A DNA stretch of 62,842 bases from Castellaniella caeni NBRC 101664 (lineage in GTDB: Bacteria; Pseudomonadota; Gammaproteobacteria; Burkholderiales; Burkholderiaceae_B): positions 1 through 62,842 of the forward strand of contig NZ_BCWN01000021.1 of the NCBI RefSeq assembly GCF_001592225.1. The letters run 5' to 3'. Both the position numbers and the translations under genes were made by a program. The notes under the pieces are model-generated. The model saw nothing but the letters and a program-made list of their open reading frames with translations, did not search any database and was not told the origin of the DNA. Numbering within the stretch: position 1 is the first letter of the stretch; each line of letters opens with the position of its first letter. Positions 1 to 62,842 of this stretch are shown piece after piece.

Positions 1-44
1 GGGGGGGGGGGGGGTGATGGCCTGGCCGGATGGTCTGGATTAAT

Positions 45-59
45 TGTAGTGATTCTACA
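45..59. promoter_or_regulatory. HexR-like operator, distal oprB site
   Basis: TGTAGTGATTCTACA matches the HexR consensus as I recall it (TGTARTWWWAYTACA) at 13 of 15 positions, with perfect five-base arms TGTAG/CTACA. It lies far upstream of the porin start, so it could serve a gene outside the window or act as an auxiliary site. Confidence 0.5.
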
Positions 60-428
60 TAATTACCATATTTTTTTGTGTTAGTCGCCATTTTGTCGTT
101 TTGTTACTTTTGCGGTCGATGACTTCTGTCATCAATGCATGGTGTGGGGCGATCCATCCAATCGGTGCCGTCTGTTTGGAGAGATTGTTGAGAATTGATA
201 ATTGAATTTAACTACAAAATTACGTGTAGCTTTACATGAGTACTTTTGGACTGGCGATTTTTGATCTGATTCCTGACTTATTAATCTTCATATTTATCCG
301 ATTATAAAATAATAATGATGCAATTTATACATGCAATCGTGATTTTTAGACAATTTTGTAGTTATCAAGAAAATTGCTGAAGAGATGGATTGGCTGTTGT
401 TGTCATGGTAATCCCTAGGCTGTAACAA

Positions 429-443
429 TGTAATTTTGCTACA
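429..443. promoter_or_regulatory. HexR-like operator upstream of oprB
   Basis: TGTAATTTTGCTACA matches the HexR consensus (TGTARTWWWAYTACA) at 14 of 15 positions and lies about 75 bases before the porin start codon. Similar sites precede edd, zwf and gtsA, which suggests one shared repressor. Confidence 0.65.
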
Positions 444-519
444 TAATGGCCAAGCGCTGAAACTGCGGCGCGTGGCTGTCGGTTCGCGACGGCGTATTCA
501 TAAGATCAGGAGACGGCCT

Positions 520-1830
520 ATGAAAGCCAACCTAAAATTCCGCATCGCGTCCGTGGCGGGTGCGGTCGTCATGGCGGCCTGCGCGACCGGCGCGCAGGCC
601 TACGATTTCAGCAACAGCCCGTATCTGTTGGGCGATTGGGGGGGGCTGCGCACCTCCCTTGCAGACAAGGGCGTGACTTTCAACCTGGGCTACGGCGGAG
701 AGGCCGCGCACAACGCGACGGGCGGTACGCGTCACTTGACGCGCTACACCGACCAATGGGTGATCGGGACGACGCTGGATCTGGACAAGCTTGTGGGCTG
801 GGGCGGAGCGACGTTCCAGGCCACCATCACGGATCGCAATGGCCGCAACCTGGGGGACGATGCGGAGATCGGCAACAATATGCTGCTGCAAGAAGTCTAT
901 GGCCGCGGCCAGACCTGGCATTTGACGCAGTTCTGGCTCGAACAAAAGTTGTTTGACGAGCGGCTGGCCATCAAGGCGGGGCGGGTGACGGTGGGCGAGG
1001 ATTTTTTTTCCTTTTCGTGTGACTTCCAGAACCTGACCTTTTGCGGTTCGCAGCCCGGCAACCTGGTAGGCGGCTACTGGGTGAATTGGCCGACCAGCCA
1101 GTGGGGCGCGCGTGTCAAGTTCAGTCCGACCCAGGACGTCTACGGCCAGATCGGTGTCTATCAGGTCAACCCGAAGTACGTGGACGATCATTACGCCCGG
1201 CACCACGGGCTGAGCCTGGACAACCCGAGCGGCACCACCGGCGCCCTGATTCCCCTGGAATTCGGCTGGCTGCCCAGCGTTGCCGGGCGCCCGGGTTCAT
1301 ACAAAGTGGGGGTCTGGTACAACACGTCGCGCGGACAAGACCTGTACGAGGATGTGAACGGACAAGCCATGGGGGTCACGGGCGACCCCGCGCGGGAACA
1401 TGATGGCCAGTACGGCGCGTACTTGAGCCTGCAGCAACAGATCACCGGCGAGCCGGGCGGGCGTGGCGCCACTGTGTTTCTGAACGTGTCGCAGGCCGAC
1501 CAAGCCACCGCACAGGTGGATCGGCAATGGGCGCTTGGCGTCCAGTACAAGGGGCCGTTTGGCCGTCTGCAGGATTCTATTGGTGTTGCCGTGGGCGCCA
1601 CGCACAACAATGGCCGCTATGCGGACTATGTTCATCAGGTCAACGCGCGAACCGGCAGCAATACGGTGGTGGGCGATGACTATGAATACGCTGGCGAGCT
1701 GTACTACAGTTGGTCGCCGGTGCGGTCGGTCTTCCTGCGGCCCAACGTGCAGTATGTCATGCATCCGGGTGGCACGTCGCGCAACAGCAATGCCTTCATT
1801 CTGGGCCTGAAGACCGGCATCACCTTCTGA
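520..1830 (+). CDS. oprB: Carbohydrate-selective porin, OprB family
   Basis: This 436-residue outer-membrane porin would let glucose and similar sugars enter the periplasm. The chosen ATG follows a good AGGAGA site; an in-frame start at 436 would add a poor, arginine-rich leader. A signal peptide covers about residues 1-27 and probably ends at AQA. The mature protein opens with SPYLLGDWGG, typical of OprB, and the last residue is phenylalanine, the usual C-terminal signature for outer-membrane barrel assembly. Length fits the family. The gene converges on hexR with a 4-bp gap and is preceded by HexR-like palindromes, which ties it to the sugar ABC transporter and Entner-Doudoroff genes that follow. 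Exact sugar specificity is inferred from context. Confidence 0.88.
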   Translation: MKANLKFRIASVAGAVVMAACATGAQAYDFSNSPYLLGDWGGLRTSLADKGVTFNLGYGGEAAHNATGGTRHLTRYTDQWVIGTTLDLDKLVGWGGATFQATITDRNGRNLGDDAEIGNNMLLQEVYGRGQTWHLTQFWLEQKLFDERLAIKAGRVTVGEDFFSFSCDFQNLTFCGSQPGNLVGGYWVNWPTSQWGARVKFSPTQDVYGQIGVYQVNPKYVDDHYARHHGLSLDNPSGTTGALIPLEFGWLPSVAGRPGSYKVGVWYNTSRGQDLYEDVNGQAMGVTGDPAREHDGQYGAYLSLQQQITGEPGGRGATVFLNVSQADQATAQVDRQWALGVQYKGPFGRLQDSIGVAVGATHNNGRYADYVHQVNARTGSNTVVGDDYEYAGELYYSWSPVRSVFLRPNVQYVMHPGGTSRNSNAFILGLKTGITF

Positions 1831-1834
1831 TGAC

Positions 1835-2683
1835 TCAGCCTGGGCGCCGCTTGTTCTTGAGGCTTTGCTTGGTTCGGGCCAGCACTTGGCTGGCCTGATC
1901 GCCGCGCCGCAGGGCGACCCCCAGCGCCAGCACGTCGATGATGGTCAGGTGCGCCAGGCGCGAAATCATCGGGCTGTAGAGCTCGGTGTCTTCCTGGGTG
2001 TCGGCTTGCAGCAAGATGGTCGCCAGCGCTGCCAGCGGCGATCCCGACGCTGTGATGGCGATGATGGGGCAGCCGTTGTCGCGGGCCAGGGCAACGGCGT
2101 CCAGCAGTTCGCGCGAGCGGCCGGAATGGGAAATCGCCACCAGAGCGTCCCGGGGGCCCAGCAGCGAGGCGGCCATGCTTTGTGTGTGGCTGTCCGCATA
2201 GGCCACCACGGCCAGGTCGAAGCGAAAGAATTTGTGCTGGGCGTCGGTGGCGACGATGCCCGAGTTGCCAATGCCGTAGAACTCAATGCGGCGGGCTGTC
2301 GTCAGTCGATCGATGGCCGCCTCGATCTGGTCGGGATCCAGGCCGTCGCGGATGCGCAACAGCGCCGACACCGCGTTGTCGAAGACCTTGCCCGCCAGGG
2401 CGGGGATGCCCTCGTCTGGCTGCAGGGTGGAATGCACGTAGGGCACCCCGCTGAGCTGGCTGGCCGCCAATTGAACTTTGAGATCGGGCCAGCCAGCATA
2501 GCCGAGTGTCCGGCACAGTCGGATGACGGTGGGTTCACTGACTTCGGCGGCCTGGGCGACGTCTCCGATAGCCATGCGCGAGGCATCGCCCGGTCGCGCG
2601 AGGATCAGGCGGGCGACGCGGGTGGCGGCGCGGCTCAGGTGCGGCAGGCGGTTGCGCAGCTCAGGCAGGATGGGTGTGTTCAT
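1835..2683 (-). CDS. hexR: HexR-type RpiR-family transcriptional repressor
   Basis: This 282-residue regulator has an N-terminal RpiR helix-turn-helix domain (about 1-77, recognition helix around EPTVIRLCRTLGY, 50-62) and a C-terminal SIS sugar-phosphate domain (about 125-260). The SIS domain keeps the HexR hallmarks GIGNSG near 137-142, DAQHKFFRFD at 147-156 and SHSG at 185-188. HexR family members repress zwf, edd, pgl, glk and sugar-uptake genes and are released by KDPG. It lies among exactly these genes and next to matching palindromes. It is divergent from ispD. It is the better-preserved of two HexR-like proteins here; the other is fused to glucokinase at 12980-14833. Confidence 0.87.
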   Translation of the reverse strand: MNTPILPELRNRLPHLSRAATRVARLILARPGDASRMAIGDVAQAAEVSEPTVIRLCRTLGYAGWPDLKVQLAASQLSGVPYVHSTLQPDEGIPALAGKVFDNAVSALLRIRDGLDPDQIEAAIDRLTTARRIEFYGIGNSGIVATDAQHKFFRFDLAVVAYADSHTQSMAASLLGPRDALVAISHSGRSRELLDAVALARDNGCPIIAITASGSPLAALATILLQADTQEDTELYSPMISRLAHLTIIDVLALGVALRRGDQASQVLARTKQSLKNKRRPG

Positions 2684-2743
2684 TGGCCGCTTAGTATAAA
2701 GCGCCGCGCGGGCCCGGACGGGGCTCGGCTAAAATCCGCGATC

Positions 2744-3466
2744 ATGAAGCCTACCTTGATTGCCATTGTGCCGGCCGCCGGAATCGGTGCGCGTGCGGGC
2801 CGTGTCGGCGACGCGCCCAAGCAGTATCGCCTGTTGCGGGGTGAACCCATGCTGCGCCGCGCCGTGTGCGCCTTGCTGGCGGATGTGCGCATCGCCGAGG
2901 TGCGGGTGGCGGTGGCGGCGGGGGATCCCTGGGTGGCGCGGGCGCTGTCAGGTTTGCCGCGCGTGGTGTGGCGACCGTGTGGCGGCCCCTCGCGTGCCAT
3001 GACCGTGCGGGCCGCTTTGCTGGATGCGAACCTGGCGCCGGATACCTGGGTGCTGGTTCACGATGCGGCACGCCCCGGTCTTCCCCCGCAGGCGCTGGCG
3101 CGCCTGATCGATACTTGCCTGTCGCAGGATCGGGGGGGCTTGTTGGCCGTGCCTGTGGCGGATACGGTCAAGCAGGCGGATCCTGTGTCCTTGGCCGCCG
3201 GGCCGGAGATCGTCGCCCGGACGTTGCCGCGCGAGCACCTATGGCTGGCGCAGACGCCGCAAATGTTCCGTGTGGGGGAACTGCACGCCGCCCTGGACGC
3301 CTGTGCGCAGGACGTGCGTGTCACGGATGAGGCCTCGGCGGTGGAATTGTCGGGCGGACGCCCGCCTGTGCTGGTGCCCGGCAGTCGCTGGAATGACAAA
3401 CTTACCTGGCCTGGAGACTTCGAGTGGTTTGAGGCCTGGCTGCGCGGCGGGCCGCAGGATGCCTGA
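2744..3466 (+). CDS. ispD: 2-C-methyl-D-erythritol 4-phosphate cytidylyltransferase
   Basis: IspD transfers CMP to methylerythritol phosphate in the non-mevalonate isoprenoid pathway. The 240-residue product carries the nucleotide-binding PAAGIGARAG motif at residues 10-19, KQY near 26-28, VHDAARP, TPQMF and TDEAS, all in the expected order. The ATG at 2744 is the first plausible start and puts the motif at its normal distance from the N terminus. In most betaproteobacteria ispF follows directly; here it is found at 14870, after the sugar genes. HexR-like palindromes begin 13 bases after its stop codon and belong to edd. Confidence 0.93.
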   Translation: MKPTLIAIVPAAGIGARAGRVGDAPKQYRLLRGEPMLRRAVCALLADVRIAEVRVAVAAGDPWVARALSGLPRVVWRPCGGPSRAMTVRAALLDANLAPDTWVLVHDAARPGLPPQALARLIDTCLSQDRGGLLAVPVADTVKQADPVSLAAGPEIVARTLPREHLWLAQTPQMFRVGELHAALDACAQDVRVTDEASAVELSGGRPPVLVPGSRWNDKLTWPGDFEWFEAWLRGGPQDA

Positions 3467-3478
3467 CAGCCATGCCTT

Positions 3479-3493
3479 TCTAGTAAAATTACT
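3479..3493. promoter_or_regulatory. HexR-like operator, distal edd site
   Basis: TCTAGTAAAATTACT matches the HexR consensus at 13 of 15 positions. It is one of two such sites in the AT-rich 119-bp gap between ispD and edd, centred 50 bases from the other. Confidence 0.55.
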
Positions 3494-3528
3494 TATTTAA
3501 CAAATAAATCAATATTTTCTGATTTAAA

Positions 3529-3543
3529 TGTAGTTTTACTAGA
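3529..3543. promoter_or_regulatory. HexR-like operator, proximal edd site
   Basis: TGTAGTTTTACTAGA matches the HexR consensus at 14 of 15 positions and ends 42 bases before the edd start codon. With the site at 3479-3493 it forms an operator pair suited to cooperative repression. Confidence 0.68.
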
Positions 3544-3585
3544 AATTGATCTATACTGGCCTTCCTGTTCAGCTAGGAGGCCGCC

Positions 3586-5403
3586 GTGAATCCGCATTCC
3601 GTCATTCAGTCTGTCACTGACCGTATCATCGAGCGCAGCCGCGCCACCCGGGAACGCTATCTGGATCGCACGCGCTCTGCCTATGGACAGCGCGCGCAGC
3701 GCAGCATCCTGGGTTGCACGAATCTCGCGCATGCCGTTGCCGCCGAATCCCCGGACGGCAAGACTCGCCTGACGACGACCGAGCGCCCCAATTTGGCGAT
3801 CGTGTCCGCCTATAACGACATGTTGTCGGCGCATCAGCCGCTGGGACGCTATCCCGACTGGATCAAGCAGGCGGCGTTCGGCGCAGGGGGCAGCGCCCAG
3901 TTCGCCGGCGGCGTGCCAGCCATGTGCGACGGCATCACACAGGGCCAGGCGGGCATGGAATTGAGCCTGTTCTCGCGGGACGTCATCGCCATGTCCACCG
4001 CAATTGCGCTCAGCCACCAAATGTACGACGCCGCCGTCTGCCTGGGCGTGTGCGACAAGATCGTGCCAGGCCTGTTGATCGGCGCGCTGACGTTTGGCCA
4101 TCTGCCTGTCGTGTTCGTGCCCGCCGGCCCCATGCCCTCGGGGATATCCAATGATGAAAAAGCGAAGGTGCGTCAACGGTACGCCAAGGGAGAAGTCGAT
4201 CGCGCCGCGTTGCTGGAGTCGGAACTGCGGGCCTATCATGCGCCCGGCACCTGTACGTTTTACGGCACGGCCAATTCAAATCAGATGCTCATGGAAATCA
4301 TGGGCCTGCATTTGCCCGGTGCCTCGTTCGTGCCGCCCGGCACGGCGCTGCGCGAGGCGCTCACCCGTGAGGCTGCCCGTCACGCGCTTGGCCTGGCTGC
4401 CAGCGGCGAGCATTTCACGCCGATCGCCGAAGTCATCAGCGAGCGCACCCTGGTCAACGGGATCGTCGGCCTGCTGGCGACTGGCGGCTCCACCAATCAC
4501 ACCATGCACCTGGTGGCGGTGGCGCAAGCAGCGGGCGTGCAGATCAATTGGGACGATTTCGCCGAGATATCCACGGTGGTGCCGCTGCTGGCGCGCGTCT
4601 ATCCCAACGGCGCGGCGGACGTGAACCAGTTTCATGCCGCTGGCGGCATGGCGTGCCTGATCCGTGGGCTGCGTCGGGCCGGCCTGCTGCACGAGGACGT
4701 TGTCACGATCATGGGACATGGGCTGGATGCCTATGAGCGTGTCCCGGTATTGCGCGAGCGGCATCTGGTCTGGGAAGACGGGCCGCGGGCCTCTTCGGAC
4801 GCGTCTGTTCTGCGGGAGCCGGAAGCCCCCTTCAATCCGGATGGTGGCTTGAAATTGCTGCGCGGCAACCTGGGGCGCGCGGTCATCAAGTCGTCCGCCG
4901 TGGCGTCGGAACACCAAGTCGTGGAGGCGCCGGCCCGGGTCTTCGACAGCCAGAAGGCCTTGCTCGATGCGTTCCAGCGCGGCGAACTGGAGCAGGATTT
5001 CGTGGCTGTCGTCCGTTTTCAGGGCCCCCGTGCCAACGGCATGCCTGAGCTGCACAAGCTGACGCCCGCCTTGTCGGTCCTGCAAGGCATGGGGTATCAC
5101 GTCGCCCTGGTGACGGATGGCCGCATGTCGGGGGCCTCGGGCAAGATTCCCGCCGCCATTCATGTCACGCCCGAGGCTCAGGCGGGCGGCCCTCTGGCGC
5201 GGGTACGCGATGGCGACCTGATCCGGGTCGATGCACGTGCCGGTGTGCTGGAAGTGCTGGGGGGGCCGACCTGGCAGGATCGTGAACCGGCGCCGTTCGA
5301 CCCGCGCGAGGCATCCTGGGGTGTCGGCCGGGAGCTATTTTCCGTGGCGCGCGCGCACGCGGTGGGTGCCGAGCAAGGGGCCAGCTTTTTTCAGTGGGGT
5401 TGA
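3586..5403 (+). CDS. edd: 6-Phosphogluconate dehydratase
   Basis: Edd dehydrates 6-phosphogluconate to KDPG, the committed step of the Entner-Doudoroff pathway. The product is 605 residues, the normal family length, and belongs to the ILVD/EDD iron-sulfur dehydratases; [20 protein letters not shown] and the later CLGVCDK segment carry conserved cluster-region cysteines. The start is GTG, preceded by a near-perfect AGGAGG at 3575-3580. Two HexR-like palindromes lie upstream. The 3' end overlaps the convergent pgl gene by 13 bp. The partner aldolase eda is not in this window, so the second half of the pathway must be encoded elsewhere. Confidence 0.94.
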
Positions 5404-6098
5404 TCGGTGCCTGATGTCTTGGCGGCGTGCATCGAGAGAGGCTCCGGGTTCGGTTCGGGGCACCAGTACAGCCTGCTATGGGGGGCGGCCATCAGCACCG
5501 CCCGTATTGGCAACTCGGGTGCGCCAGCCAGCGCCTGTTCCAGAACCCGCCGCTTGGCCGCGCCCTCGATAGCGACATAAATATGGCCCGATTGCACGAT
5601 GGCGCTGAGATTCAGGGTCAGGCGGCGCCAGACGGACGCGGCGGGGGCGACGGCCAGGTAGGCGGGGGGGCGGTTTGGGTTCAGCGCTGCGTCCAGAACC
5701 GGATCGTCGGGGAACAGGGACGCGGTATGCCCGTCCGCGCCCATGCCCAATACGATGACGTCGGGCGCTGCGGAGACGGGGCCGGGCCTGGGGGGAGAGA
5801 AGTGCGCCTGGGCGGCCGCCCGGTGCAGCAGGTGCCGCCGGATCAGGGCCTCGTTGCTGTCAGGGGATGTCGGCGGCACGCAGCGCTCATCGACCAGCGA
5901 GATCGTGATCCTCGACCAGGGCAGGGGGCTGCGGGACAGGGTTTCCAGCAGCAATGCGGGCGACCGGCCACCCGAGACAGCCAGGTGGGCAGCCCCGCGC
6001 TCATGCAGCGCGCGCTGTAGATCGCACACGATGGCCTGGGCCAGCGCCCAGGCCTGTTCGGCGCCCGACGTGGAGAGATGCCAGGTTGGGGTGCTCAT
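5391..6098 (-). CDS. pgl: 6-Phosphogluconolactonase
   Basis: Pgl hydrolyses 6-phosphogluconolactone to 6-phosphogluconate, linking Zwf to Edd. The 235-residue product shows the SOL/DevB-type features [15 protein letters not shown] and [13 protein letters not shown]. The ATG at 6098 is chosen because it overlaps the glk stop codon as ATGA, the usual sign of translational coupling, and because family similarity begins there. It is the last gene of the zwf-glk-pgl operon and its end overlaps the convergent edd by 13 bp. Confidence 0.91.
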
Positions 6099-7102
6099 GC
6101 GTCGCCGCCCTGGGCCTGGCGCGCCAGCGCCCGGGCCGCGCCGATCAGGGCGGGGTGACGGGCCTGGATCACGAATGTCGGAATCTGCCCCAGGTAGCCC
6201 TGGAAGCGCCCCTTGTCCTCGAACCGTGCCCGGAAGGGGGATCGGTCGAAGAACGGCCCCAGTTTGGGAATGATGCCTCCGCCGATGTACATGCCTCCCT
6301 GGGCGCCCAGGATCAGGGCCAGGTTGGCGGTGACTGTTCCCAGAAAGGCGCACAGGCTGTTGAGCGCGCGCAGACAGAGGGCGTCGGTGCTCCGCAATGC
6401 CTGTTCACTGATGCGGGCGGCGCTCAGGGGCTCGACGGAGTGCCCGGCCAACGCGGCGTGCGCCAGATAGAGGTTTTCCAATCCCTGGCCGGAAATCAAT
6501 CGCTCGGCCGATACGTGTCCATGTCGGTTGCCCACCCAGTCGATCAGGGCGGCTTCTTCGCGATTGCGTGCCGCCAGGGTGATGTGGCCGCCTTCGCCCG
6601 CCAGCGGCGTGTAATCGTTCTGACAGGGAATCAGGCCGGAGATGCCCAGGCCCGTGCCGGGCCCGATCAGGCCGATGGCGGCACCAGCGCGGATGGCTCC
6701 GCCACCGACTTGACGCAGATCGGCGGGCCCCAGGGCGGGAATGGCCATGGCCAGGGCGGTGAAGTCGTTGACGACCCGCAGGACGTCCAGGCCCAGCGCA
6801 TCGCGCAGCGCTGAAATGGAGAACTGCCAGTGATGGTTGGTCATGCGCACCAGGTCGCTCGATACCGGGTTGGCGATGCCGAAGGCGCACCAGCGCGGCG
6901 ATGGCAGTCGGGCGGCTTTGAGATAGGCGGTGATGGCCTCGGCGGGCCCGGGGTAATCGGCGCATGCCAGCGTCTGGATTGCCGTCATGGCTGCGCCTGC
7001 GGCCGGAATCATGGCGAAACGGGCGTTGGTGCCGCCGATGTCGCCGACGAGTCGCGGGTACGTGGGGTCTGGTGAAATGAGTGAAACGGTTTGCGTCATC
7101 AT
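6095..7102 (-). CDS. glk: Glucokinase
   Basis: This 335-residue glucokinase of the bacterial ROK-independent Glk family phosphorylates cytoplasmic glucose with ATP. It retains the phosphate-binding motif [11 protein letters not shown] near residues 19-29, VVNDFTALA with the catalytic aspartate, GPGTGLGIS, and GEGGH. It overlaps zwf upstream and pgl downstream by 4 bp each (ATGA), so the three are co-translated. It contrasts with the second, fused glucokinase at 12980, whose phosphate motif is altered. ATG at 7099 is an equally possible start. Confidence 0.93.
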
Positions 7103-8556
7103 GGTGAAGTGGAGGATTCGGGGTCGAGGCCAGTGTGCCAGTACAGGCCGTGGCGGGCCAGCATGGCCTCGGCAGCGGCGGGCCCCCAGGAGCCGCTGAC
7201 GTAGGGCTGGGCGGCCTGGCCGATCCGGTTCCAGGCCTGCAGGATGGGTTCGATCCAGCGCCAGGCGGCTTCCTGTTCGTCGCGGCGCACGAACAGCGTC
7301 AGCTTGCCGTTCAGAAGATCGCTGATCAGGCGCTCGTAGGCATCCAGTTGCCGATGCTGGGCAGACTGGACGTAATCCAGGTTCAGCGCCACGGGGCGCA
7401 GGCGCATGCTGTCACCTGGCGATTTGGACATCAGGTGCAGCGTCATGGTTTCCTGCGGCTGCATGCGGATCACCAGGCGGTTGGCCTGCAGGCCGGCCAC
7501 GGGGGTGTCGAAGATCGAGGTCGGCACGTCGCGGAATGTCACGACGATTTCGGCCAGTCTCCGGCTCAGGCGCTTGCCTGTACGCAAGAAGAACGGTACT
7601 CCCGCCCAGCGCCAGTTGTTGATGCGGGCGGTCAGGGCGACGTAGGTTTCGACTGCGCTGTCTGTCTTGACGCCTACCTCGTCCCGGTAGCTTGACTGGG
7701 CACCCTTGCCCAGATATTGGCCCCGCACGGTATGGGTCAGCACGGCGGAATCCCGTAGGGGTTCCAGGGCGGCCAGGATCTTGAGCTTTTCGTCGCGCAC
7801 GGCGTCGGCCTGCGTGCTGAGGGGAGGTTCCATCGTCAGGATGGCCAGCAGCTGCAGCAGGTGGCTTTGTACCATGTCGCGCAGGGCGCCCGTGTTGTCG
7901 TAGAAATTTCCGCGCGAGCCGATGCCTTCCTGTTCGGCGACTGTGATCTGGACATCGCGCACCCATTCGCGGCGCCAGAGCGGTTCGAGCAGTACATTGC
8001 CGAATCGCAACGCCAGCAGGTTCTGGACGGATTCCTTGCCCAGGTAATGGTCGACGCGGTAGATCTGCGTTTCCTGAAAATACTGGCCGATTTCATCGTT
8101 GATGGCGCGAGATGAGCCCAGATCGTGGCCTAACGGCTTCTCGATGGCGATCCGGCTGTCCGGCCGGATCAGTTCATGTTCGTGCAAACCTTTGCAGATG
8201 GCGGCAAACAGCGATGGCGCCGTGGACAGATAGAACACCCGGGGCCTGCCAGCCGTCAGCCGGGCCGCCAGCGCGGCGTAGTCCGCAGTTCGGCGTGCGT
8301 CCAGCGAGACGTAGTGCAGTCTTTTTTCAAATGATGCCCAGTCGTTCGGTGGGTCGTCCGGGCGCTTCAGTGTCTGGGACAGGCTGCGGCGGAAGGCAAT
8401 GTCGTCCCCGGGGCTGTGGGCGACGGAGAAAATCCGTGTGTGTGGCCCCAGCAGCCCCTGGCCGTGCAGGTGCAGCAGTGCGGGCAGCAGCTTGCGCCGG
8501 GCCAGATCGCCTGTGCCGCCGAACAGGATGAAGTCGGTGTCTGGAGAGCAGTTCAT
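7099..8556 (-). CDS. zwf: Glucose-6-phosphate 1-dehydrogenase
   Basis: Zwf oxidises glucose 6-phosphate to 6-phosphogluconolactone with reduction of NAD(P). The 485-residue product has the N-terminal dinucleotide motif [15 protein letters not shown] and the active-site segment RVDHYLGKE, both at their usual places and with normal family length. It is the first gene of zwf-glk-pgl and is divergent from the sugar-transporter operon. A HexR-like palindrome at 8612-8626 lies 55 bp before its start codon. Confidence 0.95.
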
Positions 8557-8611
8557 GGTGTGATCCGTCTTTGGGTGAGGCTCATTCGATGGAGTAGACA
8601 GGTTGCTATTA

Positions 8612-8626
8612 TGTAGTAAAAATACA
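8612..8626. promoter_or_regulatory. HexR-like operator, zwf side
   Basis: TGTAGTAAAAATACA matches the HexR consensus at 14 of 15 positions. It lies in the AT-rich 200-bp region between the divergent zwf and gtsA genes, nearer zwf. Confidence 0.66.
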
Positions 8627-8720
8627 TTTAATTCGAGTGCTAAATTACCTCACCCTTATATACATAAACTGGGTTGTTAGGGATTTCCATAAGCTACATA
8701 CACGTAAAAAATCCTTAATA

Positions 8721-8735
8721 TGTAGTCAAACTAAA
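8721..8735. promoter_or_regulatory. HexR-like operator, gtsA side
   Basis: TGTAGTCAAACTAAA matches the HexR consensus at 13 of 15 positions. It ends 7 bases before the AAAGGAGG ribosome binding site of the sugar-binding protein gene, so bound repressor would sit over or just after the promoter. Confidence 0.52.
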
Positions 8736-8756
8736 TTCCTTAAAAGGAGGAGTTCT

Positions 8757-10013
8757 ATGAAATTCAAGATGCGAGCCCTGTGCGCCGGCGCATTGGGGTG
8801 CCTGCTGTTCGGCAGCGTTGCGGCCCATGCCACGAACATTGAGGTGCTGCACTGGTGGACTTCCGGCGGCGAGGCCAAGGCTGCCGCTCAGTTGAAATCC
8901 ATCATGGAATCCAAGGGCTACACCTGGAAGGATTTCGCGGTTGCAGGCGGCGGGGGCGAAAATGCCATGACCGTTCTCAAGACCCGGGTGGTGTCGGGCG
9001 ATCCGCCGGCCGCCGCTCAGATCAAGGGGCCCAGTATCCAGGAATGGGGTGCCGAGGGCGTATTGGCTGACCTGAGTCCGGTGGCCAATGTCGAAAAATG
9101 GGATCGCATGCTGCCTGAGGTCGTGGCGGACGTGATGAAATACGATGGCCATTACGTGGCTGTTCCGGTCAATGTCCATCGGGTCAACTGGATGTGGATC
9201 AATCCCGCCGTGTTCAAAGCAGCCGGGGCGGATGTCCCGCGTACTTGGGATGAATTCCCCGAGGCGGCAAAGAAAATTCGCGCAGCCGGCTATATTCCCC
9301 TGGCGCACGGCGGCCAGCCCTGGCAGGATTTCACCGTATTCGAGTCCGTCGTCCTGGGCGTGGGTGGCGCGGATTTCTACCGCCAGGCGATGGTCAAGCT
9401 GGATCAGAAGGCCTTGCACAGCGATACGATGAGGCATGCCTTCGAGGTCTTCGGATCCTTGCGCGCTGATATCGACCCCGATGCGCCCAACCGTGACTGG
9501 AATCAGGCCACCGCCATGGTCATCAACGGCAAGGCGGCCATGCAGCTGATGGGTGACTGGGCCAAGGGGGAATTCACCCAGGCGGGCAAGATGCCGGGCA
9601 AGGATTATGAGTGTGTGGCGGCGCCAGGTTCCCAGAATGCCTTCACCTTCAACATCGACAGCCTAGTGATGTTCCAGCAAAACGATGCCAACGTGACCAA
9701 AGGGCAGCATGCCCTGGCGTCCGCCGTGCTCAGCCCTGCCTTCCAGAAAGTCTTCAATCTGGCCAAGGGCTCGATTCCCGTGCGCACGGATATGGATCTG
9801 TCCGACTTCGATGCCTGCGCCCGCAAGTCCGCCCGTGATTTCCAGGCGGCGGCCAAGGCCGGGACGCTGGTGCCCAGCATTGCCCATCAAATGGCCGTGC
9901 CCGCGGCGACTGCCGGAGCCATGCAGGATGTCGTGACCCAGTTCTTCAATGCGCCCGGTGCCTCGGTGGACAATGTGCTTGACCGGCTGGCTCAGGCGGC
10001 CCGGATTCAATAA
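8757..10013 (+). CDS. gtsA: Sugar ABC transporter, periplasmic binding protein (glucose/mannose type)
   Basis: This 418-residue protein of bacterial solute-binding family 1 would capture glucose or a related sugar in the periplasm. A signal peptide spans about residues 1-25 (ending near AHA) and the mature protein opens with IEVLHWWTSGGE, typical of GtsA-like glucose-binding proteins. The ATG at 8757 has an excellent AAAGGAGG site at 8743-8750. It leads a four-gene transporter operon and is divergent from zwf with HexR-like sites between them. Glucose as substrate is inferred from the surrounding Entner-Doudoroff genes; other sugars are possible. Confidence 0.88.
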   Translation: MKFKMRALCAGALGCLLFGSVAAHATNIEVLHWWTSGGEAKAAAQLKSIMESKGYTWKDFAVAGGGGENAMTVLKTRVVSGDPPAAAQIKGPSIQEWGAEGVLADLSPVANVEKWDRMLPEVVADVMKYDGHYVAVPVNVHRVNWMWINPAVFKAAGADVPRTWDEFPEAAKKIRAAGYIPLAHGGQPWQDFTVFESVVLGVGGADFYRQAMVKLDQKALHSDTMRHAFEVFGSLRADIDPDAPNRDWNQATAMVINGKAAMQLMGDWAKGEFTQAGKMPGKDYECVAAPGSQNAFTFNIDSLVMFQQNDANVTKGQHALASAVLSPAFQKVFNLAKGSIPVRTDMDLSDFDACARKSARDFQAAAKAGTLVPSIAHQMAVPAATAGAMQDVVTQFFNAPGASVDNVLDRLAQAARIQ

Positions 10014-10022
10014 AAAAGGCTG

Positions 10023-10970
10023 ATGATGGAACAAAGTCTGGACATGGCTTCAGGCGCCCGGCCCCGGTCGGTCGGGTGCCGTGCGCTGGCCTGTTTGGGG
10101 CGGGGCCTGGACACCTGGATGCCCCGGTTGGTGCTGTCGCCCAGTGTCGTGATCATGCTGCTGTTCATCTATGGCTACATGCTGTGGACGGTCGTGTTAT
10201 CCCTGACCCCATCGCGTCTGTTGCCTCGCTATGAGTTCGCCGGCATGGCGCAGTATGTCGCGCTGTTCAGTAATGATCGTTGGTGGCTGGCGCTGAAGAA
10301 CCTCGTGATCTTCGGCAGCCTGTTCGTTGTCTTGTGCCTGGTCGTGGGGCTGTTGCTGGCTGTCTTGCTGGATCAGCGCATTCGCGCGGAGGGCGCCATT
10401 CGCGCCATCTACATGTATCCGATGGCCTTGTCGTTCATCGTGACGGGAACCGCCTGGCGCTGGATGCTGAACCCCGACCTGGGCCTGCAGCATGTGGTGC
10501 GTGGCCTCGGCTGGACTTCGTTTCGCTTTGACTGGCTGGTGGATCCGGATCGGGCGATCTACACCGTCGTGATTGCCGCCGTCTGGCAGTCGTCGGGTTT
10601 TGTGATGGCGCTGTTCCTGGCGGGCCTGCGCGGCATGGACGAATCCATCATCCGGGCGGCTCGGGTCGATGGTGCGTCCATGCCCACCATCTATCGCCGG
10701 ATCATCCTGCCTTGCCTGCGTCCGGTGTTTTTTTCCTCGATCATGATTCTCATGCACATCGCCATCAAGAGCTTCGATCTGGTGGTTGCCCTGACCAACG
10801 GTGGGCCGGGCCTGGCGACGGATCTGCCTGCCGTGTTCATGTATGCCTTTGCCTTCACCCGCAACCAGGTCGGCCTGGGCGCCGCCAGCGCGGTCATGAT
10901 GCTTGCGACGGTGGCGGCGATTCTTGTTCCGCTCATTTATTCTGAACTCCGGAGGCCTGTTCATGGCTGA
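10023..10970 (+). CDS. gtsB: Sugar ABC transporter permease, MalF/UgpA type
   Basis: This inner-membrane permease of about 315 residues has roughly six hydrophobic segments and the cytoplasmic EAA loop MDESIIRAARVDGAS, which docks with the ATPase GtsD. It follows gtsA by 9 bp. Two tandem ATG codons (10023 and 10026) are possible; the second is better spaced from the purine-rich stretch upstream. The 3' end overlaps gtsC by 8 bp. Confidence 0.9.
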   Translation: MMEQSLDMASGARPRSVGCRALACLGRGLDTWMPRLVLSPSVVIMLLFIYGYMLWTVVLSLTPSRLLPRYEFAGMAQYVALFSNDRWWLALKNLVIFGSLFVVLCLVVGLLLAVLLDQRIRAEGAIRAIYMYPMALSFIVTGTAWRWMLNPDLGLQHVVRGLGWTSFRFDWLVDPDRAIYTVVIAAVWQSSGFVMALFLAGLRGMDESIIRAARVDGASMPTIYRRIILPCLRPVFFSSIMILMHIAIKSFDLVVALTNGGPGLATDLPAVFMYAFAFTRNQVGLGAASAVMMLATVAAILVPLIYSELRRPVHG

Positions 10971-11853
10971 TGCCACGCATTCCCTGGCTGGACGTCGGCC
11001 CCGATCGGCCCGCTTGGGGCGTTGGATGATCTATGTCTTGCTGGGCCTGGTGTGCCTGTATTATCTGGCGCCTCTGTACGTGATGGTGGTCACGTCCTTC
11101 AAGAGCCTGGCGGAGATCCGCACCGGCAACCTGCTGGCCCTGCCCTCCGATCCGACCCTGGAACCCTGGGCCAAAGCCTGGTCGTCGGCCTGCACGGGGG
11201 TGCGCTGCCAGGGCTTGCAAGATTATTTCTGGAACTCCGTCCGGTTCGCGGTGCCCGCCGTGCTGATCTCGACGGCCATCGGCGCGCTCAACGGCTACGT
11301 ATTGACCAAGTGGCGTTTCCGCGGCGGTAATCTGTTTTTCGGCATGCTGTTGATCGGCTGCTTCATTCCGTTCCAGGTCATTCTGCTGCCCATGGCCCGT
11401 ACGCTTGGCGCCCTGGGTATTGCCAGCAGCCTGATGGGCCTGGTGTTCGTGCACGTGGTCTACGGCATCGCCTTCACGACGCTGTTCTTTCGCAACTACT
11501 ATGTGGCCATCCCTGACGAGCTGGTCAAGGTGGCCCGTATTGACGGGGCTGGCTTTTGGCGGATTTTTTTCTCGATCATCCTGCCCTTGTCGGGGCCGAT
11601 CATCGTGGTCAGCATCATCTGGCAATTCACCCAGGTCTGGAACGACTTCCTGTTTGGGGTGGTCTTTTCCTCGGGCGAGCGTCAACCGCTGATGGTGGCG
11701 CTGAACAACCTGGTCAATACGTCCACCGGGGTCAAAGAATACAACGTCGATATGGCGGGCGCGATTTTTGCCGCGCTGCCCACTTTGCTGGTGTATGTCG
11801 TCGCCGGAAAATATTTTGTGCGCGGCCTGACCGCCGGCGCCGTCAAGGGTTGA
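10963..11853 (+). CDS. gtsC: Sugar ABC transporter permease, MalG/UgpE type
   Basis: The second permease subunit, 296 residues, has six predicted membrane segments and the EAA loop IPDELVKVARIDGAGFWRIF. The ATG at 10963 follows a GGAGG inside the end of gtsB and starts just before the first hydrophobic helix. It pairs with GtsB to form the membrane channel. Confidence 0.9.
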   Translation: MADATHSLAGRRPRSARLGRWMIYVLLGLVCLYYLAPLYVMVVTSFKSLAEIRTGNLLALPSDPTLEPWAKAWSSACTGVRCQGLQDYFWNSVRFAVPAVLISTAIGALNGYVLTKWRFRGGNLFFGMLLIGCFIPFQVILLPMARTLGALGIASSLMGLVFVHVVYGIAFTTLFFRNYYVAIPDELVKVARIDGAGFWRIFFSIILPLSGPIIVVSIIWQFTQVWNDFLFGVVFSSGERQPLMVALNNLVNTSTGVKEYNVDMAGAIFAALPTLLVYVVAGKYFVRGLTAGAVKG

Positions 11854-11879
11854 GGCCCGCTTCAAAAGGGAGACTCAGT

Positions 11880-12983
11880 GTGGGTTCTTTATCCATTCGC
11901 AATGTACGCAAGGTCTATCACGGTAATGAAATCCTGAAAGGCATCAATCTGGATGTCCAGGATGGAGAATTCCTGATCCTGGTGGGGCCGTCCGGATGCG
12001 GCAAGTCGACGTTGCTGTCCATGATCGCCGGGCTGGATCCGGTGGATGAGGGCGAGATTTTGATTGGCGGCCGCCGGGTCAATGATCTCGGGCCCAAGGA
12101 TCGTGACATCGCCATGATGTTCCAGTCCTATGCCTTGTATCCCAACATGTCGGTGGCCCGCAATATTTCCTTTGGCCTGGAGATCCGCAAGGTGCCGCGC
12201 CCCGAACGCGAGCGCATTGTGCTGGACGTGGCGCGGATCCTCCAGATCGACCATCTCCTGGATCGCCGCCCCTCGCAGCTGTCCGGCGGGCAGCGGCAGC
12301 GGGTGGCCATGGGCCGCGCCATCGCCCGGGCGCCAAGTCTGTTCCTGTTTGACGAACCCCTGTCCAACCTGGACGCGCGCCTGCGTATTGAGATGCGGCT
12401 TGAAATCAAGCGTCTGCACCAGCGCATGGGCACCACGATCATCTATGTGACGCACGACCAGATCGAAGCCATGACGCTGGGCGATAAAATCGCCGTCATG
12501 AAAGGCGGAGAGGTGCAGCAGTTCGGCACACCGCAGGACATCTATGACAACCCCGCCAATCGTTTTGTGGCGGAATTCATGGGATCACCCACTATGAACT
12601 TCATCGACACCCGGCTCGAGGCGCGGGGAGGGCGGCTGGGCGTGCGTCTGGATGCCGACGGCAGTGGCTACTGGATGCCCGTGGCCGGGCAGGCCCAGGC
12701 GCTGCTTGCGTCCCGGGCAGGACAGCCCATCCAGTTGGGTATCCGGCCTGAACAGATCACCCATGCCCGCCAGGAAGACCCTGATTCGGTGGCTCGCCTG
12801 CGCGTCGTGCTGACCGAGCCCACGGGGCCCGACACGATGGTTTTGGTGTCACTCAATGGGCGCGACGTCACTTGCCGGGTGCACCCGGATCATGCTGTTT
12901 CGCCGGGCGCTTCCATGGCACTGCAGTTTGATCTGTCCAAGGCCGTCTATTTTGACCAGGCCAGCGGGCTGCGGGTAGCATGA
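11880..12983 (+). CDS. gtsD: Sugar ABC transporter ATP-binding protein, MalK/UgpC type
   Basis: This 367-residue ATPase powers the sugar importer. It has a Walker A motif GPSGCGKST at residues 36-44, the signature LSGGQRQR, Walker B LFLFDEPLSNLDAR, and a C-terminal OB-fold regulatory domain typical of MalK-like proteins. The start is GTG at 11880 with a purine-rich AAAAGGGAGA just upstream, chosen because the domain begins immediately after it. Its stop codon overlaps the start of the next gene as ATGA. Confidence 0.92.
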   Translation: MGSLSIRNVRKVYHGNEILKGINLDVQDGEFLILVGPSGCGKSTLLSMIAGLDPVDEGEILIGGRRVNDLGPKDRDIAMMFQSYALYPNMSVARNISFGLEIRKVPRPERERIVLDVARILQIDHLLDRRPSQLSGGQRQRVAMGRAIARAPSLFLFDEPLSNLDARLRIEMRLEIKRLHQRMGTTIIYVTHDQIEAMTLGDKIAVMKGGEVQQFGTPQDIYDNPANRFVAEFMGSPTMNFIDTRLEARGGRLGVRLDADGSGYWMPVAGQAQALLASRAGQPIQLGIRPEQITHARQEDPDSVARLRVVLTEPTGPDTMVLVSLNGRDVTCRVHPDHAVSPGASMALQFDLSKAVYFDQASGLRVA

Positions 12984-14833
12984 GCGACGCGGGCCAGATC
13001 GGCGACGAGTCGCCCGAAGCCGACGCACCACATCCCGGCGGCCCCCGCCTGCTGGCCGATGTGGGGGTGACCCACGCCCGGTTCGCGCTGGAATCCGCCC
13101 CTTTGAGGCTGGAACAATCCGCCACGCTGAACTGCCGTGACTACGACAGCCTGCCAGCAGTCGTGACGGCCTACCTGGAGGGCATCCAGGGAGAGCGGCC
13201 CCGCCATGCCGTCATCGCCATCGCCAACCCTGTGCAAGGCGACGAGGTGCGCATGACGAACCGGGATTGGCGGTTTTCCATTGAGGCAACCCGTCGGACG
13301 CTGGGCCTGGACATACTGCTGGTGGTCAACGATTTCACCGCCATGGCCATGTCCTTGCCTCGTCTGGGGCGGGCCGATCGGTTGCGGATTGGCACGGGCG
13401 GCGAGCCGCAGCCGGGCGTGATCGGGTTGATCGGGCCGGGATCCGGACTGGGCGTGTCGGGCCTGATTCCGGCGGCAGATCACTGGGTGACGCTGGGCAG
13501 CGAGGGAGGGCACGTCAGTTTCGCGCCCGGCAATCCCCGCGAACTGGACATCCTGCGACACGCCTGGACCTTATTCGGCCATGTGTCGGCCGAGCGCCTG
13601 TTGTCCGGCCCCGGCCTGGAACTGATCTGGCGCGTGCTGGCGGGCCGGGGGACGCTCGCGGCGTCTGCTCCTGCGGCTGTGGAGATTGTGGCCCAGGCCC
13701 TGGCTGAGCAAGCGCTCGCTGTCGATGTCGTGGACACGTTCTGCGGCATGCTGGGATCGGCGGCGGCCGATCTGGCGCTGACGCTGGGTGCCTCGGGGGG
13801 TATCTATATCGGCGGCGGGCTGGTTCCGCAATTGGGCCGGCGCCTGGCTCAATCGCCGTTCCGGGATCGCTTCGAGGACAAGGGGCGCTTCAGCGACTAC
13901 GTGCGGCGGATTCCGACGTATCTCGTGACCAGCCAGGATCTCAGTCTGAAGGGGGTGTCCGCGATCCTGGATCAGCAGTTGCGCCTGCTGCGCGGGGATA
14001 CCATGTTGCTGGATCGGGTTCGGGGAGCACTGCCGGGCATGAGCCCGGCGGGCCGGAAAGTCGCACAATTGCTGCTGTCGCAACCACACGGGTTCGTGCA
14101 AGATCCAATTGCGACGCTCGCGCGCAACGCGGGGGTCAGCCAGCCGACCGTCATCCGGTTTTGCCGCGCGTTGGGGTTTCCTGGCTTGCTGGATTTCAAG
14201 CGCAAGCTGGCCTCTGGTCTGAGCAGTTCCATTCCCCTGCAGCACAGCCAGGTCAAGGCGGGCGACCGCACGCCCGATCTGTCGGCCAAGGTGCTGGACA
14301 ATACGGCATCGGCCATCCTGCGCCTGCGTGACACCATTGACGCCCAGGCGGTCGGCCGCACCATCCGTCTGCTGCGGGCCGCGCAGCGAATTGAGATCTT
14401 CGGTGCGGGCGGTGCCGGGGTGGCCGGCCTCGACGGGCAGGATGCGTTCCTGCATCTGGGGATTCCAGCCGCCGTTTACCCTAGCGCCCGGCTGGAGCAG
14501 GCCGCCGCCCGATCCCTGGACGCGCAGGCCGTGGTGGTGGCCGTTTCAGAAACTGGCAGCCAGCCAGAACTGCTGTCGGCTGTGGCAACGGCGCGCGGCC
14601 GGGGGGTGCCGGTGGTCGCCGTGACGCGGGCGGATTCTCCATTGGCGCAAAACGCCGACATCTGCCTGGCGGTTGATTCTGTCGAGAACGATGCGGCCCA
14701 GCGAACCATGGTGTCGCGAATCCTGCAGTTGCTGATGCTGGATGTGATGGCGGTCGGGGTCGCCATGGCGGCTCGCCGACCTGAACCCAGGTTGGGCGTC
14801 GCGGGGCCGGAGCATGATCCGCATCCCGGCTAA
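12980..14833 (+). CDS. Glucokinase-HexR fusion protein with altered active sites
   Basis: A 617-residue fusion of a Glk domain (about 24-335) and an RpiR/HexR regulator (about 340-605). Such fusions are known in Burkholderia. Here the kinase phosphate motif, normally DxGGTNxR, reads DVGVTHAR (V30, H32), while VVNDFTAMA, GPGSGLGVS and SEGGH remain. In the regulator the helix-turn-helix is intact (VSQPTVIRFCRALGF), but the SIS sugar-phosphate site is changed: GAGGAG at 475-480 instead of G-x-G-N-S-x, and DGQDAF at 485-490 instead of DAxxKF. It is translationally coupled to gtsD. Intact standalone Glk and HexR are also present, so this copy may have become a dedicated regulator or be decaying; activity cannot be judged from sequence. 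Confidence 0.85.
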   Translation: MSDAGQIGDESPEADAPHPGGPRLLADVGVTHARFALESAPLRLEQSATLNCRDYDSLPAVVTAYLEGIQGERPRHAVIAIANPVQGDEVRMTNRDWRFSIEATRRTLGLDILLVVNDFTAMAMSLPRLGRADRLRIGTGGEPQPGVIGLIGPGSGLGVSGLIPAADHWVTLGSEGGHVSFAPGNPRELDILRHAWTLFGHVSAERLLSGPGLELIWRVLAGRGTLAASAPAAVEIVAQALAEQALAVDVVDTFCGMLGSAAADLALTLGASGGIYIGGGLVPQLGRRLAQSPFRDRFEDKGRFSDYVRRIPTYLVTSQDLSLKGVSAILDQQLRLLRGDTMLLDRVRGALPGMSPAGRKVAQLLLSQPHGFVQDPIATLARNAGVSQPTVIRFCRALGFPGLLDFKRKLASGLSSSIPLQHSQVKAGDRTPDLSAKVLDNTASAILRLRDTIDAQAVGRTIRLLRAAQRIEIFGAGGAGVAGLDGQDAFLHLGIPAAVYPSARLEQAAARSLDAQAVVVAVSETGSQPELLSAVATARGRGVPVVAVTRADSPLAQNADICLAVDSVENDAAQRTMVSRILQLLMLDVMAVGVAMAARRPEPRLGVAGPEHDPHPG

Positions 14834-14869
14834 AATCTTCTGCTGATCTTCCGTCCGCAGAGGCCATTC

Positions 14870-15361
14870 ATGACGCAGCGTTTTCCCTTTCGCATTGGCC
14901 AAGGCCACGATTTGCACGTGCTGGTGGCAGGACGCCCGCTCATCATCGGGGGGGTGCGCATCCCCTACGAGCGGGGGCTGGCCGGGCACTCGGATGCCGA
15001 CGTGCTGCTGCATGCGGTGACGGATGCCGTGCTGGGGGCGGCGGGGCTGGGCGACATCGGCCGCCATTTTTCCGACCGCGACCCGCGCTGGGCGGGGGCC
15101 GACAGCCGCCTGTTCTTGCGGGAAGCGGCCCGGCTGGCCCGCGAGGCGGGCTGGGGCGTGGTCAACGTGGATGCCACCGTGCACGCCCAGGCGCCCAAGA
15201 TCGGCCCGCATGCGGCGGCCATGTCAACCTGCATCGCGCAAGAACTGGGCATCGAGGCCTGCGACGTGAACGTCAAGGCCAAGACCAACGAAGGGCTGGG
15301 TTATCTGGGCCGCGGCGAAGGCATTGCCGCCAGTGCCGTGGCCCTGCTGGCCCGCGTGTAA
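14870..15361 (+). CDS. ispF: 2-C-methyl-D-erythritol 2,4-cyclodiphosphate synthase
   Basis: IspF cyclises the CDP-methylerythritol phosphate made downstream of IspD. The 163-residue product shows GQGHDLH with the zinc-binding Asp and His, [11 protein letters not shown], and the C-terminal [16 protein letters not shown] stretch, all typical. It is separated from ispD by the whole sugar module, which is unusual since the two are normally neighbours. It ends before a convergent peroxiredoxin gene. Confidence 0.95.
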
Positions 15362-15503
15362 ACCCGCCTGTGCCCTTGCATGTCCCTTGCCTATACCTCG
15401 CCGTCGGCACCCTGCCTGGCCTGGGCTGCCATGATGCGGCAGGCGCCGCCCGCTGAAGGCCGCGGGCGAAGGGCGCGCAGGGCGCGGGCCTGAAGGTTCG
15501 GGC

Positions 15504-16052
15504 CTAAAGCGTTGCGCCGCCGATGGCCCGGTTGCAGGCGCACAGGCCTTCGGTGAGCAGGCCGTCGAGGATGCGCAGGGTTTCTTCGGGGCTGCGGCCC
15601 ACGTTGACGTTGTTGACCGACACGTGCTGGATGATGTTGTCGGGGTCGACCACGAAGGTCGCGCGCAGGGCGACGCCTTCGGTTTTTTCGCGGATGCCCA
15701 GCTGGTCGATGAGCGCGCCGTTGGTGTCGCTGAACTGATAATGGTTGAGCTTGCTGAGTTCGGCGTTTTCGCGGCGCCAGGCGAGCTTGACGTATTCGTT
15801 GTCGCTCGACCCGCCCATGAGCACGGCATCGCGCGTGTCGAATTCATCGGCCAGCGCGTTGAAGCCGACGATCTCGGTGGGGCAGACCTGGGTGAAGTCT
15901 TTGGGGTAGAAGTAGATCACCTTCCACTTGCCGGGAAAGGAGGATTCGGTGATGTCTTCAAAGGCGGAAACGCCGTTTTCTTCGGGCTGGTTGAACCCGG
16001 GTTTGACGCCGGTGACGCGAAAGGCCTCGAGCTTGTCGCCTATGGTTTTCAT
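15504..16052 (-). CDS. AhpC-type 2-Cys peroxiredoxin
   Basis: This 182-residue thiol peroxidase reduces hydrogen peroxide and organic hydroperoxides in the cytoplasm. The peroxidatic cysteine is C57 in FTQVCPTEI, and C171 and C173 in LCACNR are the likely resolving cysteines; the CxC end resembles the AhpD- or thioredoxin-linked AhpC group more than E. coli AhpC. No ahpD or ahpF is adjacent. It is a single gene between ispF (convergent) and risS. Confidence 0.88.
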   Translation of the reverse strand: MKTIGDKLEAFRVTGVKPGFNQPEENGVSAFEDITESSFPGKWKVIYFYPKDFTQVCPTEIVGFNALADEFDTRDAVLMGGSSDNEYVKLAWRRENAELSKLNHYQFSDTNGALIDQLGIREKTEGVALRATFVVDPDNIIQHVSVNNVNVGRSPEETLRILDGLLTEGLCACNRAIGGATL

Positions 16053-16162
16053 CGGGGCTCCTGTGTGAGTGGCCGCAAGGGCGATGGGCTCATTCTACGC
16101 TATGGCCCTGACGCCGCCGTCTGGCTGTGCGGCCTCGGGGTGTGGCGCCTGGTGCCGTCGTT

Positions 16163-17554
16163 TCAGGCGGTTTTGTCGGCGGGCGCCTTGGCCTTGGCCT
16201 TGGGGATTTCGATGCGTGCCAGCAGGCCCTGGGTGGGCTGCGAGATGAGCTCGAATTTGCCGCCCACCTGGCCCAGCAGGCGCTCGACGATGGACAAGCC
16301 CAGGCCCGCGCCGCTGACCCCCGTGCGGGCCGATTCGCCGCGCGCGAAGGGGCGCAGCAGGCGCTGGATGTCGGCGTGCGGAATGCCCGCGCCCCGGTCT
16401 TGCACCTCGATGCGCAGCAGGTTGCCCGTCTGGTAGGCGCGCAAGGTGATGTGCGCGCGGTCGTCGCTGGCGCTGCGGCCGTAGCGCCGCGCGTTTTCGA
16501 TCAGGTTGCTGACGATGCGCTTGAGGTCGTTGGCGCTGATGCGTGCCTGCAGGCCGGGCTCGATGCCCGCCTGCAGCTCGCCGCCCAGCGATTCGGTGTG
16601 GCTGCGTTCGCGTTCGAGCAGGTCTTGCAGCACGCGCGAAACGTCGATGCCGGCCTCGGGCACCTGGCCCGCCGGACGGGCGTATTCCATCAGCTGGCCG
16701 ATACTGTGATTGATCTGCGCCAGGTCTTCGTCGATGGCCTGGCGCGCTTCGTCGCTCATGTGGCTCATTTCGATTTCGAGCCGGATGCGCGCCAGCGGCG
16801 TGCGCAGGTCGTGCGAGATGCCGGCCAGCATGATTTCACGATCGGCCTCGTTTTGTCGCAGGTCGCGCGCCATGCGGTTGAAGGCGATGTTCATGTCGCG
16901 GATTTCGATGGGGCCTTTTTCCGGCAGCGGCGTGGGCATCTGGCCGCGTGCCAGCTGCTGCGCCACTTTGGCCAGCTGCGCCAGGGGCAGGTTGATGAAG
17001 CGCACGCTGATGGCGGCCCCGAGCAGGGCCAGCATGAGCGAGGCCGCCACCCAGCCCAGCCATTCGCGGCCCGTGGTCAGGCGCAGCTGGTCGCGGTCGA
17101 AGACCAGCCAGTATTGCGTGTCATCGATGTGAAAGCTGATCCAGATGCCCGGCACCTGATTGACGGCCCACATCATGGCGGTCTGCGAACCCAGGCGGTT
17201 GCGGATTTCCGATGAGACGTTGTCCCAATAGGTGCTGTGCGGCAGGGGTTCGAGCACGTCGGAGGGGTCGCGCGGCTGCACGCGCAGACTTTCCTGCGTG
17301 GCCAGGTCGAGCAGCAGGGCGGGCCGCACCTTGGTCGGCGCATAGACCAGCGCCGAGCGGGTGATGCTGACGGTGGTGGCGATGCGCTGCGCCAGCTGCA
17401 CGGCACGCGGCCCCTCTTCGATGTTGAAGACGATCTGCAGCCACGCCCCCAGGCTGACCAGCATCAGGAATGCGATCAGCAGGAAGGAACGCGTGAACAG
17501 CCCCATGCGCAGACGCGGCAGGATGGCGTGTCGGATGTGCTTGGCAATCGTCAT
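16163..17554 (-). CDS. risS: Sensor histidine kinase, EnvZ/RisS type
   Basis: A 463-residue membrane sensor kinase: a first membrane helix at about 20-42, a periplasmic domain of roughly 120 residues, a second helix at about 166-187, a HAMP domain, then the H-box SHDLRTPLARIR with the phosphorylated His at 248, and an ATPase domain with NLIENARRYG, DRGAGIP and GAGLGLSIV. It lies 128 bp downstream of its response regulator on the same strand, as risA-risS do in Bordetella. The reading frame is complete, unlike the disrupted risS known from B. pertussis. The signal sensed is unknown. Confidence 0.9.
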   Translation of the reverse strand: MTIAKHIRHAILPRLRMGLFTRSFLLIAFLMLVSLGAWLQIVFNIEEGPRAVQLAQRIATTVSITRSALVYAPTKVRPALLLDLATQESLRVQPRDPSDVLEPLPHSTYWDNVSSEIRNRLGSQTAMMWAVNQVPGIWISFHIDDTQYWLVFDRDQLRLTTGREWLGWVAASLMLALLGAAISVRFINLPLAQLAKVAQQLARGQMPTPLPEKGPIEIRDMNIAFNRMARDLRQNEADREIMLAGISHDLRTPLARIRLEIEMSHMSDEARQAIDEDLAQINHSIGQLMEYARPAGQVPEAGIDVSRVLQDLLERERSHTESLGGELQAGIEPGLQARISANDLKRIVSNLIENARRYGRSASDDRAHITLRAYQTGNLLRIEVQDRGAGIPHADIQRLLRPFARGESARTGVSGAGLGLSIVERLLGQVGGKFELISQPTQGLLARIEIPKAKAKAPADKTA

Positions 17555-17682
17555 GACGGTGGATGGCGGCGCGAGGTGCTCTGGGTAAAGAGCACGGGCG
17601 GCTGGTCAGCCGGGTGGCGGACACGACGCCCGCGCCAGGAGAGGCGGGGCCTCTGGCTGGCGCGCGGGCGCGGGCAGTGGTC

Positions 17683-18417
17683 TCATTGCCCGCCGTCGGG
17701 GACGAAGACGTAGCCCAGCCCCCAGACGGTCTGGATGAAGACGGGCTTGGACGGGTTGGGTTCGATCAGCTTGCGCAGGCGCGAAATCTGTACGTCGAGG
17801 CTGCGGTCGAAGGCTTCGTATTCGCGGCCACGGGCGAGTTCCATGAGCTTGTCGCGCGACAGCGGCACCTTGGGGTGCCGGGCGAAAACCTTGAGCACGG
17901 AGAATTCGCCCGTGGTGATGGCCACGGATTCGCCGCTTTTCGTCAGCGTGCGGGTGGACAGGTTGAGCACGTAGGGGCCGAACTCGACCGATTCGTTTTC
18001 CTGGCTGGGGGCGCCCGGGTGTTCTTCGGTGCCGCGGCGGCGCAAAATGGCGTTGACCCGCGCCAGCAGCTCGCGCGGGTTGAAGGGTTTGGTGAGGTAG
18101 TCGTCGGCGCCCATTTCAAGGCCCACGATGCGGTCGATTTCCTCGGCCTTGGCGGTGAGCATGATGATGGGGGTGTTATCGTGGTTGCCGCGCAGGCGGC
18201 GGCAGATGGACAGGCCATCTTCGCCGGGCAGCATCAGGTCGAGCACCAGCAGGTCGAAGTGTTCGCGCTGCCAGAGTTTGCCCATCTCTTTCGCGTCTTC
18301 AGCGACATAGACATTGAAGCCCTGCTCGGATAGATATCGGCGCAGCAGGTCGCGCAGCCTGGGGTCGTCATCGACGATCAGGATTTTGCGGGTGAGGGTC
18401 TGGGTATGTGTGTTCAT
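17683..18417 (-). CDS. risA: Response regulator, OmpR/RisA type
   Basis: A 244-residue two-component response regulator with an N-terminal receiver domain (acidic pocket DDD near residue 16, phosphorylated Asp in LLVLDLMLPGEDG, conserved lysine in LTAKAE) and a C-terminal winged-helix DNA-binding domain ending in VWGLGYVF. The start at 18417 gives the same length as I recall for Bordetella RisA; a longer frame from 18450 is unlikely. It precedes risS on the minus strand and is divergent from tsaB-rimI. Confidence 0.92.
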   Translation of the reverse strand: MNTHTQTLTRKILIVDDDPRLRDLLRRYLSEQGFNVYVAEDAKEMGKLWQREHFDLLVLDLMLPGEDGLSICRRLRGNHDNTPIIMLTAKAEEIDRIVGLEMGADDYLTKPFNPRELLARVNAILRRRGTEEHPGAPSQENESVEFGPYVLNLSTRTLTKSGESVAITTGEFSVLKVFARHPKVPLSRDKLMELARGREYEAFDRSLDVQISRLRKLIEPNPSKPVFIQTVWGLGYVFVPDGGQ

Positions 18418-18535
18418 GGGGAAAATGTAACAGGGTCGAGAAAACGGCACCAGCGCTTATCACAAGAAATTACACAATAAGCGTTTCGTTGTCGCGTGTA
18501 TCGCTGTCAGTGTCCTCCATTAAAATGCGGTTGCC

Positions 18536-19777
18536 ATGGACGATTTTCACATTCTTGCGTTTGAAACTTCAAGCACCCTGTGCAGCGTCGCGCTGCTGTC
18601 TCGGGAGGACGGGCGTTTGCGCCTGTCCGAGGCGCAGCACGAGGGCCGCAACGAGCATGCCGAGCGCATCTTGCCGCTGGCCGAGGGCCTGCTGGCCAAG
18701 GCGGGCCTGGCCCCCGCCGGGCTGAGCGCCATCGCCTTCGGCCAGGGCCCTGGCGGTTTTACCGGCTTGCGCGTGGCGTGCGGCGTTGCGCAGGGCCTGG
18801 CGGTGGCGCTGGGGGTTCCGGTGCTGCCGGTCGATTCCCTGTGCGCCGTCGCGGTGCAGGATGCCGAGGCGGACGAGGCCGGGATACACGTGGTCTTGCA
18901 AGATGCCCGCATGAACGAAGTCTATGCCGCCGTCTATCAGTGTACCGGCGACGCCTGGGTCACGCAGCAGGCGCCCGCGCTGCTGGCGCAGGCCGACGTG
19001 GCGCAGTGGGCCGCCGCCGAGTCCGCCGTCTGGGCCATGCAGGCGGGCCGCCAATGGGTGGTGCACGGCGATGCCCTGAACGTTTTCCCGGGGCTGGCGG
19101 ATGCGCTGGCCGCCCTGGGGGGGGTGTGCGTGGCGCGGGCCGGGATACCCGCCCGGGCGCAGGCGGCCACGGTGGCCCGCCTGGCGGCACAGGCCTGGCT
19201 GCGCGGCGAGCGGCTCGACGCGGCCCAGGCCACCCCGGCGTACGTTCGCGACAAGGTCGCCTACACCACGCTCGAGCGCGCGCAGGGCCTGGGGGGCAAC
19301 CCCGCCGCCGACGCCGTGCGCCTGTCCCTGCACGACATGACGCTCACGGATCTCGACGAGGTGGCCGCCATCGAGCGCCAGGTGCAGGCGTTTCCCTGGA
19401 CGCGGCAGAACTTTGTCGACGGCCTGGCCGCGGGCTATCGCGGCTGGGTCGTACGTCGGCTGGGCGCCATGCTGGGCTTTGCGCTCGTTATGGATGCCCC
19501 CGACATGGCGCATCTGCTGGTCATCGGGGTGCGCCCCGACGCGCAGCGCCAGGGCGTGGGCGCGCACCTGCTGCAGGCCTGCATCGCGCACTGTCGCCAG
19601 GGGCGGCTGCCCGCGCTCACGCTCGAAGTGCGGCCCAGCAACGCCAAGGCCATCGCCTTTTATCAGCGCCATCGGTTTCAGCAGGTGGGCCTGCGCCGGG
19701 GCTATTACCCCGCGGCCCACGGCGCGCGCGAAGACGCCTGGCTCATGACGTTTACCTTGCAGGAATCCCCGGCATGA
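18536..19777 (+). CDS. tsaB: TsaB-RimI fusion: tRNA t6A synthesis subunit and ribosomal-protein alanine acetyltransferase
   Basis: A 413-residue two-domain protein. Residues 1 to about 230 are TsaB, an ASKHA-fold partner of TsaD for threonylcarbamoyladenosine in tRNA, with LAFETSS at the N terminus and GPGGFTGLR near 70. Residues from about 262 are a GNAT acetyltransferase of RimI type, with the acetyl-CoA loop RPDAQRQGVGAHLL near 332-346. The two genes are commonly adjacent, and this fusion is known in Alcaligenaceae. The ATG at 18536 is close to a TAAAAT-like promoter element. The stop overlaps the next gene by 4 bp. Confidence 0.92.
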   Translation: MDDFHILAFETSSTLCSVALLSREDGRLRLSEAQHEGRNEHAERILPLAEGLLAKAGLAPAGLSAIAFGQGPGGFTGLRVACGVAQGLAVALGVPVLPVDSLCAVAVQDAEADEAGIHVVLQDARMNEVYAAVYQCTGDAWVTQQAPALLAQADVAQWAAAESAVWAMQAGRQWVVHGDALNVFPGLADALAALGGVCVARAGIPARAQAATVARLAAQAWLRGERLDAAQATPAYVRDKVAYTTLERAQGLGGNPAADAVRLSLHDMTLTDLDEVAAIERQVQAFPWTRQNFVDGLAAGYRGWVVRRLGAMLGFALVMDAPDMAHLLVIGVRPDAQRQGVGAHLLQACIAHCRQGRLPALTLEVRPSNAKAIAFYQRHRFQQVGLRRGYYPAAHGAREDAWLMTFTLQESPA

Positions 19778-20664
19778 AGCCGCAGGTGCGGGCCATCCAG
19801 GCCGCCTGGCTGGCCGAGATCGGCGTCGATGTGCACTGGCTCGACACGGCGCCCGCCTCTGGCACGTCAGCCGGGCACGGTGGCCAGCGGCACCAGGTCG
19901 TTCGGGATATTGACGGTCGACACGATGCCCAAGACTCCGGCGGGGGCCAGGATACTGGTGGGGTTCAAGATTCACCGGGCGCCCTGACGCCTCGGGATGC
20001 CGCGTTGGCCGCGGCGGGTGTGGCCGTCTCCAGGGTGGCCCCGGCCAAGGCCCCTGAACCCGCGCCTGGCCCCACGGTGCGCGCCGCCGATCTGGCCGAT
20101 CTGCCTGCGGTGACGGCCGCCGTGCAGGCGTGTCGGCAGTGTCCGCGCCACGAACATCGCATCCGGGCCGTGCCGGGGGCAGGGGTGACGCAGCAGCCCT
20201 TTTATCTCGTCGTGGGCGAGCAGCCCAGTATCGCGGATGAAGTGGCGGGCCAGCCGTTTCAGGGCGATGCCGGGCGCCTGCTGGCGGCCATGCTGGCCTC
20301 GGTCCGGCTGCCGCACCTCGATTCCGTCTACAGCACGTATGTGGTCAAGTGCCGGGCGCTGACGGCGCGCGAGCCGGATGCCGAAGAAATCGCCGCCTGC
20401 GTTCCCTATCTGCGGCGCGAGATCGAGCTGCTGCAGCCGCGCTGGATACTGGCCCTGGGCCGGGTGGCGGCCCAGGCGGTGCTCGGCGGCGAGGCCGGGC
20501 TCGATGTCCTGCACGGCGGGCCGCATGCCTATGCCGCGAGCAATGGGTGCAGCATTCCGGTCTGGGTGACCCATCAGCCCGCGTCCTTGCTGGTGCGCTC
20601 GTCGCTCAAGGCCGAGGCCTGGCGCGACCTGGTCGGCCTGGCGCAGGCCGTGCGCGCCGCCTGA
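19774..20664 (+). CDS. Uracil-DNA glycosylase, family 4-like
   Basis: A 296-residue protein whose C-terminal ~195 residues match iron-sulfur uracil-DNA glycosylases: the cysteine pair CRQC, the catalytic region VVGEQPSIADEVAGQPFQG (normally GExPGxxED), VVKCRA, and a late HQPASLL (normally HPS/A). The first 100 residues are a low-complexity Gly/Ala/Thr-rich spacer. The active-site loop departs from the textbook pattern, so substrate range may differ. It overlaps tsaB-rimI by 4 bp (ATGA), so the two are co-expressed. Confidence 0.82.
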   Translation: MKPQVRAIQAAWLAEIGVDVHWLDTAPASGTSAGHGGQRHQVVRDIDGRHDAQDSGGGQDTGGVQDSPGALTPRDAALAAAGVAVSRVAPAKAPEPAPGPTVRAADLADLPAVTAAVQACRQCPRHEHRIRAVPGAGVTQQPFYLVVGEQPSIADEVAGQPFQGDAGRLLAAMLASVRLPHLDSVYSTYVVKCRALTAREPDAEEIAACVPYLRREIELLQPRWILALGRVAAQAVLGGEAGLDVLHGGPHAYAASNGCSIPVWVTHQPASLLVRSSLKAEAWRDLVGLAQAVRAA

Positions 20665-20770
20665 GCGGCAGGGCAGCCGCGCCGCCGCTCAGGGCGCGCG
20701 GCCCGCGAAACAGCGGAAATCCGGCGGCTGAAACCTGGTCGCGGCAGGGGCGGCCGGGGTCTTGCGCCGC

Positions 20771-22075
20771 TCAGTGCAGCGCCGTGCCGTGGCCCGTCTG
20801 GCCGATCAGCTGTTCGAGCGTCGGATTGGCCTTGTGGTTGAGCCGGTTCCACTGGATGAACACCAGCATCAGGCAGGCCACGAGGATGCCGAAGAGCGCG
20901 ATGATGGCGTTGATGGGCAGGCCCAGCCACAGCATGAGGCTGTACATGGCCAGCATCAGCAGGATGTTGAGCTGCTCGTTGAAATTCTGTACGGCGATCG
21001 AGTGGCCGGCCGAGAGCAGCACGTGGCCCCGGTGCTGCAGCAGGGCGTTCATGGGCACGACGAAAAAGCCCGACAGGCCGCCAATGAGCAGCAGCAGGAT
21101 GTAGACCGCCCAGGCCTTGTAGACGAAGGGCATGAGCAACACCACCAGGCCCATGGCGACCCCCACGGGCAGCACCATCAGGGCGCGGCGCAGGGGTACG
21201 CGCCCGGCAATGACGGCGCCGATCACGGTGCCGAAGGCCGCGACCCCCATCAGCACCGAGGCCTGATCCAGGCGGTAGCCCAGGTGCTGGGCGCCCCATT
21301 CGATGACGATGAACTGCAGCGTGGCGCCCGCGCCCCAGAACAGCGTGGTGACCGCCAGTGAAATCTGCCCCAGCTTGTCCGACCAGAGGATGCGCACGTA
21401 GGTGAGGAAGTTGCGGATCAGCGCGCCGGGCCGGGTCTGCTGGCGCGGGTAGAAGGCGTGGGTGTCGGGGATGAGCAGGTTGCAGATGGCGGCGGCGACG
21501 TAGACGACGCCGATCATCAGGATGGCGCTTTGCGCGCTGTTGTCGGCCAGCGCGTCGATCCAGGCCAGGGACATCAGCCAGTCGGACACCGTGGGGCTGA
21601 TGAGCAGCCCGCCCAGCACGGTGCCGACGATGACCGACAGTACGGTCAGCCCTTCGATCCAGCTATTGCCCTTGACGAGCATGTCGGGCGGCAGCATTTC
21701 GGTGACGATGCCGTATTTGGCCGGCGAGTAGGCCGCGGCGCCGATGCCGACCACGGTGTAGGCGATGAAGATCAGCACCAGTTGGTGGTTGTGCGTGAGG
21801 CCGAAGGCGCCGTAGCTGAACATCAGCAGGCAGCCCAGCGTCTTGAGGGCGTTGGTGGTGAACATCACCCGGCCCTTGGGAAAGGAGTCGGCGAAGGCGC
21901 CCACGAAGGCGGCCAGCACGACGTAGGCCAGGGCGAACCACCACTTCATCATGGGTGCCATCCAGTCGGGGCCGTTGAGGTCGGCAATGAGCCCGATGGC
22001 CGCGATGAGCAGGGCGTTGTCCGCAACCGAGGACAACGCCTGTGCGGCCATGACCATGAAAAAGCCCTTGTTCAA
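20771..22075 (-). CDS. lplT: Lysophospholipid transporter, MFS family
   Basis: A 434-residue inner-membrane transporter with about 12 hydrophobic helices, similar to LplT, which flips lysophospholipids inward for reacylation. The start is set at TTG 22075 because family members begin with a short N-K-G-F segment, seen here as LNKGFFMVMAAQ; ATG at 22057 or 22051 are alternatives and no start has a strong ribosome binding site. The usual partner acyltransferase Aas is not adjacent. It is divergent from smc and convergent with the glycosylase gene. Confidence 0.85.
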   Translation of the reverse strand: MNKGFFMVMAAQALSSVADNALLIAAIGLIADLNGPDWMAPMMKWWFALAYVVLAAFVGAFADSFPKGRVMFTTNALKTLGCLLMFSYGAFGLTHNHQLVLIFIAYTVVGIGAAAYSPAKYGIVTEMLPPDMLVKGNSWIEGLTVLSVIVGTVLGGLLISPTVSDWLMSLAWIDALADNSAQSAILMIGVVYVAAAICNLLIPDTHAFYPRQQTRPGALIRNFLTYVRILWSDKLGQISLAVTTLFWGAGATLQFIVIEWGAQHLGYRLDQASVLMGVAAFGTVIGAVIAGRVPLRRALMVLPVGVAMGLVVLLMPFVYKAWAVYILLLLIGGLSGFFVVPMNALLQHRGHVLLSAGHSIAVQNFNEQLNILLMLAMYSLMLWLGLPINAIIALFGILVACLMLVFIQWNRLNHKANPTLEQLIGQTGHGTALH

Positions 22076-22259
22076 TCGCGGACCCCGAAGATGGTTGAGG
22101 AAGGGTCGGCACCGAGGTGCGCGACTGTAAAAATGGAGTTGCAGTATAGCGGGTCTGCCGGAACGGACAGGTACAGGCATCCCGCCCTGTCTGGAGGGTG
22201 ATCCTGGTGCGTTATCATACGCTGTTGAAAACAGCCGATTTTTCGCTTGCCAGATTCCC

Positions 22260-25200
22260 GTGCGCCTCACGCAGATCAAACTTGCCGGATTCAAGTCGTT
22301 CGTCGATCCGACCGTGATCCCCACTCCCAGCGAGCTGGTGGGCGTCGTGGGCCCCAACGGCTGCGGCAAGTCCAACATCATCGACGCCGTGCGCTGGGTG
22401 CTGGGCGAGACCAAGGCGTCCGAATTGCGCGGCGCGTCGATGCAGGACGTCATCTTCAACGGTTCGGGGCAGCGCAAGCCTGCCGCGCGGGCGTCGGTCG
22501 AGCTGGTCTTCGACAATAGCCAGGGGCGGGCCGCCGGGCAGTGGTCGGCCTTCGCCGAGATCGCCGTGCGCCGCGTGCTCACGCGCGATGGCGCCAGCAG
22601 CTATTTCGTCAACAACCAGGCCGTGCGGCGGCGCGACATCCACGACATCTTTCTGGGCACGGGCCTGGGCACCCGGGGCTACGCCATCATCGGCCAGGGC
22701 ATGATCAACCGCCTGATCGAGGCGCGCCCCGAAGAGCTGCGGGTGTACCTCGAAGAAGCGGCGGGCGTGTCGCGCTATAAAGAGCGGCGCCGCGAGACCG
22801 AAAACCGCCTGCAGGACACGCGCGAGAACCTCACGCGGCTCGACGACATCCTGCGCGAACTCGACGGTCAGCTCGACAAACTGGAATCCCAGGCTCGCGT
22901 GGCCGCCGATTACCGCGCCCTGCAGCAGGAAGGCGAACTCAAGCAGCATATCCTGTGGCTGCTGCGCGAACAGGCGGCGCGCGACAGCCGCCAGACCCTG
23001 GCCTTGAACACCGAGCAGGCCCAGACCGAACTCGAAGCCGCGCTGGCGCGCCTGCGCGCGCTCGAAACCGGGCTCGAAGCGCAACGCGAAAGCCACTTTG
23101 CCGCCAGCGAGGCGGTGCACCAGGCGCAGGGCCGCGTATACGAGGCGGGCGCCGAGGTCAGCCGCCTCGAGGCCGAGATCCGCCACGTGGTCGATTCGCG
23201 CCAGCGGGTGCAGCAGCGTCGCGGCCAGTTGCAGGCGCAGGCGCAAGAATGGCGCGATCAGCAAAACCACAGCCAGGCGTCCATCGAAGAGATCGAAGGG
23301 CAGATCGACGAGGCCGTGGCGCAGGCTGAAGCGCTGGCTGAGCAGGCGCAGTCGGCGCAAGACGCGCTGCCCGCGCAAGAGGCGCACCTGCGCACCCTGA
23401 TGGCGCAGCGCGACGAGCAACGCCGTCTGCAGTCGCGCACCGAACAAGACCTCGCGCTGGCGGCCCAGTCCCAGCGCGAGGCCGATCACCAATGGCGGGC
23501 GCTCGATGACCGCCGCACCCGCCTGCAGGCCGAGCGCCAGGCCCTGGGCGCGCACGACCCCGCCGAGCTGCAGCGCTGGGCGGGCGAGTGCGCCGTGGCG
23601 GATGCCCGTCTGGAAGAGGCGCAGGAGCGCCTGCTCGAACTCGAATCCCGCCAGCCTGGCGTCGAGGCGGCGCTGGCCCGGGCTCAAGAGGCCAGCCAGA
23701 GTGCGCGCCAGGAACTCGACCGCCTCGATGCGCGGCGCCAGGCACTGGTGGCGCTACAGGAAAAAATTCAGTCCGAAGATGCGCTCGAACCCTGGCTGCA
23801 GCGCCAGGAACTCCAGGGCCTGGGGCGCCTGTGGCAGCAGCTGCAGGTCGATGCCGAATGGGCGCTGGCCCTGGAAGCGGTGCTGCGCGAGCGCATGCAG
23901 GCCCTGGGCTTGCGCACGCTCGACCACGTGCGCGCCTTTGCGCAGGATGCGCCGCCCGCGCGGCTGACCTTCTACCAGACGCCCGCCCAGGCGCCCGAGG
24001 CGGCGCCCGCGCCGACCGGTGCCACGCTCCTGCTCGATCGGGTTCAGGTGCGCGAACCTGCCCTGCGGCCTTTGCTCGCCGCCTGGCTGCGCGGCGTCTA
24101 CGTCATTGCCGATCTGGCCCAGGCCCTGGCGCGCCGCGCCGAGCTGCCGATGGACGGGGCCTGGGCGCTGTCCTCGGGCCATCTGGTGACGCACCACGCG
24201 GTGAGCTTCTACGCGCAGGACTCCGCCCAGGCCGGCCTGCTGGCGCGCCAGCAGCAGATCGACAATCTGGCCCTGGAAATCAAGGCGGCGCGCCTGATCG
24301 CCGACGAGGCGCTGGATGCGCGGGCGCAGGCGCAGGCGGCGCGCACGGCGCTCGAACAGGCCCTGCAGCCCGCCCGTCTGCAGATTGCCGAGCGCATGCG
24401 CGCCCAGCACGAAGCGCAGATGCGGCACGATCGCCTGGGGCAGCAGCTGGCGCGCGCCGAAGAACAGGCCCAGCGCCTGGCGCGCGACATGCAGGACATC
24501 GATGCCCAGCAGCAGGCGCTGGCGCTGCGCCGCGAAGAGGCCGAGGCGCGGTTCGAGCAGCTGGACGGGCAACTGGCCGAGCAGCAAGAAGCCCTGGCCG
24601 CGCTGGATCTGCAGGCGGAAGACCTGGGCCGTCAGGCGGATCGGGCGCGCCAGCTGGGGCGCGACCAAGAGCGGGCGGCACAAGAGGCCGAGTACGCCGT
24701 GCGCGCCTTGCGCCATCGCCTCGACGAGCTGCGACGCACGGCGCAGCTGGCGCAAGAACAGGCCGCGCGTGCCGAGGCCGAGCTTGAATCCCTGCAGGGC
24801 GAGCTGTTCGAACTGGACGAATCCGTGGCCCAGGCGGGTTTGCAAGAAGCCCTTGAGGCACGCGTCGCGTGCGAAGACGCCTTGCGCCAGGCCCGCCTGC
24901 GGCAGGATGAACAGGCCGCGGCCCTGCGCGAGGCCGACGAGGGCCGCCTGGCGCTCGAGCGCGGGCTCGACCCGCTGCGCGCGCGCATCACCGAGCTGCA
25001 GCTCAAGGAACAGGCCTCGCGCCTGTCGGTCGAGCAATACGCCGAGCAGCTGGATGCCCGCCAGGTGGATCGCGCCGCCTTGCAGCGCCATCTGGCCGAA
25101 CAGCCGCCGCAGTGGCAGCGTCTCGACTGGCTGCAGTCCGAGGTGCAGCGCATCACGCGGCGCATCGAGGCGCTGGGGGCCGTCAATCTGGCGGCGCTGG

Positions 25201-25784
25201 AAGAGCTGGCGACCGCGCGCGAGCGCAAGGGCTATCTCGACAGCCAGCGCGCCGACCTGCTCGAAGCCATCGACACGCTGGAAAACGCCATCCGCAAGAT
25301 CGACCGCGAGACGCGCGAGCTGCTGTCGCAGACCTTCGAGACGGTCAACCAGCACTTTGGCGCCCTGTTTCCCCAGCTCTTTGGCGGCGGCGAGGCGCGC
25401 CTCACCATGACGGGCGACGAGATCCTGGATGCGGGCGTGCAGGTGATGGCGCAGCCGCCGGGCAAGCGCAACAGCACGATCCACCTGTTGTCGGGCGGTG
25501 AAAAGGCCCTGACGGCCACCGCCCTGGTGTTTGCCTTGTTCAAACTCAATCCGGCGCCCTTCTGTCTGCTTGACGAGGTCGATGCGCCGCTGGACGACGC
25601 CAACACCGAGCGCTATGCCAATCTGGTCAAGGGCATGAGCAACCAGACACAGTTTCTTTTCATTTCGCATAATAAAATTGCCATGCAGATCGCACGACAA
25701 TTGGTTGGGGTGACCATGCAAGAACAAGGCGTGTCACGCATCGTGGCGGTCGATATGGATTCGGCCTTGCAGTGGGTTGCCTGA
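22260..25784 (+). CDS. smc: Chromosome segregation ATPase SMC
   Basis: A 1174-residue SMC protein, of normal length. The N-terminal head carries Walker A GPNGCGKSN at residues 32-40; long coiled coils flank a hinge at roughly residues 500-660; the C-terminal head has the signature LSGGEKALTA and Walker B FCLLDEVDAPLDDAN. It acts in chromosome compaction and segregation with ScpA/ScpB, which are not in the window. The start is GTG. It opens the conserved smc-zipA-ligA cluster. Confidence 0.97.
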   Translation: MRLTQIKLAGFKSFVDPTVIPTPSELVGVVGPNGCGKSNIIDAVRWVLGETKASELRGASMQDVIFNGSGQRKPAARASVELVFDNSQGRAAGQWSAFAEIAVRRVLTRDGASSYFVNNQAVRRRDIHDIFLGTGLGTRGYAIIGQGMINRLIEARPEELRVYLEEAAGVSRYKERRRETENRLQDTRENLTRLDDILRELDGQLDKLESQARVAADYRALQQEGELKQHILWLLREQAARDSRQTLALNTEQAQTELEAALARLRALETGLEAQRESHFAASEAVHQAQGRVYEAGAEVSRLEAEIRHVVDSRQRVQQRRGQLQAQAQEWRDQQNHSQASIEEIEGQIDEAVAQAEALAEQAQSAQDALPAQEAHLRTLMAQRDEQRRLQSRTEQDLALAAQSQREADHQWRALDDRRTRLQAERQALGAHDPAELQRWAGECAVADARLEEAQERLLELESRQPGVEAALARAQEASQSARQELDRLDARRQALVALQEKIQSEDALEPWLQRQELQGLGRLWQQLQVDAEWALALEAVLRERMQALGLRTLDHVRAFAQDAPPARLTFYQTPAQAPEAAPAPTGATLLLDRVQVREPALRPLLAAWLRGVYVIADLAQALARRAELPMDGAWALSSGHLVTHHAVSFYAQDSAQAGLLARQQQIDNLALEIKAARLIADEALDARAQAQAARTALEQALQPARLQIAERMRAQHEAQMRHDRLGQQLARAEEQAQRLARDMQDIDAQQQALALRREEAEARFEQLDGQLAEQQEALAALDLQAEDLGRQADRARQLGRDQERAAQEAEYAVRALRHRLDELRRTAQLAQEQAARAEAELESLQGELFELDESVAQAGLQEALEARVACEDALRQARLRQDEQAAALREADEGRLALERGLDPLRARITELQLKEQASRLSVEQYAEQLDARQVDRAALQRHLAEQPPQWQRLDWLQSEVQRITRRIEALGAVNLAALEELATARERKGYLDSQRADLLEAIDTLENAIRKIDRETRELLSQTFETVNQHFGALFPQLFGGGEARLTMTGDEILDAGVQVMAQPPGKRNSTIHLLSGGEKALTATALVFALFKLNPAPFCLLDEVDAPLDDANTERYANLVKGMSNQTQFLFISHNKIAMQIARQLVGVTMQEQGVSRIVAVDMDSALQWVA

Positions 25785-25833
25785 CGGCCCGGCGATTTCA
25801 GGCAATCAGGACAGGCAGGAGAATGGGGTTGAT

Positions 25834-28991
<3,158 letters not shown>

Positions 28992-29084
28992 AGCCGTCGG
29001 CGCACGGCTCCTCGGGGGTCGGGCAAGCCGCCCCCGCAGCGCGTTGCTGCGTTTTGCGCCTGGGCTGCTTGGGGCCAGATACGG

Positions 29085-29108
29085 CAACGGCCTCGTGAGA
29101 GGCCGTTG
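29085..29108. terminator. Hairpin between convergent ligA and ppiC-like gene
   Basis: A perfect 9-bp stem (CAACGGCCT/AGGCCGTTG) with a 6-base loop sits between two convergent genes. There is no clear T run on either side, so it may be a weak bidirectional terminator. Confidence 0.4.
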
Positions 29109-29131
29109 TCGGGTGATGCTCGGGCGAGAGA

Positions 29132-29929
29132 CTACTTGGCGGCGGCGCTGTTGTCCACGACCTTGGCGTCTTTCATCAGGCTCTTCTGATAGGCGGCCAG
29201 GGCCTGCTGGCGCATCATTTCCTCGAGTTGCGGCTTGGCCTCGTCAAACGAGGGGAAGGCCACCGGGCGCACGTCTTCCACCTGGATGATGTGCCAGCCA
29301 AACTGGCTCTTCACGGGCGTTGCGCTGGTTTCGCCCTTTTTCATGGCTTCCACGGCCTTGGCGAATTCGGGCACGTAGTTGCTGGTGGGGCCCCAGCCCA
29401 GCTCGCCGCCGTTCTTGCCGCTGCCGGTATCGATGGAGTCTTTCTTGGCGGCGGCTTCAAAGGTGGTCTTCTTGGCCTTGATCGATTTGATGAGGGCCTT
29501 GGCCGTGTCTTCGTCCTTCACCAGGATGTGGCGCAGCTTGTATTCCTTGCGGTCGGCCTGTTCAGCCTTGATGGAGTCGTATTCTTTTTTCAGGTCGGCT
29601 TCGGTGACCGGGTGGTCTTTCAGGTACTTGGCCATCAGGGCGCGCACCAGGATGCTTTGCGAGGCAAGCTCGGTTTCTTGCTGCACGGCGGGGTCTTTCT
29701 GCAGGCCGACCTTCTCGGCGGCTTGCACGGCCACCAGGCGGTTGATCATCTCTTGCTTCACCTGATCGCGCAGCTGGGGCGAGTCTTGTGCGCCCTGGCT
29801 GACCAGCAGGCTGACGAACTGGTCGAATTTGGCCTGGGTGATCCCCTGGCCGTTGACGGTGACGAGGTCTTTGGCATAGACCGGCAGGGCCAAAGAGCAG
29901 GCCAGGGCCACAACAGCAAAACGTTTCAT
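29132..29929 (-). CDS. Periplasmic parvulin-type peptidyl-prolyl isomerase
   Basis: A 265-residue PpiC/SurA-like foldase. A signal peptide covers about 1-19 (ending VYA), an N-terminal helical chaperone part follows, and a parvulin domain lies at roughly 130-225 (KLRHILVKDE, GGELGWG, FGWHIIQVEDVRP). It helps outer-membrane or periplasmic proteins fold. The ATG at 29929 overlaps the stop of the bolA-like gene by 4 bp. Confidence 0.9.
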   Translation of the reverse strand: MKRFAVVALACSLALPVYAKDLVTVNGQGITQAKFDQFVSLLVSQGAQDSPQLRDQVKQEMINRLVAVQAAEKVGLQKDPAVQQETELASQSILVRALMAKYLKDHPVTEADLKKEYDSIKAEQADRKEYKLRHILVKDEDTAKALIKSIKAKKTTFEAAAKKDSIDTGSGKNGGELGWGPTSNYVPEFAKAVEAMKKGETSATPVKSQFGWHIIQVEDVRPVAFPSFDEAKPQLEEMMRQQALAAYQKSLMKDAKVVDNSAAAK

Positions 29930-30216
29930 GAATGTCCTTCTTGGGGGGTGGTGGCCTCGATGGCCAGTGCGTGAATGGGGTGAGGCATGAGATCTCGCAC
30001 GCAATCATACACAAGACGATGACGCGCCAGCGTGCCGAGCCCCTGGAATTGCTTGGACACGATCTGCACGCGAAAGTGCCGTGCGCCGCCGCGTGCGCCG
30101 GCGTGGCCGACATGCAGGTGCGAGTCGTCGGTGAGGTTGAGCGTGGTGGGGCTCAAGGCCTGCAGGCGCTGGGTGATCTGCGTCTGCAGCTCGGTGGGGG
30201 ATGGCGTGTCGGGCAT
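29926..30216 (-). CDS. BolA family protein
   Basis: A 96-residue BolA-like protein with the class II KH-like fold; conserved features are SHLHVGH, HFRVQIVSKQF and HRLVYDCV. BolA proteins work with monothiol glutaredoxins in iron-sulfur trafficking and in envelope stress. It is the third gene of msrB-yciB-bolA-ppiC, overlapping ppiC by 4 bp. Confidence 0.88.
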   Translation of the reverse strand: MPDTPSPTELQTQITQRLQALSPTTLNLTDDSHLHVGHAGARGGARHFRVQIVSKQFQGLGTLARHRLVYDCVRDLMPHPIHALAIEATTPQEGHS

Positions 30217-30219
30217 TGC

Positions 30220-30801
30220 TTACGAGGGGTCGGTGCGGTCGGTGACGGCCTGTTCGCCGCTGGCGTCGGCCTGGATGTGGCGGCCCAGCCAGACCGACTG
30301 CACCACCACGAAGAGCAGCAGCAGGATCATCAGGCCGAAGACCTTGAAGTTGACCCACTGGGCTTCGGTGAAATGGCCGGAAAAGGCCACGTACAGATTG
30401 AGCGCCCCCGAGGCGATGAAGAAGGCGGCCCAGCTGTCGTTGAGGCGGCTCCAGGCGCGTTCGGGCAGGGCGATTTTCTCGCCCATCAGGCGGCGCATCA
30501 GGTTGCGCCCCGTGAGCAGGCGCGAGCCGAGCAAGATGACGGCAAACAGCCAGTACAGCACGGTGGGCTTCCACTTGATGAAGGTGTCGTCGTGAAACAG
30601 CAGCGTGGCCCCGCCAAAGACGACGATGACGCTGAGGTTGATCCAGTGCGTGCCCTCGATGGCGCGGCCCGTGAGCCGCAACCAGAGTATCTGCGCCACC
30701 GCCGCCACCATGGCCACACCCGTGGCCACGTAGATGTCGGCGAACTTGAACGCCAGGAAAAACAGAATGAGGGGGAAAAGGTCGAAAAGCAGCTTTTTCA
30801 T
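30220..30801 (-). CDS. yciB: Septation protein A / YciB inner-membrane protein
   Basis: A 193-residue inner-membrane protein with five or six hydrophobic helices, a member of the YciB/IspA (septation protein A) family. It starts with [15 protein letters not shown], characteristic of the family. It affects cell envelope integrity and septation through unclear means. It overlaps msrB by 4 bp and is followed 3 bp later by the bolA-like gene. Confidence 0.9.
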
Positions 30802-31193
30802 TCGGCCGGTACGAATTTGAGCGAGAGTGAGTTGATGCAGTAGCGCAGGCCCGTGGGGGCGGGGCCGTCGTTGAAGACGTGCCCGAGGTGGGCGTCGCAG
30901 GTGGCGCAGAGGATTTCAGTGCGGATCATGCCGTGTGTGGTGTCGCGTTCTTCGCGCACGCGGTCGGGCGTGATGGGCTGGAAGTAGCTGGGCCAGCCGC
31001 AACCCGCCTCGAATTTGGTGTCGGATTCGAACAGCGGCGTACCGCAGCAGACGCACACGTACGTGCCTGGTTCGTCGGTGTTCCAGTAGCGGCCCGAGAA
31101 AGGGCGTTCGGTGTGTTTCAGCCGGGTGACGGCAAATTCGTCGGCGGAGAGCTGATCCCGCCATTGAGCGTCGGTGCGCGTGACCTTGTCCAC
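30798..31193 (-). CDS. msrB: Peptide-methionine (R)-S-oxide reductase
   Basis: A 131-residue MsrB that repairs the R-epimer of methionine sulfoxide. The zinc ligands are two CxxC pairs (C47/C50 in CVCC, and CATC), and the catalytic cysteine is in RYCINS near the C terminus. The start is read as GTG at 31193 since TTGAGG lies 7 bases upstream and family members begin M-D-K-V; TTG codons further upstream are possible. It heads the msrB-yciB-bolA-ppiC operon. Confidence 0.9.
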
Positions 31194-31492
31194 GACGTGC
31201 CTCAAACTAATCAATCTCTTATCTTAAACGAGTTATTCCGTCAGGGGTATGGCGGGTCTGCGATTGCGCCGGTGATTGTGTTGCACTTTGATTCGGGTGC
31301 CGGGTCGGCCGCGGGCCGGTGCCGGGCCCCGGACGTAGGCAGCAAATTGCGTAAGCCTGCGATAATATGACGCCAGATTATGTTTCGTGCTGAAATTTCA
31401 CGGATTCGTAATCACTGATTGCACGATACGACCCCGGCGGGACAGGCAGGGCAAGGTCTGCGCCAGAACACATGATATCGATGGAGACAAGG

Positions 31493-32662
31493 ATGACTTT
31501 TGCACGTTCCTTTCGGCTGAGCCTGGGGGCCGCGGCCCTGCTGGCAGCACTGCCGCTGGCGGTTTCGGCCCAGATCAAGGTGGGGGTGACGGTCTCGTCC
31601 ACGGGGCCCGCCGCGTCCCTGGGCATCCCCGAACGCAATACGGTGGCCCTGTTGCCCACCGAGATCGGCGGCGAAAAGGTCGAGTACATCGTGCTCGACG
31701 ATGCCACCGACACCACGCAGGCGGTGAAAAACATCCGCAAGCTCACCGCCGACGACCACGTCGATGTCGTGCTGGGCACGTCGGTGGTGCCGGGTTCGCT
31801 GGCCATGTCCGACGTGGCCGCCGAAACCGGCACGCCCATGATCAGCGTGGCGGCGGGCGCCAAGCTGGTGCAGCCGGTCGATGGCGTGCGCAAGTGGGTG
31901 TTCAAGACGCCGCAAAACGACGCCCTGATGGCGGGCGCCCTGGCCGACGCCATGGTCAAGCAGCACATCAAGACCCTGGGTTTCATCGGTTTCAGCGATG
32001 CCTACGGCGACGGCTGGTATCAAGAGATGAAAAAGGCCGCCGAGGCCAAGGGCATCAAGCTCGTGGCCGCCGAACGCTTTGCGCGTCCCGACACCAGCGT
32101 CACCGGCCAGGTGCTCAAGCTGCTGGCGGCCAAGCCGGACGGCATTCTCATTGCCGCCTCGGGGACGCCGGTGGCCTTGCCGCAGCGCGAGCTGGTCGAT
32201 CGCGGCTACAAGGGGCAAATCTATCAGACGCACGGGGCGGCCAATAACGACGTGCTGCGGGTCTGCGGCAAAGACTGCAATGGCATGATCCTGCCCGCCG
32301 GCCCGCTGCTGGTGGCCCAGCAGCTGCCCGACAGCAATCCGGTCAAGAAAAGCGCCCTGGTCTACGTGCATGCCTACGAGGCCAAATATGGCGTGGGGGC
32401 CACCAACACCTTCGGCGGCCACCTGTGGGATGCCGGGCAGCTCATCAACGACGCCATCCCGCGCGCGCTCAAGGCCGGGGCCAAACCGGGCACGCCCGCG
32501 TTTCGCGCCGCCCTGCGCGATGCGCTCGAACAGGTCAAAGAACTGCCCGCCTCGCAGGGGGTATTCAACATGAGCGCCACCGACCACGCCGGGCTCGACA
32601 CCCGGGGCCGCGTGATGGTCAAGGTGATCGATGGCAAATGGACGTATCAGCCCGATCTGTGA
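31493..32662 (+). CDS. Branched-chain amino acid-type ABC transporter, periplasmic binding protein
   Basis: A 389-residue periplasmic binding protein of the Leu/Ile/Val (type I) fold. A signal peptide covers about 1-24 (ending VSA), and the mature protein starts with QIKVGVTVSSTGPAASLG. The ATG at 31493 follows GGAGACA. It leads a Liv operon with permease, permease-ATPase fusion and second ATPase. It is only distantly like the other two Liv-type binding proteins in this window, so its ligand is probably different, and amino acid or aromatic compounds are both possible. Confidence 0.86.
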   Translation: MTFARSFRLSLGAAALLAALPLAVSAQIKVGVTVSSTGPAASLGIPERNTVALLPTEIGGEKVEYIVLDDATDTTQAVKNIRKLTADDHVDVVLGTSVVPGSLAMSDVAAETGTPMISVAAGAKLVQPVDGVRKWVFKTPQNDALMAGALADAMVKQHIKTLGFIGFSDAYGDGWYQEMKKAAEAKGIKLVAAERFARPDTSVTGQVLKLLAAKPDGILIAASGTPVALPQRELVDRGYKGQIYQTHGAANNDVLRVCGKDCNGMILPAGPLLVAQQLPDSNPVKKSALVYVHAYEAKYGVGATNTFGGHLWDAGQLINDAIPRALKAGAKPGTPAFRAALRDALEQVKELPASQGVFNMSATDHAGLDTRGRVMVKVIDGKWTYQPDL

Positions 32663-32794
32663 GCATGATGTGAGCAATGTCCAGGGCCTGAGCGGCCATC
32701 CGATGATGTGCCGGGGGTGTGCTGCCTGTCCCATGCCGTCTGGCCTGTCGATGATACAGGCCGCTCCAGGGCGGGCGTCCGCGGCGTGGGGGGG

Positions 32795-33838
32795 ATGGTC
32801 GTGGATCTGACCATCGTCCTCATCCTGCTGCAGGACGGCGTCCTCAATGGCGCCATCTATGCCTTGCTGGGCCTGGCTCTGGTGCTGGTGTTTCTCGTCA
32901 CGCGGGTGATCTTCATCCCGCAGGGCGAGTTCGTCACCTTCGGCGCCCTGTCGCTGGCTTTTCTCGTCAATGGCAAGGTGCCCGGCACGGCGCTGCTGCT
33001 GGTGCTGCTGGGCGTGCTGGTGTGCCTGGCCGAGGCCGCCAGCGCCTGGCGCAGCCGCCAGTGGCGCGGCTACGGGCGCACGCTGCTGTGGGCCCTGGGC
33101 CTGCCGCTGGCGCTCTGGTGGCTGGCGCCGCTCGTGGCCGCCGACGGGGTGCCGCTGGCATTGCGCGTGGTGTTCGCGCTGCTGCTGGTGATCCCCATGG
33201 GCCCCATGATCTACCGCCTGGTCTATCAGCCGGTCGAGCAGGCCAGCGTGCTCGTGCTGCTCATCATCTCGGTGGCGGTGCACTTTGCCATGACCGGCCT
33301 GGGCCTGCTGTTCTTTGGCGCCGAGGGCTGGCGCACGCCCGCGCTGCTCGACGGCTCGGTGCAGGTGGGGCCGGTGGCCTGGACGGCCCAGACCTTCGTC
33401 GTGCTGGGCAGCTGCGCCGCCCTGATGCTGGCGCTGTGGCTGTTTTTCTCGCGCACCTTGTATGGCCGGGCGCTGCGTGCCACGGCGGTCAACCGGCGCG
33501 GCGCCCGGCTGGTGGGCATCAGCACCCGCGTGGCGGGCAGCCTCACCTTCACCCTGGCGGCGGCGGTGGGGGCGCTGTCGGGCATGCTGATCGCCGCCAT
33601 CACCACCATCTATTACGATACCGGCTTCATCATCGGCCTGAAGGGCTTTGTCGCGGCCATCTTCGGCGGCCTGGTCAGCTATCCGGCCGCCGCGGCGGGG
33701 GCGCTGTTCGTCGGCATCCTCGAATCCTTCTCCTCCTTCTGGGCCAGCCCCTTCAAGGAAGCCATTGTGTTCGCGCTCATCATTCCCGTGCTGCTGTGGC
33801 GTTCGTTTGGCAGCGTCCAGCTCGATGAAGAGGACTGA
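32795..33838 (+). CDS. livH: Liv-type ABC transporter permease, LivH type
   Basis: A 347-residue inner-membrane permease with 8 or more hydrophobic helices; it shows the LivH opening NGAIYALLGLALVLVF and the late GLKGFVAAIFGG segment. Within the middle (about residues 85-135) there is an extra hydrophobic stretch that makes it longer than the usual ~295 residues. The ATG at 32795 lies 132 bp after the binding protein. It pairs with the LivM-like half of the next gene. Confidence 0.87.
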   Translation: MVVDLTIVLILLQDGVLNGAIYALLGLALVLVFLVTRVIFIPQGEFVTFGALSLAFLVNGKVPGTALLLVLLGVLVCLAEAASAWRSRQWRGYGRTLLWALGLPLALWWLAPLVAADGVPLALRVVFALLLVIPMGPMIYRLVYQPVEQASVLVLLIISVAVHFAMTGLGLLFFGAEGWRTPALLDGSVQVGPVAWTAQTFVVLGSCAALMLALWLFFSRTLYGRALRATAVNRRGARLVGISTRVAGSLTFTLAAAVGALSGMLIAAITTIYYDTGFIIGLKGFVAAIFGGLVSYPAAAAGALFVGILESFSSFWASPFKEAIVFALIIPVLLWRSFGSVQLDEED

Positions 33839-33842
33839 CCCC

Positions 33843-35744
33843 ATGCGCGTGCGATTGCTCCAGGGCCTGTGCCTGTTGCTGCTGGCGACCTTGCCCTGGT
33901 TGCCGGGGGTGCCCGCTTTCTGGATCACCCAGATGAACTACATCGGGCTCTACAGCCTGGTGGTGCTGGGGCTGGTGCTGCTCACCGGCGTGGGGGGCAT
34001 GACGTCGTTCGGCCAGTCGGCCTTCGTCGGCCTGGGGGCGTATACGACGGCCTGGCTCACGACGGCGGCCCAGCTCTCGCCCTGGCTGGGGCTGCTGGCG
34101 GGCTTGCTGCTCACTTGCCTCGTAGCCTATGGCCTGGGGGTCATCACCCTGCGCCTGTCGGGCCATTATCTGCCCTTGTGCACGCTGGCCTGGTGCCTGG
34201 CGCTGTACTACCTGTATGGCAACCTCGATTTCCTCGGGCGCTACGACGGCATCGCCGGCATTCCGCCCATCACGCTGGGGCCCTGGTCGCTGGGCGCCAG
34301 CGAATCCATGTACCTGCTTATCTGGCTGGTGCTGCTGCTGGCTTTGTGGGCCACGCGCAACCTGCTCGACTCGCGCGCGGGCCGTGCCATCCGGGCCCTG
34401 CGCAGCGGCTCGATGGCCGAGTCGTTCGGCGTCGATCTGGCGCACTACAAGGTGGTGGTGTTCGTCTACGCCGCCTTGCTGGGCGGGGTTTCGGGCTGGC
34501 TCTACGCCCACATGCAGCGGGCCGTCAGCCCCAGCCCGTTCGGCCTGGGCTACGGTATCGAATACCTGTTCATGGCGGTGGTGGGCGGCTCGGGCAGCGT
34601 CTGGGGGGCGGTGGCGGGCGCGGCCACCGTCCTCATCGTCAAAGATCAGCTGCAAAACGTGCTGCCGACGCTCGTGGGATCGGGGGTCAACCTTGAACTG
34701 CTCGCCTTCGGGGTGCTGATGATCCTGGTGCTGCAATACGCCCGCGACGGCGTCTGGCCGCTCATCGCCCGCGCGGGCGGCTGGCTGGGCCTGCGCGCCC
34801 GGCCCGCGGCGGCGCAGGCGCCCTGGTATGCCCAGGCCGCCGAACTGCCGCGCAGGCCCTTGCCCGCTGTGGGCGAGCGGGTGCTGGACGTCGATCGGGC
34901 GCGCAAAGAATTCGGTGGCCTGGTGGCGGTCAACGACATCAGTTTCCAGCTGTGCGCGGGCGAGATCATGGGCCTCATTGGCCCCAATGGCGCGGGCAAA
35001 AGCACCACCTTCAACCTCATCAGCGGCGTGCTGCCGCTCAGCGCCGGGCAGGTGCGTTTCATGGGCGAGCGCATCGATGGCCGTTCGGCGCACGACATTG
35101 CCCGCCGTGGTCTGGTGCGCAGCTTTCAGCACGTGCAGTTGTTGCCCGACATGAGCGTGCTCGATAACGTGGCCCTGGGGGCGCACTTGCGCAGCCGGGC
35201 GGGCGTGGCCGCCGCCGCGCTGCGCCTCGATCGGGCCAGCGAGGCCGCGCTGCTGCGCGAGGCCGCGCGCCAGATCGAGCGGGTGGGGCTGGCCGACGTC
35301 ATGGAGCAGCCCGCGGGCAGTCTGCCGCTGGGGCGCCAGCGGGTCGTGGAGATCGCCCGCGCCCTGTGCGGCGACCCCATCTTGCTGCTGCTCGACGAGC
35401 CTGCCGCCGGGCTGCGCTACCAGGAAAAGCAGGCCCTGGCCGCCGTGCTCGACCAGCTGCGGCGCGAAGGCATGAGCCTGTTGCTGGTCGAGCACGATAT
35501 GGATTTCGTCATGAACCTGACCGACCACCTGCTGGTCATGGATTTCGGCACCCAGCTGGCCGAAGGCGTGCCCGCCGACATCCAGGCCAACCCCGCCGTG
35601 CTTGAAGCCTATCTGGGCGGGCTGGATGATGACTGGGAGGTGCCCGTTGCCGCCCCAACCGGGGCGCCAGGGGCGGCCATCGCCCCGGTTGCGGCCACCC
35701 CGGTGGTGCCCGGCGTGGCGACCCGCCTGGGAGAGGGATCGTGA
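33843..35744 (+). CDS. Fused LivM permease and LivG ATPase
   Basis: A 633-residue fusion. Residues 1 to about 320 form a LivM-type permease with multiple membrane helices (GGMTSFGQSAFVGLGAY). Residues from about 338 form a LivG-type ATPase with Walker A GPNGAGKST near 380-388 and Walker B LLLLDEPAAGL. The signature, usually LSGGQ-like, reads SLPLGRQR, common in LivG. The fusion guarantees equal numbers of permease and ATPase. A Pro/Ala/Val tail of about 35 residues ends it. The stop overlaps the livF start. Confidence 0.9.
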   Translation: MRVRLLQGLCLLLLATLPWLPGVPAFWITQMNYIGLYSLVVLGLVLLTGVGGMTSFGQSAFVGLGAYTTAWLTTAAQLSPWLGLLAGLLLTCLVAYGLGVITLRLSGHYLPLCTLAWCLALYYLYGNLDFLGRYDGIAGIPPITLGPWSLGASESMYLLIWLVLLLALWATRNLLDSRAGRAIRALRSGSMAESFGVDLAHYKVVVFVYAALLGGVSGWLYAHMQRAVSPSPFGLGYGIEYLFMAVVGGSGSVWGAVAGAATVLIVKDQLQNVLPTLVGSGVNLELLAFGVLMILVLQYARDGVWPLIARAGGWLGLRARPAAAQAPWYAQAAELPRRPLPAVGERVLDVDRARKEFGGLVAVNDISFQLCAGEIMGLIGPNGAGKSTTFNLISGVLPLSAGQVRFMGERIDGRSAHDIARRGLVRSFQHVQLLPDMSVLDNVALGAHLRSRAGVAAAALRLDRASEAALLREAARQIERVGLADVMEQPAGSLPLGRQRVVEIARALCGDPILLLLDEPAAGLRYQEKQALAAVLDQLRREGMSLLLVEHDMDFVMNLTDHLLVMDFGTQLAEGVPADIQANPAVLEAYLGGLDDDWEVPVAAPTGAPGAAIAPVAATPVVPGVATRLGEGS

Positions 35745-36499
35745 TGGCCGATCACGACACCTTGCTGGCGCTGCGCGGGCTGTCGGCGAGCTATGGCAAA
35801 GTGGCCGCGCTCGACCCCCTGGACCTCACCGTCGAGCGAGGACAGATCGTCACGGTCATCGGGGCCAACGGTGCGGGCAAGTCCACCTTGCTCAACGCCA
35901 TCATGGGGGCCTTGCCCAACCGTGGGCACAGCCGGGGCCACATCCTGTTTCAAGGGCGGGACATCCAGGGCTGGGACATCGAGCGCCGCGTGGGCGAGGG
36001 GCTGACCCTGGTGCCCGAGCGCCGCGAGCTTTTTGCCAGCATGTCGGTTCATGACAACCTGCTGTTGGGCGGCTTTCGTCTGCATCGGGCGGGAGTGCGT
36101 GGCTGGCGGGACACCCTGGACGAGGTGTACGCCCTGTTTCCGCGCCTGCGCGAGCGCGCCGCACAGCTGGCGGGCACGCTGTCGGGCGGCGAGCGCCAGA
36201 TGCTGGCCGTGGGGCGCGCGCTCATGGCGCGCCCGGCCCTGCTCATGCTCGATGAGCCCAGCCTGGGCCTTGCGCCCCGCGTGGTGCGTGAAATCTTCCA
36301 GACCATCGCCCAGTTGCGCACGACAGGCGTGTCCATCCTGCTGGTGGAACAGAACGCCCGCGCCGCTCTGCACGTGGCCGATACCGGCTACGTGCTGGAA
36401 ACCGGCGCGGTCGTGCTCAGCGGCCCGGCGGCCATGCTGGCGGGCCACCCGCGCGTGGTTGAAAGCTACCTGGGCCTGGGGCGCCAGACAGCAGGCTGA
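35744..36499 (+). CDS. livF: Liv-type ABC transporter ATPase, LivF type
   Basis: A 251-residue ATPase, second nucleotide-binding subunit of this importer. Walker A GANGAGKST, signature LSGGERQ and Walker B LLMLDEPSLGLAP are all present. ATG at 35744 shares a base with the previous stop and follows GAGAGGG; a GTG one codon earlier is also possible. It converges on the 2-oxo acid dehydrogenase operon. Confidence 0.92.
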   Translation: MADHDTLLALRGLSASYGKVAALDPLDLTVERGQIVTVIGANGAGKSTLLNAIMGALPNRGHSRGHILFQGRDIQGWDIERRVGEGLTLVPERRELFASMSVHDNLLLGGFRLHRAGVRGWRDTLDEVYALFPRLRERAAQLAGTLSGGERQMLAVGRALMARPALLMLDEPSLGLAPRVVREIFQTIAQLRTTGVSILLVEQNARAALHVADTGYVLETGAVVLSGPAAMLAGHPRVVESYLGLGRQTAG

Positions 36500-36546
36500 T
36501 TTGCCGTGGCAGACTGCTTCTGTCGCGCCAGGGCGCGGTCGCCGAC

Positions 36547-36573
36547 ACCAGCGCCCCATTGCTGGGGGCTGGC
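36547..36573. terminator. Hairpin between livF and the E2 gene
   Basis: An imperfect GC-rich hairpin (CCAGCGCCCC/GGGGGCTGG, one bulge) followed on the plus strand by GGGTTTCTT lies between two convergent genes. It may end livF transcription. Confidence 0.4.
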
Positions 36574-36587
36574 ACCGGGTTTCTTGC

Positions 36588-38006
36588 TTAGGGTGCCCAC
36601 TGCTCCAGTCGCTGGCGCACGTCGGCCAGATACGCGAAACCCAGCGCGCCGTCGATGATGCGGTGATCCATGCTCAGCGAGAGCACCATGATGGGGCGGA
36701 TCACGATGGTGTCGCTGCCTTCGAGAACGACGGGCCGCCGGACGATGGCGTTGGCCGCCAGTACCGCCACCTGGGGCTGGTTGATGATGGGCGTGCCTGC
36801 GAGCCCGCCCACGGTGCCGGGGTTGGAAAACGAGAACGTCCCACCGGTAACGTCGGCCTGGCTGAGCTGCTGGGCGCGGGCGCGGTGTGTCAGGTCGGTG
36901 AGGCGGCGCGCCAGTTCGGCAAAGGGCAGTGAATCGGCATCGTGCACCACGGGCACCACCAGTTCGCGCTTGTCGTGGGTGGCCACGGCAATGCCGAGAT
37001 TCACGTACGGCTTGATGACGATGGAATCATCCACGACCGAGGCGTTGAGTTCGGGGTAGGCCGCCAGCGCCTGGACGGCCGCATACGCGATGAGCGTGGT
37101 GTAGGTCAGGCGCACGCCGGTGGCGGCCTGATGGGCGTCGCGCTGCGTCGCCAGAAACTGGGCCGCCGCCGACATGTCTACTTCCATGAGTGCCGTGGCG
37201 TGGGCCGAGATCGTTTGCGACCAGCTCATGTGGTCGGCGATGACCATCCGCTTGGCCGACAGATGACGCACCAGGTCGCGGTCATTGGGACGATAGCGGT
37301 AGCGTGCCGGAGGCGTGGGCGGGTATGCCATTGGGGCGGGTGCCGCCGGGGCGGCCTGCATCGGGACGGTGCCCGTGGGGGCCAGCGGTGGCGGGTTGCG
37401 CAGGCTGCGGTCGGCGACGTAACGCAGGATGTCTTGCGGGCTGGGCCGGGCCTTGTCCAGCGAGCGGCCCAGCTGTGTCAGTTCTTGCGCGGTCACGTGG
37501 TAGCGTGTCGCCAGCTCTTGCGCGCGGCTGCCGATGCGCAGGTCGTGTGCCGGCGTGGCGGCAGCTCGCTGGCGGGCCTCTGTGTGCGCCGGAAAAAGGG
37601 TGGCCTGGCTGTTGGCGCCCAGGTGTCCGCGACTGGCGGGTTCGTCAGAGGCGGCCGGGGCAGGGGCTGCGGGGGCAATGTCCGAGACCGTGCGGGTGTC
37701 GGATGCGGTGGGTGTGCCGGACGGGGCGGCCGGTGCGCTCATAGCGCTGCTGGCCGACGTGCTGGCGGCCTGCCGGATGCGGGCAATCACGGTGCCCACG
37801 GCGACCACGGTGCCGGGTTCGACCAGGGTTTCTTCCAGAATGCCGCTGATTTCGGCCTCGATGGCGGTGTTGACCTTTTCCGTCTCGACCGTGAGCAGCG
37901 GTTCGTCCCGGGCGATCGCGTCGCCGGGGGCTTTCAGCCATTCGCTGACGATCCCTTCGGTGAGGGATTCGCCCAGCTGCGGCATGATGACATCGACTAA
38001 GGACAT
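36588..38006 (-). CDS. 2-Oxo acid dehydrogenase E2, dihydrolipoamide acyltransferase
   Basis: A 472-residue E2 core protein. It has one N-terminal lipoyl domain (lipoylated K44 in ETEKVN), an Ala/Pro-rich linker, a poorly conserved E3/E1-binding domain around 160-205, and the C-terminal acyltransferase domain with DHRIIDGALG as active site. It is the last gene of an E1alpha-E1beta-E2 operon. Whether the complex acts on branched-chain 2-oxo acids, pyruvate or acetoin cannot be decided here; the neighbouring Liv transporters favour branched-chain oxo acids. No E3 gene is adjacent. Confidence 0.87.
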   Translation of the reverse strand: MSLVDVIMPQLGESLTEGIVSEWLKAPGDAIARDEPLLTVETEKVNTAIEAEISGILEETLVEPGTVVAVGTVIARIRQAASTSASSAMSAPAAPSGTPTASDTRTVSDIAPAAPAPAASDEPASRGHLGANSQATLFPAHTEARQRAAATPAHDLRIGSRAQELATRYHVTAQELTQLGRSLDKARPSPQDILRYVADRSLRNPPPLAPTGTVPMQAAPAAPAPMAYPPTPPARYRYRPNDRDLVRHLSAKRMVIADHMSWSQTISAHATALMEVDMSAAAQFLATQRDAHQAATGVRLTYTTLIAYAAVQALAAYPELNASVVDDSIVIKPYVNLGIAVATHDKRELVVPVVHDADSLPFAELARRLTDLTHRARAQQLSQADVTGGTFSFSNPGTVGGLAGTPIINQPQVAVLAANAIVRRPVVLEGSDTIVIRPIMVLSLSMDHRIIDGALGFAYLADVRQRLEQWAP

Positions 38007-38021
38007 GGGTTCGTCTCCAGT

Positions 38022-38996
38022 TCAGTATTCCAGGGTGCGCAAGGCCGCTGCGACGATTTTGTCCGCATTGGGCAGGACGGCGTCTTCGAGCGGCGGGCTG
38101 TACGGAATGGGCACGTCCGCGGCCCCGACGCGGGCGATGGGCGCGTCGAGCTGGTCAAAGGCTTCGGCGGCGATGCGGGCCGCCAGTTCGCCACCAAAAC
38201 CGCCCGTGAGATGCGCTTCGTGCACCACCAGGGCGCGGTGTGTCCTGGCAATGCTTTGGTAGATGGACTGTTCGTCCAACGGACACAGTGAGCGCAGATC
38301 GAGCACCTCGCACTCGTACCCTTGCTGGCCGAGCGTTTCGGCGGCCTCGATGGCGTCGTGCACCATGGCGCCATAGGTGATGATCGTGAGATCGTGGCCC
38401 GGACGTTTGATGTCGGCGCTGCCCAGCGGGACGAGAATTTCACCGTCAGGGATCTCCTGGCGTATCTTGCGGTACAGGCGCTTGTGCTCAAAGAAAATGA
38501 CGGGATTCGGGTCGCGGATGGCGGATTTCAGCAGGCCCAGGGCATCGTAGGGCGTGCTGGGGTAGACGATCTTCAGGCCTGGCACATTGGTGAACCACGC
38601 TTCGGGCGATTCGGAATGATAGGGGCCGCCACGTACGCCGCCGCCGCAAGGGGCGCGAAAGACGATGGGGCAGGGCATGCCCCAGCGGTAGTGCACCTTG
38701 GCGGCAAAGTTGATGATCTGGTCGAAGGCGCAGGCGATGAAATCGGCGAACTGGAATTCGACCACCGGAATCTGGCCCTCGATGGCCGCGGCGCAGCCCA
38801 TGCCGACAAAGCCGCTTTCGGCAATGGGCATGTCCATCACCCGCCATTGGCCAAATTCTTCCAGGAACCCGCGCGTCACCTTGAAGGCACCGCCAAAGGC
38901 GCCGATATCTTCACCCAACAGAAAGACGCGTTCATCGCGCTGCATTTCTTCGCGCAGCGCCTGGCTGATGGCATCGAGAAATGAAATGGTAGTCAT
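38022..38996 (-). CDS. 2-Oxo acid dehydrogenase E1, beta subunit
   Basis: A 324-residue transketolase-like beta subunit, with GEDIGAFGGAFKVTRG near the N terminus, PIAESGFVGMGCAAAIEG, and RAPCGGGVRGGPYHSES in the middle, as in acetoin, pyruvate and branched-chain oxo acid E1 beta chains. It forms the thiamine diphosphate site together with the alpha subunit. It overlaps E1 alpha by 4 bp and ends 15 bp before E2. Confidence 0.9.
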   Translation of the reverse strand: MTTISFLDAISQALREEMQRDERVFLLGEDIGAFGGAFKVTRGFLEEFGQWRVMDMPIAESGFVGMGCAAAIEGQIPVVEFQFADFIACAFDQIINFAAKVHYRWGMPCPIVFRAPCGGGVRGGPYHSESPEAWFTNVPGLKIVYPSTPYDALGLLKSAIRDPNPVIFFEHKRLYRKIRQEIPDGEILVPLGSADIKRPGHDLTIITYGAMVHDAIEAAETLGQQGYECEVLDLRSLCPLDEQSIYQSIARTHRALVVHEAHLTGGFGGELAARIAAEAFDQLDAPIARVGAADVPIPYSPPLEDAVLPNADKIVAAALRTLEY

Positions 38997-40012
38997 GCCT
39001 TGAACACTCCTTGAAGGGCGGTGGCGGCGGCGGGCATGGGCAGGTTCTGTGCGTATTCCACGGCCTCGTCCACTTGTTGTTTGCAGTCTTCGTCGATGGC
39101 GGCGACCTCCTCTTCAGAAAAACCGCCGGGCCCTGTCAGGTAAGTGCGCAGCAAAGTGACCGGGTCGCGCGCGTCCCACCAGGCACGCTGGGCTTCGGGG
39201 ACGTAGCCCATGTCGTCGTGTTCGCCATGGCCGCGCATGCGGAAGCATTTGAATTCCAGCAGATAGGGGCCGTTGCCCGCGCGCACGTAGTCGATGGCTT
39301 CGCGGGCCATGCGCCGCACCTCGAAGACGTCGTTGCCAAAGCCGATGGCCGATGGAATGCCGAAGGCCGCGCTGCGCTCGGCCACGTGCTTGACGGGCAT
39401 TTCGTGTTCGGGCGACGTCGAGTAGGCGTAGCCGTTGTTCTCGATGATGACCAGCAGGGGCAGCTTGTGGATGGCGGCGATGCTCAGGCCTTCGTAGAAG
39501 TCGCCCGGGCTCGTTGCCCCGTCGCCCGTGAAGGCCACATTGATGCGGCTTTCGCCCCGCTGCCGGAAGGCCAGCGCGAACCCGGCCCCGGATGGAATCC
39601 ACGACGCCATGGAACCGTTGTGATAGGGGGCGATGCCGTAGTGCTTGAGGTCGGCAAGAAACAGCCCCAGGTCTTTGCCGTGCGAGGGCGCCTGGTCTTT
39701 GCCGAACCAGCGGGCCATGACGTGGCGCGGGTCTACCCCGCGCACGAACCAGCCCGCAAGGTTGCGGGCCACCGTGGAGATGTAGTCGTCGGGTTGCAGC
39801 AGGCTGGTGACGCCGGTGGCGATCGCCTCTTGACCGGTGCCCAGGTAGACTGCCCCGGCAATCTTGCCCTGCCGGTAGAGGCGCCCAAGCCGAGTCTCGA
39901 AGCTGCGCGCCAGCTGCATGGGCTTGTACAGCGCGATCAGCGCCTGTCGGGATAGGGTTTCAGAGGGTTGCAGTGCCTGTCTGTCCAGCGCGGGGGATAC
40001 ATATTCGCTCAT
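38993..40012 (-). CDS. 2-Oxo acid dehydrogenase E1, alpha subunit
   Basis: A 339-residue thiamine-diphosphate-dependent alpha subunit. The cofactor motif reads GDGATSPGDFYEGLSIAAIH followed by VIIENNGYAYST. The region around ARNLAGWFVRG is like acetoin/pyruvate-type E1. It is the first gene of the operon and is divergent from an orphan Liv-type binding protein. ATG at 40012 follows GAGAGGAG. Confidence 0.9.
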   Translation of the reverse strand: MSEYVSPALDRQALQPSETLSRQALIALYKPMQLARSFETRLGRLYRQGKIAGAVYLGTGQEAIATGVTSLLQPDDYISTVARNLAGWFVRGVDPRHVMARWFGKDQAPSHGKDLGLFLADLKHYGIAPYHNGSMASWIPSGAGFALAFRQRGESRINVAFTGDGATSPGDFYEGLSIAAIHKLPLLVIIENNGYAYSTSPEHEMPVKHVAERSAAFGIPSAIGFGNDVFEVRRMAREAIDYVRAGNGPYLLEFKCFRMRGHGEHDDMGYVPEAQRAWWDARDPVTLLRTYLTGPGGFSEEEVAAIDEDCKQQVDEAVEYAQNLPMPAAATALQGVFKA

Positions 40013-40361
40013 CTCCTCTCCTTGGTAATCTCTGGGCCGGCGCCAGCCGCCGGGCCGCTGAGTCAGGAATGTTTATTTCATTTCAAAAAAATTTAGAAAT
40101 GAAGTTTGTTCGAAAATCCTAGCACGCACTGATTTGCTTTCAGGCAATACATGGCTTCAGCACATGGTTAAGGAACTCCGAAGCCCGTCGAGCGGCAAGC
40201 AGGCGTTGCGACCTGTCCGGAGGCTTTTCGCCTGTTTTCCGCACGCCGACGCATTGACAGGCGGATTCGCCGAACGATAACCTCAAGGAGAAGTCCCCGT
40301 GGGGTGCTGGTTCCGACTCATCCGGGGTCTTGCAAGACAACAATATCCACGGAGACAGTCA
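40013..40361. other. 349-bp divergent intergenic region
   Basis: No gene is seen. The first half is AT-rich and holds the palindrome at 40077-40103, probably part of the control region of the 2-oxo acid dehydrogenase operon. The second half includes the GGAGAC ribosome binding site (about 40351-40356) of the binding-protein gene. Confidence 0.5.
40077..40103. promoter_or_regulatory. AT-rich palindrome, candidate operator
   Basis: TTCATTTC and GAAATGAA form perfect 8-bp arms around an 11-bp A/T spacer, 65 bp before the E1 alpha start. The form suits a dimeric regulator such as a LysR- or Lrp-type protein, but no regulator gene is next to it. Confidence 0.4.
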
Positions 40362-41564
40362 ATGAAAATGAAGCGGTTGTTGCTGTGCATGGCGCTTTCC
40401 GCCGCCCTGCCTCAGTTTGCCGGGGCCGCCGAGCCCCTGCGTATCGGCATCCTCAACGATCAGTCGGGCCTGTATTCCGATTTCGGCGGGGTCACGTCCG
40501 TCACGGCCGCGCAGATGGCCGTGGACGACTTCGGCGGCGAGGTACTGGGGCGCAAGATCGAGGTACTGTCCGCCGACCACCAGAACAAGACCGACGTGGG
40601 CACGTCCATCGCCCGCAAATGGTTCGATCTCGATCACGTCGAGATGATCGGCGATCTCACCAATTCGGCGGTTGCCCTGGCAGTGCAGGGCCTGGCCCAG
40701 GAAAAGGGCAAGATCACCATCGCTTCCGGGCCGTTCTCGGCGGCGCTCACGGGCAAGGCCTGCTCGCCGACGGGCTTTCACTGGGCTTTCGACACCTACG
40801 CGTCTTCGGTGGGCACGGCCACGGGCCTGGTCAAGGAAGGCGCCAAGAGCTGGTTCATCCTGGCTGCCGACTACGCCTATGGCAAGCAGCTGGCCGCCGA
40901 CCTCACCAAGGTGGTCGATAAAAACGGCGGCAAGGTCGTGGGCGAGGTCTTCCACCCGGTAGGCGGCTCCGATTTCGCCTCGTTCCTGCTGCAGGCCCAG
41001 TCGTCCAAGGCGCAGGCCGTGGCGTTGGCCAATGCCGGGGCCGATACCAGCAACAGCATCAAGCAGGCGGCCGAATTCGGTCTCACCAAGGGTGGGCAAA
41101 AGCTCGTGGCGCTGGGCATCGTCATCAGCGACGTCCATGCCCTGGGGCTGGACAAGGCCCAGGGCCTGGTGGCCACCACGCCCTTCTACTGGGATCGCGA
41201 CGATGCCAGCCGCAAGTTCTCGGCGCGCTTTGAAAAGCTCACCCACCGCGAGCCCGGCATGGTGCAGGCCAGCGTGTATTCCTCCACGCTGCACTACCTG
41301 AAGGCGGTCAAGGCGGCGGGCACCACCGATGGCAAGAAGGTGGCCGAAAAGATGCGCGAGCTGCCGGTCGACGACTTCTTCGCCCACAACGGCGTCGTGC
41401 GCAAGGATGGCTGGATGGCACACGACATGTACCTGGTCGAAGTCAAGACCCCGGCAGAATCCAAGGGGCCTTGGGATTACTACAAGGTACTGCGCACGCT
41501 GCCCGCCAGCCTGGTGTCGGTGCCCTTGTCCGAAAGCACCTGCCCGTTGGTGAAACAGGGCTGA
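40362..41564 (+). CDS. Orphan Liv-type ABC transporter binding protein
   Basis: A 400-residue periplasmic binding protein with a signal peptide at about 1-22 (ending GAA). The mature part begins EPLRIGILNDQSGLYSDFGG. It is clearly paralogous to the binding protein at 48560-49771: they share ADHQNK, FLLQAQSS, PWDYY and the ending STCPL. No permease or ATPase is adjacent on its strand, so it presumably shares a membrane complex, most likely that of 46604-51311. Confidence 0.87.
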   Translation: MKMKRLLLCMALSAALPQFAGAAEPLRIGILNDQSGLYSDFGGVTSVTAAQMAVDDFGGEVLGRKIEVLSADHQNKTDVGTSIARKWFDLDHVEMIGDLTNSAVALAVQGLAQEKGKITIASGPFSAALTGKACSPTGFHWAFDTYASSVGTATGLVKEGAKSWFILAADYAYGKQLAADLTKVVDKNGGKVVGEVFHPVGGSDFASFLLQAQSSKAQAVALANAGADTSNSIKQAAEFGLTKGGQKLVALGIVISDVHALGLDKAQGLVATTPFYWDRDDASRKFSARFEKLTHREPGMVQASVYSSTLHYLKAVKAAGTTDGKKVAEKMRELPVDDFFAHNGVVRKDGWMAHDMYLVEVKTPAESKGPWDYYKVLRTLPASLVSVPLSESTCPLVKQG

Positions 41565-41652
41565 TGCATGATCAGGCCGTGGCGCGGCTGTCCAGGCGGG
41601 CCGCCGCGCCGCGTGCGTGGCGGCCCGTGATCCGCGCGTATACTTCCTTTCC

Positions 41653-42048
41653 ATGAAACCCCAAGGCCGTCGTCCGCTTCGGGGCAGCGCCTTTTCCTGG
41701 GCGTGGGCCCTTTGTCTGGCACTGGTGCTGCGCGCACTGGTGCCCGCGGGCTATATGCCCAGTTTCGCCAATGGCGAACTGCCGACGGTCACGCTGTGCG
41801 AGATGCAAGGGCCGGGCCTGGGCGGCATGGTGCACGGCGACCACGCCAATGCCGCCAGCGCCTACGACAATCCGCTGCACTTCCTGGCCCAGTGCCTGGG
41901 TGGGGCGCCGCTGCCCACGGTGGCGTTCCCGGCGTTCATGGCCTTGTTCGGCGGCTTCGTCGCCCTGGTCTTCACGGTGGCCGTCTGGCGCGCCTCCCGG
42001 GTGCGCAGCTCGCCGCTCGGTTCACGCGCACCGCCGTATTTCGCCTAG
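41653..42048 (+). CDS. DUF2946 protein, candidate copper-sensing regulatory upstream ORF
   Basis: A 131-residue DUF2946 protein with two hydrophobic segments (about 14-33 and 88-112). A homologue in Bordetella pertussis (BP2923) is reported as a regulatory upstream ORF: the nascent chain senses copper by a CXXC motif, and a C-terminal RAPP motif arrests translation unless copper is bound, which controls Rho termination before the next gene. Here RAPP is present at residues 125-128, six codons before the stop, but no CXXC is found: the nearest match is C81-L-G-G84. C49, H61, H64 and H76 are other potential ligands. It heads a copper operon, as expected for such a regulator. Confidence 0.8.
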   Translation: MKPQGRRPLRGSAFSWAWALCLALVLRALVPAGYMPSFANGELPTVTLCEMQGPGLGGMVHGDHANAASAYDNPLHFLAQCLGGAPLPTVAFPAFMALFGGFVALVFTVAVWRASRVRSSPLGSRAPPYFA

Positions 42049-42088
42049 TGTGCTGTTCGCGGTCAATCCGTACATTTAAAAGCACACT
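42047..42088. repeat. Inverted repeat at the end of the DUF2946 gene
   Basis: Arms AGTGTGCT (42047-42054) and AGCACACT (42081-42088) flank 26 bases. The first arm overlaps the stop codon of the DUF2946 gene, 10 bases after its RAPP codons. The first ~40 bases also resemble 62776-62815 near the window end, with 17 identical bases (42043-42059 and 62776-62792), so it may be a mobile-element terminus or a regulatory hairpin. The rest of the 150-bp gap before ycnI shows nothing clear. Confidence 0.5.
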
Positions 42089-42198
42089 CGCTGTTTTCTG
42101 TGACTGAAACCAGGCTGGTGGAGCGACCGCTTCATCGGCCCTCGTGGCGTGGCCTTCGTCCGCGCACGAATGCGAAATACGAATACAGGTGAGTTTCG

Positions 42199-42729
42199 AT
42201 GAAAGCATCTTTTGCCTTGGGCGCGCTGGCTGCCGCCCTGTTGTTCATGCCTGCGGTGCAGGCCCACGTGACGCTGCAAACCCGGCAGGCCCCGGTGGGC
42301 AGCTATTACAAGGCCGTGCTGCGCGTGCCGCACGGCTGCCAGGGTTCCGACACGACGGCGTTGCGGGTGCGCATCCCCGAGGGCGTGCTGGGTGTCAAGC
42401 CCCAGCTCAAGCCGGGCTGGACGATCAACATCGTCCAGGGGCCCTACGAGCACACACAGGAATTTCACGGCGCGACGCTCGACCACGGGGTGCGCGAACT
42501 GGTCTGGAAGGGAGGTCGGCTGCCCGACGCCTACTATGACGAGTTCGCCTTCTTCGTCTTTTTGTCGCCCACGCTGAGCGCGGGGCAGCCGCTGTATTTC
42601 CCCGTCGTGCAGACGTGCGAGAAGGGGGTCGAGCGCTGGATCGACACCTCCGGCAAACCCGACGCCGCCGGGCCGGCACCCCACCTTGAACTGACGCGCC
42701 CGGCGGCGCCCGCGGGTCATGCGCGATGA
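42199..42729 (+). CDS. YcnI family copper-binding protein
   Basis: A 176-residue periplasmic protein of the YcnI/DUF1775 family. The signal peptide ends at VQA (residue 22), so the mature protein begins with His23, as needed for the mono-histidine copper site described for YcnI. It overlaps the CopC-CopD gene by 4 bp. Its role is probably copper delivery or buffering in the periplasm. The start ATG has GTGAG-like purines upstream. Confidence 0.86.
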   Translation: MKASFALGALAAALLFMPAVQAHVTLQTRQAPVGSYYKAVLRVPHGCQGSDTTALRVRIPEGVLGVKPQLKPGWTINIVQGPYEHTQEFHGATLDHGVRELVWKGGRLPDAYYDEFAFFVFLSPTLSAGQPLYFPVVQTCEKGVERWIDTSGKPDAAGPAPHLELTRPAAPAGHAR

Positions 42730-44354
42730 GACGGCTGATTCTTTATTTCGTCTGCCTGCTGGCGTGCGCGCCGACTGCCTGGGGACATGCGGCGCTCGTT
42801 GCCGCTTCGCCTGCGCCCGCCGCCGTGCTGCAGCGGGCGCCAAGCGCCATTGTGCTGACCTTCAGTGAACCCGTCGGGGTGACCGCCCTGCGGCTGTTCG
42901 GGCCCGACGGGCAGCAGCTCGTCACGGGGCCGGTCATGGATCACAACCAGGAGGTCAGGATTTCCCTGCCGGGCGGCCACGCCGCGCCGGGCACCTATCT
43001 GCTGAGCTGGCGCGTGACTTCCGCGGACGGTCACCCGGTGGGCGGGACGCTGGATTACTCGGTCGGCCATCCCAGCGCGCTGGGCAGCGTGTCGCAAAGC
43101 GCCTCGCCGGGCTCGCTCAAGCTGGCGATCTGGCTGGCACGCTGGCTGGGCTATCTGTGCCTGTTCGCGGCGCTTGGCGCGGCCCTGTTCCGCCTGATCC
43201 AGCCGCTGGACAGGCAGGCCTGGGTGCGCCCCGCCATCGCCCTGGGCTTCGTGCTGCTGCCCGTGAACCTGGGCCTGCAGGGGCTGGACATGCGCGGCGC
43301 CTCCTGGCCCGCGCTGGCCGAATCCGCCACCTGGGCGCAGGCGCTGTCCAGCACGTATGCCAGCACGCTGGGCCTGCAGGCGCTGGCGCTGTTGGCTGCG
43401 TTGGTCGCGCTGGGCACGGCGCGCTCAGCGATCCTGAAGGCCGCCGCCGTGGCGGGCCTGGGCTGCCTGGGGCTGGCCCTGACCGTCAGCGGTCACGCGG
43501 GCACCGCGCCGCCGCAATGGCTGTCGCGTCCCGCCGTGGTGCTGCACGTCATGATGGCGGTGGTCTGGGTGGGCATGCTCGTGCCGCTGGCGCGGGCCCT
43601 GTCGCGTGGGCGCGTCCGTGCCGCAGCGCCAGCGGGCCGCGTGTCGGCTGCCGCCGAGCCGATGCCGCTGGCGGCCTTTTCGCGCTGGATCGTCCCCGCC
43701 GTCGCGCTGCTGGTGCTCAGTGGCCTGACGCTGGCCCGCTTGCAGCTCGATGGCCCCGGCGACCTGTGGCGCACGGCGTATGGCCGGGTGCTGCTTGCCA
43801 AGCTCACGCTGGTGGGCTTGCTGCTGTGTCTGGCGGCCTATAACCGCTGGGGGCTGACGCGCGCGGCGCTGGCCGGGGAACCAGCGGCGCGTCGGCGGCT
43901 GAGGGCCGCCATCCGCCTGGAGGTGGTGCTGGCGGTGCTGATCCTCTCGGTCGTCGCGCTGTGGCGCTTCACCCCGCCGCCGCGCACGGCGGACATGGCG
44001 GACATGGCGGGCATGGCGCGGATGACCGCGCCGCAGCCCGTGGAGCTGGCCGACGAGCGGCTGCGGGCGCGTGTCACGTCGCTGGCCGATGGTTGGCACA
44101 TCCAGCTGTTCAAGCCCGACGGTGCGCCGTTCGAGGCCCAGGGCGTGACCCTGTCCCTGAGCCATGCGGCGGGCGGCATCGAGCCGCTCAGCCGTGCCGC
44201 CAGCCGCCAGGCCGACGGCAGCTGGCTGGCCGCCATCCCACCGCTGTCAGCCCAGGCCTCGTGGCAAATCACGGTGACGGTACTGGTCGATGACTTCGAT
44301 GAAATCACGCTGCAGACGGCGCCGCCCGTCGTGCAGGAAAGGAATGGATCATGA
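42726..44354 (+). CDS. CopC-CopD fusion copper protein
   Basis: A 542-residue fusion. A signal peptide (1-20, ending AWG) precedes a CopC domain to about residue 125; the mature N terminus is His21, followed by a second conserved site, DGHPVGG, matching the Cu(II) site of CopC. The remainder is a CopD domain with about eight membrane helices, then a periplasmic tail with a Met-rich stretch (DMADMAGMARM, near 422-434) suited to Cu(I). It would carry copper across the inner membrane. Overlaps with ycnI and with the receptor gene, 4 bp each, show one operon. Confidence 0.9.
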   Translation: MRRLILYFVCLLACAPTAWGHAALVAASPAPAAVLQRAPSAIVLTFSEPVGVTALRLFGPDGQQLVTGPVMDHNQEVRISLPGGHAAPGTYLLSWRVTSADGHPVGGTLDYSVGHPSALGSVSQSASPGSLKLAIWLARWLGYLCLFAALGAALFRLIQPLDRQAWVRPAIALGFVLLPVNLGLQGLDMRGASWPALAESATWAQALSSTYASTLGLQALALLAALVALGTARSAILKAAAVAGLGCLGLALTVSGHAGTAPPQWLSRPAVVLHVMMAVVWVGMLVPLARALSRGRVRAAAPAGRVSAAAEPMPLAAFSRWIVPAVALLVLSGLTLARLQLDGPGDLWRTAYGRVLLAKLTLVGLLLCLAAYNRWGLTRAALAGEPAARRRLRAAIRLEVVLAVLILSVVALWRFTPPPRTADMADMAGMARMTAPQPVELADERLRARVTSLADGWHIQLFKPDGAPFEAQGVTLSLSHAAGGIEPLSRAASRQADGSWLAAIPPLSAQASWQITVTVLVDDFDEITLQTAPPVVQERNGS

Positions 44355-46522
44355 GCAAGTTTGTGTCTGTATTGCGCTTTGCTCCCTGGGCAGGCCGGGC
44401 GTGGTGGTGGCTTGGCTCCGCCGTGGCGCTGGCGCTGGGGGTGGCGGAGCCATCGTCCGCGCAGGCGGTGTCGGTCGGGACGTCGTCAGCCGCGGGCAGC
44501 CAGCCGACGCCCGCCCAGCTGGCGCCGATCGAAGTGAGCGCCACCCCTGATGACGCCGATGTCCGGCTCGAACAGCGCCTGACCCCCGGTGCCGTACACG
44601 TCGTCGATGGTGATTCTTTGTACCAGCGTCCGGTCAGCAACCTCAGTGGCGCCCTGCGCTACGTACCCGGAGTGATGGCCGAGAGCAATACCGGGGGCGA
44701 CGATCAGGTGCTGTCCATCCGCGGCTCGAACCTGAGCGCGCTCAGTTACGACAACGGCGGCGTGGCCCTGTTCCAGGATGGCCTGCCGGTGTCGGCGGCG
44801 GACGGCAACAACCATAATCGCCTGATCGATCCCCTGGGGGCCAGCGAGTTCATCGTGGCCAACGGCGCCAATGCGCTGACCTATGGCGCCAGCGAGCTGG
44901 GTGGCGCCATCGACGCCATTTCGCGCACGGCCAGAAACAGCGATCCGACGCAAATCTACCTGAGCGCGGGCGGCCACGGTCTGTTCAATGGCCAGCTCAG
45001 CGTAGGCGGCGTGGCAGACTCGCTGGATGGCCTGCTGACGCTGGAGAACAAGCATTTCGATGGCTATCGGCAGCACAGCGGGCTTGAGCGCACGGGTGTG
45101 TCAGGCAACGTCGGCTTGCGCGTGTCCGACCGGCTGCGCCTGCGGCTGTTCGCCTCGCACGTCGATAGCCGCCAGAAGCTGGCCGGTGCGCTGACGCGCT
45201 CGGAATTCGAGCAAGACCCGCGTCAGGCCGACCCCTCGGCGGCGCTGGGCGATCACGCCGTGGATGTCAAGACGGATCGGGTGGCGCTCAAGGGTGATTG
45301 GGACATCGATGCCCGCAGCCGCCTGGAATTTGGCCTTTCGTACGAGGTGCAGCACCTGTACCACCCCATCGTGGACGTGTTCAATTTCGCCACCACACCC
45401 CCCGCGCATTATTTCAGCCTGCTGGTCGATACGCGGCAGCAGACGGTGGGCGGGATGCTGCGCTACCACCTCAGGGCCGGCAATCACGAGCTGCTGGCGG
45501 GCCTCAGCCTGGCGCAGACGAGCAACAAGGGCGGCAACTACGCCAATGATGGCGGCCAGCGCGGTACGCGGATGACCGCCATCGACCAGCAGTCCGACAA
45601 CGCCACGCTGACGCTGATGGATCGCTGGCATATCGCGCCGCGCTGGACGCTGGTCTACGGCGCGCAGGGCGTGGCTACCTCGCGCGATTCGCGCTCCACG
45701 ACGCTGTCCAGCGGCGACCAGCGGCGCCAGGATGCCACGTATTCTGCCGTGAATCCGCGCCTGGGGCTCATTTACGCGTTGAACCGGGACAGCGAGCTGT
45801 TTGCCAACGTCAGCCGGGTGTATCAGGCGCCCAACAATTACGATCTGGACAACGACGTGCGCCAGGACGATGCGGTGTTGCGCGCCATGCATGGGGTGTC
45901 CTATGAGATCGGCACGCGCGGCCAGGGGGCGCTGCCGTTTGCCGCGGCTACCGGGCGCTGGAGTCTGTCGCTCTATCATGCGGACATCCGCAATGAGATT
46001 CTGTCGGTGGACAACCCCGCCAAACCCGGCAGCATGCTGGCGACCAACTACGGCAAGACCGTGCACGAGGGCATCGAGGCTCTGGGCAGCGCGAGCTTTC
46101 CGCTGGCGGGCACGCCGCACCGCATCGAGCCGCTGGTCAGCGCCACCTACCAGCGCTTCCGGTTCAAGGACGACCCAGCGTTCGGCAACAACCGGCTGCC
46201 GTCGGCACCCAGCTACATCGTCCACGGCGAGGTGATGTACCGCCACCAGACCACGGGCTTTTATGCCGGGCCCACCTTCGATCTCGTCGGGTCGCGCTAC
46301 GCCGACATGGCCAATACCTATCGTGTCGGCGCCTACCAGTTGCTGGGGCTGCGCGCGGGCGTCGAGCGTGATCGCTGGGATCTGTATGCCGAACTCAGCA
46401 ATCTGACCGACAAGAAGTACGTCAGTGCTGTGACCGTGCTGACGCAGGCCGATGCCGACGCCCGGGTGCTGAATCCGGGCGCGCCCCGTTCGATTTTCGT
46501 GGGGGGCCGTTTCCGCTATTGA
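44351..46522 (+). CDS. TonB-dependent outer-membrane receptor, likely copper uptake
   Basis: A 723-residue TonB-dependent receptor. A signal sequence ends near residue 38, a TonB-box-like APIEVSA follows near 57-63, then the plug domain (to about 190; LRYVPGV, IRGSNLSALSYDNGG) and a 22-strand-type barrel ending in aromatic residues (FRY). Its place after the DUF2946, YcnI and CopC-CopD genes points to copper or a copper chelate as substrate. It is in the same order of operon parts as seen with bfrG in Bordetella. A strong hairpin follows. Confidence 0.88.
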   Translation: MSKFVSVLRFAPWAGRAWWWLGSAVALALGVAEPSSAQAVSVGTSSAAGSQPTPAQLAPIEVSATPDDADVRLEQRLTPGAVHVVDGDSLYQRPVSNLSGALRYVPGVMAESNTGGDDQVLSIRGSNLSALSYDNGGVALFQDGLPVSAADGNNHNRLIDPLGASEFIVANGANALTYGASELGGAIDAISRTARNSDPTQIYLSAGGHGLFNGQLSVGGVADSLDGLLTLENKHFDGYRQHSGLERTGVSGNVGLRVSDRLRLRLFASHVDSRQKLAGALTRSEFEQDPRQADPSAALGDHAVDVKTDRVALKGDWDIDARSRLEFGLSYEVQHLYHPIVDVFNFATTPPAHYFSLLVDTRQQTVGGMLRYHLRAGNHELLAGLSLAQTSNKGGNYANDGGQRGTRMTAIDQQSDNATLTLMDRWHIAPRWTLVYGAQGVATSRDSRSTTLSSGDQRRQDATYSAVNPRLGLIYALNRDSELFANVSRVYQAPNNYDLDNDVRQDDAVLRAMHGVSYEIGTRGQGALPFAAATGRWSLSLYHADIRNEILSVDNPAKPGSMLATNYGKTVHEGIEALGSASFPLAGTPHRIEPLVSATYQRFRFKDDPAFGNNRLPSAPSYIVHGEVMYRHQTTGFYAGPTFDLVGSRYADMANTYRVGAYQLLGLRAGVERDRWDLYAELSNLTDKKYVSAVTVLTQADADARVLNPGAPRSIFVGGRFRY

Positions 46523-46558
46523 ACCCTGGCCGCGTCCGCGGCTGACGCATGAACCGCG

Positions 46559-46584
46559 ATGCGGGTGCCTGTTGGCACCCGCAT
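46559..46584. terminator. Terminator after the copper operon
   Basis: A perfect 11-bp stem (ATGCGGGTGCC/GGCACCCGCAT) with a TGTT loop is followed by TTGCATTTGCTT. It lies between the receptor gene and the convergent livM and probably ends the copper operon. Confidence 0.65.
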
Positions 46585-46603
46585 TTGCATTTGCTTGTGT
46601 GGC

Positions 46604-47587
46604 TTACGAGGTCTTGGCCGCCCTGCGCAGCTGCAGGTGGTGCAGCCATTCGCCGACGATGCCGCGCCGGAAGGTGAGCACGCAGATGACGAAGATGAGG
46701 CCGATGACGATCGTGACGGATTCGCCCAGCACGCGGAACCAGGTGATGCCGGTTTCGTCCATGAGGAAGCGGCCGATGTCGCCCACCTTGTTTTCCAGCG
46801 CGACCACGATGATGGCGCCCAGCACCGGCCCGGTGAGCGTGCCCATGCCGCCGATGAGGGTCATGAGGATGACCATGCCCGACATCTGCCAGGTGGCGTC
46901 CGACAGCGTGGCCGAGACGAACACCACGGCCTTGGTGGCGCCCGCCAGCCCTGACAGCGTGGCCGACAGCACGAAGGCCAGCAGTTTGAAACGATCGACG
47001 TGATAGCCCAGGGACACCATGCGGTCTTCGTTCTCGCGGATGGCTTTCAGGGCCTGGCCAAAGGGTGAATGCACCGTGCGCCAGATGAGCGCATAGCCCA
47101 GCACGAAGATGGCCAGGACGACGTAGTACAGGTTGATGTCCTGGTTGAGGTCGAGCCCCAGGATGCTGCCGCGCGGGATGCCTTGCAGGCCGTCTTCGCC
47201 GCCCGTGAAGTGGGCCTGCAGGAAGTAGAAGAACAGCATCTGCGACAGGGCGAGCGTGATCATGGCGAAGTAGATGCCGCTGCGCCGGATGGACAGGATG
47301 CCGAAGATGAGGCCCAGCAGGGCCGCGCAGGCCGTGCCGAAGACCAGGCCGCCGAATGTGGGCCAGCCCCAGACGGCCAGCGCCTGCCCGCAGCTATAGC
47401 CCGCCAGCCCCAGAAAGGCGGCGTGGCCGAAGGACAGCAGGCCGGTGTAGCCCAGCAGCAGGTTGAAGGCGCAGGCAAAGAGCGCGTAGCACATGACCTT
47501 CATGATGAAGATCGGGTAGGCGCCCGCCGCGGGCAGCGCCGCGATGACGACGATGGCGATCAGGTAGCCGATGAGTTGACGATTCAT
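46604..47587 (-). CDS. livM: Liv-type ABC transporter permease, LivM type
   Basis: A 327-residue inner-membrane permease with about nine hydrophobic helices and the LivM hallmark GYTGLLSFGHAAFLGLAGY near residues 46-64. It is the last gene of livG-livF-binding protein-livH-livM on the minus strand and overlaps livH by 4 bp. Confidence 0.92.
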   Translation of the reverse strand: MNRQLIGYLIAIVVIAALPAAGAYPIFIMKVMCYALFACAFNLLLGYTGLLSFGHAAFLGLAGYSCGQALAVWGWPTFGGLVFGTACAALLGLIFGILSIRRSGIYFAMITLALSQMLFFYFLQAHFTGGEDGLQGIPRGSILGLDLNQDINLYYVVLAIFVLGYALIWRTVHSPFGQALKAIRENEDRMVSLGYHVDRFKLLAFVLSATLSGLAGATKAVVFVSATLSDATWQMSGMVILMTLIGGMGTLTGPVLGAIIVVALENKVGDIGRFLMDETGITWFRVLGESVTIVIGLIFVICVLTFRRGIVGEWLHHLQLRRAAKTS

Positions 47588-48471
47588 GATTCTTTCCCGA
47601 ACAGCCCCGCCGGGCGCAACAACAAGACGATGACCATGATGATGAACACCACGGTGCTGGAGGCTTCGGGCCAGAAGACCTTGGTGAAGCCCTCGATGAC
47701 CCCCAGGCCCAGGCCCGTGACGATGGAGCCCAGGATGGAGCCCATGCCGCCGATGACCACCACGGCGAACACGACGATGATGAGGTTCGAGCCCATGAGT
47801 GGCGATACCTGCAGGATGGGGGCCGCCAGCACGCCGGCAAAGGCCGCCAGGCCCACGCCCAGGCCGAAGGTGAGGGAGATCATGAGCGGCACGTTGACGC
47901 CGAAGGCCTCGACCAGCTTGGCGTTTTCGGTGCCCGCGCGCAGCAGCGCCCCGAGGTGCGTCTTTTCGATGAGAAACCAGGTGAGCAGGCAGGCCAGCAC
48001 CGAGGCCACCACCACCCAGGCGCGGTAGATGGGCAGGTACATGAAGCCCAGGTTGACCCCGCCTTGCAGCAGCGCGGGCGTCGAGTACGGCTGGCCCGAG
48101 ACGCCGTAGATGCTGCGAAACACCCCTTCGATGATGAGCGCCAGCCCGAACGTGAGCAGCAGCCCGTACAGGGGGTCGAGCTTGTAGAGGTGGCGCAGCA
48201 GCAGGCGTTCGAGGAGGATGCCGAACAGGCCCACCACGATGGGCGAGAGCACCAGCATCACCCAGTAGTTGAGCCCCAGGTATTGCAGGCCCAGCCAGGC
48301 GACGAAGGCGCCCAGCATGTAGAGCGCCCCGTGGGTGAAGTTGATGATGTTGAGCAGGCCGAAGATGATGGCCAGACCCAGGGAGAGCACGGCGTAGAAC
48401 GAGCCGTTGACCAGGCCAAGCAGCAGTTGGCCCAGCAGGGCCTGGATGGGAACACCGAAGAGATCTGTCAT
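47584..48471 (-). CDS. livH: Liv-type ABC transporter permease, LivH type
   Basis: A 295-residue permease with the LivH opening NGSFYAVLSLGLAIIFGLLN and IINFTHGALYMLGAF, of normal family length. It pairs with the LivM protein encoded downstream. A strong hairpin lies between it and the upstream binding-protein gene. Confidence 0.92.
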   Translation of the reverse strand: MTDLFGVPIQALLGQLLLGLVNGSFYAVLSLGLAIIFGLLNIINFTHGALYMLGAFVAWLGLQYLGLNYWVMLVLSPIVVGLFGILLERLLLRHLYKLDPLYGLLLTFGLALIIEGVFRSIYGVSGQPYSTPALLQGGVNLGFMYLPIYRAWVVVASVLACLLTWFLIEKTHLGALLRAGTENAKLVEAFGVNVPLMISLTFGLGVGLAAFAGVLAAPILQVSPLMGSNLIIVVFAVVVIGGMGSILGSIVTGLGLGVIEGFTKVFWPEASSTVVFIIMVIVLLLRPAGLFGKES

Positions 48472-48514
48472 AGGGCTACAGCACAGGCAAGTGACGGAGA
48501 CGCTGGATGTGAAT

Positions 48515-48542
48515 CATGCCCCCGCCGACAGGCGGGGGCATG
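48515..48542. terminator. Intercistronic hairpin between binding protein and livH
   Basis: A perfect 12-bp stem (CATGCCCCCGCC/GGCGGGGGCATG) with a four-base loop lies inside the operon. No T run follows on the minus strand, so it more likely stabilises the upstream binding-protein transcript or causes partial termination, which would give the excess of binding protein that such importers need. Confidence 0.55.
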
Positions 48543-48559
48543 CGTGAAGAACGCCGGTG

Positions 48560-49771
48560 TCAGCTCTTGAGCAGCGGGCAGGTGGACTGCGATTCGGGCC
48601 CGTAGACGGACTCGGCCGGCAACTTGCGGATGATGTTGTAGTAATCCCAGGGGGCTTTGGACTCGTCCGGCTTCTTGACCTGTGCCAGGAACATGTCGTG
48701 CATCATCAGGCCGTCTTTGCGGACGTAGCCGTCTTTCACGAACATGTCGTTGATCTTGTGCGATTTCAGGTACTGCATGACGGTGTCGCCATCGTCGGTG
48801 CCGGTGGCCTTGACGGCGTTGAGGTAGGCCAGCGCCGCCGAGTAGTCGCCCGCCTGCAGGAAGGACGGCGCCCGGTTGTGTTTGTCGAAGAAGCGCTTGG
48901 CCCAGGCGCGGGAATCGTCGGCCTGGTTCCAGTACCAGGCGGTGGTGAGGTACAGGCCCGCCGTGTTGTCGAGCCCCAGCGAGTTGATGTCGTTGATGAA
49001 CACCAGCAGGCCGGCGAGCTTCATGGTCTTGGTGATGCCGAATTCTTTGGCGGCCTTGACCGAATTGATGAAGTCGCCGCCGGCATTGGCCAGACCCAGC
49101 ACCTGGGCGCCCGAGCTTTGCGCCTGCAGCAGGAAGGAGGAGAAATCGGTGGTGGACAGCGGCGCGCGCACTTCACCCAGCACCTTGCCGCCCGCGTCCT
49201 TCACGACCTTGGCCGTGTCTTGTTCGAGCGAGTGGCCGAAGGCGTAGTCGGCCGTGAGGAAGAACCAGCTCTTGCCGCCTTCCCGCACCACGGCGGAGCC
49301 CGTGCCGCGCGCCAGGGCCGTGGTGTTGTAGGCGTAGTGCACGGTGTAGGGCGTGCATTTTTCGTTGGTGAGCTGCGACGAGCCCGGGCCGATGGCGATG
49401 AAGGGTTTTTTCTTTTCGGCCGCCACCCCGGCCATGGCCAGGGCCGTGGCCGAATTGGTGCCGCCGATCAGCATGTCCATGTGCTGCGTGTCGAACCAGT
49501 CGCGCGCCCGTGCCGAGGCGATGTCGGCCTTGTTCTGGTGGTCGGCCGTGAGCAGTTCGATTTTCTTGCCGTTGATCTCGCCGCCCATGTCGGCGATGGC
49601 CATGCGGATGGCATCGGCCCCCGCCGGGCCGTCAACGTCGCCATACACCCCTGACATGTCCGTGATGAAGCCGATGCGGATGACATCGTCGGATATCCCG
49701 GCTGCCTGAGCCGACAGGCTGAGGCCCAGGCCTGCAACGGCCAGCGCAGCGGAAAGGGTACGCAATTTCAT
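48560..49771 (-). CDS. Liv-type ABC transporter, periplasmic binding protein
   Basis: A 403-residue type I periplasmic binding protein with a signal peptide at about 1-23 (ending AQA). The mature protein starts GISDDVIRIGFITDMSGVYG. It is paralogous to the orphan at 40362-41564, sharing ADHQNK, SFLLQAQSSGAQ, PWDYYNI and STCPLL. It sits between livF and livH, a usual order in Burkholderiales. The ligand is not clear from sequence. Confidence 0.9.
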   Translation of the reverse strand: MKLRTLSAALAVAGLGLSLSAQAAGISDDVIRIGFITDMSGVYGDVDGPAGADAIRMAIADMGGEINGKKIELLTADHQNKADIASARARDWFDTQHMDMLIGGTNSATALAMAGVAAEKKKPFIAIGPGSSQLTNEKCTPYTVHYAYNTTALARGTGSAVVREGGKSWFFLTADYAFGHSLEQDTAKVVKDAGGKVLGEVRAPLSTTDFSSFLLQAQSSGAQVLGLANAGGDFINSVKAAKEFGITKTMKLAGLLVFINDINSLGLDNTAGLYLTTAWYWNQADDSRAWAKRFFDKHNRAPSFLQAGDYSAALAYLNAVKATGTDDGDTVMQYLKSHKINDMFVKDGYVRKDGLMMHDMFLAQVKKPDESKAPWDYYNIIRKLPAESVYGPESQSTCPLLKS

Positions 49772-49818
49772 GGGAAGTCTCCTGAGGAAGCCGGTTGTGC
49801 CGGCAGATGAAGTGTGCA

Positions 49819-50532
49819 TCAGACGCCCAACAGGCTGTCGAGCGTGCTTTGCTTTTCTTGCAGCTGGGCCGCAGGGAATTCTTCGACGATCTGGCCGTGT
49901 TCCATGACGTAGAAGTGATCGGCCAGCGGCGCGGCGAAGCGGAAGTTCTGTTCGACCATGACGATGGTGTAGCCCTTGGCCTTGAGTGTGGTGATCATGC
50001 GCGCCAGCGCCTGCACGATGACGGGGGCGAGGCCTTCGGAGATTTCGTCGAGCAGCAGCAGGTTGGCCCCGGTGCGCAGGATGCGGGCGACGGCCAGCAT
50101 CTGCTGTTCGCCGCCTGACAGCCGCGTGCCGGGCGAGTGCCTGCGTTCGAGCAGGTTGGGGAACATATCGTAGATTTCGGCCAGCGACATGCCCCCGCCC
50201 AGGGCGTTGTTGAGCGTGGGCGGCAGCAGCAGGTTTTCTTCGCAGGACAGCGAGGCGAAGATGCCGCGTTCTTCGGGGCAGTAGCCGATGCCCAGGTGCG
50301 CAATGCGGTAAGTGGGCAGGTGGATGGATTCGGTGCCGTGGATGCGCACCGAACCGGTGCGTCGGCTGGTGAGCCCGAGCAGGGCGCGCAGTGTGGTGGT
50401 GCGGCCCGCGCCGTTGCGCCCCAGCAGGGTGACGACCTGGCCGGCTTCGACGTGCATGTTGACCCCGTGCAGCACGTGGGATTCGCCGTACCAGGCTTGC
50501 AGGTTGGAAATTTCGAGTGCGGCGGCGCTCAT
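49819..50532 (-). CDS. livF: Liv-type ABC transporter ATPase, LivF type
   Basis: A 237-residue ATPase. The Walker A motif reads GRNGAGRTT, with arginine in place of the essential lysine (normally GRNGAGKTT). The signature LSGGEQQ and Walker B LLLLDEISEGLAP are present. It overlaps livG by 4 bp. The K-to-R change in Walker A usually harms ATP binding in ABC proteins, so this subunit may rely on its LivG partner; a sequencing error is the simple alternative. Confidence 0.9.
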   Translation of the reverse strand: MSAAALEISNLQAWYGESHVLHGVNMHVEAGQVVTLLGRNGAGRTTTLRALLGLTSRRTGSVRIHGTESIHLPTYRIAHLGIGYCPEERGIFASLSCEENLLLPPTLNNALGGGMSLAEIYDMFPNLLERRHSPGTRLSGGEQQMLAVARILRTGANLLLLDEISEGLAPVIVQALARMITTLKAKGYTIVMVEQNFRFAAPLADHFYVMEHGQIVEEFPAAQLQEKQSTLDSLLGV

Positions 50533-51311
50533 GCGTGGGCCCCTTCGAGTTCGCCTTGCGTCGTGCCCATGTAGGCCTCCATGACGGCGGGGTTGCTGGA
50601 TACGGTGGCGTAGTCGCCTTCGGCCAGGACGGCGCCGCGCGCCAGCACGGTGATGCGGTCGGCGATGGAGGAGACGACTTTCATGTTGTGTTCGACCATG
50701 AGGATGGTGCGCCCGGCGCTGACCTGCTTAATGAGCTGGGTGACGCGGTCGACGTCTTCGTGGCCCATGCCCTGGGTGGGTTCGTCGAGCAGCATGAGGC
50801 TGGGTTCCATGGCGAGCGTGGTGGCGATTTCGAGCGCCCGCTTGCGCCCGTAGGGCAGGTTGACGGTGAGTTCTTGGGCGAACTCGGCCAGGCCGACTTC
50901 GTCGAGCAGCTGCAGGGCCCGGGGGTTGAGGTGGTCGAGGCTTTTGTCGCTGCGCCAGAAGTGGAAGGACGTGCCGGTGTTGCGCTGCAGCGCGATGCGC
51001 ACGTTGTCGAGCACCGACAGCTGCGGGAACACCGCGGAAATCTGGAAGGAGCGGATGATGCCCTTGCGCGCGATGTCGGCGGGCTGGTCGCCCGTGATTT
51101 CCTGGCCGTCGAAGAAGATTTGCCCCTGGCTGGGCGTGAGGAACTTGGTGAGCAGGTTGAAGCAGGTGGTCTTGCCCGCGCCATTGGGCCCGATGAGCGC
51201 GTGAATGTGGCCCCGGGTGACTTTCAGATTGACGGCATCGACGGCGGTGAAGCCCAGAAAGGTTTTGGTGAGATCGCGGGTTTCAAGAATGATGGATTGA
51301 TCCGTGCCCAT
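50529..51311 (-). CDS. livG: Liv-type ABC transporter ATPase, LivG type
   Basis: A 260-residue ATPase with a normal Walker A (GPNGAGKTT), the LivG-type signature region LPYGRKRALEIA, and Walker B LMLLDEPTQGMG. ATG at 51311 is chosen because the ATPase domain begins just after it; the longer frame upstream runs through repetitive sequence. It is the first gene of this Liv operon. The region before it holds a dispersed-type repeat. Confidence 0.92.
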   Translation of the reverse strand: MGTDQSIILETRDLTKTFLGFTAVDAVNLKVTRGHIHALIGPNGAGKTTCFNLLTKFLTPSQGQIFFDGQEITGDQPADIARKGIIRSFQISAVFPQLSVLDNVRIALQRNTGTSFHFWRSDKSLDHLNPRALQLLDEVGLAEFAQELTVNLPYGRKRALEIATTLAMEPSLMLLDEPTQGMGHEDVDRVTQLIKQVSAGRTILMVEHNMKVVSSIADRITVLARGAVLAEGDYATVSSNPAVMEAYMGTTQGELEGAHA

Positions 51312-51678
51312 ATTGCCGAGATACCTCTGTCGCAGTGCAGCGCCGTGTGGCGGAATACTTCGAGTATCGGCTGGTTTGGCTGCAGGCTCCATAGGGGTTT
51401 TACAGAGTTTTCCCCCGGCTGAGAACGGGGCCCCCACGCTGCGCCTTCGGCTTGCTTCCACCTCGCAGCCTGCATGCTGCTCGGATTCGCCAGGCACGAA
51501 ATCGTCTGCGGAGACTATTTCGTGTCCTGGCTCATCCCCCCAAGGGGGTGCTTTTTGCCTTGGGGCGGCCCGGCGGTAAAAGAGCCCCCACGCTGCGCCT
51601 TCGGCTTGCTTCCCCCCAAGGGGGTGCTTTTTGCCTTGGGGCGGCCCGGCGGCAAAAGAGCCCCCACGCTGCGCCGCG
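51312..51678. other. 367-bp intergenic region with repeats
   Basis: No gene is seen. The half nearer livG presumably carries its promoter. From 51431 it contains copies of a GC-rich repeat sequence, detailed separately. Confidence 0.5.
51431..51675. repeat. Tandem copies of a Burkholderiales-like intergenic repeat
   Basis: A 76-bp unit at 51536-51611 is repeated nearly perfectly at 51612-51675 (the second copy lacks the last dozen bases). Each unit has CCCCCCAAGGGGG, TGCCTTGGGGCGGC and CCCCCACGCTGCGCC. A third partial copy, CCCCCACGCTGCGCCTTCGG onward, lies at 51431-51459. Similar sequences are, as I recall, widely scattered between genes in Comamonadaceae and Alcaligenaceae. The CCCCCC/GGGGG parts can form hairpins that might terminate nth transcription. 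Confidence 0.75.
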
Positions 51679-52320
51679 TCAATCGCCGGGCCGGGTCTTG
51701 TCCGGGTAGTCGCACAGGTCGTTGATCGGGCATTGTGGGCACTTGGGTTTGCGTGCCACGCAGACGTAGCGTCCGTGCAGGATCAGCCAGTGGTGGGCGT
51801 CCAGCAGGTATTCCTTGGGCACGCGCTTGAGCAGGGCCTTTTCGACGGCCAGCACGGTCTTGCCCGGGGCGATGCCCGTGCGGTTGGCCACCCTGAAGAT
51901 GTGGGTGTCCACCGCCATGGTGGGTTGTCGGAACGCGGTGTTGAGCACCACGTTGGCCGTCTTGCGGCCCACGCCGGGCAAGGCTTCGAGGGCTTCCCGG
52001 CGGTCGGGTACTTGGCCGTCGTGGCGTTCCAGCAGCAGCTCGCAGGTGCGGATGATGTTGCGCGCCTTGGTTTTGTACAGGCCGATGGTGCGGATCGCCT
52101 GGGTCAGGCCTTCCTCGCCCAGGGCGAGAATGCCTTCGGGGGTGCCGTGATCCGGAAAGAACTGGCGCGTGGCCAGGTTCACCGAGCGGTCGGTGGCCTG
52201 CGCCGAGAGGATGACGGCAATCAGCAGCTGGAAAGTGCTGCCGTATTCGAGTTCGGTCTTGGGGTGCGGATTGGCTTCGCGCAGGCGGCGGAAGCATTCT
52301 TCGATGGCGGCGCGTTTCAT
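51679..52320 (-). CDS. nth: Endonuclease III
   Basis: A 213-residue base-excision repair glycosylase/AP lyase for oxidised pyrimidines. The helix-hairpin-helix LPGVGRKTA holds the catalytic K120, and D138 lies in VDTH; both numbers equal those of E. coli Nth. The C-terminal iron-sulfur cluster motif is C-x6-C-x2-C-x5-C. It overlaps the upstream rnfB-like gene by 4 bp, a pairing seen across the Proteobacteria. Confidence 0.96.
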
Positions 52321-52928
52321 GAGCGGCGTGCGCGCGCCCGGGCCAGGGCCTGAGCGATACGGTCTTGTTTGTCGTGATCCGAGATGAGCGTGGCCAGGGC
52401 AGGCTTGTTGGCGAGCGTGCGCGCCGCGGGTCCGATGGCTTCGGCGTGGCGCGCGTTCAGGCGTTCATTGCGCGCCTGGTAGCGGTCGCGCGCCGCGTGG
52501 GCGTCGTCGGGCGTCCAGTCGCGCCCGGCGGGCACCATGGTGATGCAATCGACCGGACAGGGGGCCACGCACAGCTCGCAGCCCGTGCAGTCGGCCTCGA
52601 TGATGGTGTGCATGCACTGGTTGGCCCCCAGGATGGCATCGACGGGACAGGCCTGGATGCAGAGGGTGCAGCCGATGCAGTGCTCTTCGTCGATGAGGGC
52701 GACGCGAAAGGGCTGGTGCGTGCCGCAGCTGGGATCCAGTGGCCGGGCCGGGCGCCCCAGCAGCTGCGACAGCGCCGCGATGGTCTGGGGGCCTCCGGGT
52801 GGGCAGCGGTTGGTGTCGGCACGCCCCTCGGCCATGGCCTGGGCATAAGGGCGGCAGCCTTCGAAGCCGCATTGCCCGCATTGAGTTTGCGGCAGCAGGG
52901 CATCGAGAGCATCGGTCAGAGAGGGCAT
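52317..52928 (-). CDS. RnfB/RsxB-like iron-sulfur protein, soluble form
   Basis: A 203-residue protein with an N-terminal four-cysteine cluster motif ([13 protein letters not shown] then a later C) and two 4Fe-4S ferredoxin motifs ([12 protein letters not shown] and [12 protein letters not shown]). It lacks the N-terminal membrane anchor of classical RnfB, and no other rnf gene is near. It probably is a soluble electron carrier, perhaps for the cluster of endonuclease III or SoxR, though this is inferred. ATG at 52928 is chosen since similarity starts there. Confidence 0.86.
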
Positions 52929-52941
52929 GGCAAATGAACAA

Positions 52942-52961
52942 GGCCCGGGTATGCCCGGGCC
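52942..52961. terminator. Terminator after phaZ
   Basis: A perfect 8-bp GC-only stem (GGCCCGGG/CCCGGGCC) with a four-base loop lies between the phaZ stop and the start of the rnfB-like gene, both on the minus strand. Only a short TTGTT follows, so termination may be partial. Confidence 0.55.
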
Positions 52962-53051
52962 AAAAGAGCTGAAAACAGTGCTGGGCACCGTGGCCGGGCC
53001 GCCGCCTGAATGGCGCGGGCACCTGCCGGTGGACAGGCCGCCCGGCGGAAA

Positions 53052-54269
53052 TCAGGCGTGGGCGCGGATGAACTCGGCGATTTTAGGGCAGATTTGTGCG
53101 CGCCAGCGCCGACCCGAGAAAATGCCATAGTGGCCACAGCCCGCCGCAGTGTAGATTTCGCGCTTGGATGGCGACAGGTTGCCACACAACGTGTGCGCCG
53201 CGTGGGTCTGGCCTTCGCCGGAGATGTCGTCGAGTTCGCCCTCGATGGTGAGCAGCGCCGTCTTGCGGATGGCGGAGGGGTCGACCCGCTGGCCGTCGAT
53301 TTCCCAGGTGCCACAGGGCAGGCGGAATTCTTGGAAGACCGTGCGGATGGTGTCGAGGTAGAAGCGCGCCGGCATGTCGAGCACGGCGTTGTATTCGTCG
53401 TAGAAGCGGCGGTGCGCTTCGGCGTCGCTTTCGTCGCCCTTGAGCAGGTGCAGGTAGAAGTCGTAGTGCGACTTGACGTGGCGGTCGGGATTCATGGCGA
53501 CGAAGCCCGCGTGCTGCAGAAAGCCCGGATAGACCAGCCGTCCGGCGCCCGGATAGCGGGCCGGCACGCGATGGATGAGGTTGTCTTCAAACCAGGCGTA
53601 GGGCTTGGTGGTGGCCAGCTTGTTGACCTGCGTGGGCGATTTGCGGGCGTCGATGGGCCCGCCCATCATGATCATGCTGCGCGGCTGACAGGGCTCGTCG
53701 GCGCTGGCCAGCAGCGACACGGCGGCAAGCACCGGCACCGTGGGCTGACAGACCGACATCACGTGGGTGTCGGGGCCGAGATGGCGCAGGAAGGTCTGCA
53801 CGTAGTGCACGTAGTCGTCCAGACCGAACGTGCCTTCGGCGGCGGGCACCATGCGGGCGTCGATCCAGTCGGTGACGTAGAGGTCGTGCCGGGGCAGCAG
53901 CGCGCGCACGGTGTCGCGCAGCAGGGTGGCGTGGTGGCCGGACAAAGGCGCCACCAACAGGATGACCGGGTCTTTGCGGCGCGTGTCGCGGCGGAAGTGG
54001 ATGAGGCGACAGAAGGGTTGTGCCAGCACCACGTCTTCGTGGACGGCGACCTCGTGCTTGTCGATGGTGGTGAAAGGCAGGCTCCAGGCCGGCTTTTCGT
54101 ATTCTTTGCCCATGCGGTTGGCAAGCTCGTACGCGGCGGCAAACTGGCGCGACAACGGCGTATAGGCCAACGGGCTGTAGGGATTGGAGAACAGTTGAGA
54201 CCCCGTCTGCGTGAAGGCGGTGAAGGGGGCCAGGAGGGTGCGTTGCAGCTCGTGAAGGTCGTACAGCAT
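53052..54269 (-). CDS. phaZ: Intracellular polyhydroxyalkanoate depolymerase
   Basis: A 405-residue PhaZ-type depolymerase with an alpha/beta hydrolase fold that releases hydroxybutyrate from PHB granules. The nucleophile is a cysteine, C174 in SVCQPT, as in intracellular PhaZ proteins. Other conserved parts are LLVAPLSGHHATLLRDT, DWIDARMVP, and the late CGHYGIFSG with the catalytic histidine. Length matches the family. It implies that the organism stores PHB; synthase genes are not in this window. Confidence 0.92.
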   Translation of the reverse strand: MLYDLHELQRTLLAPFTAFTQTGSQLFSNPYSPLAYTPLSRQFAAAYELANRMGKEYEKPAWSLPFTTIDKHEVAVHEDVVLAQPFCRLIHFRRDTRRKDPVILLVAPLSGHHATLLRDTVRALLPRHDLYVTDWIDARMVPAAEGTFGLDDYVHYVQTFLRHLGPDTHVMSVCQPTVPVLAAVSLLASADEPCQPRSMIMMGGPIDARKSPTQVNKLATTKPYAWFEDNLIHRVPARYPGAGRLVYPGFLQHAGFVAMNPDRHVKSHYDFYLHLLKGDESDAEAHRRFYDEYNAVLDMPARFYLDTIRTVFQEFRLPCGTWEIDGQRVDPSAIRKTALLTIEGELDDISGEGQTHAAHTLCGNLSPSKREIYTAAGCGHYGIFSGRRWRAQICPKIAEFIRAHA

Positions 54270-54362
54270 GGTCTATGCGTTCCGGTAATCTGCTCCGGCG
54301 CAGGTCGTACGTCGGAATCGTTCGTGCAGGTCTAAAGTACCGGGAAAGGTTACGGGGCGCTA

Positions 54363-54392
54363 CAGGAAATACCCGTAATCGGGTATTTCCTG
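54363..54392. terminator. Perfect 13-bp hairpin between fdxA and phaZ
   Basis: CAGGAAATACCCG and CGGGTATTTCCTG form a perfect 13-bp stem with a TAAT loop. It lies 91 bp after the fdxA stop and 94 bp before the phaZ start. No T run follows on either strand. It could end fdxA transcription or act as an operator for phaZ. Confidence 0.5.
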
Positions 54393-54482
54393 CCGTGTTG
54401 TGTGGGGTTTAGCAGACGACTTGTAACCCCTGGCCGTGCGGGCCGGGGCAAAAGCGCGCGCAGCCCAGGGCCAGGGGCGGGT

Positions 54483-54809
54483 TCAGGGGCGTTGCAGGTA
54501 CTTGAGCTTGTCGGCCACGCCGTTCCAGTCGTCGGCGCCGTCGAGTGGCGACACCGAGCGGTTGATGGGGCCGAAGGTGGGGGCCAGTTCGGCGTTGAGC
54601 GGAATGTAGTCAACTTGGTCTTGGGGGACGTCTTCTTCGGCGAAAATTGCGTTGGCCGGGCATTCGGGCACACAGACTGCACAGTCGATGCATTCTTCGG
54701 GGTCAATCACCAGAAAATTGGGCCCTTCGCGAAAACAGTCGACCGGACAGACATCGACGCAGTCGGTATATTTGCATTTGATACAGTTTTCGGTGACGAC
54801 GTGGGTCAT
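54483..54809 (-). CDS. fdxA: Seven-iron ferredoxin FdxA
   Basis: A 108-residue ferredoxin with one 3Fe-4S and one 4Fe-4S cluster: cysteines in [17 protein letters not shown] and [12 protein letters not shown]. It is of the Azotobacter FdI-like type common in Proteobacteria. ATG at 54809 follows GGAGCC. The C-terminal 40 residues form the usual tail. Its partner is unknown; it is transcribed alone, divergent from relA. Confidence 0.94.
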
Positions 54810-55036
54810 GTGGGGCTCCGGACAGACAAAGGCCTGAATAGGCTCTTTTGATATTCTACTGAATTTATCCGGGACAACCCCTAGAGCTTGATATCGGCCA
54901 GGGGTGGTTGCTGTCTCTTGCGCCGGGGGCAAGCATGTCGGCCGGGGCGCTGCCCAGGCCGCGCGCGGCGCGCAGGACGGGGAGACTCAAGTAGTATAGA
55001 GGGGTTCATTTTTTACTGTTTTCTGTTGCCTTCGTC

Positions 55037-57235
55037 ATGAGTGTTCCTTCGCAAACCGTATCCGCCGACCCGTTTGACGCGGGGTGGTTCCAGGCGGCGT
55101 CCCAGGGGCTCGATCCCGACGGGGCGGGCTTGCTGCGGCAGGCGGTCGATTGGGTACGCGAGCCGCTGCGCCAGGCGCAGGCCAGCACGGGCGAACCGCT
55201 CGATTCCCACTGTGCGGCGGTCACGCTCATTTTGTGCGAACTGGGCTCGGACGCCCAGACCCGCGCGGCGGCCTTGCTGGCGGTGCAGCCCGTGCCGGCG
55301 GGCGAGGTGGCGCGTACCGATCCCCTGCGCAAGGCTTTCGGGCCGGAAATCACCACCCTGGTACAGGGGGTGCGCGCCTTGCTGCGGCTGGGCGAGATGG
55401 CCGGGCGCACCGAGGGCGACGCGGGCGGCGATCAGAAAGAAATGCAGCGCAAGATGCTGCTCGCCATGGCCGCCGACCTGCGCATCGTGCTCATGCGCCT
55501 GGCCTCGCGCCTGCAATCCCTGCGCTGGTATGCCGCCAGCAAGACGCCGTGCCCGCCCGCGTTCGCCCGCAGCACCATGGCGCTTTACACGCCGCTGGCC
55601 AACCGGCTGGGCATCTGGCAGCTCAAATGGGAAATGGAAGACCTGTCGTTCCGCTTCCTGCAGCCCGACACCTACAAGGCCATCGCCCGGCAGCTCGAAG
55701 AAAAGCGTGCCGAGCGCGAGGCCTTCATCGACGCGGTCGTGGCGCGGCTGCAGGCCGCGCTGGCCGATGCGCATATCCAGGCCGAGATCAGCGGGCGCCC
55801 CAAGCATATCTACAGCATCTACAACAAGATGCGCATCAAGCATCTCGAATTTCACCAGTTGTTCGACCTGCGCGCCCTGCGCGTCATCGTGGCCGACGAA
55901 CGCACCTGCTATTCGGTGCTGGCCCTGGTGCACGCGCTCTGGACGCCCGTGCCCGAAGAGTTCGACGACTACATCGCCCGCCCCAAGCCCAACGGCTATC
56001 GCTCGCTGCACACGGTCGTGGCCGACGCCCAGGGGCGCGCCTTCGAGGTGCAGATCCGCACCCGGGCCATGCACCAGTTCGCCGAATACGGGATGGCCGC
56101 GCACTGGCGCTATAAAGAGGCCGGCGCCCGGGGCGGGCAGGTATCGGCGTCGGGCGAATACGACCAGAAAATCGCCTGGATGCGTCAACTGCTGGCCTGG
56201 AAGGAAGAAGGCGGCGCGGCGCCGGCCCCCGAAGTGCCGCGCGGCGAAGGCCATATCTACGTGATGACGCCGCAGGCCCGTGTGCTTGAACTGCCCGAGC
56301 ACGCCACGCCGGTCGATTTTGCCTACCTGTTGCACACCGACCTCGGGCACCGCTGCCGGGGCGCGCGGGTGGACGGGCAGATGGTGCCGCTGTCCACGCC
56401 ACTGCGCACCGGGCAGACGGTCGAGATCATCGCCGCCAAGTCGGGCGGGCCGTCGCGCGACTGGCTCAACCCGCAGCTCAACTACCTGGCCAGCCCGCGC
56501 GCGCGCGCCAAGGTGCGCGCCTGGTTCAATGCCGTCGAACTGCAGCAGCGCATTGCCCAGGGGCAGACGCTCATCGAAAAAGAGCTGCAACGCCTGGGCA
56601 AGACGGCCATCAACCAAGAGCACCTGGCCCAGCAGCTGGGCTTTGCGCGCGCCGACGATCTCTACGTGGCCGCCGCCAAAGAAGAGTTCAGCCTGCGCCA
56701 GCTGGATCAGGTGTTTCGCGAGCCCGAACCCGTGGCGCCGCAGGAAGACAATGCCCGCGTGTACGCCAGCGACGCGGGCAGCGTGTCGCGCACCGGCAAG
56801 AGCGGGGTGCTGGTGGTGGGCGTCGATTCCCTGCTCACGCAGCTGGCGCGCTGCTGCCGCCCGGCACCGCCCGATGCCATCGAGGGTTTCGTCACGCGCG
56901 GGCGTGGGGTGTCCATTCACCGTAAAGACTGCGCGTCGTGGGCGGCGCTGGCGCAGCGCCATCCCGAGCGCTGCATCCAGGTGGCCTGGGGCGAAACCGG
57001 CCAGGCGCTGTATCCGGTCGATCTCAGCATCCATGCGCAAGACCGGCCCAACCTGCTGCGCGATCTGTCCGAGGTCTTTGCGCGCCTGCGCCTGCGGGTG
57101 GTGCGGGTCACCACGCATAGCCGCCGCTCGCTGGCGCACATGGTGTTCACCATCGAGGTGAAAGATGGTGCGCAGATTCGCCAGGCGCTCGACGCCGTCA
57201 ATGAATTGCCCGGCGTGCAGGCCAGCCGCCAGTAG
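55037..57235 (+). CDS. relA: GTP pyrophosphokinase RelA
   Basis: A 732-residue (p)ppGpp synthetase of the stringent response. The N-terminal HD hydrolase domain has lost its histidine-aspartate site (ALLAVQ where hydrolases have LLHDVIED), and the synthetase domain has E-F-D-D at 308-311, typical of RelA rather than SpoT, plus [10 protein letters not shown] and EVQIRT. TGS ([15 protein letters not shown]), zinc-finger-like (LARCCRPAP) and ACT domains follow. It should make but not break down (p)ppGpp upon amino acid starvation. Confidence 0.95.
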
Positions 57236-57419
57236 GCGGCGGGGGCCAGGCGTGGCCCGGCTCGGGTGGTGTGGCTGCGGCTGCTTGGTCGGCTCCACGC
57301 CGCCAGCCTGTGTTGTGCGGCCCGGCTGCGCGCGTTTGGCCCGCACTGCTAAAATGCCTGTTTGGCTGACAGGTGCCGGGCGCCTGTGCCCATCACCATC
57401 CTTTGAAGCGAGTCTGGAT

Positions 57420-58619
57420 TTGAAACCCTATCATATGCCGGATGCCCAGGGGCATTTTGGCCAGTTTGGTGGTTCGTTCGTTGCCGAAACCCTGGTGCAC
57501 GCCCTGGATGCGCTGCGTGATGCTTACGCGCATTACCGCGACGACCCCGAGTTTCTCAGCGAGTTCGCCGACGAGCTCGAGCACTTCGTCGGGCGGCCCA
57601 GCCCGGTGTACCACGCGCGGCGCTGGTCCGAGCGCCTGGGCGGGGCGCAAATCTGGTTCAAGCGCGAAGACCTCAACCACACGGGCGCGCACAAGGTCAA
57701 CAACTGCATCGGCCAGGCGCTGCTGGCGCGCCGCATGGGCAAGCCGCGCGTCATCGCTGAAACCGGCGCCGGGCAGCACGGCGTGGCCACGGCCACGGTG
57801 GCGGCCCGTTACGGGCTCGAGTGCGTGGTCTACATGGGCAGCGAAGACGTGCGCCGCCAGGCCTCCAACGTGTACCGCATGAAGCTGCTGGGCGCCACGG
57901 TGGTGCCGGTCGAATCCGGCTCGCGCACGCTCAAGGATGCGCTCAACGAAGCCATGCGCGACTGGGTCACCAACGTCGAAAACACCTTCTACATCATCGG
58001 CACCGTGGCCGGGCCGCACCCGTACCCCACCATGGTGCGCGATTTCCAGACCATCATCGGGCGCGAATGCCTCGAACAGATGCCGCGCGACGCGGGCCGC
58101 CAGCCCGATTACGTGGTGGCGGCCGTGGGCGGCGGGTCCAATGCCATCGGCATTTTCCACCCCTACATCGAACACGAATCCGTGCGCCTGATCGGGGTCG
58201 AGGCGGCCGGCGAGGGGCTCGACAGCGGTCATCACGCCGCCTCGCTCAACCGGGGCGTGGTGGGGGTGCTGCACGGCAACCGCACCTATCTGCTGCAAGA
58301 CGCCAACGGCCAGATCACCGAAACCCATTCCATCTCCGCCGGGCTCGACTACCCCGGCGTGGGCCCCGAACACGCCTGGCTGAAAGACACGGGCCGCGCC
58401 CAGTACGTGGGCATCACCGACCAGGAAGCCCTGGCCGCCTTCCACGACTGCTGCCGCATCGAGGGCATCATGCCGGCGCTCGAATCCGCGCACGCCATCG
58501 CCTACGCCGTCAAGCTGGCGCCCACCCTGTCCCGCGACCAGATCATCCTGGTCAACCTCTCGGGGCGGGGCGACAAAGACATGCACACCGTGGCCGAAGC
58601 CGGCGGCATCACGCTTTAG
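57420..58619 (+). CDS. trpB: Tryptophan synthase beta chain
   Basis: A 399-residue PLP enzyme joining indole and serine. The PLP lysine is K92 in [10 protein letters not shown]; the phosphate loop is GGGSNAIG; the C-terminal LSGRGDKDM is conserved. The start is set at TTG 57420 because homologues begin M-K-P-Y; ATG at 57435 is possible. No trpF precedes it, which is unusual: the usual order is trpF-trpB-trpA-accD. A TAAAAT element at 57350-57355 may belong to a promoter in the 184-bp gap after relA. Confidence 0.94.
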
Positions 58620-58628
58620 GAGCTTCCC

Positions 58629-59456
58629 TTGACTGCATCCAATTCCCGCCTGGCGGACTGCTTCGGCGCTTTGGCCGGGCGTACGGCGCTCATCCCCTAC
58701 ATCACGGCGGGCGATCCCCTGGCCGCGCCCACGCCGGTGCTGATGCACGCGCTGGTGGCGGCGGGCGCCGACGTCATCGAACTGGGCGTGCCGTTTTCCG
58801 ATCCCATGGCCGATGGCCCGGTGATCCAGCAGGCGGGCGAGCGGGCCATCGCGGCAGGCACCAGCCTGGCGCGCGTGCTCGACATCGTGGCCGACTTCCG
58901 CCGCGAAAACGCCACGACGCCAGTCGTCCTGATGGGCTACGCCAACCCCATCGAGTGCATGGGGCGCGCTGCCTTCGTGCAGCGCGCGGCCCAGGCCGGG
59001 GTCGATGGCGTGCTGGTGGTCGATTACACCCCCGAAGAATCGGCCGATTTCGCCGCCAGCCTGGCGGCTGCCCGCATCGACGCCATCTACCTGCTGGCGC
59101 CTACCTCCACTGAAAGCCGCATGGCCGAAGTCGCCCGGCTGGCGCGCGGTTATGTGTACTACGTGTCGCTCAAGGGGGTGACGGGCGCGGGCAACCTCGA
59201 TACCGATGACGTGGCGCAGCACCTGGCCGCCATCCGGCGGCACGTCACCATCCCCGTGGGGGTCGGCTTCGGCATCCGCGATGCCGCCAGCGCCGCCCGG
59301 CTGGCCGCCCACGCCGATGCGGTCGTCATCGGCAGCAAACTCATTCAAATTATCGAGAATGCCTCGCAGGCTCACGGGCCGCAGGCGGCAGTGCGCGCCG
59401 CCGCCGACTGGCTGGCCGACGTGCGCCAGGCGCTCGATCACGTTCAGAAAGGCTAA
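58629..59456 (+). CDS. trpA: Tryptophan synthase alpha chain
   Basis: A 275-residue TIM-barrel subunit that cleaves indole-3-glycerol phosphate. The catalytic E51 is in [15 protein letters not shown] and D62 in the same motif. The start is TTG, with TAGGAG overlapping the trpB stop. It is co-transcribed with trpB and accD; the accD start follows 2 bp after its stop. Confidence 0.95.
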
Positions 59457-59458
59457 GC

Positions 59459-60340
59459 ATGAGCTGGTTCGAAAAAATTCTGCCTCCGCGCATCAACCGC
59501 AACAGCGATGCGGCGTCCAAGCGCGTGCCCGAGGGCCTGTGGGTCAAATGTCCGTCCTGCGAGTCCGTCCTCTATAAAGAAGACCTGCTCGCCACGCTCA
59601 ATGTCTGCCCCAAGTGCAGCCACCACATGCGCATCGGCGCGCGGGCGCGCATCGATTCCCTGCTCGATCCCGAAGGCCGCAGCGAAATCGGCGCGCAGAC
59701 GCGCCCCATGGATCCCCTCAAGTTCAAGGATTCGCGCCGCTATCCCGAGCGCGTCTCCGAAGCCACCAAGCAGACGGGCGAATCCGAAGCCATGGTGGTG
59801 ATGAGCGGCACGGTGCTGTCCGTGCCCACCGTGCTGGCCTGCTTCGAGTTCGCCTTCATGGGCGGTTCGATGGGCTCGGTGGTGGGCGAGCGTTTCGCGC
59901 GCGGCGTGCAAGAGGCCATCGACCGGCACATGCCCTTCGTGTGCGTGTCCGCTTCGGGTGGGGCGCGCATGCAAGAGTCGCTCTTTTCGCTCATGCAAAT
60001 GGCCAAGACCACGGCCATGCTGCACCAGCTGTCCGAGGCGGGGCTGCCCTTCATCAGCATCCTCACCGACCCCACCATGGGTGGGGTGTCGGCGTCGTTT
60101 GCCTTCATGGGCGACGTCGTTCTGGCCGAGCCCAATGCCCTGATCGGCTTTGCCGGGCCGCGCGTCATCGAGCAGACGGTGCGCGAGAAACTGCCCGAAG
60201 GTTTCCAGCGCGCCGAATTCCTGGTCGCCAAGGGCGCCATCGACCGCGTGGTCGACCGGCGCGAGCTGCAGGCCGAGCTGGCCCACCTGCTGGCGCTGCT
60301 GACGCGCCAGCCCATCGAGGTGGTGACGAAAGCCGCCTGA
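59459..60340 (+). CDS. accD: Acetyl-CoA carboxylase carboxyltransferase subunit beta
   Basis: A 293-residue subunit of the carboxyltransferase for malonyl-CoA formation. The N-terminal zinc ribbon cysteines are C31, C34, C50 and C53. The crotonase-fold region shows [10 protein letters not shown] and [13 protein letters not shown]. Following trpA directly is the order in this class. A strong terminator ends the operon, and folC, which normally follows accD, is replaced by mobile-element remains. Confidence 0.97.
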
Positions 60341-60390
60341 CTTTCTCCAGGGTGACGCGGCCGCGCCCAGCGCGGCCCGATCCGGAGACG

Positions 60391-60433
60391 ACACCGGCCT
60401 GGCGCTTCAGACGCGCCAGGCCGGTGTTTTTTG
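60391..60433 (+). terminator. Rho-independent terminator after accD
   Basis: A perfect 15-bp stem (ACACCGGCCTGGCGC and its complement) with a seven-base loop is followed by a run of six Ts, then GTTT. It is the strongest intrinsic terminator in the window and ends the trpB-trpA-accD operon. Confidence 0.9.
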
Positions 60434-60608
60434 TTTCACGATGACTCCAGTACCGCAATTCGCTGGACTACGCCAAGGCTCGATACAGCAGGCTTATCAA
60501 TCATTTAGACGAGTTCAAAATATGCCGGTGCTTTCCGAAACTTGACCCGGCTTCCCCTCGTGTGGCTCCCATGCGGCTCTTGGAAACCGGGCTTTCCGCG
60601 GAGTCGTC

Positions 60609-61495
60609 ATGGCGAAGATCAAGCTCACCAAGTCCGCAGTCGATGCGGCGCAACCTCAAGACAAGGCCATCGAACTGCGGAATACCGTGGTGCCTGGCTT
60701 TCTGTGCAAGATCACCCCGGCAGGCCGCAAGGTGTTCATGCTCCAGTACCGCACGAACGCCGGCGAGCGCCGCAAGCCCGCCTTGGGCCAGTACGGGGAA
60801 CTGACGGTCGATCAGGCAACCTGGCCGAAGTGTGGGGGCTACGCCCGGACGGCACAAATCCGTGCCGTCATGTCCCGATGTATCCACCCGGCAAGGAAAC
60901 CCGGCTCATCGTGGACGATGAACTGGTGCGGATCTTCCGCCACCTGGAGCAGCTGGAAGCCGAGGGGTTGGAGAACTACGTCATTCCGCTGGCGATCCGC
61001 CTGCAATTCGAGTTTGCCGCCCGGCGCTCCGAAATCTGCCCGCTCGAATGGGATTGGATTGATATGGAAAACCGCCGCGTCGTCTGGCCCGACAGCAAGA
61101 CTGGCGGTATCTCCAAGCCCATGAGCGAGGAAGCCTATCGGCTGCTGTCCACCGCACCGCGCCGGGAAGGCTGCCCCTACGTCCTGCCGTCGTCCAACGC
61201 CCCGACCCGGCACATGACCCACGGCGAACACTACGGCGGCTGGACGCGCGTGCTCAAGGCCGCTGGTGTGCCGCATGTCGGCACACATGGCATCCGGCAC
61301 CGGGCGACGACCGACATTGCCAACTCGGGCGTGCCGACCAAGGTGGGCATAAAGCTCACAGGCCACAAGACCGTGGCGATGTTTATGCACTATGTTCATA
61401 CCGAGGACAAGCCAGTGCGCGATGCGGCCGAACTGGTGGCGAATCGGCGACTGGCGATTACGGGTGCGCACCGCACGGAGGAAATGGCGATATGA
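60609..61495 (+). pseudogene. Tyrosine-type integrase with internal deletion and frameshift
   Basis: Two parts of one phage/island integrase remain in different frames. Bases 60609 to about 60818 encode the N-terminal arm-binding domain (AKIKLTKSAVDAAQP, QYGELTVDQA). From about 60815 to 61495 another frame gives the end of the core-binding domain and the whole catalytic domain: the first Arg in FEFAARRSEI, the H-x-x-R in THGIRHR, LTGHKT and the tyrosine in FMHYVHT. About 100 or more residues that should lie between are missing, and the join is out of frame, so the protein is not made whole. It probably marks an old island insertion next to accD. Confidence 0.85.
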
Positions 61496-61613
61496 ACTGC
61501 CTGCGACCTTCCATGTCTTGCCCCGCTGCGCCGTTGGCGCGGCGGCATCCTGATGCTGATCCTGCCGACCCAATTGTCACAACGCTGTCGCGATAATTCA
61601 GGCGCTTGCCATC

Positions 61614-61631
61614 TATATCTGAACGGATATA
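61614..61631. promoter_or_regulatory. Palindromic operator of the toxin-antitoxin pair
   Basis: TATATC and GATATA form a palindrome around six bases, ending three bases before the toxin ATG, and overlap a TATAAT-like element at 61628-61633. It suits autoregulation by the antitoxin-toxin complex. Confidence 0.55.
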
Positions 61632-61634
61632 ATC

Positions 61635-61997
61635 ATGACAGAGAAACGTAAGCTCCTGTACTGGGAAGGCTCATCGAAGAAGGACTTCAAGGAGTTTCCC
61701 GTCCCCGTGCAGAAGGACATGGGCGTGTCATTGTTCGTCGTCCAGTTGGGTGGCACGCCGGACTCGGCCAAGCCCTGGAAGGGACTCGGTTCCGGGGTGT
61801 ACGAACTGGTGGAAGACCATCGAGGCGACACCTTCCGCGCGGTTTACACAGTGAAGATCGGGGACGCGGTGCATGTGCTGCATGCGTTCCAGAAGAAGTC
61901 CAAGTCCGGTATCGCTACGCCGCAGCCGGATGTGGAGTTGATCGAGAAGCGGTTGAAGGCGGTGCTCGCCCGCTACGCAGCGAACAGGAGAACATGA
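61635..61997 (+). CDS. HigB-like toxin (RelE superfamily, phage Gp49-like)
   Basis: A 120-residue protein similar to the Gp49/HigB-type toxins; typical features are KDFKEFPVPVQKDMG, AKPWKGLGSGVYEL, FRAVYTV and VLHAFQKKSK. Such toxins cut mRNA on the ribosome. It precedes the antitoxin, the order used by higBA. The stop codon overlaps the antitoxin start (ATGA). Confidence 0.87.
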   Translation: MTEKRKLLYWEGSSKKDFKEFPVPVQKDMGVSLFVVQLGGTPDSAKPWKGLGSGVYELVEDHRGDTFRAVYTVKIGDAVHVLHAFQKKSKSGIATPQPDVELIEKRLKAVLARYAANRRT

Positions 61998-62317
61998 TGA
62001 GTCGCAAAGATACCCCTCAAGGCACCGACAACGTGCTGCTGGATCTCGGTTTCGACGATGCGGAAGAATTGTCGGCCAAGGCCGCGCTCGCGCTCAAACT
62101 CAACGAGCTAATTGACCAGCGCGGCCTGAGCCAGACCGAAGCCGCCCATATCACCGGCATGACCCAGCCCAAGGTGTCCCAGGTTCGCCGCTACAAACTC
62201 CAGAACATTTCGCTGGAGCGCTTGATGCAGGCGCTGGTGTCGCTGGATCAGCATGTGGAAATCGTGGTGCAGCCTGCGTGGCACGAGTACGCGCCGGGCA
62301 TCACTGTCGCCGCCTGA
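61994..62317 (+). CDS. HigA-like antitoxin, XRE family
   Basis: A 107-residue DNA-binding antitoxin. The helix-turn-helix lies at about residues 47-70 (LSQTEAAHITGMTQPKVSQ). It would bind the toxin and repress the operon through the palindrome at 61614-61631. ATG at 61997 is an alternative start. It is followed at once by IS66 fragments. Confidence 0.88.
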   Translation: MMSRKDTPQGTDNVLLDLGFDDAEELSAKAALALKLNELIDQRGLSQTEAAHITGMTQPKVSQVRRYKLQNISLERLMQALVSLDQHVEIVVQPAWHEYAPGITVAA

Positions 62318-62322
62318 CTTCC

Positions 62323-62382
62323 ATGAAAAGCCCGGCCCGCACCCTGGACTACAGCCTCAAGCGCTGGGTGGCACTGAATCGC
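62323..62382 (+). pseudogene. IS66-type transposase (TnpC) fragment
   Basis: Twenty codons encode a piece like the late part of IS66 TnpC: SPARTLDYSLKRWVALNR, which in full transposases leads to the conserved LPIDNN. The match stops there and the frame ends soon after. Confidence 0.65.
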
Positions 62383-62695
62383 CCCGGGAATCGCGGAGGC
62401 TGTTTGGTCAAAGTAAAACAGGCTCTGCAGCCTGGGCTACCCAGAGGCTATTAGGGCGATCAGCGGTATCTGTCCGGTGAACGCACCTTGAGCCCATCCG
62501 GCATCCGATAGAGCATACGTGTCCGCTAAAACATCGTGGACACGTATGCACCGAGAACCCGTCAGCACGCCGCGTCGTCGGCGTCGCACCTATACCGCAC
62601 AGTTCAAGAGTGGCCAGGGCCTGACCCTCACGCTGGACTGGCCGATGACGCAACTCCAGGCGCTGGCTCAGTGGACACGCCTGGTGCCGACATGC

Positions 62696-62728
62696 AAAAG
62701 GGCCCCGTCCACAAGACGGGGCCCTTTT
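62696..62728. terminator. Bidirectional terminator-like hairpin
   Basis: AAAAGGGCCCCGTC and GACGGGGCCCTTTT form a perfect 14-bp stem with a five-base loop. The A and T ends give a T tail in both directions, so it could stop transcription either way. Confidence 0.75.
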
Positions 62729-62775
62729 GGGGCGGCGCCCCCGTGCGCCGGGGCGCGGCGGGGGCAGTACGCGGT

Positions 62776-62792
62776 GCCTAGTGTGCTGTTCG
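62776..62792. repeat. Copy of the 42043-42059 sequence
   Basis: Seventeen bases (GCCTAGTGTGCTGTTCG) are identical to 42043-42059, and the next 25 are similar with small gaps (both hold CGGT-AAT and CGTAC). The position beside IS66 remains suggests a mobile-element end, but its family is not recognised. Confidence 0.45.
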
Positions 62793-62842
62793 GTTAATAC
62801 TCGTACTTGAATTTGGCGTCTGCACAGCCCACCCTGCGTTGC

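Follow-up and report, generated by a model that had tools for sequence, protein, structure and literature searches.

Does a copper leader gene that lacks both cysteines of its sensor motif still sense metal, and how might its translation be coupled to the genes behind it? These questions are raised by a DUF2946 gene in a 62,842-nucleotide stretch of Castellaniella caeni NBRC 101664 DNA (contig NZ_BCWN01000021.1; the whole stretch is called the window below). The closest described system, CruR (Bp2923) of B. pertussis, has been portrayed as an attenuator that works through Rho and whose CXXC is invariant, and its authors inferred fresh translation initiation at the next gene (PMC9426467), and published toeprints suggest that ribosomes stall on it with the two proline codons of its RAPP motif in the P and A sites (PMC12992588). 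The parts of the Castellaniella locus are as follows.

41653..42048, + strand: leader ORF, DUF2946 (CruR-like), 131 amino acids, ATG start (Pfam PF11162)
41680..41739, + strand: N-terminal hydrophobic helix, residues 10-29 (AlphaFold helix, pLDDT about 87; sequence)
41797..41799, + strand: codon of C49, the "semi-conserved" Cys of the family (survey rows, MAFFT)
41869..41880, + strand: N73-P-L-H76, the apparent CXXC column with both cysteines replaced (ortholog alignment, MAFFT, spacing of 48)
41893..41895, + strand: codon of C81, in the His column of same-genus orthologs (alignments)
42025..42036, + strand: RAPP arrest motif, residues 125-128, in a PLGSRAPP context (sequence, MAFFT)
42035..42044, + strand: 5' RNA arm CGUAUUUCGC, starting in the second Pro codon of RAPP (RNA pairing)
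42047..42088, + strand: local inverted repeat at the leader stop codon, arms 42047-42057 and 42078-42088 (repeat search)
42172..42181, + strand: 3' RNA arm GCGAAAUACG, -27 to -18 from the ycnI ATG (RNA pairing)
42187..42193, + strand: putative Shine-Dalgarno AGGTGAG of ycnI (sequence)
42199..42729, + strand: ycnI-like gene (DUF1775; Pfam, 145.7 bits)
42726..44354, + strand: fused copC-copD gene (Pfam CopC and CopD)
44351..46522, + strand: TonB-dependent receptor gene (Pfam Plug and beta-barrel)

Most of what the sequence-only reading had said of the gene itself holds. The match to PF11162 (27.8 bits, curated cut-off 23.7) confirms a DUF2946 gene, the protein ends in GSRAPPYFA with RAPP at residues 125-128, C49, H61, H64, H76 and C81 are all present in the translation as stated, and no CXXC is found. 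The gene had been taken to run from 41653 to 42198; the start stands, and the ATG agrees with the starts of same-genus orthologs in the alignments (the ORF list also allows this frame to begin at a GTG at 41617), but the ORF stops at 42048 and the remainder is a 150-nt intergenic region. Behind this region ycnI, copC-copD (which overlaps ycnI by 4 nt) and the TonB-dependent receptor gene follow on the same strand, and the gene upstream of the leader encodes a periplasmic binding protein (Pfam Peripla_BP_6). Judged by gene order, the leader is the first gene of a putative copper operon with a long intergenic region, and PF11162, RAPP and these neighbours together support an arrest-type copper leader without CXXC. 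Residues 10-29 are probably an export signal, and arrest at RAPP would be expected by analogy with CruR (PMC9426467, PMC12992588). The AlphaFold model of the leader is weak overall (pTM 0.30), so reading a metal site from it was rejected; it places a second hydrophobic helix at residues 91-114 (41923-41994), between sensor and RAPP, which would lie mostly within the ribosome tunnel when the stall occurs, and similar stretches are present in some other leaders. The inverted repeat at the stop codon has 11-nt arms that are 91% complementary with 20 nt between them, and none stood out by eye in folds of three same-genus orthologs. We found no Rfam match up to an E value of 0.1 in 41500-42400, no terminator-like or sigma-70-like site in 41500-42250, and no named relative of the leader in the genome contigs or plasmids searched; the one relative that a CopC-CopD query brought up is distant and comes from a MAG labelled Aeromicrobium.

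The CXXC had been expected at C81-L-G-G84, and this placement did not survive comparison with orthologs. The same-genus proteins align with the leader without gaps (ACPLCLLAQHAGGPPLP from locus L005 and ASPLCLLVQHAGGSPLP from L004 against DNPLHFLAQCLGGAPLP in the window), as do stretches from orthologs with the same ycnI-copCD order (CPLCLLAQHAGGPPLP from genome G001, SPLCLLVQHAGGSPLP from G004 and CPLCLFAHHASGSPLP from G005 against NPLHFLAQCLGGAPLP in the window), and they put N73-P-L-H76 in the motif column. In a MAFFT alignment of 40 sequences, whose rows were read by eye, the N73 column is a nearly invariant Cys (38/40) and the C49 column an invariant one (40/40). Spacing points the same way: the motif lies 42-49 residues from RAPP in 151 CXXC proteins and 44-47 in 36 proteins of the CxxG type, and the distance is 48 from NPLH in the window leader and 48 and 49 in the orthologs, whereas from CLGG it is 40, outside both ranges. 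A profile alignment of all relatives does place C81 in the first-Cys column, with a gap, and we set that register aside because the gap-free ortholog alignment, MAFFT and the spacing all favor NPLH. C81 was rejected as the first Cys of the motif (spacing 40) and likewise as the second (spacing 43 by our count), either choice requiring gaps against orthologs that align without them. On these alignments the true CXXC column of the leader is N73-P-L-H76, with both cysteines replaced (by N73 and H76), and C81 occupies the column where same-genus orthologs carry His; the change in the window is thus from C-x2-C-x4-H to N-x2-H-x4-C with C49 kept.

To judge how unusual this is we surveyed 230 DUF2946 ORFs from family-, order- and phylum-level relatives (218 unique proteins). 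Among the 224 loci scanned, three had no leader (L051; L091, which was unused; and L111, where Pfam matched and our own profile did not), and the tree has 217 rows, L106, whose motif is CLYC, having been dropped after the profile misaligned it and the window row having been placed by hand. The sample is uneven, being a chosen part of the matches fetched, and a search with the window's own protein supplied 17 of the relatives; 14 of the 44 proteins with an incomplete CXXC come from those loci, and the window's family is over-sampled. CXXC is complete in 173/217 relatives and incomplete, mostly in a CxxG-like form, in 44/217 (37 at family level, 7 at order or phylum level). The first Cys alone is kept in 42/217 (many CPFG-like, a few with further cysteines nearby), the second alone in 1/217 (the G004 ortholog), and neither in 1/217, the window leader, which is also the only surveyed protein with the N-x2-H-x4-C ligand arrangement. 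The rarity implied by the earlier description therefore applies to the absence of both cysteines and not to an incomplete motif as such. Nor is a CXXC-less leader new, since in the 29 clusters of CutF-like leaders of Oztürk et al. 2023 (PMC9973294) the metal sites are reported to consist of Cys, of His (His-only clusters included) or of both. B. pertussis CruR itself was not recognised among the surveyed leaders by length and motif positions. Three of the surveyed leaders (L119, L120 and L121) have CC-x-x-G-C (e.g. HCCAAGC) in place of CXXC, and the ORFs behind them look by eye like OprC-type receptors.

Leaders without CXXC tend to stand before copper-type genes. The next genes of 41 such leaders are TonB receptors (11), PCuAC (9), SCO1 (8), YcnI (4), CopCD (1) and other genes (8), so 33/41 precede one of the named classes, TonB receptors being counted as copper-type regardless of ligand. 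The corresponding figure for CXXC leaders, 75/153 with 78 "other" (by eye, many of these resemble receptor or PepSY proteins), cannot fairly be set against this, because the 12 reference proteins that define the classes (6 named by Pfam and 6 by eye) came from the window and the CXXC-less loci. The C49 column holds Cys in 44/44 CXXC-incomplete rows and in 145/173 CXXC rows (Fisher p 0.0018). A "two-cysteine rule", under which CXXC is incomplete only where the C49 column is Cys, has no exception in the 217 rows, yet is not established, because the tree gives 2 to 5 supported independent pairs and a sign test a median p of 1.

What the leader's translation could do to the next gene is suggested by an RNA arm that overlaps the stall site and had escaped the sequence-only reading. 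Nucleotides 42035-42044 are perfectly complementary over 10 bp to 42172-42181, which adjoin the upstream side of the ycnI Shine-Dalgarno. Predicted pair probabilities are 0.94-1.00 in four RNA contexts, and the duplex energy of -22.1 kcal/mol compares with an average of -12.6 for shuffles (p 0.005). Because CruR toeprints suggest that the Pro codons occupy the P and A sites, a stall at RAPP should leave the 5' arm covered by the ribosome. Masking that arm lowers the computed cost of opening -30 to +15 around the ycnI start by 7.0 kcal/mol (0.5% of arm shuffles cost as much) and that of -18 to +9 by 2.0 kcal/mol, which is not significant (14.5% of arm shuffles), and it brings no gain for -14 to +3 (-0.8), the Shine-Dalgarno core lying outside the helix. 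In computation, then, the stall-site arm pairs with the next ribosome-binding region, as in SecM-type systems, and leaves the Shine-Dalgarno core uncovered. Same-genus orthologs show related pairing: a shorter version of the arm in G001 (p 0.008); in G004, codons past RAPP that pair with the Shine-Dalgarno itself (TGCCTTTCA with TGAAAGGCA, p 0.021), the next-gene start having been placed by hand there since the script had put it, wrongly, 775 nt away; and in G005, which has RGAPP, a pairing with p 0.005 when a wider region is used and a weak one (-4.8) with a narrower region.

The arm is not peculiar to this genus. Pairing was tested in 166 leaders with a placed next gene, of which 161 do not overlap it and 127 remain after redundancy removal; next-gene starts were chosen by script, and that of G004 is at least one wrong choice. 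In the 161 leaders the stretch of 24 nt that begins at the second Pro codon outdoes dinucleotide shuffles in pairing with the ribosome-binding site of the next gene (mean z -1.33), z falling below -1.7 in 40% as against 4% and 5% in two internal controls. In the 127 non-redundant leaders the pairing energy is -13.07 kcal/mol against -9.61 with swapped partners (z -13.4, 0/1000 permutations; 0/2000 in a separate permutation run). The signal is sharply placed. In a scan with 16-nt windows from -66 to +66 around the second Pro codon, the strongest values come at offsets 0 (z -10.0) and +6 (z -12.1). All other offsets give z from -4.0 to 0.7; the values next to the peak are -3.9 and -4.0, and the -3.4 at offset -24 is unexplained. 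With 8-nt windows the signal is seen to span about 0 to +20. On the side of the next gene the strongest windows begin at -22 (z -11.2) and -16 (z -13.0) relative to its start, and the peak covers about -22 to 0.

The pairing recurs in every subset of leaders that we separated: family-level loci (n=74, z -10.5) and order plus phylum loci (n=53, z -9.3), leaders with CXXC (n=93, z -11.8) and without it (n=34, z -6.4; n=33 and -6.5 when the window is left out), and leaders with intergenic regions of at least 130 nt (n=47, z -6.0). Helices of at least 8 bp are found in 26/127 leaders where 4.7 are expected. By comparison, 79 ordinary gene pairs from a same-genus genome, made of ORFs picked by length with no gene caller, gave z of 0.0 to -2.8 at seven offsets and were at most 0.85 kcal/mol better than swapped partners, against 2.56 in leaders. 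When the part that a stalled ribosome would cover is hidden, the mean opening cost of the next ribosome-binding site falls from 11.4 to 8.8 kcal/mol in 150 of the 161 leaders (those with the farthest next genes being left out), and shuffling the arm gives 9.1; the gain exceeds 2 kcal/mol in 76/150, and its mean is 2.63 kcal/mol in CXXC-less leaders (n=36) and 2.67 in CXXC leaders (n=114). Arm pairing is not in itself proof of a stall at RAPP, since pairing of the same strength is seen in a set of 18 leaders that have RDPP, RASP, GPP or other endings in place of R[AGC]PP (z -4.8 for the set, as against a mean z of -4.35 when RAPP leaders are subsampled to 18), and the RGAPP leader of G005 also pairs in one test. 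Six leaders ending in RASP or RDPP (L132, L133, L136, L029, L056 and L173) still pair with the next ribosome-binding site, and such leaders may use stall motifs other than RAPP.

We tentatively favor, at somewhat less than even probability, the reading that a CruR-like leader here regulates the copper operon by its own translation, through the arm, and that a rebuilt metal site may still sense a metal, probably copper. The ribosome would stall while P127 occupies the P site and P128 the A site, as RAPP and the published CruR toeprint suggest, and would cover 42035-42044; these could then not pair with 42172-42181, and ycnI would be translated. Once the stall was relieved the helix would form and expression would drop. 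In published CruR work the operon is on while the ribosome is stalled, and relief normally needs metal (copper) at CXXC; here C49, H76 and C81, perhaps with H61 and H64, would form the site, and metal, probably copper, would still be sensed with altered affinity or specificity. Intact RAPP, its PLGS context, the ORF, C49 and the ycnI/copC-copD/TonB receptor order all count for an arrest leader, and from its sequence the gene is probably CruR-like and of the arrest type with an altered sensor. We call it CruR-like, and not CruR, because the CXXC that Roy et al. described as invariant is replaced by NPLH.

The main rival is a leader with a dead sensor that stalls at any copper level and leaves the operon constitutively on, because the mutants of Roy et al. 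that lack CXXC and keep RAPP have the operon on and poorly responsive. In B. pertussis, C90S+C93S keeps bfrG expression with copper control strongly impaired, and C51S, which removes the semi-conserved Cys, leaves control intact (PMC9426467); the window leader, its row placed by hand, is alone among 217 in having neither CXXC cysteine. Such a leader is a possibility of real weight, if a minority one. Against it, C49 is retained, a Cys now stands at the neighboring His column, and a His has taken the place of the second Cys; moreover, 42/217 relatives have the first motif Cys only and 33/41 CXXC-less leaders head copper-type genes, and this suggests that leaders do not strictly require the complete motif. 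We place altered metal sensing slightly ahead of constitutive stalling because Cys and His have been rearranged within the same nine residues and not lost, and because relatives with one motif Cys persist at copper operons. That the motifs are simply drifting in a decaying leader, control of the operon being no longer selected, would fit the genus, where leaders look unstable: ycnI is present in 6/10 genomes, and among the four syntenic leaders both motifs are kept only in G001, G004 having SPLC, G005 CPLC with RGAPP, and the window NPLH with RAPP. No RAPP-type leader was found upstream of ycnI in G003 or G007, or ahead of a second ycnI in the window's own genome. Decay is nevertheless improbable, as RAPP, PLGS, C49, the ORF and a perfect 10-bp arm have all been kept. 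The leader of G005 (L054), with CXXC kept and RAPP changed, is a mirror image of that in the window.

Two further rivals concern the output and the signal. Rho-dependent termination, which experiments with bicyclomycin and in vitro transcription established for CruR (PMC9426467), could be the output here as well, with the RNA helix secondary or functionally absent, and C>G stretches centered at 41639-41699, 41849-41909 and 41984-42074 (peak +14 points) would suit it; the excess is modest, however (window-wide mean -3.7, sd 8.2), and Rho alone does not explain why the surveyed leaders pair with the next ribosome-binding site at so exact a position. We consider this account less likely than not; the two outputs could coexist. 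A switch of signal, for instance to export or membrane insertion sensed through helix 91-114, is improbable: the AlphaFold helix and a maximal 19-residue hydropathy of 2.23 between sensor and RAPP speak for it, but linkers above 1.6 also occur in 31/151 CXXC and 9/36 CxxG-type proteins, and what follows the leader is a set of copper genes and no Sec or YidC gene.

Comparison with known systems places the leader nearest to CruR. Both are DUF2946 proteins with a C-terminal RAPP and the semi-conserved Cys, each opens a copper operon (a putative one in the window) that includes a TonB receptor gene, with intergenic regions of 162 nt in B. pertussis and 150 nt here (PMC9426467), and Roy et al. list YcnI and CopC among the genes behind CruR homologs (PMC9426467). 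By its published description CruR differs in having CXXC where the window has NPLH plus a Cys at the following His column, and in a motif-to-RAPP distance of 45 instead of 48 (PMC9426467); the 48 of the window leader falls within the range of 42-49 in our survey. We found no pairing of its stall site with the next ribosome-binding site described in the consulted text of that paper, whereas it is computed here; a term search of the paper gave no mention of Shine-Dalgarno or hairpin (PMC9426467), and one of the 2025 RAPP paper for Shine-Dalgarno/hairpin-type terms gave none either. In the open-licence main texts searched no stall-site arm was found described for CruR or across DUF2946, which does not prove that none exists. 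Stems that hide a Shine-Dalgarno have been described for one gene, CutF (PMC9973294), and for Sec/YidC arrest peptides (PMC10987492). CutF of Rhodobacter capsulatus is likewise a DUF2946-like exported leader with an RNA stem over the next Shine-Dalgarno, but it has CxxxC (absent from the window leader), a different proline-rich end, and expression that copper raises, and its stem is described as intergenic whereas the 5' arm in the window begins in the RAPP codons (PMC9973294). SecM, MifM, VemP and the RAPP-type Sec/YidC arrest peptides share the disruption by a stall of a stem that hides the Shine-Dalgarno, and a RAPP-like motif, but their signal is export or insertion and not metal (PMC10987492). 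Leaders of the RAPP/RGPP type ahead of metal genes have been reported upstream of YcnI, PCuAC and TonB-receptor genes, and for SLIV_16130 of S. lividans Cys/His sites are predicted, without being called CXXC (PMC12992588).

More broadly, members of the DUF2946 family may be translational metal switches of the SecM type, in which the end of RAPP, together with a few nucleotides behind it, doubles as an arm against the next ribosome-binding site, with the window holding a natural sensor swap of altered affinity or specificity; this combined proposal is speculative, and we give it distinctly less than even probability. If it is true, metal binding by the nascent chain directly sets translation of the next gene, even across long intergenic regions; the arm pairing in relatives across the phylum suggests how initiation at that gene could be controlled, and natural CXXC-less members, of which the window leader is the most extreme in our survey, offer a way to learn which nascent-chain residues bind metal.

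The genome that contains the window has a second DUF2946 leader, at 26496-26804 of contig C13 (G000; L001, L062), in which the CXXC is kept (HCLLC) and RCPP replaces RAPP. It precedes a 676-amino-acid ORF that is receptor-like by eye, and masking its arm cuts the opening cost of the next ribosome-binding site from 9.2 to 5.4. The second ycnI of this genome lies on contig C12 at 88924-89361 (L231) and is followed by an ORF that appears by eye to be CopC-like.
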